DNA of 36,523 bases. Origin: Candidatus Macondimonas diazotrophica. GTDB taxonomy: Bacteria; Pseudomonadota; Gammaproteobacteria; UBA5335. Below the pieces are notes generated by a model. It was not told where the DNA came from. It searched no databases and saw only the letters and a program-made list of their open reading frames with translations. A program made the translations under genes and the position numbers. Positions 1 through 36,523 of this stretch are shown here, one piece after another (positions within the stretch are counted from its first letter, which is position 1; the number at the start of each line of letters is the position of its first letter). The DNA is taken from positions 1-36,523 of the forward strand of contig NZ_SRIO01000018.1 of assembly GCF_004684205.1 (NCBI RefSeq). Reading direction: 5' to 3'.

Positions 1-19
1 TGTTTATTGAGGGTGGTGA

Positions 20-238
20 ATGATGAACCTCTATCGATGGGGGTCCCGTGCCCTTGCTGAGTGGTTTGATGGTGATATCATTGTCATGGCGGAATCCATT
101 GAAGAAGCCAGACAGAAGGCCATGAATTCCGCAACACAATTGCTCTCTCCCCAGACCGCCAAACGCATGCGAGACGATGTATGCACTGAGCCGGATATTG
201 TTGGCTCCCATGTTATATTCATTAGAGGAGCTGACTAA
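20..238 (+). CDS. Small hypothetical protein (72 aa)
   Basis: I do not recognise this protein. It is a short soluble polypeptide with no signal peptide or membrane segment. The N-terminal half reads like small phage proteins with a beta strand followed by a helix (IIVMAESIEEARQKAM, about residues 20-35). A GAGGG ribosome site at 9-13 sits 6 bases ahead of the ATG at 20; a second ATG at 23 is also possible. Its TAA stop overlaps the ATG of the next gene (TAATG), so the two are probably translationally coupled. Confidence 0.65.
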   Translation: MMNLYRWGSRALAEWFDGDIIVMAESIEEARQKAMNSATQLLSPQTAKRMRDDVCTEPDIVGSHVIFIRGAD

Positions 239-804
239 TGCAGTGGCCAGAACCCATTTCTCTCATCATGCGCGAGGTACTCGAACGCATGAACGTCGAT
301 CCGAGCGATGTCAAATTGCTGGTGGAGAATAATTTCCTGACCCTGCCGGCAGAAATCCGGCAAAGGACCGACCCCGGCCCGTGGATGGAAGAGCCTGACG
401 TCATTGTCTGGAAAGATTGCGGTACTGGTTATCTTCTAGCGCTCTCGCGGGGTTTTTCGTTCGCTTTGAACGGATATGTCTGTCTTCCGAGAGGAAGCAT
501 TCTGGATGATCTCGACTATGACGAGATCGGCGAGAAGATTGAGTTCACAAGGCCTCTATCTTATTCGGCAGATTGTTTCCCGTTTGGCGGTGCCGCAGTC
601 GAGGATTCCACGGTTGTTGGTTTTCACTGCTCCGAAGGTTACGACTTCTGTCCGGCATATTACATGACCGAGGCCTATGCGGGAATGAGCGCTGAGTACA
701 GGCCTACGATTAGGCACTATCGGGATGTGGCGTATGTCGCCACTGAATGTCGCGCTCTCGCTTCCCAGATCAAGAACCTGACAACCAGATACGCCATCGG
801 GTAA
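238..804 (+). CDS. Hypothetical protein (188 aa)
   Basis: Unrecognised soluble protein, rich in aromatic and acidic residues, with no obvious catalytic motif. The start is fixed by the TAATG overlap with the upstream gene and by GAGGAG at about 225-230 as ribosome site. It is the last gene of the short rightward unit at the window's left edge; a hairpin terminator follows about 65 bases downstream. The gene could continue a longer operon that begins outside the window. Confidence 0.7.
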   Translation: MQWPEPISLIMREVLERMNVDPSDVKLLVENNFLTLPAEIRQRTDPGPWMEEPDVIVWKDCGTGYLLALSRGFSFALNGYVCLPRGSILDDLDYDEIGEKIEFTRPLSYSADCFPFGGAAVEDSTVVGFHCSEGYDFCPAYYMTEAYAGMSAEYRPTIRHYRDVAYVATECRALASQIKNLTTRYAIG

Positions 805-833
805 CCGGAAATATTTGGCCGCTATCTGGGCTA

Positions 834-894
834 AGGACAGGATAACAGGAAATATCTGTCCTATACACAAAGGCCGCGCTCATGGCGCGGCCTT
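834..894. terminator. Convergent terminator with an upstream hairpin
   Basis: A perfect GC-rich stem (GGCCGCGC at 872-879, GCGCGGCC at 885-892, 5-base loop) is extended by AA/TT on the outside, so it can work on both strands. It lies between the rightward gene ending at 804 and the leftward gene ending at 897, as expected for a shared convergent terminator, although the T-tract is short. A second weaker dyad (AGGACAG at 834-840, CTGTCCT at 856-862) lies just before it. Confidence 0.7.
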
Positions 895-896
895 CA

Positions 897-1169
897 CTAT
901 TTCAAGACGGATGGCGGAAGATCAAGACCTCGCCGGAGTGCGTTGATCTCGTCCAGTTCCCTTTTACATTCCTGCTCGACGTCGGTCGGCAATTCTGCGC
1001 CCGGACCCATGAGAAGCTCTGGATCGCAGCTCATGAGATATAGAGATTCCCGGTATTCGATAGTCGAGTAGAGCTGAGCGTAAGTCTCTGCAGACGGCCC
1101 TTCCGGCTCCGACGGCGCACACGCGCACAGGGTCGCTGCACACAAGACACTGGTGATATATTTCTTCAT
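897..1169 (-). CDS. Small predicted lipoprotein (90 aa)
   Basis: The N-terminus (MKKYITSVLCAATLCAC) is a lipoprotein signal peptide: basic start, hydrophobic core and the lipobox L14-C15-A16-C17, so Cys17 should be lipidated and the mature chain of about 74 residues should face the periplasm. The mature part is acidic and contains two more cysteines (about 49 and 68) that could form a disulfide. A very strong AAGGAGG ribosome site precedes the ATG. It lies downstream of a membrane coiled-coil gene but has its own upstream operator-like dyad, so it may be transcribed separately. The function is unknown; an outer-membrane lysis or superinfection-exclusion role is only a possibility. Confidence 0.75.
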   Translation of the reverse strand: MKKYITSVLCAATLCACAPSEPEGPSAETYAQLYSTIEYRESLYLMSCDPELLMGPGAELPTDVEQECKRELDEINALRRGLDLPPSVLK

Positions 1170-1188
1170 GACAAACCTCCTTTCTAAA

Positions 1189-1204
1189 GTCAGGTTATCC
1201 TAAC
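1189..1204 (-). promoter_or_regulatory. 16-bp operator-like dyad upstream of lipoprotein gene
   Basis: Read on the minus strand the site is GTTAGGATAACCTGAC, an imperfect dyad (GTYAGG-N4-CCTRAC). The same 16-mer, differing only in the central bases, occurs at 23925-23940 upstream of the exonuclease gene. It sits about 20 bases before the ribosome site of the lipoprotein gene and next to a TTGACA on the same strand, so it may be a repressor site overlapping a promoter. Binding is inferred only from the repeat and its position. Confidence 0.45.
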
Positions 1205-1213
1205 TCTGGTTTG

Positions 1214-1645
1214 TCAATTTTCCGTTTCCAGTATCGGTGAAGATGCGCCGAGTTGAAGCGCTTCAATGGACTTCGCCAGGTCTTCCCGACCCAGACGAGC
1301 CAGTTCCTCAACAGCACGCCGATGACGTGTTTCCCACGTCTTGCGCATGATCCGCTCCTGGGCAGCCTCGTCCTCTGCGGCTCGCCGGATGGCTCGTTCG
1401 GCGTCGAGCGCCTGTTCAAGCTCTTCGATGCGATCGAGGCACTCTGTCTCATTCTGCCGGATGCGATCAAATCGAGCCATCAGGTCGGTGTGGGCCGCTC
1501 CTGTCGCCTCGTCCAGGCGACTCTTGTCTTCCTGCCATTTCGGAGACAGGTTCTTGTAGGCCTGCCACAGGATCATGCCGGCGACACCCAGAAGCCCGAC
1601 CAGTCCGCCAATATTGCCGAGAGATTCGATATCAAGAGATTCCAT
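1214..1645 (-). CDS. Membrane-anchored coiled-coil protein (143 aa)
   Basis: I start this gene at the ATG at 1645-1643 because the upstream gene stops at 1647, one base away; the open frame extends further upstream but only by overlapping that gene. Residues about 10-28 form one hydrophobic helix (IGGLVGLLGVAGMILW). The rest is a long charged helix rich in E, R, A and Q, typical of a coiled coil. The short N-terminus is acidic and lysines follow the helix, which by the positive-inside rule suggests N-out/C-in. The role is unknown; its position before a lipoprotein gene recalls a spanin pair, but the predicted topology does not fit. Confidence 0.65.
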   Translation of the reverse strand: MESLDIESLGNIGGLVGLLGVAGMILWQAYKNLSPKWQEDKSRLDEATGAAHTDLMARFDRIRQNETECLDRIEELEQALDAERAIRRAAEDEAAQERIMRKTWETRHRRAVEELARLGREDLAKSIEALQLGASSPILETEN

Positions 1646-1646
1646 G

Positions 1647-1904
1647 TCAGTAATCCATAAAATAGGAGCCGGCCAGAATTGTCTCAACATGATCCCACTG
1701 GATCGGAAGGCCTTTTTTCTGTCTCGCGCCATTGAGACCTTCGTAGACATCGAATGAGACAAGCTCACCGTCTGTGGGGATCACCTTGGGCATTGTTTTC
1801 TTCAAGCTGTTGACCTGGTCTCGTTTGCAGAGAAATTCAGCGACAGGAATGCCGCGAACCTTCTGGACGATTCGGAATATCAGTCTGTCTCGTGGGGTGG
1901 GCAT
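1647..1904 (-). CDS. Hypothetical protein (85 aa)
   Basis: Unrecognised small, basic, soluble protein without membrane segments or cysteine clusters. It overlaps the end of the upstream leftward gene by 25 bases and is followed after one base by the ATG of the membrane coiled-coil gene, so all three appear to be one translationally coupled unit. Confidence 0.55.
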   Translation of the reverse strand: MPTPRDRLIFRIVQKVRGIPVAEFLCKRDQVNSLKKTMPKVIPTDGELVSFDVYEGLNGARQKKGLPIQWDHVETILAGSYFMDY

Positions 1905-2464
1905 TGGCGATTCGCGGAAAGGAGAATGAGGATCAGGGCTTCAGGTACTTCGAGAGGCGGGGGGAATCGGTCGTCGTGCTTCAGACCGTAGTCGGTCAGC
2001 GTGAAGATATAGGCCAGAATGTTCCGTTTCTCAGCGTCTTCGAGGTCCTCGAAGGAGAGTTCGTCATAGTATGTCTCGGATACCATGATACGTGCTGTAT
2101 CGATTACGTCGTCCAAGGTGTCGTAGGTTTCCTGATCGGTGTAGTTGAACTGGAAATCCTGCAGGATGTCTCGGCAAACTTGATTCCACACAGTCCCCGT
2201 ATCCGGAGTTATGTCATCTTGCACAAGAGCGCAAACTTCGGCGAAAGTGTCGAATGATTGGCTCAGGTAGAGGTATGCGTCTCCTGCAGAGAAGACCGCG
2301 AACTTGTGGTCTTCGTCCCGGATGATCAGACGACCACCGACACTCGCTGCTGCGAATTCCTCGTCGTCAGCGCTATATATTGTCCACCTGTTTCGGGAGG
2401 AAGATGAGAGTTCCACTCTGTTTTGCCTCTGTGCCAGAGAGGCCTCGCAACAAGAAATTGCCAC
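1880..2464 (-). CDS. Hypothetical acidic protein (up to 194 aa)
   Basis: Unrecognised protein, strongly acidic in its central and C-terminal parts and without membrane segments. The start is uncertain: the frame opens only a few codons upstream, the first usable start is a GTG at 2464, and no good ribosome site precedes it. The first 25 or so residues (serine- and cysteine-rich) are less protein-like than the rest. It begins just downstream of the primase-helicase terminator and probably uses a promoter in the 2470-2575 stretch, which holds three TTTCGAC repeats. Confidence 0.55.
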   Translation of the reverse strand: MAISCCEASLAQRQNRVELSSSSRNRWTIYSADDEEFAAASVGGRLIIRDEDHKFAVFSAGDAYLYLSQSFDTFAEVCALVQDDITPDTGTVWNQVCRDILQDFQFNYTDQETYDTLDDVIDTARIMVSETYYDELSFEDLEDAEKRNILAYIFTLTDYGLKHDDRFPPPLEVPEALILILLSANRQCPPHETD

Positions 2465-2510
2465 AGCGAAGGTAGGCTGTCCAATTCAGGATGGCTGAAA
2501 GGATTTTCGG

Positions 2511-2572
2511 TTTTCGACAAAAACAATAGAAATAGAGCGACTTTCGACGTGATTTTACTGTTTTCGACAAAA
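2511..2572. repeat. Three TTTCGAC repeats spaced by whole helical turns
   Basis: TTTTCGACAAAAA begins at 2511, CTTTCGACG at 2541 and TTTTCGACAAAA at 2561, giving spacings of 30 and 20 bases, so all three lie on the same face of the helix. The stretch is AT-rich and non-coding, between a leftward terminator and the start of the next leftward gene. This arrangement suits a multi-copy protein-binding site controlling that gene. No protein is identified. Confidence 0.4.
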
Positions 2573-2604
2573 TGAAAAGACCTGAGAGTTTCCTCTCAGG
2601 TCTT
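2573..2604 (-). terminator. Rho-independent terminator after primase-helicase gene
   Basis: Perfect 12-bp stem (AAGACCTGAGAG at 2577-2588, CTCTCAGGTCTT at 2593-2604) with a 4-base loop. On the minus strand it is followed by TTTTCATTTTG, a usable U-tract. It lies about 95 bases beyond the stop of the primase-helicase and closes the leftward operon that starts upstream. Confidence 0.85.
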
Positions 2605-2699
2605 CCGGCATCCTCATACGGGGCGCCACCCCGCGTGATCGCAGCTTGAAAGGAAAGTCGGGCCGGGCCGACCATTTCCAGACTATATGCGAAAACACA

Positions 2700-5600
2700 T
2701 CAGTTGTCAAGGACTTTCGGTGTCCGGCTGATGACATTGAGCCGGTACTCGTTGACCCTGTTTTGCCTCGGCTTGATCTCGACACGAACCTCGATCTCCT
2801 CTTCGTCGACATCGATACGAAACTGCCTGTTGGAGAGCATTTTCAGTTTTCTTCCAAGCTTGATTTTCAGTGTCTGCTCGTTGTTTGCCACAACAAAAGG
2901 AACCTGCTGTTCGGCAATGACGGCGAACAATCCTTCGGCTCCTGCGCCCTCTCCGCCGCCGATCTTGAGCCACTCGTCACCGAAAAGATCCCACCACAGA
3001 TAGATAAATTCGTCCATGGGACCGCTCTCGCTATCCGAGGAGAGCTTGAGCATGGATTCGTTTTCCATGAAACCGTCGACCCCGATGGATTCCATGATTC
3101 CGCCCATGACGGCGGCATAGTCCTCATACGAGGCCTTGGTCTTGGTCGATTTGGGGCACCCATCTGAAATCCACGCCTGGCAGAGAATGAGGCAGGCGTG
3201 GACGAGTCTGGTGCGGTTTCGGGCGACCCATTCAAGAAGATGTGTGTGCTTGAACCCCGTCCGGGCGGTGGGGTCTGATGTTTTCGGGTCGAGGTGAATG
3301 AGGAGCATGCGACGGATCATCTCAGATCGCATGTCGACATTGTTCCCGCAGACGATGAACTGGTTGCGGATCGGAAACTCGATGGAGCTGGACTGCCCAA
3401 GCCGGCGGTCTTTCCAGAACTGCGACGTGACGACGGATGCGAAGCTCTGGCTGTCAATGGTCCTGTCGACATTGTCGAGCCAGAAATAGCGAGCCCCTTC
3501 GGACAGAGACGCCGTGATCGTTTTCCGGAATTCCTCTTCACTGTCGGGAAGTGTCTGTGCCTGTGGCTCACGCCCGGAGGAGATGCGCAGAATGGCGTTG
3601 ATAAGAAGCGTTGCACCCGTACCTGGCAGAGGCTTGTCCACAAAGTAGATCGGCGTCGGGCCGTGGATCATTGGGCGAACAAAAGGCTGCAGAAGCATTG
3701 CGAGTGCGTGGCACCTCGATGATTCTCCTTCCGTGTTGTCGTCGAATGGGAAATCGACGAACACATTGTCCATGATGAAGTCGAGCGCCTCGAAGACTTC
3801 CTCGTCTGTCGGATTCACAGGGATGTCTGGGTAACTCCCGGCGTCGGGGTCGTCGAGATAGTACCCGCTTTCATTGTAACCCGGTTCCATGACGAGATCG
3901 CCGTCATCGGTATAGAAAGGCGTGGAGACGATTTCGTGGAGGATGGGAAGCCTGTTTCTGGCATTATCCGAGGCCAGCATGGTGCGGATCACGGCGTCAG
4001 GTGGAGCAGCTGTCTGATCTCCTTCCATTGTCAGGGTCTTCCAGTGACAGGAGTGCGCGACAGCATCCAGGAGATCGTTCGTTCCGACAGACCGTTTGGT
4101 CTTGCCTGACAGCATCGTCTTGAGCCGGACGATCTCGCCCTGGTCAGACCAGAACATCTGTGGGTTGTCCCGCTGCTTTCGAAGAAGCTTGGACCAGGCC
4201 AGCCGGACCTGCGTGTCGAAGCTGGTCTTGTCGATATAGATCACGCCCATTTCGGCGCGCTTCTCGTATTCTTCCGAAAGCTTGTCGGCTTCCTCCAATG
4301 CCAGCCTCTGTCGCGTTTCCTTGTAGTTCTTGTCCATGTCGGCACGGGAGAGACCGAGCCTCTTGGCCATGGTCTTCATAAGCTCGGATCGTTCCAGAGT
4401 GGAGTACCGTGTCTTGCATATGGCGGAGATGATTTCTTCGGCGTCCGCGATTTCCCCGGCCTTGAGCCCGTCTATCGCTCGCTTGATGTCCGTCTTTTCA
4501 AACAGAACAAGCGCTTTCTTCGCCTTCTCCTCGCATTCCTCGTCGTCTTCCGCGACGATGAAGACGTAGTTCTCGTCTGTCAGCACGGATTCCGGGAACC
4601 ACTCGTCATCGAGCATCTTGGCCAGAAAATCCAGCCTGTCGTGTTCCCGACAGGAGTCATGCCGGCAGGTAGCGATGAATCCACCTTGATCGGATTCAGA
4701 CCCGTTGATGACCATGAATGCTCGGTCTTCCGGATCTCCTGCATTCGAGTGATCTTCGTCGAAAGGACACTCGATCTCCATTCCCTGGTTTGAGGAACAG
4801 GAGCCTCGAACCTTGTCGGGGACATGGTCCCTGACAGCATCAAGGATTTCAAACCCGTCCGCGTAGATGGAGGCCCATTTCTTGAGGGACATTCCTTCGA
4901 TCTGACGGGAGGCGCCTGCCAGATGACTGCCAAGCTCCTTCAGGGCAGCAAGGCCTTTTCGGGTCGACTTGATTTCAGGAACGGAATTGAAGTCCAGAAG
5001 CTCGCCTGCCACGAGGATGATTGAAAAGGCCGAACCCTCTGCGTGTGACGGGAGATAGAACAGGCGGGAGGGGTCTGTACAGCTCTCATCCATGCGCTCG
5101 ATGCCGAGCATCTGGGCGAGTCCGCGCAGTTTGTCGGCGAAGCGTTCCAGGCGCCTCTTGTGGGGTTCGGACGGGAGGGAAAATGGGAAGTCTTCCGCGA
5201 GCGGGATGAACACTCTGAATTTCGGCAGCGGGTTGTGATAGAGGCGCCATGCCGGCTTGTCCGTGTGGACAAATTCAGGCTCCGGAAAGTCGCCCTCGAA
5301 GACGGACTTGTCGATGCCCTTCTTCTCTACCCAGTAAAGAACAAGCATCTCACGGGACGGAACGGCGTCGTCTTCGTCCAGATCGCAAAACTTGATGACC
5401 ACATCCTGTTCCGCGTCGGAATAATTGGCCAGGTGAGAGTGCGTCGTGTAGATCAGGCCGCAGACATTGTTGTCGAGAAGCGCGTCCTCGATGTCTTGCG
5501 GATTCTGCCCGTTGTCGACATCGATTCCGACCATGGACGCGTAGTGCATGGCCTTCTTGGATCGTTCCGAGCCGTGTCCGAGCACAATGCACGGCCCGTC

Positions 5601-5813
5601 CTTTGGCCCGACCTTGTGGTGCGACAGGGTCGATGCGAACAGATTTCCAAAAGTCGTCGTGCGGGGAATCCAGCGGTCACGCGACAGTCGGGCGCCGTTC
5701 GGAGAGTAAAGCATGGAGACTTCCCGGTCCCACACGCTTTTGTCGACGACGCCGACGATTTCGGCGTCGTTCAGTGTCTCGACTTCAATTTCTTCGTAAT
5801 TGGTGTCTGTCAC
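2700..5813 (-). CDS. Primase-helicase fusion protein (1037 aa)
   Basis: A large replication protein that probably makes primers and unwinds the fork. The N-terminal part (about 90-260) looks like an archaeo-eukaryotic-type primase/prim-pol: an acidic GIDVD (98-100 as DVD), THSH at 124-127, and a conserved DPSRLFYLP near 247-255. A zinc-binding-like segment follows (CPFDEDH at 349-355 and CRHDSC at 383-388). After a helical linker, the C-terminal part (about 680-880) resembles a phage or virulence-type AAA/SF3-like helicase: P-loop-like GTGAT near 731-735, hydrophobic-plus-acidic YFWLDNVD (777-783), sensor-like CGNN (822-825) and a RRMLLIHLD segment. The P-loop lacks the usual lysine (see findings). 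The GTG start at 5813 lies two bases beyond the upstream gene's TGA; the terminator is at 2573-2604. Confidence 0.85.
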   Translation of the reverse strand: MTDTNYEEIEVETLNDAEIVGVVDKSVWDREVSMLYSPNGARLSRDRWIPRTTTFGNLFASTLSHHKVGPKDGPCIVLGHGSERSKKAMHYASMVGIDVDNGQNPQDIEDALLDNNVCGLIYTTHSHLANYSDAEQDVVIKFCDLDEDDAVPSREMLVLYWVEKKGIDKSVFEGDFPEPEFVHTDKPAWRLYHNPLPKFRVFIPLAEDFPFSLPSEPHKRRLERFADKLRGLAQMLGIERMDESCTDPSRLFYLPSHAEGSAFSIILVAGELLDFNSVPEIKSTRKGLAALKELGSHLAGASRQIEGMSLKKWASIYADGFEILDAVRDHVPDKVRGSCSSNQGMEIECPFDEDHSNAGDPEDRAFMVINGSESDQGGFIATCRHDSCREHDRLDFLAKMLDDEWFPESVLTDENYVFIVAEDDEECEEKAKKALVLFEKTDIKRAIDGLKAGEIADAEEIISAICKTRYSTLERSELMKTMAKRLGLSRADMDKNYKETRQRLALEEADKLSEEYEKRAEMGVIYIDKTSFDTQVRLAWSKLLRKQRDNPQMFWSDQGEIVRLKTMLSGKTKRSVGTNDLLDAVAHSCHWKTLTMEGDQTAAPPDAVIRTMLASDNARNRLPILHEIVSTPFYTDDGDLVMEPGYNESGYYLDDPDAGSYPDIPVNPTDEEVFEALDFIMDNVFVDFPFDDNTEGESSRCHALAMLLQPFVRPMIHGPTPIYFVDKPLPGTGATLLINAILRISSGREPQAQTLPDSEEEFRKTITASLSEGARYFWLDNVDRTIDSQSFASVVTSQFWKDRRLGQSSSIEFPIRNQFIVCGNNVDMRSEMIRRMLLIHLDPKTSDPTARTGFKHTHLLEWVARNRTRLVHACLILCQAWISDGCPKSTKTKASYEDYAAVMGGIMESIGVDGFMENESMLKLSSDSESGPMDEFIYLWWDLFGDEWLKIGGGEGAGAEGLFAVIAEQQVPFVVANNEQTLKIKLGRKLKMLSNRQFRIDVDEEEIEVRVEIKPRQNRVNEYRLNVISRTPKVLDN

Positions 5814-5815
5814 TT

Positions 5816-6079
5816 TCAGCCAGTGCAGAATACATAGTCAGCGCGCTCCCTGCGTTCGACGATGTATCCGGTGATATCGGCCTCTGCTGAGGTATCGACC
5901 AGCCTGATCATGATCCTTTCACGGTTTCCATAACCGTTGCAGTCGCCGATATAAATCGCGCTGCCTCGTCTGGAATCTGAGATGTGAAGGTCTATGTCCG
6001 AGAGGACACGACTTGATGTGAAGCTGGCCTGGTAGCTCATTTGAGCGGCCAAGAGGATTGTAGCGAGTGGGGCTAGCAT
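5816..6079 (-). CDS. Small predicted exported protein (87 aa)
   Basis: The N-terminus (MLAPLATILLAAQMSYQA) is hydrophobic and could be a short signal peptide cleaved after an alanine; the remaining 70 residues are polar with two cysteines (about 47 and 85). I do not recognise a family. The start has a strong AAAGGAG ribosome site and lies downstream of a good sigma70-like promoter (6101-6128). Its TGA stop is two bases before the GTG of the primase-helicase, so this small gene leads the replication operon and is likely translationally coupled to it. Confidence 0.65.
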   Translation of the reverse strand: MLAPLATILLAAQMSYQASFTSSRVLSDIDLHISDSRRGSAIYIGDCNGYGNRERIMIRLVDTSAEADITGYIVERRERADYVFCTG

Positions 6080-6100
6080 GATGATCTCCTTTCTGGTTTC

Positions 6101-6128
6101 ATGCTAGGAGAAAACTTCAGTTTGTCAA
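6101..6128 (-). promoter_or_regulatory. Sigma70-like promoter for the primase-helicase operon
   Basis: On the minus strand TTGACA (complement of 6123-6128) is followed after 16 bases by TAGCAT (complement of 6101-6106), then the AAAGGAG ribosome site and ATG at 6079. The -35 box overlaps the stop codon of the upstream gene, so it would give the small exported protein and the primase-helicase their own transcript. Confidence 0.6.
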
Positions 6129-6553
6129 CTTTTTTCCATCAATCTGGACAGTTTCTGGGAAGGCGTCAGACCTTCTATCTCTGAGGTCCAGTCGTCTGGG
6201 AAATCCGCGATGTCCTTCGAGACGATCCCGAACTCCTTGGACTGTCGCCACCGGTCGGCCTGTGCCTTCCAATAGAGGACAGATTTTCGGATATCTTCCG
6301 GAACCCGGTCGTCTTCGATGATCTCGGCGATCATGCCTAAGGCTTTCTTCTGGCAGACGCTTTGTGTCTCGACGTAGCGGAATTGGTCGTACACACCGCG
6401 CAGGAACGATACGATCAGCGCGAGCCTCAGCCTCTCCTGACCCTTGATCGACGCATTGGACAGGGTCAGGTAGGCCTGTTTGAGCATGGACTCCGGCGTT
6501 CGCTCAAACCGCTTCAGGCCAAAGGACCGGGTCTTTTTTGTTGGGGTCTCCAT
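6125..6553 (-). CDS. Hypothetical helical protein (142 aa)
   Basis: Unrecognised, basic and predicted mostly helical, with no membrane segment. The first 15 residues are lysine/arginine-rich. It starts 9 bases after the HslV-like gene stops, so the two are probably co-transcribed; its own ribosome site is weak. Nothing in the sequence shows a specific function. Confidence 0.6.
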   Translation of the reverse strand: METPTKKTRSFGLKRFERTPESMLKQAYLTLSNASIKGQERLRLALIVSFLRGVYDQFRYVETQSVCQKKALGMIAEIIEDDRVPEDIRKSVLYWKAQADRWRQSKEFGIVSKDIADFPDDWTSEIEGLTPSQKLSRLMEKS

Positions 6554-6561
6554 AGTAAGGA

Positions 6562-7056
6562 TTACCCAGCTATGGGGAAGTATTCCGGATCATCCGAGGC
6601 CTGGTGCAGGGAGATGGCGGCGATCCTTGCTCCTGTGTAAATGTCGTGTTTCGCGGCCATTTGGATAGCCGTGATCGCATCTGATCCTGCAGCCATTGCG
6701 CCCAGAGCGAAGGAGGAACCGGACCCGGAGGCCCAGTATTCTACATTGGAGGGATAGAAATGGGGAAGGTGAACATTGCTGGAATGCCACGCAACACCGT
6801 TCTGGTCGATCCATAGGAACTCGGACATATAGGTATCGTCCGGATCGATTTTTGCCATGATTGGAATTTCGTCTTCCGGCATCCCCCGAGAGATCCACTC
6901 AAAATACTGGAATACCTGCCAAGGACAACCTGTCCCGCCGAAGAGCATTTCGTCAACACGACGAACCTTGAGCACAGTTCTCGCGCCTGTTTGATTCTCA
7001 CCTGTAACCTGCATGTCGCAAGCGAGAACACCGTCGCGATAAGCGAGTGTGGACAT
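6562..7056 (-). CDS. HslV/proteasome-like N-terminal nucleophile hydrolase (164 aa)
   Basis: The chain has the layout of a short proteasome-beta/HslV-type protease subunit. MSTLAYRDGVLACD at the start matches the phage version of the HslV N-terminus, with a conserved aspartate at 14 and a lysine at 30 in the places of the catalytic helper residues. A GSGS followed by ALGAMAAG near residues 112-122 is the family's typical glycine-rich turn and helix. These proteins expose their N-terminal Thr (or Ser) after Met removal and cleave peptides in ring assemblies, with an ATPase partner for HslV. Here residue 2 is Ser rather than Thr. No HslU-like ATPase gene is in the window. Its function in phages is not established. 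Confidence 0.75.
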   Translation of the reverse strand: MSTLAYRDGVLACDMQVTGENQTGARTVLKVRRVDEMLFGGTGCPWQVFQYFEWISRGMPEDEIPIMAKIDPDDTYMSEFLWIDQNGVAWHSSNVHLPHFYPSNVEYWASGSGSSFALGAMAAGSDAITAIQMAAKHDIYTGARIAAISLHQASDDPEYFPIAG

Positions 7057-7062
7057 AGGGAC

Positions 7063-7332
7063 TCAGTTTTTCCGGAAGAAAGAGGCGGCAACGCCGACTA
7101 CGAAGGCGAGGACGACCCACGCCAAGAGGAGGATGACGAAGCCAAGACAAAGCGCCGGAAAGATATAAATCGGGAGAAAAACGAGCCACCACGGGATGCT
7201 TGTGAAGCCGAACAGGTTCGCCGCGAACATGATGAGTGTGAGGCCGACAAGGAAGAGACCGGCGCTTCCGGTCTTCTGCACAATAACGGTTGGGTTCGGC
7301 GCAGATGAAGCGTTCAGTCGGGACAGGTTCAT
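7063..7332 (-). CDS. Small integral membrane protein (89 aa)
   Basis: After a polar N-terminus of about 22 residues come hydrophobic stretches at about 24-44 (GLFLVGLTLIMFAANLF) and 47-82 (WWLVFLPIYIFPALCLGFVILLLAWVVLAFVVG), enough for two or three membrane passes. It ends with a short basic tail. A good GAAAGGAG site lies about 14 bases before the ATG. Size and topology would allow a holin, but no endolysin is adjacent and many phage inner-membrane proteins look like this, so I leave the function open. It stops 6 bases before the HslV-like gene begins. Confidence 0.65.
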   Translation of the reverse strand: MNLSRLNASSAPNPTVIVQKTGSAGLFLVGLTLIMFAANLFGFTSIPWWLVFLPIYIFPALCLGFVILLLAWVVLAFVVGVAASFFRKN

Positions 7333-7359
7333 CTTACATTGGCTCTCCTTTCAAGGGAT

Positions 7360-7400
7360 TTCGGGCTCTGTGACAGGTTGAACCTACCTCAGAGCCCGAA
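7360..7400. repeat. 41-bp concentric palindrome beside the recombinase gene
   Basis: Outer arms TTCGGGCTCTG (7360-7370) and CAGAGCCCGAA (7390-7400) are perfect complements. Inside, AGGTT-G-AACCT (7375-7385) is a second dyad with the same centre, base 7380. The element lies 31 bases beyond the stop of the tyrosine recombinase gene. It has no T-tract on either side, so it is not a typical terminator. It could be the recombination core, a regulator's operator or an RNA hairpin; the first two are favoured by its position and inner symmetry. Confidence 0.6.
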
Positions 7401-7431
7401 CAAAGGCAAATTCGTGTTGGCCGAAACCGTC

Positions 7432-8034
7432 TCAGGCGTATTCAAGGTCCATCGTCATGGCCTTCGATGCCGGCGTCTCGTCGATATACTCCTCGGTCGT
7501 CGACAGACAGGCGTGTCCGAGCATCAGCTGGACATCCCGGAGGGTCCCACCATACTGGTGTACTGTCTCGGCTTTCTTCGTCGCCAGAGTGCGCCGGCCA
7601 GAGTGAGACGAGACGCCGGAGAACCCACAGTCGCGATAGAACCTGCGGAACCACTGGACCATCGTGTTGGGGGACAGTCCGTCCTTGTTCGGCTTGGGCG
7701 AGTGCACCACGAAGGAGGACTGACCCTGCTGGGCGGCGTGAAGTTCGACGAGCGCTTCGACGATAGGCTTGGGAAGGGACAGAGTCCGCTCTCGACCGTT
7801 CTTCGCGATGTCGCCGGACACCCAGACCTTGCCGGTCATCTTGCCCTCGGCGTCGAAGACATGGCGGTCCCATTCAAGACCGGCGATCTCGCAGGCACGC
7901 AGGCCGAGACCGAACGACAGATGCAGGATCACGACATCGCGCTCCGGCGTGCGGGTCTGGCGTGCCTGTGAGAAGCAGAACCGAATCTGGTCAGGGGTGA
8001 GGCGCTTGGCCTTGCGTTTGATGTGGGGGGACAT
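7432..8034 (-). CDS. Short tyrosine recombinase / integrase (200 aa)
   Basis: Catalytic-domain-only site-specific recombinase of the lambda-Int/XerC family, which cuts and rejoins DNA through a covalent phosphotyrosine. All catalytic residues are visible: Arg46 (in GLGLRACEI), Lys78, His144-x-x-Arg147 (SSHSGRRTL), His174 (LMLGHACL) and the nucleophile Tyr183 (TTEEYID). The usual N-terminal core-binding domain of about 100 residues is missing, so it may bind DNA differently or act like short phage or integron-type XerC homologs. The ribosome site GAAAGGAG is strong. It may integrate the phage, resolve multimers or invert DNA; the neighbouring palindrome is a candidate target. Confidence 0.88.
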   Translation of the reverse strand: MSPHIKRKAKRLTPDQIRFCFSQARQTRTPERDVVILHLSFGLGLRACEIAGLEWDRHVFDAEGKMTGKVWVSGDIAKNGRERTLSLPKPIVEALVELHAAQQGQSSFVVHSPKPNKDGLSPNTMVQWFRRFYRDCGFSGVSSHSGRRTLATKKAETVHQYGGTLRDVQLMLGHACLSTTEEYIDETPASKAMTMDLEYA

Positions 8035-8066
8035 GGATATCTCCTTTCATTTGCTGCGATAGGAGA

Positions 8067-8095
8067 CATATTGTTTATTCCCTTCCTTTTGTCAA
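8067..8095 (-). promoter_or_regulatory. Possible promoter for the recombinase gene
   Basis: On the minus strand a perfect TTGACA (complement of 8090-8095) is followed after 17 bases by AATATG (complement of 8067-8072), ahead of the recombinase ribosome site and ATG at 8034. The -35 box is perfect and the -10 box is weak. It would let the recombinase be expressed separately from the small gene upstream. Confidence 0.4.
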
Positions 8096-8096
8096 G

Positions 8097-8291
8097 TTAT
8101 TTTCTTCGCAAATTCGGATCGATGGTCCCGTCAAACTCTTTAACGTCCACCGAGGTAATGAATCTGTGAACCGGACAGTCCTTGTGCCATGCCATGAAAG
8201 GCTTGAGGTCATCTCCGTGATAGAAGCAGATTGCATCCGCGATGCGGATGTTCCTGCAAATGCAGGTTTCCTCGTCTTTCTCTTCGGCCAT
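8097..8291 (-). CDS. Small Cys/His-rich protein (64 aa)
   Basis: Unrecognised. Cysteines at about 10, 12, 22 and 39 with histidines at 25, 36 and 42 (CIC...CFYH...HKDCPVH) could bind one zinc ion. It is acidic at the N-terminus with no membrane segment. It starts behind an AGGAAAA ribosome site and is the first leftward gene after the divergent region 8292-8373. Confidence 0.6.
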   Translation of the reverse strand: MAEEKDEETCICRNIRIADAICFYHGDDLKPFMAWHKDCPVHRFITSVDVKEFDGTIDPNLRRK

Positions 8292-8373
8292 GTTCGCTTT
8301 TCCTAGCTTGACATGGTCATTTTATCATGAAATGTTATGTACTCCTAACTTTGAAAGGCAGGTTAAATGAAAG
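8292..8373. promoter_or_regulatory. Divergent regulatory region
   Basis: This AT-rich gap separates the leftward and rightward halves of the window. On the plus strand a perfect TTGACA (8308-8313) is present but a convincing -10 box at normal spacing is not (AATGTT at 17 bases). CCTAAC (8343-8348) and CAGGTTA (8358-8364) are half-sites resembling the 16-bp dyads at 1189 and 23925. Promoters for both directions are likely here, but their exact boxes cannot be fixed by eye. Confidence 0.45.
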
Positions 8374-8589
8374 ATGCACTCTGCTGACATAACCAAAGAG
8401 TCCTTGGCGCACGCTCAAGCCTTGATCGTTAAACTGGAGTCAGAGCGAGACGCTTATGCGAAACGCTACAGAGCGCTCGAACATGCTCTCTTCAAGATAG
8501 AGGACATCTGCGACAACGAGGAAGACGATCCGGTAGGACTCCTGGACGAAATCCGCGACCTGGCTTGGACAGCGACGCGATATGAGTGA
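8374..8589 (+). CDS. Small coiled-coil protein (71 aa)
   Basis: Unrecognised acidic protein, predicted almost entirely helical with a heptad-like stretch at about 10-45 (LAHAQALIVKLESERDAYAKR). No membrane segment. First gene of the long rightward transcription unit; it overlaps the next gene by 8 bases. Confidence 0.6.
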   Translation: MHSADITKESLAHAQALIVKLESERDAYAKRYRALEHALFKIEDICDNEEDDPVGLLDEIRDLAWTATRYE

Positions 8590-9250
8590 CCTGAAAGCCT
8601 ATGCTGTTACCGAACTCGATGAAGGAACAGGTGACATCTATTTCGCCAAATCCAATCTCGAAGCTCGCAAGATGGGAGCGGCTGAGTTCAACGGCGATGA
8701 ACTTGGCGGACTCAGGTGCGTTCGTGCGCCCTGGGCGGACGACTATGCGAAGATAGGTCAGGTTCCTTATATTGAGAAAATAGATGCGGGATGGTGGGCC
8801 GAGTGCTTCCACAGTGGCGCCGTTGTTTCCTCTGACGGGATAAGTTGGGGAGATGAAGAAGCCTTTCCGGTAGAGCCCCGCATCGGAGAATTATACGCCA
8901 CACCAGAATATATGTGGAAACACGACTTGAGCAAAGCTGTCTCTCGCCAGATCGAGGCAGTTGCCAAGCATCTCATGGCCGAGGAACTCAGGAGGCGGCT
9001 TCCGGACGCCAGACCAATCCTAGGGTCAAAAGCACTGGATGGCTGGCATTTCCACGCCTCCTGCGGGAGTGATTTCTCGTACACGATTCATCAGGCGATC
9101 ATGTCTTTCGCCTGGCCAGGCGCGTCCAGAGGATGGGCTTCCATGACCTTCCGGGAAGGGAAGGATGATTTCTCTTTTTGGGTAGCTGGCGGAGACCGGG
9201 ACAGGTTTCTGGAGTGGGTGAAAACCCAGAAAGAGAGGCGCCACGCTTAA
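8582..9250 (+). CDS. Hypothetical protein (222 aa)
   Basis: Unrecognised soluble protein rich in Trp and acidic residues. The N-terminal segment (LKAYAVTELDEGTGDIYFAKSN) resembles the small N-terminal domain seen in many phage proteins of unknown function. Residues about 100-140 are helical (a basic/acidic SKAVSRQIEAVAKHL segment) and the C-terminal 60 are strand-rich. The ATG overlaps the upstream stop by 8 bases. Confidence 0.65.
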   Translation: MSDLKAYAVTELDEGTGDIYFAKSNLEARKMGAAEFNGDELGGLRCVRAPWADDYAKIGQVPYIEKIDAGWWAECFHSGAVVSSDGISWGDEEAFPVEPRIGELYATPEYMWKHDLSKAVSRQIEAVAKHLMAEELRRRLPDARPILGSKALDGWHFHASCGSDFSYTIHQAIMSFAWPGASRGWASMTFREGKDDFSFWVAGGDRDRFLEWVKTQKERRHA

Positions 9251-9252
9251 AT

Positions 9253-9519
9253 ATGGCGAGTTTAGGTCCCTCCCGCTTCCTTTTCTTCCGAGACGACGAC
9301 GGAAGACTGCAAATGTCTTCGGAAGAGGAGCATGCGCAGTATCTCAAGGCTGTCAGATGCTGTGGGTCCTGCGCGGCGCATAGAGCCCACCCTTCCTGGG
9401 CAAACAACGCGCCGTATCTTCTGGAAGCTCGTAAAATCTACGGAATTCGATGTCTCAGAAAACCCCCGAGAGTTCTTGATAAGATTTTGGCATTTCTTTG
9501 TCGGATGGTGTCGAGATGA
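9253..9519 (+). CDS. Small cysteine-containing protein (88 aa)
   Basis: I start at the ATG at 9253, immediately after the upstream TAA; the frame is open further upstream but only inside the previous gene. The protein has a CCGSC cluster near residue 34-38 plus later single cysteines and a basic C-terminus. No family recognised. Its TGA stop overlaps the next gene's ATG (ATGA at 9516-9519). Confidence 0.5.
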   Translation: MASLGPSRFLFFRDDDGRLQMSSEEEHAQYLKAVRCCGSCAAHRAHPSWANNAPYLLEARKIYGIRCLRKPPRVLDKILAFLCRMVSR

Positions 9520-10424
9520 CCTTTCCGATGACGGTCACGATCCTGGAATGGGCAGCCTTCTCGGCCTCGATCATGTGCAGCTTCGTCTACGGCTACAGGA
9601 CCATAGCAGGCCCGCTCATCGGGGTCGTGACCGCAATTCTATTCATGCTGTTCGGCTGGGCATCAGGAGTCCACGCCGCCATCGCAGCCAACATCATCTT
9701 CCTGATCATACACACCCGAAACGGGTGGAGAATCATGACCAATGACCCGAAACGGCAGACTGAAAGGACTGCCAAGGAACTGAACCGTGTTGTCGACCAA
9801 CTGAACCACTGGAACCAGGAAGACATGGACTTCGCAAGCGAAGTCGTGACACGATTGGCTAAGCTTTGCCACCAAGCGAGCTTCGACGCCGGATGGTGGA
9901 GTGACATCAAGACAGGCGAACTTATGCCGCCAAGTGTGGCGTTAAAGACCGTCCTCATTCATTCGGAGATATCCGAGGCCATGGAAGGCGACCGGAAATC
10001 CCTGCAGGACGACAAACTCCCTCATCGCTCCATGTTTGAAGTCGAACTGGCGGACACTGTCATCCGAATCTGCGACATTGCGGGGCGGCTCGGCAGGAAG
10101 TTCGGCTCGTACTTCGTTTCGTCAGGCCGACAGATAGCGGGCGAGGTCGTGGGCGATATCGGAGAAGACCTGTGCCGACTGCATTACCATACCTCCAGGG
10201 TGTGGCGTGAGCATCGAGTCCATTTGTCGTGTGGAGCGGATTCTCCGATGTACACTGGCGCCGTTTTGAGCGAACTCGGACAGCTCCTCTACGCAGTCTG
10301 CGAAACTGCGCAGTTCTACAAGATCGATCTCGGAGGCGCGGTTGCCGAGAAGATGGAGTTCAACGTCAATCGTCCCGATCACAAGATCGAGAATCGGCTG
10401 AAAGGAGGCGGGAAGTCGTATTGA
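9516..10424 (+). CDS. Membrane-anchored MazG-like NTP pyrophosphohydrolase (302 aa)
   Basis: Two parts are visible. Residues 6-66 hold three hydrophobic helices (about 6-26, 28-48 and 50-66). After a charged linker, about 75-120, comes an all-alpha NTP pyrophosphohydrolase-like domain with the E-x-x-E pair E151/E154 (EISEAMEG) and the E-x-x-D pair E177/D180 (VELADTVIRICD), the metal ligands of MazG-type enzymes that hydrolyse NTPs to NMPs. The start at 9516 is chosen for the ATGA overlap. An internal ATG at 9735 with a good GGTGGAG site could also give a soluble, domain-only product. Membrane tethering of MazG is unusual. Confidence 0.7.
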   Translation: MTFPMTVTILEWAAFSASIMCSFVYGYRTIAGPLIGVVTAILFMLFGWASGVHAAIAANIIFLIIHTRNGWRIMTNDPKRQTERTAKELNRVVDQLNHWNQEDMDFASEVVTRLAKLCHQASFDAGWWSDIKTGELMPPSVALKTVLIHSEISEAMEGDRKSLQDDKLPHRSMFEVELADTVIRICDIAGRLGRKFGSYFVSSGRQIAGEVVGDIGEDLCRLHYHTSRVWREHRVHLSCGADSPMYTGAVLSELGQLLYAVCETAQFYKIDLGGAVAEKMEFNVNRPDHKIENRLKGGGKSY

Positions 10425-10684
10425 GTTCCCGTCGTGAAATGCTCAGCAAAGTCACTGTCAAGTCACCCAGGCGGGTGGACCTCGTCTTCGAGGCGTTTGA
10501 TTTCAAGATCAGGCAGATGGAGAGAGACGACCAGACCCATCTGTTCGTTTCCTGGTACGATCCGAAAGGCGACCCGACCGTTCGCAAATCAAAATCCTAC
10601 AGCAGCGTCGAGTATTCCATCTCCGTAGAAACAGTCGAACCAGATACTCAGCTGCCCCAGCCTGGTCCCTACGTGCCGTTCTGA
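10421..10684 (+). CDS. Hypothetical protein (about 87 aa)
   Basis: Unrecognised beta-rich soluble protein. The frame runs far upstream inside the previous gene, so the start must be chosen: TTG at 10421 overlaps the upstream TGA and has an AAGGAGG site 12 bases before it; ATG at 10439 has no clear site. Either gives essentially the same product. It ends 2 bases before the SNF2-type helicase gene. Confidence 0.55.
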   Translation: MSSRREMLSKVTVKSPRRVDLVFEAFDFKIRQMERDDQTHLFVSWYDPKGDPTVRKSKSYSSVEYSISVETVEPDTQLPQPGPYVPF

Positions 10685-10686
10685 GC

Positions 10687-13515
10687 ATGGAGATCACTTT
10701 CGACAAAGGCCTGTTCGTTGCCAGGATACAGTTCCATGAGCGCAGCCAGTTCAAGAAGGCACTGTGGGACTGGAGCGATGAACTGAAGAGATGGACGACC
10801 GCTGACCCGGCGAATGTCGAGACATTTACAAACGCCTGCGTCGGTGAAGCCTCCGCCATCATGGAGAGGTATCTGGAGGAAAAGAATGCCGTCATTAGCG
10901 AAAGCCGTGCGCTGGATACCGCGTTTGTCGGATTGGTCCCAGAAGGCAAGGCCCTCTATGGCTTCCAGAACGCAGGAGTCGAATACGCACTCAGGCGCAA
11001 AGACACGCTGATTGGGGATGATCCAGGCCTGGGAAAGCAACAGCCGACATATTGTAAAGTTTTAATGGCGGATGGAAGCTACACCAGAATCGGTGATCTT
11101 GAGATTGGAGACAAGATCGCGTCTGTTGATGGCACAATCCAGACCGTGACAGGCATTTTTCCTCAAGGATTCAAGCCAGCGTATAGGGTCTATTTTCGGG
11201 ACAAAACCTCCACAGATTGTGGGCCGGAGCATTTGTGGACAGTAACCACCACACAGCGTCGAAGAAAATCAAAAGACCCGTGGTTTACCGCAACGTTAGA
11301 AGAACTTTTGAACAGAGGTATAACATTCTCTTCTGGAGGTAAAAATGTAAACAAATTCGAGGTTCCTATTCCCACCCCTTTGAACGCTTCGGATAAAAAG
11401 TTTCCAATTGATCCTTATCAGTTAGGTGTAATTCTGGGGGACGGCGGTCTACGCTCATTTCGAGGTGGATGCTGCACTATATCTTGTTTTGCGCCGGATG
11501 CCGATGAAATAATGGCTTCGTTTGATCCCAAGACGCAGGAAGAAGCGCTTGAGCAATATGGACAATGCCGAAGATTTTACGTGAGGGGGATTCAACCTGC
11601 GTTGAGAGAAGTAGGTCTTTATAGAAGCCTTGGACGAGATAAATTTATTCCAGAAATATATTTCTCAGGATCGGAACAACAACGCCTAAGCCTTCTTCAA
11701 GGACTTATGGACACAGATGGGTCAGCATCCAGAAATAGAATAACTTTTCATAGTTCAAATCATCGGTTGGCCAACGATGTCGCCAGACTTGTTCGGTCAA
11801 TAGGCGGCGTGGGAATTATTAGAGAATATGATCGTCCAGACAAGGAAACTTACGAAAAAGACATACAAGTCAATGTTCGATTAGACAGATGGTGCCCATT
11901 CAGGATAAACCGGAAAGCAAACCAGTGGAAGCCAGCTAGTTTCAACAATAGACCCAAGAAAGCTATATGTAAGGTTGAGAGAATAGAGGATCAAGAGCAG
12001 GTTTGTATATCTGTTTCTCATCCTTCTGGTCTATACATAACAGATGATTACATTGTCACCCACAACACCACGCAAGCAATCTCAGTAGCAAACGAGATGT
12101 TCGAATCTGGTGAACTCGAAGATGTCCTTATTTTATGCGAAGCCTCTCAAAAAGCGCACTGGAGTCGACAGTGGCCAGACTGGACCACAACCGGACTGGA
12201 CATCGGAGTCGTTGAGCGACGAGTTAGACAGAAGAACAAGATCAAGCGCACTGTCAGCATTATCCCGGATACTCCAGTCACAGTTGTCAACTATGATCTT
12301 CTGGGACAAATCCACGATTGGCTCGCCGAACAGCCATGGAGCCTCGTCATCGCCGACGAGTGCCAGGCCCTGCGCAATATGGAAGCGCAGAGGACGAGAT
12401 ATGTCTTCGGAGATGAAGAGCGGCTCATCGTTAAGCCTGCTGGACGTAACAAAGATGGTTCATTCCGCATGGTACGGAAGAGGCTCGAAGCTGTGCGGGC
12501 AATTCGGGGGGATCGACGTGTATTCCTTACCGGGACTCCCATCGAGAACCGCCCTCATGATCTCTGGCCCATTATCAGAGCATTTGATCCGGAAGGACTC
12601 GGGTCTGATTATGAGTTCTTCATAAAAAGGTACTGCGGCGCCTATTGGACGGAGTATGGCTGGAGCACGAGCGGGGGTACGAACCTTATTGAGCTTCAGA
12701 GATATCTCCGCTCAACCTTCATGGTTCGGAGAACGACGCAGCAAGCCCTGCCGGATATGCCGCCAAAGACCCGGCGTCCGTTTTTCCTTCCGGCTGATGA
12801 CTTCAAGCATGTCCTGAAGAAGTCCGATGATGTCTTCGAACGCAGCCTGGATGCCCTTGAGGAACATCTCGGCCTAAGAGCGGAAGGCGAGACGGAAGAC
12901 AGAATGTTCTCTGTCTGGGAAGAATTGTACACAAGGTATGGCGACCAGATCGAGGACGCCACTTATGAAGAGATCATGGAGCTTGTGCCCGAAGAGGCGT
13001 CAGTCGCCTTCGAGGAGATCGCCAAACTCCGCTCGGAACTGGCGGTAGCGAAGGTTCCTTACATCATCCGACACGTCCGGGAAATCACGGACGCCGGCGA
13101 AAAGGTTGTGGTGTTCTTTTACCACAAAGTCGTTGGCCAAGCCTTGAGAGAGGCCTGGGGCGACTCCTGCGGTTATATCGATGGGTCGATCAAGCCCACG
13201 AAACGGCAGGACGAAGTGGACCGTTTCATGGAAGACCCGGATTGCACGGCAATGTTCGGGCAGCTCCATGCGGCGTCCAAGGGTTTCACGATGACCGTGG
13301 CCCGACGGGCTGTGTTCGGGGAACTGGATTGGCGTCCGGGAACCATGAAACAGGCCGAGAATCGCATCTGGCGCATCTCGCAGGAAAACCACTGCCTGAT
13401 CGATCACCTGATCGTCGAATCCTCGATCGAGGTTCGCCAGTCTCACTCACTGATCGAGAAGCAGGAGCAAATGGACAAAGCTCTTGATCACGAAGAATCG
13501 GAGACTCAAGAATGA
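10687..13515 (+). CDS. SNF2-type DNA helicase/ATPase precursor interrupted by an intein
   Basis: Superfamily 2 ATPase of the SNF2 group, which translocates on or remodels DNA; phage members are thought to act in replication or recombination. The P-loop reads GDDPGLGK (110-117) and then is broken by a 343-residue intein (118-460); the extein resumes with TTQAI, restoring GLGKTT after splicing. Beyond it come the acidic box VIADECQALRN, the SNF2 motif TGTPIENRPHDLW, and near the C-terminus the Q-A-E-N-R-x-x-R-I motif (KQAENRIWRISQ). The mature helicase would have 599 residues. The N-terminal 80 residues are SMARCAL1/HARP-like in position only; I recognise no domain there. Starts 2 bases after the upstream stop; the TGA overlaps the next ATG. 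Confidence 0.88.
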   Translation: MEITFDKGLFVARIQFHERSQFKKALWDWSDELKRWTTADPANVETFTNACVGEASAIMERYLEEKNAVISESRALDTAFVGLVPEGKALYGFQNAGVEYALRRKDTLIGDDPGLGKQQPTYCKVLMADGSYTRIGDLEIGDKIASVDGTIQTVTGIFPQGFKPAYRVYFRDKTSTDCGPEHLWTVTTTQRRRKSKDPWFTATLEELLNRGITFSSGGKNVNKFEVPIPTPLNASDKKFPIDPYQLGVILGDGGLRSFRGGCCTISCFAPDADEIMASFDPKTQEEALEQYGQCRRFYVRGIQPALREVGLYRSLGRDKFIPEIYFSGSEQQRLSLLQGLMDTDGSASRNRITFHSSNHRLANDVARLVRSIGGVGIIREYDRPDKETYEKDIQVNVRLDRWCPFRINRKANQWKPASFNNRPKKAICKVERIEDQEQVCISVSHPSGLYITDDYIVTHNTTQAISVANEMFESGELEDVLILCEASQKAHWSRQWPDWTTTGLDIGVVERRVRQKNKIKRTVSIIPDTPVTVVNYDLLGQIHDWLAEQPWSLVIADECQALRNMEAQRTRYVFGDEERLIVKPAGRNKDGSFRMVRKRLEAVRAIRGDRRVFLTGTPIENRPHDLWPIIRAFDPEGLGSDYEFFIKRYCGAYWTEYGWSTSGGTNLIELQRYLRSTFMVRRTTQQALPDMPPKTRRPFFLPADDFKHVLKKSDDVFERSLDALEEHLGLRAEGETEDRMFSVWEELYTRYGDQIEDATYEEIMELVPEEASVAFEEIAKLRSELAVAKVPYIIRHVREITDAGEKVVVFFYHKVVGQALREAWGDSCGYIDGSIKPTKRQDEVDRFMEDPDCTAMFGQLHAASKGFTMTVARRAVFGELDWRPGTMKQAENRIWRISQENHCLIDHLIVESSIEVRQSHSLIEKQEQMDKALDHEESETQE
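11038..12066 (+). mobile_element. Class 3-like intein with LAGLIDADG endonuclease in the helicase P-loop
   Basis: Protein-splicing element of 343 residues between GLGK and TTQAI. It begins with Gln, not Cys or Ser; the block A/B core is normal (ADGSYTRIGDLEIGDKIASVDG-like, HLW at intein residue 67). Near the end, block F carries a Cys (QVCISV, residue 323) and the element ends THN followed by Thr. A Trp in HLW, the block-F Cys and Thr+1 are the W-C-T triad of class 3 inteins, in which the internal Cys replaces the missing N-terminal nucleophile. The central part has two LAGLIDADG-type helices (LGVILGDGGL and LLQGLMDTDG), so a homing endonuclease is probably intact. The DNA is clearly more AT-rich than the flanking extein. 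Confidence 0.85.
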
Positions 13516-13865
13516 GCAAGAAAATACTCTTCCTACCCATCCTCATCTTTCTGTTGATCGGAGGGTGCAGTTACGCCACAAAAGACGTCGGTCGAATTGA
13601 CACGACGGTCGAACTGACCCGTGATTCCGAACGCGTGTGCCGGTCCAGCGGAGAGAGCCAGTCCTGCGGGTATGAAGTCTACACCGACCAGGGCGTGTTC
13701 TCCAACGAAGACTCAATATGGCACGGCAAGTTCAACTCCGGCGACCTACAGGCCTCCTTCGTGGAAGGCGCCACATGCCGGATCACGGCAGTCGGTTTTC
13801 GAATTCGCGTCCTGTCGATGCGGAAGAACATCATCAAGGCAGACTGCGTACCCCCGACTGAGTAG
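13512..13865 (+). CDS. Small lipoprotein with DUF1523-like C-terminal part (117 aa)
   Basis: Basic start, hydrophobic core and lipobox IGGC place the lipidated Cys at residue 19. The mature chain contains a pattern I associate with a widespread small exported family (possibly DUF1523): YEVYTDQGVFSNEDS, GKFNSGDL and VGFRIRVLSMRKNII. Two further cysteines may pair. The ATG overlaps the helicase stop (ATGA) and a strong terminator follows, so it is the last gene of this transcription unit. Its role in the phage is unknown. Confidence 0.72.
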   Translation: MSKKILFLPILIFLLIGGCSYATKDVGRIDTTVELTRDSERVCRSSGESQSCGYEVYTDQGVFSNEDSIWHGKFNSGDLQASFVEGATCRITAVGFRIRVLSMRKNIIKADCVPPTE

Positions 13866-13891
13866 TCTGGGGTCGCATTATGTTACCGCAT

Positions 13892-13919
13892 AAAGGCGCC
13901 CGTTTCGGGCGCCTTTTTT
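13892..13919 (+). terminator. Strong rho-independent terminator
   Basis: Perfect stem AAAGGCGCCCG (13892-13902) and CGGGCGCCTTT (13906-13916) with a 3-base loop and a six-T run. It ends the rightward unit 8374-13865 and separates it from a new promoter just downstream. Confidence 0.92.
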
Positions 13920-13921
13920 CA

Positions 13922-13949
13922 TTGACTTTTCGGATTCCTTTGTTACATA
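13922..13949 (+). promoter_or_regulatory. Sigma70-like promoter
   Basis: TTGACT at 13922-13927 and TACATA at 13944-13949, 16 bases apart, directly after the terminator and 40 bases ahead of the next gene. It probably starts the transcript for the DUF3846-like gene and beyond. Confidence 0.6.
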
Positions 13950-13988
13950 TCCTCGGACAACAGATCGCAGAGTGAAAGGAATTGTAAC

Positions 13989-14381
13989 ATGCGCGCCTAC
14001 CTCATCGACCCCGTCGAACGTCGAATCACCGAAGTCGATTATGACGGGAACTACAAATCGATCTACAAGTTGATCGATTGTGAGAGGTTTGACTGTGTCA
14101 GATTCTCTGACAACGGTGATTGCGCCTATGTCGACGATGAGGGGATGTTCGTCGAGAATCAGAGCTTCTTCAAGATCGAAGGCTATCCGCAACCAGTGGC
14201 CGGCAAGGCACTGGTCCTCGGCACGGATGAAGAAGGCGGCTCCGTTTCTCCAATCCTCCCGTTCGCCGAAATATGGCACAAGGTCCAGTTTGGCGTTCTG
14301 ATTCAAATCAGCGGGAAAGTCTTGTTCAGTGGCGCTTCTGCGTGGAAGATCGCGCAGAACTCTCCTCGCCATAAGAAATGA
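13989..14381 (+). CDS. DUF3846-like protein (130 aa)
   Basis: The start MRAYLIDPVERRITEVDYDG followed by YKSIYKLI is the signature I know from DUF3846, small proteins common in phages and mobile elements with no established function. About 130 residues, acidic, soluble. AAAGGA precedes the ATG and the promoter at 13922-13949 lies upstream. A long open frame on the opposite strand is a shadow of this gene. Confidence 0.8.
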   Translation: MRAYLIDPVERRITEVDYDGNYKSIYKLIDCERFDCVRFSDNGDCAYVDDEGMFVENQSFFKIEGYPQPVAGKALVLGTDEEGGSVSPILPFAEIWHKVQFGVLIQISGKVLFSGASAWKIAQNSPRHKK

Positions 14382-14401
14382 CAATTTCAGCCAACCCAAA
14401 T

Positions 14402-14430
14402 TTGCAAGGTTGACATAACATTGGTATGAA
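14402..14430 (+). promoter_or_regulatory. Sigma70-like promoter for the HD-hydrolase gene
   Basis: TTGCAA (14402-14407), 17-base spacer, TATGAA (14425-14430). The spacer contains GGTTGACATAAC, which partly matches the GTTAGG-N4-CCTGAC dyad seen at 23925. The transcript would start about 10 bases before the AGAGGA ribosome site. Confidence 0.5.
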
Positions 14431-14453
14431 TTCCTCAACAAGAGGACATGCCA

Positions 14454-15089
14454 ATGGAACCTGTCATCGGTTTACATAAAGGTGGAAAGTTCGACTTTCG
14501 TACACAAGGTCATGATGACCTTACACTGCAGATCGTGGCGAAATCTCTTTCCCAGACGTGCCGGTTCACCGGGCATGTCGATGAGTTCTACTCGGTCGCC
14601 CAACACAGCGTCTACGTGTCCCGACTCCTTGTTCTTAGAGGGTATCCGCAGTACGCCATGTGGGGCCTTCTCCACGACACACCTGAATCGGTTTACGGGG
14701 ATCACTCTTCGCCCCTGAAATCCTACCTTCAGGAGCGGACAAACGGCGTGTACCGCCAAGTCATCAAAGAGATCGACGAACAGGTTCTGACCCTCTTTGA
14801 GCCCGACCTCTATAACACCAAAATATGCCACTACACGGACGACTGCCGGGAGAAGGTCAAGCACGCGGACTACACCATGCTCTACCTTGAGCGGGACGCT
14901 CTGCTTGCCGAGACGAAATACCTGTATCCAGATGGAGCATGCCCGGAATTACACCCTGGTGGAGAAATCCGGGACATAGACCCGTGTTTCGAGCCTTGGA
15001 GTTGCCGCCGGGCTGAGCATGTCTTCCTCAAGGAGTACGAAGACATCTGTAATGGGAAGCATCTGAAATTCAAGCGCCGCTACGGCTGA
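14454..15089 (+). CDS. HD-domain nucleotide phosphohydrolase, YfbR-like (211 aa)
   Basis: Metal-dependent phosphohydrolase of the HD superfamily. Visible ligands: His51 in YSVAQHSV, the His74-Asp75 pair in LLHDTPESVYGD, and Asp139 in VKHADYTMLYLE. The pattern fits YfbR-like deoxynucleotidases and similar phage enzymes that hydrolyse dNMPs or dNTPs to tune nucleotide pools. I prefer the ATG at 14454 (7 bases after AGAGGA) over the ATG at 14448 (1 base after). Its TGA stop overlaps the ATG of the cytosine methyltransferase. It stands with MazG-like, kinase, ThyX and RNR genes in the same rightward half. Confidence 0.85.
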   Translation: MEPVIGLHKGGKFDFRTQGHDDLTLQIVAKSLSQTCRFTGHVDEFYSVAQHSVYVSRLLVLRGYPQYAMWGLLHDTPESVYGDHSSPLKSYLQERTNGVYRQVIKEIDEQVLTLFEPDLYNTKICHYTDDCREKVKHADYTMLYLERDALLAETKYLYPDGACPELHPGGEIRDIDPCFEPWSCRRAEHVFLKEYEDICNGKHLKFKRRYG

Positions 15090-16174
15090 TGCAACCCAGG
15101 ATTTTCTACAACGAGTTCGACGCCGAAACTTCCGACTGGCTTCGCCGTCTGGTCCGGGACGGTGTCGTTCCTCCCGGCGACGTAGACAGCCGATCCATCG
15201 TCGAGATCGATCCAGAAGAGTTGAAAGGATATGACCAGTGCCATTTCTTCGCCGGGATCGGGACATGGGCACTCGCCCTGCACAATGCGGGGTGGCCTCC
15301 GGACCGTCAGGTTTGGACAGGTTCTTGCCCGTGCCAGCCGTTCTCAGGGGCGGGTAAAGGCAAGGGCTTCGACGACGACCGTCATCTCTGGCCGGTGTGG
15401 AACGCTCTCATCTCGGAGCGCAGACCTGGCGTCGTCTTTGGAGAGCAAGTTGCGTCGAAAGATGGCCTTGAGTGGCTCGACCTTGTTCAAGCTGACCTGG
15501 AAGCCAAGGATTACGCCGTCGGGGCGTTCGATCTGTGCGCTGCGGGCGTCGGTGCCCCGCATATCCGCCAAAGACTCTGGCTCGTCGCCGACCTTTTCGG
15601 AAGCGCACTGGCCGACACCTGTCAGCAAGGCGTGGAAAGAGGGACTGTACCAGGGAGGACGGGGCGGGAAGGTCAGGAACCTCACGCTCAAGGGTGCGGC
15701 AAAACTGGCGTCGTGGATGACGCCTCTGTCCGGCACGCACAGGACCGGGGACTATACCCTAGACAGGGGAAACCGGAATCTCCGCCGACTGACTCTCAAA
15801 GGTCAGGCGAAGGCGGTTATGTCGGGATACGTGACGCCTTCGGCGAGGGATTGGAAGGATACTCCGGGCATGTCATTGACAGGTCCGGATGGTCGGAAAC
15901 GGATCGACCAACTCCCACACCAAGCCGCGATTATGGACTTTCCGGTCGGGAAATGTCGGTTCACAACCTACCGGGGCCTGTCAACGGATTCTGGGCAGAC
16001 GCACAGTGGGTCTACTGCGACGACGACAAGCTCCGTCCTCTTAAACCCGGAATTACCCCGTTGGCTGATGGGCCTGCCGAGCACGTTCTGCGCGTCGGCG
16101 GTTACGGCAACGGGATCGTAGAGCCTTTGGCTCGGGAATTCATCAGCACTTACATGGAGTTGGATCGTGCCTGA
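15089..16174 (+). CDS. DNA cytosine-5 methyltransferase (361 aa)
   Basis: Transfers a methyl group from S-adenosylmethionine to C5 of cytosine in a specific DNA sequence. Motif I is FFAGIGTWALAL (53-64), motif IV has the catalytic Cys82 in CPCQPFS, motif VI is FGEQV (Glu119; usually ENV), motif VIII is HIRQRLWLVA (158-167), and motif X near the end is GYGNGIVEPLA. The region between VIII and X (about 168-330) is low in recognisable structure and should be the target-recognition part. The +1 frame over the same stretch also looks like methyltransferase sequence (separate entry). With no restriction gene beside it, it is probably a solitary protective enzyme. Confidence 0.87.
   Translation: MQPRIFYNEFDAETSDWLRRLVRDGVVPPGDVDSRSIVEIDPEELKGYDQCHFFAGIGTWALALHNAGWPPDRQVWTGSCPCQPFSGAGKGKGFDDDRHLWPVWNALISERRPGVVFGEQVASKDGLEWLDLVQADLEAKDYAVGAFDLCAAGVGAPHIRQRLWLVADLFGSALADTCQQGVERGTVPGRTGREGQEPHAQGCGKTGVVDDASVRHAQDRGLYPRQGKPESPPTDSQRSGEGGYVGIRDAFGEGLEGYSGHVIDRSGWSETDRPTPTPSRDYGLSGREMSVHNLPGPVNGFWADAQWVYCDDDKLRPLKPGITPLADGPAEHVLRVGGYGNGIVEPLAREFISTYMELDRA
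15600..16121 (+). other. Alternative +1 frame with methyltransferase-like C-terminal sequence
   Basis: Inside the cytosine methyltransferase gene, the +1 frame is open from 15231 to 16121, and from about 15600 it reads like the C-terminal half of another phage cytosine methyltransferase type: HWPTPVSKAW, then LTLKGAAKLASW, LTLKGQAK, YVTPSARDWKDTP, RIDQLPHQA and finally NPELPRWLMGLPSTFCA. The main frame over the same bases also carries family-type words ending in the motif X GYGNGIV. Whether the second frame is translated (by frameshift or internal start) or is a fossil of an old frameshift cannot be decided from sequence alone. Confidence 0.45.
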
Positions 16175-16349
16175 TTTCGAAGTTATGACTATCGGCGAAC
16201 TGGTCGCGATCCGTGATGCCCTGGAAGAGCATCTCGTTCGGACTGAGCGAAACGAAGAGCGTGGAGAGCCAAACGACCTCTACGACATCGCCACCATCGA
16301 GGATATGCTGGAACGTGCCGAGCTGGAGATCGCTCGCCAGGGTTACTGA
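16167..16349 (+). CDS. Small helical protein (60 aa)
   Basis: Unrecognised, acidic, predicted as two helices (TIGELVAIRDALEEHLVR and IEDMLERAELEIA). It starts with GTG inside the end of the cytosine methyltransferase (8-base overlap) and its TGA overlaps the ATG of the second methyltransferase. It could be a small partner of either enzyme, but only its position suggests this. Confidence 0.55.
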   Translation: MPDFEVMTIGELVAIRDALEEHLVRTERNEERGEPNDLYDIATIEDMLERAELEIARQGY

Positions 16350-17521
16350 TGGCGGAAGTCACGATCTACCCTGGAGATTGCCGGGAATCCCTGAAGAAGC
16401 TGATAGAGGAAGGTGTTCGCGTTCACTCTGTTGTAGCTGACCCTCCTTATGGGCTTGTCAGCATCCAAAAGCGCTTCGGCAAGAAAACCGCATCCGCCGC
16501 GAAGACGGACAATAACGATGGTTCGTTTTCTCGTTTGAGCGGCGGATTCATGGGTAAGGCCTGGGACGCGACAGAAATTGAACGCGACCCGGAGTTCTGG
16601 AAACTGATACTGGACATCCTGCTACCCGGCGGGTTTGTTTTCGCTTTTTCTGGATCGAGAACCGGACACTGGCAAGCCTGCGCAATGGAACAGGCTGGTT
16701 TCATCATGCATCCTATGCACGGGTGGGTGTACGGAAGCGGTTTCCCCAAAGGGCACCGGCCTAAAATCGACGGTTGGGACGGGTGGGCCTACGGAACACA
16801 AACACAGAAGCCAGCACTTGAGCCGATTTACCTCGCTCAAAAGCCTTTTAGCGAAAAAACCGGGGCAGCGAATCTTCTGAAGCACGGTGTCGGTGCGTTC
16901 AACATTGACGACTGTAGAGTACCATCTGAAGAGGGAAGTCAACGGGTGGACGAACCATCCCAAGAGACCCGCTACACAGGCAGAGGGTCGACCAACTTCG
17001 CAGCGAAGCCAGGACCCAGAGGCGGAAGCCCCGAAGGGAGATACCCGTCGAATCTCCTGCTGGATGATTCCGAATGTGTTAAGGCCTTGTTCCCGGAGAG
17101 CCCCGGTCAACTCGCCAAGGCCACCACGACCGAGAAAAAGGCGAAAAACACTTATGGGGATTTCAAAAGCGATACAGGACAGGAACCGCGTGGAGATGGT
17201 GGATCAGCCTCTAGATTCTTTCACAGATTCCCAGACGCTGCCCCAATCATTTATAACAAAAAAGCGAACAAATCAGACCGGTCCGGCTCGAAACACCCGA
17301 CTGTCAAGCCAATCGCCCTGATGCAATATCTTGTTCGCCACATTACGCCGCCTGGTGGTGTTGTCCTTGACCCGTTCGGTGGCAGCGGGACGACAGCCGA
17401 GGCCGCTATGCGAGAAGGATTTGACTGCCTCCTTATGGAGGCTGAGCCGGAATATGTCGAATTCCTTACGCAAAGGTTTGGTATCCAAAAACAAGCAGGA
17501 AAGGAAAGTGAAATCCAGTGA
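16349..17521 (+). CDS. Amino-group DNA methyltransferase, beta-class (390 aa)
   Basis: Methylates N6 of adenine or N4 of cytosine. The catalytic DPPY is at 31-34 near the N-terminus and the SAM-binding FGGSGTT motif is near 343-349 at the C-terminus (VLDPFGGSGTTAEAA), an order typical of the beta class. KPIALMQYLV before it is the usual motif X segment. Length is slightly above the 230-350 residues common for phage members because of a polar insert (about 190-300). DPPY with this context favours N6-adenine. No cognate endonuclease is visible. Confidence 0.87.
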   Translation: MAEVTIYPGDCRESLKKLIEEGVRVHSVVADPPYGLVSIQKRFGKKTASAAKTDNNDGSFSRLSGGFMGKAWDATEIERDPEFWKLILDILLPGGFVFAFSGSRTGHWQACAMEQAGFIMHPMHGWVYGSGFPKGHRPKIDGWDGWAYGTQTQKPALEPIYLAQKPFSEKTGAANLLKHGVGAFNIDDCRVPSEEGSQRVDEPSQETRYTGRGSTNFAAKPGPRGGSPEGRYPSNLLLDDSECVKALFPESPGQLAKATTTEKKAKNTYGDFKSDTGQEPRGDGGSASRFFHRFPDAAPIIYNKKANKSDRSGSKHPTVKPIALMQYLVRHITPPGGVVLDPFGGSGTTAEAAMREGFDCLLMEAEPEYVEFLTQRFGIQKQAGKESEIQ

Positions 17522-20141
17522 CACGCTTGACCGGTTCGACGACACCGGACTCCTGAACTTCGTCAACAAGCAAGGTGGGCAGCGCGCTGCGGCGCGCGTC
17601 CTCGGAGTCGCTAGAACGACCCTGCAGAGTCGTGTTTACAGCGCTCAGGAGTCGATCAGAACCACGGCGGCGATTCGGAATCCCCTGATCCAGGAATCCC
17701 CGTCGAAGGGCGTCAAGACCTACATCTTCTCTTCAGCACAGGACAACACCTCTCTCAATGAGCGGTGTCTGCGGTTCCTTGAAAATCTCAAAGCGTATGC
17801 GGCGCATCTCGGCAACACGGAAATACACATCTCCGGGTTCACCTACCAGAAGGGCCTGTTCGAGGACCACTCGAAGGAAGGCGGATATTACGTCCCTGCG
17901 GTCCAACCGTACCTGACCCTCGCCCGTATGGAGATCGCTGACAAGATCGCGTTCTGCGGCGAGATGAATATCCTGCCAACAGCTGTTCGCCCCTTGTCAG
18001 GGCTTGAAACATACACGCGGCACATGTGGGGGGTGTTCCCTCACCCCAAGATCGCGCTTGAGAGTGTGGCCACGCCGAAGTTTGCCCCCGCCAAGCAAAT
18101 CATGACGACGGGCTGCATCACGCCCCAGAACTACGTCCCCAAAAAAGCAGGCCTGAAGGCACAGTTCCACCATGTCATCGGCGCCCTGATCGTCGAGGTC
18201 GATGCGGACGGGGACGTTTTCTGCCGGCATCTTATTGCAGACAAGAAAGGCGACTTCCAGGACCTGACGACTGTGGTCGAGGAAGGAGTTGTTCAAACAG
18301 GTCGCCGGGTACACGCGGTCAATTGGGGCGATATCCATATCGAGAAGATGGACCCGGTCTCCGCGAAAACCTGCTGGGGTCTGACGTCGGTCATCGAGAC
18401 AACTCCGACCAACAAGCCGAGAGAACGGTGGGAGATCGACACAAAAGGGTCGATGCTGGACACCCTGCGGCCCTACTTCCAATTCTTCCACGATACCTCG
18501 GACTTCACGCCCCGGAATCATCACAACATCTCCGATCCGCATTTCCGGTTCGAGATGTTTTCAAAAGACACCGACAGTGTCGAAGACGCCCTCTACAAGG
18601 CTGCCCGGTTTCTGCAGGTTACCCAGAGACCGTGGTGCGAAAGTGTGGTTGTCGAAAGCAATCACGATCTGGCTTACCTGAAATGGCTTAGAACGAGCGA
18701 TTACAGGACCGACCCTGTCAATGCCCTCTTCTTCCTAGAAAGCCAACAGCGCGTTTATCAGGCGATCAGGGATGGGGATTCGGACTTCTCGATCTTCGAG
18801 TGGGCGATGCACCGCCTTGTTCCCGAAACACAGGAATGTGTGTTCCTCCGAGAGGATGACAGCTTTGTTATTCTTGGGGATCAGGCCACCGGAATCGAGT
18901 GTGCCATGCACGGCCACCTCGGGGCGAATGGCGGTCGTCCATCCCCTGCGTCATTGGCCAAGATTGGGCCGAAGTTGAACGTGGGGCACGTTCATTGTTT
19001 CCCGGCAGGATACAAAGCCAATGTGCGCGGCAAGGGTTTCACTGACCTTGCTGAGATACGAAAGGGGGACCTTGTTTCCGCCTTCAATCCCGACACGCAA
19101 GCTAACGAATGGACGCGGGTTATCGACACGCCCAAAGGCACCTATTCGGGGCCACTTGTGTCGATCCGCAAGGCAGATTCTCTTCACCAGGAGGTCACTG
19201 ACCGACACTTCCTTTTTCTGAAAGACGGGTCCTACCTTCCTATCTCTGACGCCATCGTTTACAGGGACTCTCTTGACGTACCGGTCTGCGCGGAACCAAT
19301 GGTCTGCAACGACGTGGAACTGGATATTTCAGACACAAAACTTCGCCAGATCGTCGCTGCCGCAGCCGATGGCAGTCTTTCTACTACGCGAAACAGTATC
19401 GTGTTTCATCTCAAAAAAGACCGTAAGAAGCAGCGCGTCGTAGAACTATTCGGAGCCAGTTTGACAAGGAATCCGACGTGGCAAGAGACCGCGAAGGCAC
19501 ACAAGGCCATGGTGTCTGCGTACAGTGAAGAAGCCAAGTACCTCAGTTCCGTTTTCGCTGACGGGAAACGACTTCCTTCCTGGTTTGTCAATCTCTCCGA
19601 TCGTCAAGCAGAAGTCGTTTTGGATGAAATTAGGTTTTGGGATGGAGTCTACGACACTGGGAGTTCTGGCAGGCAGTTCTCTACCTCGAAAGAGCCGGAG
19701 GCTTATCTGGTCGCGTCCCTCGCCAATCGTTTGGGATACCGGACAACTTGCAAGAAGATCGATAGCCGCGACAACAGGTTTCATGTCTCGTGGTGTGAGT
19801 CCGACCACTTCCGCCCGACTCGGGCTTGGAACATAAATGACAAGAGGCGTATTGACGATTGGGGCGTCCGCACCCGTCAGGTTGAAGACGAAACAGTTTT
19901 CTGTCTGACCACTGAGAGTCAGAACTTCTGGGTTATGTCTCCCGTTACAGGACAGGTGTCTCTGACGGGCAACAGTCCGTATATCCGTGACGGCGTCTAC
20001 GCCGCCGGCATCGAGGGACTGCTCGACCAGGGCTACAACAAAGGCGCTTCCGGGTGGGCGCAAGCTGAAATCATCACCTACGACAATAGTCGTCGGACTC
20101 TGGTCACTCGTGTCGGGGAAAAGTGGAGGGCTGCTCGGTGA
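17508..20141 (+). CDS. Calcineurin-like metallophosphoesterase precursor interrupted by an intein
   Basis: The extein has the metal-binding signature of calcineurin-like phosphoesterases: GDIH (about 274-277), SNHD (384-387), MHGH and finally GHVH split from SPYIRDG by the intein. An N-terminal HTH-like stretch (GGQRAAARVLGVARTTLQSRV) suggests DNA binding. Large phage proteins of this style are likely nucleic-acid-cleaving or -processing enzymes; substrate unknown. The frame is open from 17331, but I start at GTG 17508, which has AGGAAAGGA directly upstream and overlaps the methyltransferase gene by 14 bases; an ATG at 17454 is the alternative. After splicing the protein would have about 551 residues. 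Its TGA overlaps the next gene's GTG. Confidence 0.75.
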   Translation: MKSSDTLDRFDDTGLLNFVNKQGGQRAAARVLGVARTTLQSRVYSAQESIRTTAAIRNPLIQESPSKGVKTYIFSSAQDNTSLNERCLRFLENLKAYAAHLGNTEIHISGFTYQKGLFEDHSKEGGYYVPAVQPYLTLARMEIADKIAFCGEMNILPTAVRPLSGLETYTRHMWGVFPHPKIALESVATPKFAPAKQIMTTGCITPQNYVPKKAGLKAQFHHVIGALIVEVDADGDVFCRHLIADKKGDFQDLTTVVEEGVVQTGRRVHAVNWGDIHIEKMDPVSAKTCWGLTSVIETTPTNKPRERWEIDTKGSMLDTLRPYFQFFHDTSDFTPRNHHNISDPHFRFEMFSKDTDSVEDALYKAARFLQVTQRPWCESVVVESNHDLAYLKWLRTSDYRTDPVNALFFLESQQRVYQAIRDGDSDFSIFEWAMHRLVPETQECVFLREDDSFVILGDQATGIECAMHGHLGANGGRPSPASLAKIGPKLNVGHVHCFPAGYKANVRGKGFTDLAEIRKGDLVSAFNPDTQANEWTRVIDTPKGTYSGPLVSIRKADSLHQEVTDRHFLFLKDGSYLPISDAIVYRDSLDVPVCAEPMVCNDVELDISDTKLRQIVAAAADGSLSTTRNSIVFHLKKDRKKQRVVELFGASLTRNPTWQETAKAHKAMVSAYSEEAKYLSSVFADGKRLPSWFVNLSDRQAEVVLDEIRFWDGVYDTGSSGRQFSTSKEPEAYLVASLANRLGYRTTCKKIDSRDNRFHVSWCESDHFRPTRAWNINDKRRIDDWGVRTRQVEDETVFCLTTESQNFWVMSPVTGQVSLTGNSPYIRDGVYAAGIEGLLDQGYNKGASGWAQAEIITYDNSRRTLVTRVGEKWRAAR
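18996..19973 (+). mobile_element. Class 1 intein in the metallophosphoesterase GHxH motif
   Basis: A 326-residue splicing element begins with Cys after GHVH and ends TGN before Ser (SPYIRDGVY). The N-terminal block reads CFPAGYKANV...FTDLAEIRKGDLVSAF; the TxxH-like block B is VTDRHFLFL; the last block is VFCLTTESQNFWV ... SLTGN. The usual penultimate His is Gly, a known tolerated variation. The middle carries only degenerate LAGLIDADG-like segments (QIVAAAADGSLS and LDEIRFWDGVYDT), so endonuclease activity is doubtful. Its base composition is close to the extein, suggesting an older resident than the other two inteins. Confidence 0.85.
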
Positions 20142-20647
20142 TCGTCAGATACAAATGCCTCGGCGGACCCAAGAACAAACAGTACATCGAAGACCAGGGT
20201 CCGAAATTCCAGTTCATGGATTCCCGTTCCGAGACCCATACCTATGCCTTCGACGAGGACCGTGGTGTCTATGTCTGCCAGACGAAGGAAGAACCCAAAT
20301 GGGATTTTGACTTCTACGCTGTGGCGGCTCCGGAACTCCGGATGTCCAAGATCGTGGCGGAGGCGCCGATCATACGCTTCGGAGACGCGGATGTCCGGTT
20401 CCTGACTCTGGAATGGATCATGGAGTGGGACTTGGTCGACAGCAGTTCACACCTCATTGATCTTGAGTTCATGACTGTCCAGACACTCAAGGGCCTTATT
20501 GGCGGTCTGCGCGACCCCAAGAACTCTCCCCGACAGTGGCGCGAAGGGGAGCGGGAACTCGCCTTCCAACGCCGGCAACCACCTGTAACCCCGGAGGACG
20601 TCGCTGAAGAGGCTGCGTTCTTGGAGAAAGGAAATGAAACCGACTGA
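20138..20647 (+). CDS. Hypothetical protein (169 aa)
   Basis: Unrecognised soluble acidic protein. The GTG start at 20138 overlaps the upstream TGA (GTGA) and has GGAGGG 7-8 bases before it, so it is preferred to the ATG at 20123. The N-terminal part is strand-rich (VIVRYKCLGGPKNKQYI), the C-terminal part helical and charged. Overlaps the next gene by 14 bases. Confidence 0.6.
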   Translation: MIVRYKCLGGPKNKQYIEDQGPKFQFMDSRSETHTYAFDEDRGVYVCQTKEEPKWDFDFYAVAAPELRMSKIVAEAPIIRFGDADVRFLTLEWIMEWDLVDSSSHLIDLEFMTVQTLKGLIGGLRDPKNSPRQWREGERELAFQRRQPPVTPEDVAEEAAFLEKGNETD

Positions 20648-20885
20648 GTTCGAAGAACAGAATTGCGTCCTCCGAGGCCCAGAGGGCGAAGACGTGGGCG
20701 ACCTTCCCTGCCATGTGGGTGCGGATTGTGTCGTGTCTGTATGGACCCCGACGCGGGAAGAACTCGCCGAGATCAATGCCACCGGGCGAGTCTATCTTAT
20801 GATCATGGGCCAGACTCACGCACCGGTGTTTGTAGCTGGGTGCAAGGACGACGTGTTTTTCGAGGTGTCGGAAAATGTGGCGTAA
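20634..20885 (+). CDS. Hypothetical protein (83 aa)
   Basis: Unrecognised small acidic protein, beta-rich, with cysteines at about 11, 26, 32 and 70. GGAGAAAGGA precedes the ATG. Overlaps both neighbours by about 10 bases, as in the whole of this rightward cluster. Confidence 0.6.
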   Translation: MKPTEFEEQNCVLRGPEGEDVGDLPCHVGADCVVSVWTPTREELAEINATGRVYLMIMGQTHAPVFVAGCKDDVFFEVSENVA

Positions 20886-21153
20886 CCTCAATCCAGGAGT
20901 CTACACACTAATGGCTCTCGCAGTGTTTATCAGCATAGCACTCTTCGCCGGAACTGCACGAACCAAGAAAGATTCTGAAGCTAACGTCTATCCTCTCGGA
21001 TGGGTCGATCTGATCCAACTTGAGAATGGACAGCAGCTTGGATGTGTTGTTGAACCGCGCCCGGAAGAAGAGCGGGTCATCGCCCATTGCGCTCCGCTCC
21101 GCCCGCCCGTTGAATCCTCTCCACATCGTCGAGTCCCTGACGACTCCATCTGA
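20875..21153 (+). CDS. Small single-pass membrane protein (92 aa)
   Basis: Residues about 9-27 (VYTLMALAVFISIALFAGT) form one hydrophobic helix, followed by a polar domain of some 60 residues with two cysteines (about 57 and 72). It could be a signal anchor with the C-terminal part in the periplasm. Family unknown. It ends 3 bases before the free-standing endonuclease gene. Confidence 0.55.
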   Translation: MWRNLNPGVYTLMALAVFISIALFAGTARTKKDSEANVYPLGWVDLIQLENGQQLGCVVEPRPEEERVIAHCAPLRPPVESSPHRRVPDDSI

Positions 21154-21156
21154 TCG

Positions 21157-21654
21157 ATGCCGATTAAAACCTGCCCTGTATGTGGCTCTAAATTCTCAAA
21201 TGGTCGGTCCGATAAGATATATTGCTCGAACCTATGTGGGCAGAGAAGCAGAAATCGAAGATATGCCTCTGCTCACCCGGACAAAATATTAGATAAAAGG
21301 GAGAAACAAAGAACGGAGAACAAGGTTCTAGGCATGCTGTCCAGAATCAAATACACGTCAAAGAAGAACAACATTCCGTTTAATCTTACCCCCGATGACA
21401 TACCTTTTCTCCCTGACAAATGCCCTGTTCTTGGCATAAAATTAAACTTTAGAAATGGCAAAGGATGGAAGAGAGATAGACCTAGCATAGATAGAATCCG
21501 CCCTGAATTAGGATACATAAAGGGAAATGTAAGAGTCATTTCTGCTCGGGCGAATCTCTTGAAAAACGATGCCACCGTCGAGGAACTGGAGGCTGTCTTA
21601 GAAGACCTCAAGAGAATAAGAAGAGATGATAAAGACAGCGATATTCGACCTTGA
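21157..21654 (+). CDS. Free-standing homing-type endonuclease with zinc ribbon (165 aa)
   Basis: N-terminal zinc-binding motif CPVCG...CSNLCG (residues 6-27), then a basic linker and the C-terminal block PSIDRIRPELGYIKGNVRVISARANLLKNDAT, split here only by my spelling of it as PSIDRIRPELGY and NVRVISARANLLKND. This block is a trademark of small HNH-like phage endonucleases (Mob or EndoVII-like). The DNA is noticeably more AT-rich than both neighbours, as expected for a recently arrived homing gene. It sits directly before the DNA polymerase, whose ATG at 21626 lies inside its last codons (29-base overlap). Confidence 0.75.
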   Translation: MPIKTCPVCGSKFSNGRSDKIYCSNLCGQRSRNRRYASAHPDKILDKREKQRTENKVLGMLSRIKYTSKKNNIPFNLTPDDIPFLPDKCPVLGIKLNFRNGKGWKRDRPSIDRIRPELGYIKGNVRVISARANLLKNDATVEELEAVLEDLKRIRRDDKDSDIRP

Positions 21655-23821
21655 AGCAGACGGATTAAATCCGACGCGAATCCACTGCCTACATATCCGG
21701 GACAGGGAGCGCGGCAGGACATACCGCTTTCGGCAGAACAAGTACGAAAACACCATCGAGCACGGCATCGCCCTGCTCGAAGAGGCTGAGGTTCTCGTCG
21801 CGCACAACGGACTAGGATTCGATGTCCCGGTTCTTGAGCGGCTCTACGACTTCGACCCGATAGGTCGGCATTACGACACGCTCGTAATGTCGCGCATGGT
21901 GTTCGCCAACATCAAGGAGTCCGACTACAAGCTCTGGAAAAGAGGAAAGTTCAGGTCGAACCTGGACCCCCACGAAGTGTTTCGTGGCGAACTGATCGGC
22001 ACGCACGGCCTGGAAGCGTGGGGTATCCGTCTCGGCAAGTTCAAGGGCGACTATGCCAAGATCAGGGAAGCCGAAGCAAAGGCTGCGGGCCTGACCGATC
22101 CTGACGACATTTCCCAGTATGTCTGGGGCGAGTGGAATCAGGACATGGACGACTACTGCGTCGGTGACCTCGATGTGACGGAAGCTCTGCTTGATCATAT
22201 CGAAGCAGAGGACTGGTCCCCGCAATCGACGCGGATCGAGCATCGCGTCCACGATCTCATGTGTCGGCAGGAGGACTACGGCGTTCCTTTCAACGTAGAA
22301 GGTGCGGAGAAACTAGACCACAATCTCCGCGAGGAACACAGGAAACTGTCAGATCAGGCTGTCGAGCATTTCGGCATCTGGCACAAGCCGGCGAAATTCT
22401 ACCGTATCGACCGAAACAACAAGCCGAGAGAAGAGTTCGGCGAGGACGGCACCCGGAAGTGGTGGGCTGAGGTCACGGTCTCCAAGAAGACAATCAAGTA
22501 CAAGGACCCGGCGAAACCCAACAGGACAGAGGGTGCTGCTTTCTGTCCGATCAAGCTTATGGAGTTCAACCCGAACTCCCGTCCCCAGATCATCGACCGG
22601 CTGCAGACGATTTACGACTGGGAGCACGACCCGGAGCAGGTCACGGAGAAAGGTAATCCCAAGGTCAATGACGAGGTCTTGCGCGGCCTAGCACCTCGTA
22701 TCCCGATCTGTCACTCACTCGCTGAAACCTTCTATTACAAGAAACGACTGGGCCAACTCACGGATGGCAAGAACGCTCTCCTGAGAAAGGTGGATTTCAG
22801 GACTGGATTGATCCACGGGCGCGTGAACGCCGGAGGCGCCCAGACAGGTCGTGCCACACATTCCAACCCGAACCTTGCCCAGGTCCCGAAGGTCAAGGCC
22901 AAGAAAATAAGTGATGGCGCCATCAAGGTGACCGGTCGGGTCTATCTCGATGAGGATGACGGAATTCTCGGTGTCTATGACGACGTCGCGATCATTTCGG
23001 TCGATCACCCGGATGTTGTTGATATCCACGGCAACACAGCCCTCCTGCGTGGGCGGACAGGAGATCACGGGTGGGACTTCCGGGACCTGTTCGGAACGAG
23101 CTTCCTGACGAAGCAGGTTGTCGCCAATCCGGACGACTGGACCCAGGTTGGTGCCGACCTCTCTGGCATCGAACTCCGCATGCTTGGGCAACTCCTCGCC
23201 GAGTTCGACAATGGCGAGTATATCCGCCTTCTCCTTGAGGACGATATTCACACCGTTCACCAACACGCTGCAGGACTGGATAGTCGGGATAAAGCGAAGA
23301 CGCTCATATATGCGTTGGTGTATGGGGCTGGAGACGAGAAGCTCGGCTCCATTATTGATCCGCTTGCAAATAGGGCAGAACAAGCGCGCATCGGGGCAGA
23401 AGCGCGCCGCAAACTGATGACCCGCCTCCCCGCCCTCGCGAAAGCGATCAAGAAGGTCCAGAAGCAGGCGAAGCTGTCCGGCTATCTGTGGGGTCTGGAC
23501 AAGCGCAAGCTTTATGTCCGTGGGATGCACTCCGCATTGAACACGCAGCTCCAGTCGAACGGTGCTCTAGTCGCCAAGGTCTGGAACCTCATGGTCGAAG
23601 ACATGCTCGATGAAGAGGGTCTTCGGCAAGGCTGGGACGGCGATGTTGTCCCCATGCTCTGGGTTCATGATGAGATCCAGTACGCTGCCCGCAAGGAGTG
23701 TGCTGAACTTGTCTCCGACTGTATGGTTGAGGCTGCTTACTGTGCTGGGGAATATTTTGACTTCAAGGTTCCAACACCCGCAGAATCCAAGATCGGACCG
23801 ACATGGGCCTACACGCATTAG
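21626..23821 (+). CDS. Family A DNA polymerase with 3'-5' exonuclease (731 aa)
   Basis: Replicative polymerase of the PolA/T7-gp5 type. Exonuclease domain: Exo I D8/E10 (FDLEADG), Exo II D66 (HNGLGFD), Exo III Y177-x3-D181 (YCVGD), a DEDDy set. Polymerase domain: motif A Asp511 (GADLSGIELR), motif B with Lys558, Tyr562 and Tyr566 (KTLIYALVYG), motif C Asp682 (VHDEIQ). Tyr562 occupies the position of E. coli Phe762 and T7 Tyr526, a residue that weakens discrimination against dideoxynucleotides. There is no 5' nuclease domain. The 731-residue length is close to T7 gp5 (about 700). The ribosome site is weak (AGAAGAG). Together with the primase-helicase it makes a minimal replisome. Confidence 0.95.
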   Translation: MIKTAIFDLEADGLNPTRIHCLHIRDRERGRTYRFRQNKYENTIEHGIALLEEAEVLVAHNGLGFDVPVLERLYDFDPIGRHYDTLVMSRMVFANIKESDYKLWKRGKFRSNLDPHEVFRGELIGTHGLEAWGIRLGKFKGDYAKIREAEAKAAGLTDPDDISQYVWGEWNQDMDDYCVGDLDVTEALLDHIEAEDWSPQSTRIEHRVHDLMCRQEDYGVPFNVEGAEKLDHNLREEHRKLSDQAVEHFGIWHKPAKFYRIDRNNKPREEFGEDGTRKWWAEVTVSKKTIKYKDPAKPNRTEGAAFCPIKLMEFNPNSRPQIIDRLQTIYDWEHDPEQVTEKGNPKVNDEVLRGLAPRIPICHSLAETFYYKKRLGQLTDGKNALLRKVDFRTGLIHGRVNAGGAQTGRATHSNPNLAQVPKVKAKKISDGAIKVTGRVYLDEDDGILGVYDDVAIISVDHPDVVDIHGNTALLRGRTGDHGWDFRDLFGTSFLTKQVVANPDDWTQVGADLSGIELRMLGQLLAEFDNGEYIRLLLEDDIHTVHQHAAGLDSRDKAKTLIYALVYGAGDEKLGSIIDPLANRAEQARIGAEARRKLMTRLPALAKAIKKVQKQAKLSGYLWGLDKRKLYVRGMHSALNTQLQSNGALVAKVWNLMVEDMLDEEGLRQGWDGDVVPMLWVHDEIQYAARKECAELVSDCMVEAAYCAGEYFDFKVPTPAESKIGPTWAYTH

Positions 23822-23833
23822 TGCGCTGTTAAA

Positions 23834-23878
23834 TATACGCTTTGACGTATAGACAATTTTTATACGCTAAGGCGTATC
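23834..23878. promoter_or_regulatory. Two tandem 18-bp dyads (candidate operator pair)
   Basis: TATACGCTTTGACGTATA (23834-23851) and TATACGCTAAGGCGTATC (23861-23878) are two copies of one dyad, TATACGCT-N6-like with CGTAT halves, repeated every 27 bases in a 124-base AT-rich gap after the polymerase gene. Such pairs are typical of repressor binding sites over a promoter. A TTGACG inside the first copy could be part of a -35 box. The regulator is not identified in the window. Confidence 0.55.
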
Positions 23879-23924
23879 AGATTAGAACACGACACGTTTA
23901 TTCTTTTATCGCGTTTCGGCCAAT

Positions 23925-23940
23925 GTTAGGTTGACCTGAC
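23925..23940 (+). promoter_or_regulatory. 16-bp operator-like dyad upstream of exonuclease gene
   Basis: GTTAGGTTGACCTGAC matches the site at 1189-1204 (read on the other strand) at all outer positions, 6 bases on the left and 7 on the right. It lies just ahead of the exonuclease gene and contains TAGGTT, the same word that serves as a -10-like box at 33215. It may be a promoter element, an operator or both. Confidence 0.5.
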
Positions 23941-23996
23941 TTGGCATGATGGGCAGGAATGTATCAGGCAATATCAAAGCAAGGATCACCTATCCA

Positions 23997-24629
23997 ATGC
24001 TCGCACTCGTCTTCGACACAGAAACAACAGGCCTGGTTCATCATTCCAAGCCGGTCCTGGATGCCGCTCAGCCGAATCTTGTTCAGTTGGGCGCGATACT
24101 CGGAAATCCGGATACCGGGAAAATATACGGACGCATCGACTCCATTATCATTCCGAATCTCGACGGATATGAGTGGGACATTCCAGAGAAGGTTGCCGAC
24201 ATCCATGGGATCACGACCGCAGAAGCAAACCAGTTCGGGGTTTATCTCCCTGCCCAGCTGGAAGTGTTTCTGGATATGGTCGAGGTCGCGGATGTCGTCG
24301 TCGCCCACAATGTCGGATTCGATCTGAAAATCATCGAGATCGCATGCGCCCGGTGCCGGGAGTACGACGTCAAGTCGAAGGATAACCCTCAATTTCTGAA
24401 CCCGTGGCGAGACAAGCCTACTTTCTGCACACTCAAGGCGGCAAAAGCCGACCCGAGCATCAAGAGCACGTCCGAGCGGGGGACCAATCTCGGATCACTG
24501 CACAGGCAGCTGGTCGGTCATGAGATGGAAGGCGCTCACGAAGCATTCGCTGACACGTCTGCTCTGTGGAAAATCTTCTGCATCATGAACCAGAAACTCC
24601 AGAAGAAAGGAACCTCGGAGGCCGCATAG
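23997..24629 (+). CDS. DnaQ-like 3'-5' exonuclease (210 aa)
   Basis: DEDDh exonuclease of the DNA polymerase III epsilon type. Exo I is FDTETTGL (D7, E9), Exo II is VAHNVGFD, Exo III is the His-x4-Asp in GAHEAFADTSAL. Such enzymes trim 3' ends for proofreading or recombination; since the polymerase has its own exonuclease, this one more likely acts on recombination intermediates with the neighbouring Cas4-like nuclease. I start at ATG 23997, right before the conserved fold, with AAGGA upstream; ATG 23946 or 23949 would add 16-17 unconserved-looking residues. Ends 6 bases before the next gene. Confidence 0.88.
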   Translation: MLALVFDTETTGLVHHSKPVLDAAQPNLVQLGAILGNPDTGKIYGRIDSIIIPNLDGYEWDIPEKVADIHGITTAEANQFGVYLPAQLEVFLDMVEVADVVVAHNVGFDLKIIEIACARCREYDVKSKDNPQFLNPWRDKPTFCTLKAAKADPSIKSTSERGTNLGSLHRQLVGHEMEGAHEAFADTSALWKIFCIMNQKLQKKGTSEAA

Positions 24630-24635
24630 GCTGGT

Positions 24636-25724
24636 ATGTCCCAATTCGAATTTTCGGTCTTCGCGGAAGACTTTGTCACCAAGAACCAGAAACAATGGGG
24701 CCATGACCGCTCCAAGACGCTCGGTTCTTCCGAGGCCTTCGCCTGCATCCGCAAGGCGTGGTATGCCAAGAACGGAACGCCGCCGGATGAGGACTACCAG
24801 GATTCATGGGGCGCCATGGAGCGTGGTAACGTCATGGAGGATCATTGGTTCGTCCCAGTGATGCGGCATGGCATCAAAACCTTCTTTCCGGATGCCAAAT
24901 TCTACGGCGCCGGCGCGCATCAGACGACACTGATTTCAGGCCTCCTGTCCACAACACCTGATGGCTTCGTCGTCGGCGTTCCGCGTGATTGCCTCGCCCA
25001 CAAAGGCATCCCCGATATCGGACAGGACCCGGCTCTTCCGGAGGGATTCGGCTCCCTGCTCACGGAAGCCAAGACCATCGATCCGCGTGTCAATCTCCAG
25101 GAGGAGAAGACTGTTCACCACGGCCAGACCCAGGTCCAGATGGGGATTGTCCGAGACGAGACTCCGTTCACGCCGAACTATGCCGTCATCATCTACACCG
25201 ATGCAAGCTGGTATGACGTCAACACCCAGTTCGAGATCAAGTTCGATCCTCATCTCTACGAAGACGCCAAGAAAAGGGCCGAGCAGGTGATGACCTGTAC
25301 TGATCCCATGGAACTTTTGCCTGAAGGTCGGATTACAGGCGACTGCCGGTACTGTCCTTTTCAGGACACCTGTTACGAGCAGGCCAAGGGGCGCGCCCCG
25401 AAAGAGGACAACTCCGACGGATTGACGGAAGAGGAACGCGAGGAAGTTCATGCCCTTGCGAGAGAAGAGCGTCAGCTGAAGTCGGCTGTGAAAGACGCCG
25501 AGGGCCTGCATAAGGACGCCATCGAGCGCCTCAAGGCAGCGATGGAATCCCTCCAGACCAAGCGCGTAAATTTCGAGGACGGAGGAAAGGTCTCCTACTC
25601 ATTCGTCTCCGGCAGGAAATCCCTGTCGAAAAACAAGATGATTGAAGCCGGACTCGACCCTTCTGACTTCGAGGAAGAAGGCAAAGGCTATTCCAAGATC
25701 ACTGTGACGGAGCCGAAAGGATAG
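24636..25724 (+). CDS. Cas4/RecB-like PD-(D/E)XK nuclease with Fe-S cluster (362 aa)
   Basis: Exonuclease of the RecB/Cas4/AddB-like group that processes DNA ends for recombination. Catalytic residues: H70 (MEDHWF), D109 (STTPDGF), and E144-x-K146 (LLTEAKTI), with a QVQMGI motif (about 166-171). Four cysteines, C37 plus C237, C240 and C246 (GDCRYCPFQDTC), match the cluster-binding set of Cas4-like enzymes. The last 100 residues form a charged helix and a small strand-rich tail. No CRISPR array or Cas1 gene is nearby, so a phage recombination role is more likely. Confidence 0.85.
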   Translation: MSQFEFSVFAEDFVTKNQKQWGHDRSKTLGSSEAFACIRKAWYAKNGTPPDEDYQDSWGAMERGNVMEDHWFVPVMRHGIKTFFPDAKFYGAGAHQTTLISGLLSTTPDGFVVGVPRDCLAHKGIPDIGQDPALPEGFGSLLTEAKTIDPRVNLQEEKTVHHGQTQVQMGIVRDETPFTPNYAVIIYTDASWYDVNTQFEIKFDPHLYEDAKKRAEQVMTCTDPMELLPEGRITGDCRYCPFQDTCYEQAKGRAPKEDNSDGLTEEEREEVHALAREERQLKSAVKDAEGLHKDAIERLKAAMESLQTKRVNFEDGGKVSYSFVSGRKSLSKNKMIEAGLDPSDFEEEGKGYSKITVTEPKG

Positions 25725-25734
25725 CTCCACAGCG

Positions 25735-25821
25735 ATGGCGACTCCAACGGAGCGCGTACCACCGGGCATGCGCCCAACTCACCCACAAACATGGAGAGAA
25801 CCTGTGAAATGGGACAATTGA
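25735..25821 (+). CDS. Possible 28-residue small ORF
   Basis: A small frame (ATG at 25735, TGA at 25819-25821) lies in the gap between the nuclease and the next gene and overlaps that gene's start by 13 bases. The product is proline-rich (PTERVPPGMRPTHPQTW). AAAGGA lies about 14 bases upstream, too far for a good site. It may be a leader peptide coupling translation to the downstream gene, or chance. Confidence 0.2.
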   Translation: MATPTERVPPGMRPTHPQTWREPVKWDN

Positions 25822-26639
25822 CCACCACCAACCAAGGCGGCGCCCTGGCGCACCTTGATCTTGAGACCGTCGAAGACGTCTTCGGAGGCCTTTCCCAAGG
25901 CGTCGGAGACGGCGGGAATTACGGTAAGTTCAACGGCAATACCGGCGACTACACATGGGGGCAGACCGACGATCTGATCGAGCACGGCTCGCAGGTTCTC
26001 GTCGACTACTCGACGGCATTCCTCGGCTGGCTTTGCTGGATGGACGGCAAGGTCGAAGACCGGGAGACCGTGAATGTCTTCGACGGGAAACCCCCGCTTG
26101 AAAAAGACCTTCCAGATCACGGTCCGTACAACAGTTCCGACGACGGCTGGGGCCCGACCTGCGGTTTCAAGCTGTTCCTCGAAGACGGCACCGAAATCAC
26201 CCTGAATCTGAATTCGCGCTCCGGTGACATCGCATTCCGGCGTCTTCTCGGCGACATTGGCAAAGGCGCACGCAAGAATCCCGGCAAGCTGCCTGTGGTT
26301 GAGATCGGCGCGGCGGCTTTCGAGAACAAGAAGTCTCGCGGCAAGAAATACGCCCCGACCTTCGAGATCGTCGCATGGGAAACGCCGGACGAATATCTCG
26401 GCACATCTCGTGGAGAAAATCCCGACGACTACGAGAATGACGAGCAGTCCGGCGATGACGGTGATGGCGGCATCCCGACCAATGAAGATGCCAAAACTGC
26501 GACTGCTCGGAAAGCTTCTGCGGCCAAGGAGGACACACCTCCTCCGGCAACGCGTCGTCGTCGCGAAGAACCTTCCGCCGAAAGGGAAGAAGAAGGACCG
26601 ACCGACGAAAAACCGAAACGTCGTCGGCGCAAGGTGTAG
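25809..26639 (+). CDS. Hypothetical protein with charged low-complexity tail (276 aa)
   Basis: Residues 1-190 are a globular, aspartate/glycine- and Trp-rich part (VLVDYSTAFLGWLCWMDGK; GFKLFLEDGTEITLNLNS). The last 75 residues alternate acidic and Lys/Arg-rich stretches, ending PKRRRRKV. Between a Cas4-like nuclease and a helicase, and closed by a terminator, it is a candidate single-strand-binding or annealing accessory protein, but no known fold is visible. The ATG at 25809 follows GGAGAG; an ATG at 25791 in the same frame has no ribosome site. Confidence 0.65.
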   Translation: MGQLTTTNQGGALAHLDLETVEDVFGGLSQGVGDGGNYGKFNGNTGDYTWGQTDDLIEHGSQVLVDYSTAFLGWLCWMDGKVEDRETVNVFDGKPPLEKDLPDHGPYNSSDDGWGPTCGFKLFLEDGTEITLNLNSRSGDIAFRRLLGDIGKGARKNPGKLPVVEIGAAAFENKKSRGKKYAPTFEIVAWETPDEYLGTSRGENPDDYENDEQSGDDGDGGIPTNEDAKTATARKASAAKEDTPPPATRRRREEPSAEREEEGPTDEKPKRRRRKV

Positions 26640-26657
26640 CGCTTAGCCAGCGCTCGC

Positions 26658-26700
26658 AGGGGGAGGCCGACCCGGCCTCGCAGGCCTCCCCCTACTTTTC
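26658..26700 (+). terminator. Rho-independent terminator
   Basis: Stem AGGGGGAGGCC (26658-26668) and GGCCTCCCCCT (26683-26693), 14-base loop, followed by ACTTTTC. It closes the exonuclease/nuclease unit 23997-26639. A separate short dyad AGCGCT-tagcc-AGCGCT lies directly before it (26638-26654). Confidence 0.8.
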
Positions 26701-26718
26701 ACAGGTCAGGAGTAAGAC

Positions 26719-27504
26719 ATGTTCGGTCGAGAAGACGCATACGCAATGTTCCGTGGACAGTACGGTCGAGACCCGAGTTCACCTGCCGAGCTTGTTTCAT
26801 TCGGTAGAGGCGTCCTTAAAGCCGATCTTGAAAGGATTGGCCTGACGAGCGACCAGGCGCATGTGGTGACCGACAGGCTCGCTCGTTTTGTCCTCACGCG
26901 CGAGACCGAGAAGGCGATGATGGTCGGAACCGAGTTTTGCAACATCATCGAGAACAACACGGATATCCCTGCTGCCAAGATGTACGACGCACTGGCCGGA
27001 TATATGCGCCTGTGCTGGAAAGCCTATCCTCCTACGCGAAACCTGGAATTCAGTGAAGCTGACACGTCCGTTCCGGACGAAATCACTGTCTGCGCGGTGC
27101 AGGCGAAACTCGCTGGCCGGGTCATGATCCGCGACTTTGTCTCAAGCGGCGCCGGGAGCGTATTCTCCGTGGTTGGTCCATCAGGCGAAGTCTTGTCCTG
27201 CGTCGATGAACTTGAACCGGGTCATGCTGTTATCCTGTGTGACTATCAGGATGACGGCGAGATCATCGAGAACGACATCGGGGTCGGGTTCGTCGTCAAA
27301 TTTGTCCGGGACGCAAGAGGGACCGCGCATCTCTTTGATTATCTCGGAGACAATTACCTTCTCGGCACGCCGACCATGTTCCCGACAGAAGACGACACAG
27401 AGACTGTCATGCGGGAATCCGGAATCCTTGACGCGGCAGCCTATCTCCCTGAAGTCCTGGATGAAGTCTACGTCGAAGGCATCACCATTCTGAGAGTGGC
27501 CTGA
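26719..27504 (+). CDS. Hypothetical protein (261 aa)
   Basis: Unrecognised soluble acidic protein. The first 110 residues are helical and include PSSPAELVSFGRGVLKADLER, the rest is strand-rich. AGGAG precedes the ATG. It ends 2 bases before the helicase gene, so it is co-transcribed with it. Confidence 0.65.
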   Translation: MFGREDAYAMFRGQYGRDPSSPAELVSFGRGVLKADLERIGLTSDQAHVVTDRLARFVLTRETEKAMMVGTEFCNIIENNTDIPAAKMYDALAGYMRLCWKAYPPTRNLEFSEADTSVPDEITVCAVQAKLAGRVMIRDFVSSGAGSVFSVVGPSGEVLSCVDELEPGHAVILCDYQDDGEIIENDIGVGFVVKFVRDARGTAHLFDYLGDNYLLGTPTMFPTEDDTETVMRESGILDAAAYLPEVLDEVYVEGITILRVA

Positions 27505-27506
27505 CA

Positions 27507-28814
27507 ATGGTGGAACTGTCTCAGAAACAGGGGGAGGCCGTTAAGTCCGTGAAGGACTGGTTTGCTAATGATTCCGGCTACAAGAAAGCATTCCGTGGAG
27601 CCGGACTGGCGGGGGTCGGCAAGAGCGAAATTCTTCCTTTTATCCTGAATGATTTGGGACTCCACAAGAAAGGTGAAGTCCTCGCCATGGCGCCTACCGG
27701 AAAAGCCGCCAAGATCATGTCTGACAAGTTCAGCAAGCAAGGTCTTCACCTTCAGGCGAACACGGTTCACTCGACGATCTATTCTCCGAACGCCACGGCT
27801 CTCGATCTCATCCAGGAGCAGATGGAGAAGACGGAAAAAGAACGCGAACGCGCAGCTGCTGCAGCCGACCGCGAGCAGGTCACCATCCTCGAACGTCGCC
27901 TGAAAGTGCTTGGACGCGATTTCGACAGGCAGGTTCAGAAAGGCGACAGTCCGACCTTTTCGCTTCGGGCCGTGAACGAGAAGATGGAGAAGGCCAAGCT
28001 CATCATCCTTGACGAGGCCTCTATGCTGAACGAGGAGATGGCTGCCGATATCCTCTCTTTCGGCGTGCCTGTGTATGCAACAGGCGATCCGGGACAGCTC
28101 CCTCCAGTGGAAGGCGACCAATGGTTCCGGGAAGACAATGCTGATTTCTTCCTGACAGAGATACACCGCCAGGCAGCGGACAATCCGATCCTGAAGCTCG
28201 CTCACGATGCCCGGAACGGGGTGATGCCGAAGATGGGTGACTACGGGCAGGGCGTCAGAGTCATGGAACGTCGCAAGGATGATGTCACCTACAATCTCGA
28301 CAAGGACGCTACGATCATCGTCGGGACCAATGCCAAGCGGTACGCGATCACGCGCAAACTTCGAGGACTCATGGGCCTGGAACCCATGGAAGGACCTTTC
28401 GAAGGGGAGCCCTTAATGATTACGCGAAACTCTCGGAAGACCCCCGGCTTGGTTAACGGCATGGAAGTTATAAGTGCAATTGATCACGGAGCGATGCATG
28501 AGGGACATCCAGAATTCATGCTTGCACTTATAGTCGATGGAAAAGCTAAGAACGTGGTGTGTGTTCAATCCATTTTTGAGCAACACTGGCTTGGAAAGGG
28601 AAAATACACATGCGGTAAAAACGATCTTTATAGGGCATTACGAGAGAATGAATATGTCGATTTCGGTCATGCCATAACCGCGCATAAGTCTCAAGGCAGT
28701 CAGTACGAAGAAGTTGTGATTCATGATGAGTCTTCAGTGTTCGGAGACGAGCGCTTTCGCTGGATGTACACCAGTTTAACTCGTGCAACCGATAGATTGA
28801 CTGTGATCCTATGA
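27507..28814 (+). CDS. SF1 helicase, RecD/Dda-like (435 aa)
   Basis: ATP-dependent 5'-3' DNA helicase of superfamily 1B. Walker A GLAGVGKS (33-40), Walker B LIILDEASML, motif III GDPGQLPPVEGD, arginine-containing LTEIHRQAADNP, and C-terminal AITAHKSQGSQYEEV with YTSLTRATDRL, the usual motifs V and VI. T4 Dda and RecD2 share this layout and length. The last 130 codons (from about 28415) use clearly more A/T-ending codons than the first 300, and the HNH gene follows at once. The stop overlaps that gene's ATG (ATGA). Confidence 0.92.
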   Translation: MVELSQKQGEAVKSVKDWFANDSGYKKAFRGAGLAGVGKSEILPFILNDLGLHKKGEVLAMAPTGKAAKIMSDKFSKQGLHLQANTVHSTIYSPNATALDLIQEQMEKTEKERERAAAAADREQVTILERRLKVLGRDFDRQVQKGDSPTFSLRAVNEKMEKAKLIILDEASMLNEEMAADILSFGVPVYATGDPGQLPPVEGDQWFREDNADFFLTEIHRQAADNPILKLAHDARNGVMPKMGDYGQGVRVMERRKDDVTYNLDKDATIIVGTNAKRYAITRKLRGLMGLEPMEGPFEGEPLMITRNSRKTPGLVNGMEVISAIDHGAMHEGHPEFMLALIVDGKAKNVVCVQSIFEQHWLGKGKYTCGKNDLYRALRENEYVDFGHAITAHKSQGSQYEEVVIHDESSVFGDERFRWMYTSLTRATDRLTVIL

Positions 28815-29323
28815 TGGAGGAATGGAGAAGTATTGCAGAATTTGAGGGATCATATGAAGTATCTAACCTCGGACGAGTCAGAAGAATAAGATTAGTGAGA
28901 GGTGCGCCAAAAGTTCCATTTATTCTTTCTACGTGGACCTCTAATTCCGGGTATGTCCAAGTCAAATTGAAAAATAATGGAAGATCATCTAATAAGTACA
29001 TTCACAGATTAGTTGCATACCATTTTTTGGATAAGAAATCTGACTTAACAGAAGTGAACCATTTGGACGGAAACAAGACGAACAACAAGGTAGACAATCT
29101 TGAGTGGGTTTCTAAGAGTCAAAATCAATTACACAAAAATAGGGTCTTGCGATTAAATCAATACAAGGTTCACGTCTTTTTGTCTCCGGAAGGTGTTCGT
29201 CACGAAACTACCAATTTATCCGAATTCAGCGAGAAGCACGGACTTAATAGGCAGAGCATGGGACGAGTGTCATCAGGAAGAGAAATCACCACAAAGGATG
29301 GCGACGAGCCTCCTAAACACTAA
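28811..29323 (+). CDS. HNH homing endonuclease with NUMOD4 domain (170 aa)
   Basis: N-terminal NUMOD4-type module EEWRSIAEFEGSYEVSNLGR, then an HNH nuclease core: IHRLVAYHFL, EVNHLDGNKTNNKVDNLEW and SKSQNQLHK, the order typical of phage H-N-H endonucleases. A C-terminal segment (LSEFSEKHGLNRQSMGRV) resembles a NUMOD1 helix-turn-helix for target binding. Markedly AT-rich, like the end of the helicase before it. It is free-standing, not inside an intron or intein. Confidence 0.88.
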   Translation: MMEEWRSIAEFEGSYEVSNLGRVRRIRLVRGAPKVPFILSTWTSNSGYVQVKLKNNGRSSNKYIHRLVAYHFLDKKSDLTEVNHLDGNKTNNKVDNLEWVSKSQNQLHKNRVLRLNQYKVHVFLSPEGVRHETTNLSEFSEKHGLNRQSMGRVSSGREITTKDGDEPPKH

Positions 29324-29339
29324 ACTCTAGAAGGAAAGG

Positions 29340-30131
29340 ATGACATACAAGAAACATGACTGCCTTATAGGCTTCACTGGCTTCAAGGGGTCCGGAAAGG
29401 ATACAGCGGCCAAGGTCCTCATCGAAGAAGAGGGGTTCGAGAAAGTCGCCTTCGCCGGAGGACTGAAGCATATGCTTCGTTCCGCCATGCTCGAAATGGG
29501 TCTGGCTCCAGAGTATATCGAGGAATGTATCGAGGGAGGGTACAAGGAACTCCTTTGCGCTTATCTGACGCCTCAGAGACTCTGTGAATACAGAATCCTC
29601 CACGCAATGGTCCGAAGCCTGATCGAGTACCAGGGCGGCTCATTTAAACCGGATGTCTTCGGTGAGACGTGGCAAGGATATTGGGAATCCAGCGAACTTC
29701 TGGCCGGCAAGACATACGAAGACGCTTGGGTTTCCCTCTTCGATGTCATGGAGGCGCTCGGCACATGGCAGGAAGCCCAGACTCCCCGGCATGTCATGCA
29801 ACAGCTCGGAACCGAGTGGGGTCGAGACAGGATCGCACCGGATTTCTGGATCAACGTGACCAACCGAAGAGTCGACCTGTTCGACCGCGTGGTCATTACA
29901 GACTGTCGGTTTCCGAACGAAGCCGATTATATCCGCAAGAAGAAGGGCCGTCTCGTCCGGGTTACCCGTGTAAGTAAGGTCCCTGATCTGCGCCACTCTT
30001 CCGAGAATCAGATCATGGAGCTTCCTGTCGACGAGGAGATCGACAACAATTCGTCTGTGGAAGCTCTGAGGGCTATGGTCCTGTCCCGGTTCTCCGATTT
30101 CCAGTCCTCTAAGCGCATGGGGATGGTGTGA
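29340..30131 (+). CDS. Deoxynucleoside monophosphate kinase-like protein (263 aa)
   Basis: Phosphorylates dNMPs to dNDPs using ATP. The P-loop is GFKGSGKDT (14-22); the middle carries TPRHVMQQLGTEWGRD and then VVITDCRFPNEADYI, matching phage dNMP kinases of the T4 gp1/T5 style. Somewhat long for the family (about 240). A strong AAGGAAAGG site precedes the ATG. Fits the nucleotide-supply cluster with MazG-like, ThyX and RNR genes downstream. Confidence 0.85.
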   Translation: MTYKKHDCLIGFTGFKGSGKDTAAKVLIEEEGFEKVAFAGGLKHMLRSAMLEMGLAPEYIEECIEGGYKELLCAYLTPQRLCEYRILHAMVRSLIEYQGGSFKPDVFGETWQGYWESSELLAGKTYEDAWVSLFDVMEALGTWQEAQTPRHVMQQLGTEWGRDRIAPDFWINVTNRRVDLFDRVVITDCRFPNEADYIRKKKGRLVRVTRVSKVPDLRHSSENQIMELPVDEEIDNNSSVEALRAMVLSRFSDFQSSKRMGMV

Positions 30132-30442
30132 TGGGTCGACAGTATGTCCCGTCGCTGATCGGCGGACCCAAGATCGTCGAGGAAACCAGTGAACTGTGTC
30201 AGGCTCTCATGAAAGCGGCCTACCGGACCCCGAACGCGCCGACCAAGGTTCTCATGAGGAATATCGAGGACGAGATTGCGGATTCTTATGCGGCTCTCGA
30301 CACATTCTGCGCCATTTACGGGAATCCCAAAATGGTAGACGGAATCGATGTGAATCGTCTTCAACTCCGTCGAAGGAAGAAGTTCAGAAAGAACATCGAG
30401 CGCCACGCCGAAGAAGACCTTAATGGCCTGATCGATGGATGA
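30131..30442 (+). CDS. Small MazG-like NTP pyrophosphohydrolase (103 aa)
   Basis: Single all-alpha pyrophosphohydrolase domain: E-E-x-x-E-L at about 17-22 (VEETSELCQALMKAAYR) and EDEIADSYAALD (about 45-56) give the E-x-x-E and E-x-x-D metal sites. Such enzymes remove harmful or excess NTPs. It starts with ATG overlapping the kinase stop (TGATG); a GTG at 30128 is also possible. It is the second MazG-like protein in the window. Confidence 0.72.
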   Translation: MGRQYVPSLIGGPKIVEETSELCQALMKAAYRTPNAPTKVLMRNIEDEIADSYAALDTFCAIYGNPKMVDGIDVNRLQLRRRKKFRKNIERHAEEDLNGLIDG

Positions 30443-30746
30443 TCTTGTCTGGGAACCAGAAGGACCTTGTCCCGATCCGTCTTGCACCGGGACGATAGAG
30501 ATCGATAACTCAGGTTGCTGCTGCCACTTAAACCCACCATGCGGCTGGTGCGAAAGAAGCGAAGGGGCTTACTGCACAGAGTGCCTCGAACACCCTGAAA
30601 CGACCATCAAAAACCTAACCGAAGAGAACGAAAGGAATGAAACACAGGACGACAGTTGTGTACACAGATGGGGAGGTCGGGACCCATTTATCCAATCAGC
30701 GCCCAAGCATCAAAACAATCGGGGATGGTCACTTCCTGATGATTGA
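30435..30746 (+). CDS. Cysteine-rich zinc-ribbon-like protein (103 aa)
   Basis: Cysteines cluster in CPDPSC, GCCCHLNPPCGWC and YCTEC (about 12-52), enough for two zinc sites, as in small phage zinc-finger proteins. After residue 67 the sequence is low-complexity and overlaps the next gene by 110 bases, so the true functional end may be earlier. Starts inside the upstream gene's last codons. Confidence 0.5.
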   Translation: MDDLVWEPEGPCPDPSCTGTIEIDNSGCCCHLNPPCGWCERSEGAYCTECLEHPETTIKNLTEENERNETQDDSCVHRWGGRDPFIQSAPKHQNNRGWSLPDD

Positions 30747-30840
30747 ACTGAAGGACGAGCCTGGCCACGAGCCCGTCGAGATGTTGTTTCTCTCTTCCCA
30801 CAACATCTTCAGTGTCGGCGTTAAAGAGGTCTCGGAATGA
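30637..30840 (+). CDS. Hypothetical protein (67 aa)
   Basis: Small unrecognised beta-rich protein with a strong AAAGGA ribosome site. It starts within the cysteine-rich gene and its TGA overlaps the ATG of thyX (ATGA), so it is probably translated and coupled to it. Confidence 0.55.
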   Translation: MKHRTTVVYTDGEVGTHLSNQRPSIKTIGDGHFLMIELKDEPGHEPVEMLFLSSHNIFSVGVKEVSE

Positions 30841-32774
30841 CCACGATCAGCGCAGAGATCGTCGCCGACAGTGTCGCCTATTACGACGAATATCCGAAAG
30901 TCAGAAGCCGGATCACGACTGTAGCCTTGAAGTATCCGAGGTTCATACATTGTTTCCACCCGGATACAGAGTTCCTGTCTCAAATTGGAGATGAGTATCC
31001 GCGTTGGCGGAGCTTTGAATCAATTCAAGAAATCGGCGCAAAAGTTGCTCAATATTCCCCCAATGGGGAGTCTTTGGAATTTGTCTATCCTTACGGCGCC
31101 GTCAAAAAACAATCTTCTAGTTTGGTTGTCCATAAAAGAAAAACATTCGAACTGGCTGTTACGCCGGAACACAGAATGTTTAGCCTTCGGCGGACCACAG
31201 GGAACAGTTGGCAGCCTCATGTTGACACCGCAATTGAATGGGTCGGCGAATACGCCGCGCACAGGAGGATACCCCAAGCTGGTTATCTCTCAGAAGATTC
31301 CAGGTCCGACGTCCTTAAAGAAGAGGCGGCTTTAATAGCCTTCTATGTAGCAGACGGGCATCGTCCTAAAACAGGGAATAAGGTCCAATTCCATTTCAGG
31401 AAAGAACGGAAAGCTGAGTTTGTAACAAGATGTCTGAACACTCTCGGCATCGAGTATACAGAATCAAGATATGATAGAGATATTGTTATTAAATTCGATC
31501 CACCGCATTGGGTGGATGACTGCTATTGTGAAACAGAGAAAAAATATCCAGATTTTATCTGGAACATGCCGAGCGATGTCTTTTGTCATTTTCTGGAGGC
31601 AGTCCTCTTGGCAGATGGGTGTGTCTCCAACAACGAAATTAACACCACGAGTTCTATAGCCGCCAATCAACTACAAATTCTATGCACGTTGAACGGTAAG
31701 GCAATGAATATCCGAAGCTATAAAGGCGGACTCTTCAAGCAAAAAATTCAAGACACGAACTACGTGTCGTTCAGGTCTGATAAAAACTCTCTCGAAGAGA
31801 TAGGGTACAAAGGAGAAGTTGTGTGTTTCTCCGTACCAACTTCATTCTTACTTGTTCGCTACAAGGGATTCGCCTTTGTTTCCGGCAACTGCGAACTCAT
31901 GACTCACCGCGTCTTCAGCCGGAACGCGTCGTCTTCACGGGCGATTCCCGTCGAGAAGATGATCGACTTCATTCTCGCAGACACGGCCCGACCGGTTCAC
32001 TGGGGGAAAAACCAGCCCGGCATGCAGGCACGGGAAGAACACGACGAGGATGTTCCTGGAAGGGGGGAGGTAAATCAGGAGACAGGATACCAAGAATACG
32101 GTCGCCTGACCAGAGAAGAGGCGTGGAACTCAGCACGAGACGACGCGATCTCGTGGGCGCGTAGATTCCACGAGGCAGGATATCACAAGCAGATCGTCAA
32201 CCGTCTTCTTGAGCCTTTTGTCCATATCAATGTCCTGGTGACGGCGACGGACTGGGACAATTTCTTCGAACTTCGCGCGCACCCCGATGCTCAGCCGGAG
32301 ATACGCCTTCTTGCGCATCAGATCATGGACGCGATGGAAGCTTCGACTCCCAAGCGCCTGAATCCCGGCGAATGGCACCTCCCCTTCGTCACGTCACAGG
32401 ACAAGATGAAGAAGTCTCATCACGCCTTCATGACAGGGATCGGGAAGGATGAAATCCTTCGAAGAATTTCCGCCGCGCGCTGTGCTCGGGTCAGCTACAA
32501 GACATTCGACGGGAAAGTCCCCTCGATCGAGGCAGACCTTAAGCTGTTCGACAAGCTCGCTTCTGGCAGGCCGCTACATGCTTCGCCTCTGGAGCACCAG
32601 GCAACGCCTGTGATCGGACACGGACTGGTGGAAGACCCGTTCACAAGGGAGAACCTGTTCCTGACAGGCGACATCTCTGCCAATTGCCGGAATTTCACGG
32701 ACTGGATGCAGTATCGGGCCTTCTGGGAAGCAGAGGTTTCCAGAAAGGAGAAAGGAACCGAGGCCATTCACTGA
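30837..32774 (+). CDS. thyX: FAD-dependent thymidylate synthase ThyX precursor interrupted by an intein
   Basis: Makes dTMP from dUMP using methylene-tetrahydrofolate and flavin. The ThyX signature in phage form is MTHRVFSRNASSSRAIP, with the HR-x-x-S motif binding FAD/dUMP. The extein is split after YPRFIH by a 313-residue intein (residues 39-351) and resumes CELMTHRVF. Further family features: PVHWGKNQPGMQA, INVLVTATDW, FELRAHPDAQPEIRLLA and SPLEHQATP. The spliced enzyme would have about 332 residues, longer than cellular ThyX (about 220-250) but normal for phage forms. It stands directly before the ribonucleotide reductase genes. Confidence 0.9.
   Translation: MTTISAEIVADSVAYYDEYPKVRSRITTVALKYPRFIHCFHPDTEFLSQIGDEYPRWRSFESIQEIGAKVAQYSPNGESLEFVYPYGAVKKQSSSLVVHKRKTFELAVTPEHRMFSLRRTTGNSWQPHVDTAIEWVGEYAAHRRIPQAGYLSEDSRSDVLKEEAALIAFYVADGHRPKTGNKVQFHFRKERKAEFVTRCLNTLGIEYTESRYDRDIVIKFDPPHWVDDCYCETEKKYPDFIWNMPSDVFCHFLEAVLLADGCVSNNEINTTSSIAANQLQILCTLNGKAMNIRSYKGGLFKQKIQDTNYVSFRSDKNSLEEIGYKGEVVCFSVPTSFLLVRYKGFAFVSGNCELMTHRVFSRNASSSRAIPVEKMIDFILADTARPVHWGKNQPGMQAREEHDEDVPGRGEVNQETGYQEYGRLTREEAWNSARDDAISWARRFHEAGYHKQIVNRLLEPFVHINVLVTATDWDNFFELRAHPDAQPEIRLLAHQIMDAMEASTPKRLNPGEWHLPFVTSQDKMKKSHHAFMTGIGKDEILRRISAARCARVSYKTFDGKVPSIEADLKLFDKLASGRPLHASPLEHQATPVIGHGLVEDPFTRENLFLTGDISANCRNFTDWMQYRAFWEAEVSRKEKGTEAIH
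30951..31889 (+). mobile_element. Class 1 intein with LAGLIDADG endonuclease in ThyX
   Basis: A 313-residue element begins Cys (CFHPDTEFLS) and ends SGN before Cys (CELMTH). Block B has VTPEHRMF; the LAGLIDADG helices are LIAFYVADGH and FLEAVLLADGC, both with the catalytic Asp, so the endonuclease may be active. The penultimate His is Gly. The +1 Cys replaces the small residue seen in most intein-free ThyX at this place. The element is AT-rich compared with the ThyX coding sequence, suggesting recent entry. Confidence 0.87.
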
Positions 32775-33178
32775 TGGCCAAGTACGCACCAATCTCCAAG
32801 GACGAGATCGAGGCCTGCATCCAGAATGGAATGACACGAGCGGACATGATCGAGTTTTTCGGTTGCTCGCGTCATCACATGAAAATGGAACTGGCCCGTC
32901 ACGGCATCAATCTGAAGCACCGGACATGCTCCATCCGGCGAACTGTCAGAAAACCTAAACTCTACAACCCGTGGAGCGAGGACGAGGACGACCTACCTGA
33001 CGACTTCGATCCGGACGATATTCCGATTGAACGCATATCAGTCTGTCAATTGACGCAGTTGGAGAGAGCGATTCTGATCCTCGGAGACAGGGTCCGAACA
33101 ACTCCGGATGGCTACTTTCTGGACCGGACTCCGGTTTCGGTTCAGCGTCTTTTGAAGGAAGCTGGTCTGGATCAATAA
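32774..33178 (+). CDS. Small HTH-like protein (134 aa)
   Basis: The first 45 residues (EIEACIQNGMTRADMIEFFG, then SRHHMKMELARHG) form a helix-turn-helix-like unit, followed by an acidic linker (SEDEDDLPDDFDPDD) and a short helical C-terminus. It could be a regulator or a DNA-binding structural protein. I start at ATG 32774, overlapping the ThyX stop (TGATG). A promoter for the RNR genes follows directly downstream. Confidence 0.6.
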   Translation: MAKYAPISKDEIEACIQNGMTRADMIEFFGCSRHHMKMELARHGINLKHRTCSIRRTVRKPKLYNPWSEDEDDLPDDFDPDDIPIERISVCQLTQLERAILILGDRVRTTPDGYFLDRTPVSVQRLLKEAGLDQ

Positions 33179-33191
33179 GAGTACGCTTAAT

Positions 33192-33220
33192 TTGCCTAAA
33201 ACCTCGTTTTATGGTAGGTT
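33192..33220 (+). promoter_or_regulatory. Promoter with TAGGTT -10 box upstream of nrdA
   Basis: TTGCCT (33192-33197), 17-base spacer, TAGGTT (33215-33220). The same TAGGTT/TAGGTA word appears at 36414 with TTGCTT, and in the dyad at 23925. The transcript would give nrdA a leader of about 65 bases containing the hairpin 33261-33278. Confidence 0.55.
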
Positions 33221-33260
33221 AAGAAGCTCGACAGATCACCCTAAAACACAGAAAACGCAC

Positions 33261-33278
33261 CCGCCAGTCCTCTGGCGG
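33261..33278 (+). promoter_or_regulatory. Hairpin next to the nrdA ribosome site
   Basis: CCGCCAG (33261-33267), 4-base loop, CTGGCGG (33272-33278), ending one base before the GAAGAGGG ribosome site and 12 bases before the ATG at 33290. It could influence translation or stabilise the mRNA start. No T-tract, so not a terminator. Confidence 0.5.
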
Positions 33279-33289
33279 AAGAGGGCTTA

Positions 33290-35050
33290 ATGCGCTTTGA
33301 AGTCAAGACGGATCGCTCAAGAAATGACTACCTATCCGAATTCTCCCACGTCACTGTCAATGAGCGCTATCTCGCTGACGGAGAACGAGACGTACAGGAC
33401 GCACTAGCCCGAGCGTCCTCTGCCTATGCAGACAATCAGGAACACGCACAGAGACTGTACGAGTACGCGTCAAAACTCTGGTTCGGGTTCTCTTCTCCCA
33501 TTCTTGCCAATGGGGGGACAGATCGTGGACTGCCCATTTCCTGCTATCTGAACCATGTTGACGACAGCCGGGAAGGAATCTTCGCCCACTACACGGAAAA
33601 CGGGTGGCTTGCCTCTAATGGAGGGGGCATCGGCGGGAATTGGAGCGCTCTGCGGTCTTCTGGAGTGGCAACATCAAGAGGCTCGGCGTCTGGTGGGTCT
33701 ATCCCGTTCATCAAGGTCGTGGACAGCCTCATGCTGGCCACGAACCAGGGCCGAACAAGAAGGGGTTCTTATGCCGCCTATCAGGATATATCCCATCCTG
33801 AAATCGAAGAATTTCTCGACCTAAGAAAGCCGAGTGGAGGGGATACGAATCGGCGCGCTCTCAATCTGCACCACGGCGTAAACATAACGGACGCCTTCAT
33901 GCGCTGCGTGGAGGACGACTCTCTGTGGGACTTGATCGATCCTCACACCGGCAAGGTTACGAAAACCGTAAAGGCCCGGAGCCTATGGCAGAAGATCATC
34001 AACAACCGGATTCTGACCGGTGAGCCCTACCTCCACTTCATTGATGCGTCCAACAGGGCACTGCCAGATCCACTGCGACGCGCCGGACTCGAAATCCGCC
34101 AATCCAATCTCTGCTCGGAGATCGTTCTCCCAACCGACGAGGACTACACGGCTGTCTGCTGCCTGTCGTCCGTGAATGCCGAGAAGTTCGACGAATGGAA
34201 GGATGATCCGTACTTCCTGGAAGACCTTGCCAGGATGCTGGACAATGTCCTCGACGCCTTCATAGAAAAAGCCCCCGAAGAACTCTGGAGAGCCAAACGG
34301 TCGGCGAAATTCGAGCGCTCCATCGGCTTGGGATGCATGGGACTCCACGCAAGATTCCAATCTCTCGGAATCCCATTCGAGAGCGAAGCCGCTTCATACG
34401 AGAATGCGCGCATCTTCTCTCACATCGAAGAAGGGATGACGGAAGCCTCGAAGAAACTCGCCCGTCTGCGGGGCGAGGCGCCTGCCATGCTCGGGACGGG
34501 TCTGAGGTTCTCGCACAAGACGGCTATCGCGCCAAATGCGACATCGAGCATCATCTGCGGGAACACAAGCCCCAGTATCGAGCCTCGCACTGCGAACGCC
34601 TATTTGCACAAGACCCTGTCCGGGTCGTTCATGGTCAGGAACCCGATCCTGGAGAGCCGTCTGGAAGAGATCGGCATGAACACACAGGAGGTGTGGCTCT
34701 CTATTGTTGCGAATGAGGGCTCTGTCCAGCATCTGGACTTTCTGAGCGATCACGAGAAGGCGGTGTTCAAGTGCGCCAAGGAAATCGACATGAACTGGGT
34801 TGTTCGCCTGGCCGCTGAACGCCAACTCTTCATCGATCAATCACAGAGCGTGAACCTGTTCTTCCCGCGTGGTGTGTCTGCGCGTGTCGTGAACGAGGTT
34901 CACTTCCTTGCATGGAAGATGGGCCTGAAGTCTCTCTACTATTTCCGGTCCGAGACCGAGAGCCGAGTCAAGGCCGTCTCGGTGAAGACAGAGCGTAATC
35001 TCATCCGCACACCCCCTCCGTCCGAAGAATGCCTGGCCTGCGAGGGCTGA
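33290..35050 (+). CDS. nrdA: Ribonucleotide reductase alpha subunit, class I (586 aa)
   Basis: Reduces ribonucleotides to deoxyribonucleotides with the beta subunit. Active-site pieces are visible: C85 (LPISCYL), N273-x-C275-x-E277 (NLCSE), a second redox cysteine at 290/291, and the C-terminal cysteine pair C581/C584 (EECLACEG) that relays electrons. PNATSSIICGNTSPSIEP is the family's conserved turn. At 586 residues it is short because the N-terminal ATP-cone is absent, so overall activity control by dATP through that domain is missing. Glutaredoxin is supplied by fusion to the next gene product. Confidence 0.95.
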   Translation: MRFEVKTDRSRNDYLSEFSHVTVNERYLADGERDVQDALARASSAYADNQEHAQRLYEYASKLWFGFSSPILANGGTDRGLPISCYLNHVDDSREGIFAHYTENGWLASNGGGIGGNWSALRSSGVATSRGSASGGSIPFIKVVDSLMLATNQGRTRRGSYAAYQDISHPEIEEFLDLRKPSGGDTNRRALNLHHGVNITDAFMRCVEDDSLWDLIDPHTGKVTKTVKARSLWQKIINNRILTGEPYLHFIDASNRALPDPLRRAGLEIRQSNLCSEIVLPTDEDYTAVCCLSSVNAEKFDEWKDDPYFLEDLARMLDNVLDAFIEKAPEELWRAKRSAKFERSIGLGCMGLHARFQSLGIPFESEAASYENARIFSHIEEGMTEASKKLARLRGEAPAMLGTGLRFSHKTAIAPNATSSIICGNTSPSIEPRTANAYLHKTLSGSFMVRNPILESRLEEIGMNTQEVWLSIVANEGSVQHLDFLSDHEKAVFKCAKEIDMNWVVRLAAERQLFIDQSQSVNLFFPRGVSARVVNEVHFLAWKMGLKSLYYFRSETESRVKAVSVKTERNLIRTPPPSEECLACEG

Positions 35051-35058
35051 GATCACAC

Positions 35059-36318
35059 ATGACCCAACAAAACCTCTTCCCTTCTCCTGTCTTCCAGGAG
35101 CGCTCCAACTACAAGCCGTTCGACTATCCCTGGGCTTTCGAAGCCTACGATCTCCAGCAGAAGATGCACTGGCTTCCGCACGAAGTTCCGCTGGCCGAAG
35201 ATGTCAAGGACTGGAACTTCAACCTGTCAGAAGGCGAGCGTGAGCTTCTGACTCAGCTGTTCCGTTTCTTCACTCAAGCAGATTCTGACATATCAGAAGG
35301 CTATGCCAGCAAATACATCCCGGTCTTTCCCAAGCCCGAACTGCGCATGATGCTCATGGCGATTGCCGCGTCTGAAGCCAACCACATGCACTCCTATTCG
35401 CTTCTGATCGACACACTCGGTCTTCCGGACGAGGAGTATGTGGCGTTCCGGGAATACAAGGCCATGGCGGACAAGCACGACTACATGTTCAAGCGCCAGG
35501 CAGAAGGACTGTCGCAGGAACAAGCGACCGCCCTTGATCTCGCCGTCTTCTCTGCTTTCGGGGAAGGTTTGCAGCTCTTCTCGACCTTCGCCATTCTGAT
35601 GAACTTCCAGCGTCGGGGAAAGATGAAGGGAATGTCCACCATCGTCGAGTGGTCGATCCGTGACGAAGGCTGGCACGTGGACAGCATGACACGCCTGTTC
35701 CGAACCGTGATCGAGGAGAACCCGCATATCTGGACAGACGATTTCAAAGGCCTGATCTACCAGGCCTGCAGGGATATGGTCAGGCTTGAAGACGCCTTCA
35801 TTGACACAGCCTTCGCGACAGGCGAAGTCGACGGACTCACTGCCGAAGACGTGAAGGAGTATATCAGGTACATCGCTGATCGCCGGCTAATGCAGATCGG
35901 ACTGAAATCGAATTATGGTGTGGAATCGAACCCATTTGACTGGCTGGACTGGATCATGTCAGCCCCCACTCATGCCAATGTTTTCGAGCAGCGCTCGACC
36001 GAATACGGCAAGGGGACTCCTTCTGACTGGGAAGAGGCTATGACAGAGTTGCCGGAGTTGAGCGCACGCAATGATCGGAAAAACCTGTCCGTCGTGATCT
36101 ACTCTAAGCCTGGGTGTTCGTGGTGCGCCTACGCGAAGGCCGTGGCCCAGAGCAGAGGCGTTGCTTACGAGATCCGGTCTCATGAGGAGTATCCGCACAA
36201 AACGGAAGGTGTCTCTGTCACGTGGCCCAGAATCTTCCATCGTCTTTGGGACGGGTCCGACGGTGATCTCATAGGCGGGGCTACCGATTTCGTCAAGGTA
36301 ACCTCGACCCAAGGTTAA
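35059..36318 (+). CDS. nrdB: Ribonucleotide reductase beta subunit fused to glutaredoxin (419 aa)
   Basis: Radical-generating subunit. Di-metal ligands fit NrdF-like spacing: D75, E106, H109, E169, E203 and H206, with radical Tyr113 seven residues after E106 (EANHMHSY). The C-terminal 80 residues are a glutaredoxin: C353-S-W-C356 (KPGCSWCAYAK), cis-proline region TWPRIF and GGATDF. The fusion would bring the reductant to the reductase complex. The ATG at 35059 is chosen because the conserved fold begins there and it lies 8 bases after nrdA; the frame is open to 35029. Its TAA lies inside the palindrome AAGGTTAACCTT (36311-36322). Confidence 0.93.
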   Translation: MTQQNLFPSPVFQERSNYKPFDYPWAFEAYDLQQKMHWLPHEVPLAEDVKDWNFNLSEGERELLTQLFRFFTQADSDISEGYASKYIPVFPKPELRMMLMAIAASEANHMHSYSLLIDTLGLPDEEYVAFREYKAMADKHDYMFKRQAEGLSQEQATALDLAVFSAFGEGLQLFSTFAILMNFQRRGKMKGMSTIVEWSIRDEGWHVDSMTRLFRTVIEENPHIWTDDFKGLIYQACRDMVRLEDAFIDTAFATGEVDGLTAEDVKEYIRYIADRRLMQIGLKSNYGVESNPFDWLDWIMSAPTHANVFEQRSTEYGKGTPSDWEEAMTELPELSARNDRKNLSVVIYSKPGCSWCAYAKAVAQSRGVAYEIRSHEEYPHKTEGVSVTWPRIFHRLWDGSDGDLIGGATDFVKVTSTQG

Positions 36319-36391
36319 CCTTTCATCCCCCTTTTTCGGAAAACCTGAAGACGACTTCCCTGATCTTTTTCAGCAAAATGTCAGGTAGGTC

Positions 36392-36419
36392 TTGCTTTCT
36401 CAGATCATGGTGTTAGGTA
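36392..36419 (+). promoter_or_regulatory. Promoter candidate after the RNR genes
   Basis: TTGCTT (36392-36397), 16-base spacer, TAGGTA (36414-36419), closely resembling the nrdA promoter candidate. GTCAGGTAGGT lies just upstream (36380-36390). The 167-base gap 36319-36485 holds no clear terminator hairpin and no other feature that I can support. Confidence 0.45.
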
Positions 36420-36485
36420 TCGGTCAAGATATTTGTGCAACGCACCAAACTTGGGAATGGTCTTGGGCGGGAAAGGCCCGATAGA

Positions 36486-36523
36486 ATGTCTGAGATTTCT
36501 TCTACTGCCTCGCCGGTCCCTTA
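36486..36523 (+). CDS. Possible start of a gene cut by the window end
   Basis: An ATG at 36486 with GAAAGG 9 bases upstream opens a frame that stays open for the remaining 12 codons (MSEISSTASPVP). It lies downstream of the promoter candidate at 36392-36419. Too short to identify. Confidence 0.35.
   Translation, partial: MSEISSTASPVP

Follow-up and report, generated by a model that had tools for sequence, protein, structure and literature searches.

The reading frame of an SNF2-type helicase on a contig of Candidatus Macondimonas diazotrophica is interrupted by an insert that begins with Gln, and this locus raises the question whether the insert is an intein, to which mechanistic class it belongs and how it came to lie in its host gene. 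An earlier note, made from the sequence, had read it as an intein with exactly placeable splice points and an apparently intact endonuclease, had assigned it to class 3 on the basis of a W-C-T triad (Trp in block B, Cys in block F and Thr at position +1), had called this class rare and phage-associated, and had proposed modelling of the splicing fold. The window analysed here comprises all of contig C18 (36,523 nucleotides; genome assembly of 2.8 Mb in 94 contigs). As judged from its residues and junctions, the locus very probably encodes a full-length class 3 intein with a LAGLIDADG homing endonuclease, inserted into the Walker A loop of an SNF2-type phage helicase.

Collection of relatives, alignment and modelling

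Relatives of the intein were gathered from viral contigs, annotated phages and bacterial genomes. Two profile scans were performed with patterns based on LAGLIDADG motif 2 and on the THN end; the conservation of Thr341 is therefore partly ascertained, whereas Cys323 and Trp67 were contained in no pattern. The resulting alignment had 200 rows, two of which were the window's own copies, leaving 198 relatives. The tree covered gathered relatives only, all of which have Cys F:4 and Thr G:5. The AlphaFold model was built from a 45-sequence alignment. The coordinates of all features are listed in Table 1.

Table 1. Features of the interrupted helicase gene (positions in the window; residue numbers refer to the intein)
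Feature	Position	Strand	Basis or remarks
SNF2-type helicase precursor gene	10687..13515	+	942 aa unspliced, 599 aa spliced; Pfam; phage orthologues
N-extein, 117 aa	10687..11037	+	Ends in ...IGDDPGLGK, the Walker A motif through the invariant Lys
Putative class 3 intein, 343 aa, Gln1 to Asn343	11038..12066	+	Junctions, signature, alignment, fold
Gln1, no N-terminal Cys/Ser/Thr nucleophile	11038..11040	+	Translation; 199-row tally
His65, block B:10	11230..11232	+	200/200 rows
Trp67, block B:12, W of WCT	11236..11238	+	198/200 rows (196/198 relatives); aligns with Trp of 6rix and 6riz
LAGLIDADG motif 1, YQLGVILGDGGL, residues 127-138, catalytic-position Asp135	11416..11451	+	Alignment
LAGLIDADG motif 2, RLSLLQGLMDTDGS, residues 216-229, catalytic-position Asp227	11683..11724	+	Pfam, alignment
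Cys323, block F:4, C of WCT, predicted initiating nucleophile	12004..12006	+	200/200 rows
Thr341-His342-Asn343, blocks G:5 (T of WCT), G:6 and G:7	12058..12066	+	T and N 200/200 rows (T partly ascertained); H 199/200 rows
Thr +1, block G:8, predicted second branch point, Walker A Thr of the spliced helicase	12067..12069	+	
C-extein, 482 aa plus stop	12067..13515	+	Remainder of the helicase; orthologue comparison

The host gene and its phage context

The open reading frame of the helicase runs through all 942 residues without an internal stop. Its exteins matched the Pfam families SNF2-rel_dom (5.8e-19) and Helicase_C (7.5e-8), and these helicase domains are interrupted by an insert with matches to LAGLIDADG_3 (9.7e-8) and Hom_end_hint, both at about 1e-7. 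Among the PHROG matches on the window were a DNA transfer protein, a DNA polymerase, a RecE-like exonuclease, a Dda-like helicase, a thymidylate synthase and a ribonucleotide reductase, and the window is therefore a piece of a phage genome; an IMG/VR viral contig of 36,523 bases is the same record. Together with the full-length phage relatives described below, this context agrees with the phage link drawn previously, and a phage origin of the class has been proposed (PMC3196547, PMC5050341). A nucleotide search of positions 1-25000 of the window against phages gave a single match of 65 bases, so that this phage has no close sequenced relative across that region. When viral contigs were scanned for close relatives of the helicase, the window itself was the sole match, and a further 94 genomes related to the host gave weak partial matches in two cases and the intein in none. 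The window also carries a large gene on the minus strand (2700-5813) whose entire length matches PHROG 10537 (5e-201), a family without an assigned function; its primase/helicase matches were weaker.

Splice junctions and alleles at the insertion site

The junctions read GLGK / QQPTYCKV at the upstream end and DDYIVTHN / TTQAISVA at the downstream end, placing the insertion between the Lys and the Thr of the Walker A motif (GLGK^TTQAI). Orthologous helicases of four phages (Ruegeria phage vB_RpoS-V10, Caulobacter phage CcrMagneto, Microcystis phage Mwe-JY26 and Sphingobium phage Lacusarx) carry an uninterrupted GLGK-TI(Q/E)AI at this point, which shows that empty alleles exist and fixes both splice points. 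The boundaries of the 343-residue insert and its first residue, Gln, are thus as had been read from the translation. A full-length intein occupies the identical point in helicase orthologues of Brevundimonas and Erythrobacter phages, and the orthologue of Mesorhizobium phage Cp1R7A-A1 (L208:2149-4386) has a same-site intein of roughly 270 residues, in which LAGLIDADG motifs are unrecognisable. As its sequence suggests, this shorter intein is a natural intermediate in the loss of the endonuclease. It retains the block F Cys and the THN end, and its gene is annotated merely as a helicase. A chance match is excluded by the full-length phage relatives (best E value 1e-76), together with the positions conserved in the 198 related inteins.

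Class 3 signature

By definition, the WCT motif of class 3 inteins comprises Trp B:12, Cys F:4 and Thr G:5 (PMC3196547, PMC5050341), and in the crystal structure of the 145-residue MchDnaB1 intein these residues are Trp67, Cys124 and Thr143 (PMC7664689). They align to Trp67, Cys323 and Thr341, respectively, of the present intein, and Cys323 is also aligned with Cys107 of an engineered gp41-1 intein. In the alignment with known class 3 inteins, the Trp of H65-L-W67 and the Cys of V-C323-I-S-V therefore lie where the earlier note had put them. Its assignment to class 3 likewise stands, as do the W and the C of its triad; its choice of the +1 Thr as the third member does not, since both the published definition and the MchDnaB1 alignment identify the T as Thr341 (G:5). 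The class 3 call survives this misassignment because Thr341 is present. Across the relatives the T at G:5 is invariant, partly by ascertainment, and the +1 residue is variable (Thr in 176 of 200 rows, Ser in 23 and Cys in one).

Residue 1 was tallied over 199 rows, in which Ala was found 138 times and Gln, an uncommon choice, twice. Cys, Ser or Thr occupied this position in 19 rows, with the W-C-T set still complete. The absence of these residues from position 1 is a usual, not a strict, class 3 criterion, and the present intein, with Gln1, shows it. Residue 6 is a Cys (YCKV) that is present in merely 14 of the 200 rows. In one relative situated behind a GLGK motif (L186:245-1273), His replaces Trp at B:12 while Cys F:4 and Thr G:5 are kept, and this sequence provides a natural test of the necessity of Trp B:12.

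Predicted fold and endonuclease domain

The AlphaFold model (mean pLDDT 92.9, pTM 0.92) matched PI-SceI at full length (Z 27.6, rmsd 3.2, 323 residues). Among structures of a splicing domain only, 6bs8, a class 3 intein from DnaB of M. smegmatis, ranked first (Z 18.6, rmsd 1.6, 123 residues). Prp8 inteins were level with it in Z (18.5 and 18.4) but had a larger rmsd, and next came MchDnaB1, also of class 3 (6riy/6rix; Z 17.9), and gp41-1 engineered with a WCT motif (Z 17.5). The model proposed earlier thus resembles solved class 3 inteins in its splicing domain and PI-SceI overall. Because the Z scores of Prp8 inteins are as high as those of class 3 inteins, the fold alone cannot decide the class; the predicted fold supports an intein, and the class assignment rests on the residues.

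The endonuclease fold of the model matched PI-SceI and I-DmoI. Both LAGLIDADG motifs retain their catalytic Asp (LGVILGDGGL with Asp135 and LLQGLMDTDG with Asp227), and in conjunction with the Pfam match to LAGLIDADG_3 they bear out the description of the endonuclease as apparently intact.

Comparison with known inteins

Earlier publications describe class 3 inteins in phages and P-loop insertions that separate Lys from Thr, and propose that the class arose in phages (PMC5050341, PMC3196547). To a family that has already been shown to splice, the present intein adds a clean but ordinary new member; an Snf2-helicase example has been known since 2010. This example, the Snf2 intein of Deinococcus radiodurans (Brace et al. 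2010; PMC3196547, PMC7664689), is, according to these sources, a class 3 intein tested by experiment, and likewise resides in an Snf2-family helicase, the comparison covering class and kind of host; the present host gene differs in lying on a phage contig. The nearest named relative is found in Brevundimonas phages vB_BpoS-Papperlapapp and Domovoi (ON529860, ON529855; 43.8% identity by tblastn). It shares the helicase family, the site (GLGK^TIQAI), the W/C/T set and the LAGLIDADG endonuclease, but starts with Met, has 348 aa and is encoded by jumbo phages of ~355 kb, where it is annotated merely as a helicase. The DnaB inteins MchDnaB1 (6rix/6riy) and M. smegmatis (6bs8) have the same splicing-domain fold and equivalents of His65, Trp67, Cys F:4 and the Thr of THN, whereas they are mini-inteins of ~139-145 aa without an endonuclease and with DnaB as host. 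PI-SceI (the VMA1 intein) has the two-domain layout of HINT fold and LAGLIDADG endonuclease in common with the present intein, but its host gene is a different one and it lacks the WCT motif. PI-SceI uses class 1 chemistry.

Mobility and family

The intein has a GC content of 43.6% and a GC3 of 37.6%; its exteins have 54-55% GC, with GC3 values of 67.5% and 62.9%. Outside the intein, 4 of 669 sliding windows were equally AT-rich. In all three same-site pairs compared, identity was higher for the intein than for the host helicase (46.7 vs 34.0, 41.7 vs 35.9 and 36.4 vs 31.5%). In the tree, the query, the Brevundimonas phage intein and another viral SNF2-helicase intein were grouped with a support of 83, inside a 15-member clade (support 99) that includes inteins of other genes, and the SNF2 host label requires at least seven changes by starred branches. 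Homing plus jumps from gene to gene would give this tree and this pattern of identities. The AT-rich intein and the empty, full-length and endonuclease-decayed alleles at its site likewise fit homing, and such a well-delimited class 3 intein beside these alleles makes a tidy case in which to study how class 3 inteins home among phages. An independent conversion of class 1 into class 3 was weighed and set aside: all relatives gathered already had Cys F:4 and Thr G:5.

Matches to the intein were found in 782 of 50,697 phage records, the signature having been checked in part of these matches, and 41 of the 198 relatives have a host homologous to the present SNF2-type helicase. The size of class 3 in phages is thereby shown to be large, and its earlier description as rare was overstated. 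Two viral contigs gave paired matches: in L004, two matches to the intein lie close together in neighbouring ORFs, and in L013 one ORF (4797-7832) apparently contains two inteins.

Proposed mechanism and alternative readings

By analogy with characterised class 3 inteins, we infer splicing, the order of nucleophiles and endonuclease activity for the present intein. Cys323, helped by His65, Trp67 and Thr341, would directly attack the Lys-Gln1 peptide bond, giving rise to a branched thioester at block F. The N-extein would then be transferred to the +1 Thr, Asn343 would cyclise with the assistance of His342, and an acyl shift would join GLGK to TTQAI and thus restore the P-loop (GLGKTTQAI). The intein would spread by homing, its endonuclease cleaving the conserved P-loop DNA of helicase alleles that lack an intein. 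Since the insertion splits the P-loop, it is a sound inference that the helicase would be inactive before splicing. The mechanistic understanding of class 3 splicing is left unchanged by this intein.

The selfish element might in addition act after translation as a switch by which helicase activity is delayed, for instance through redox sensitivity of Cys323. The split P-loop is in line with such a role, as is the response of mycobacterial DnaB class 3 inteins to oxidants and zinc (PMC6195587, PMC7360933), but the empty alleles, the AT-rich composition and the intact endonuclease are explicable by homing alone, no sign of regulation emerged from the analysis, and we regard this addition as unlikely. 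Retention of the intein for a regulatory role, with Cys323-initiated splicing sensing the state of the cell and timing phage helicase activity in infection, is decidedly unlikely.

A complete class 3 signature is no guarantee of activity, and the intein could belong to class 3 by descent and now splice poorly, as a decaying element in a phage able to spare the helicase. The Arthrobacter Arth_1007 intein is a published case of this kind (PMC3196547), the same-site relative of the Mesorhizobium phage is already without LAGLIDADG motifs, and in a second intein of the genome (L002) Trp B:12 is missing and the endonuclease motifs have decayed. The present intein, however, retains all splicing and endonuclease residues in an open frame, and its host helicase is conserved in both halves; moreover, the Arthrobacter intein is devoid of the Cys F:4 that is present here. 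We regard this reading as very unlikely. That the insert is a class 2 intein, with which it shares the lack of a residue-1 nucleophile, is scarcely credible, given that known class 2 inteins are orthologues of KlbA and have Ala1, Cys +1 and Ser G:6, none of which was found here, and that the insert combines an SNF2 helicase host, Gln1, Thr +1 and His at G:6 with the full W-C-T set. A full-length class 3 intein with a homing endonuclease is the reading preferred here.

Other inteins of the genome

The second, class 3-like intein (L002; G000:C22:13845-14678, plus strand) interrupts a phage terminase large-subunit-like gene at GASK^TS. Cys F:4 and the THN end are present, but Asn replaces Trp at B:12, and its LAGLIDADG motifs are decayed (ILSNAV, GIMDTS); because of the replaced Trp and the decay of both motifs it may be a poor splicer. 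A third intein of ~160 aa (L210; G000:C30 near 1071-1412, minus strand) lies in another phage terminase gene at GHAK^STYAS. Its first residue is Pro, a Cys occupies what appears to be position F:4, Trp B:12 is missing (SHPLL) and the end reads VHN instead of THN; by these residues it is a putative Cys-F:4 intein outside the WCT signature. Its nearest matches are the TerL inteins of Caulobacter and Brevundimonas phages.
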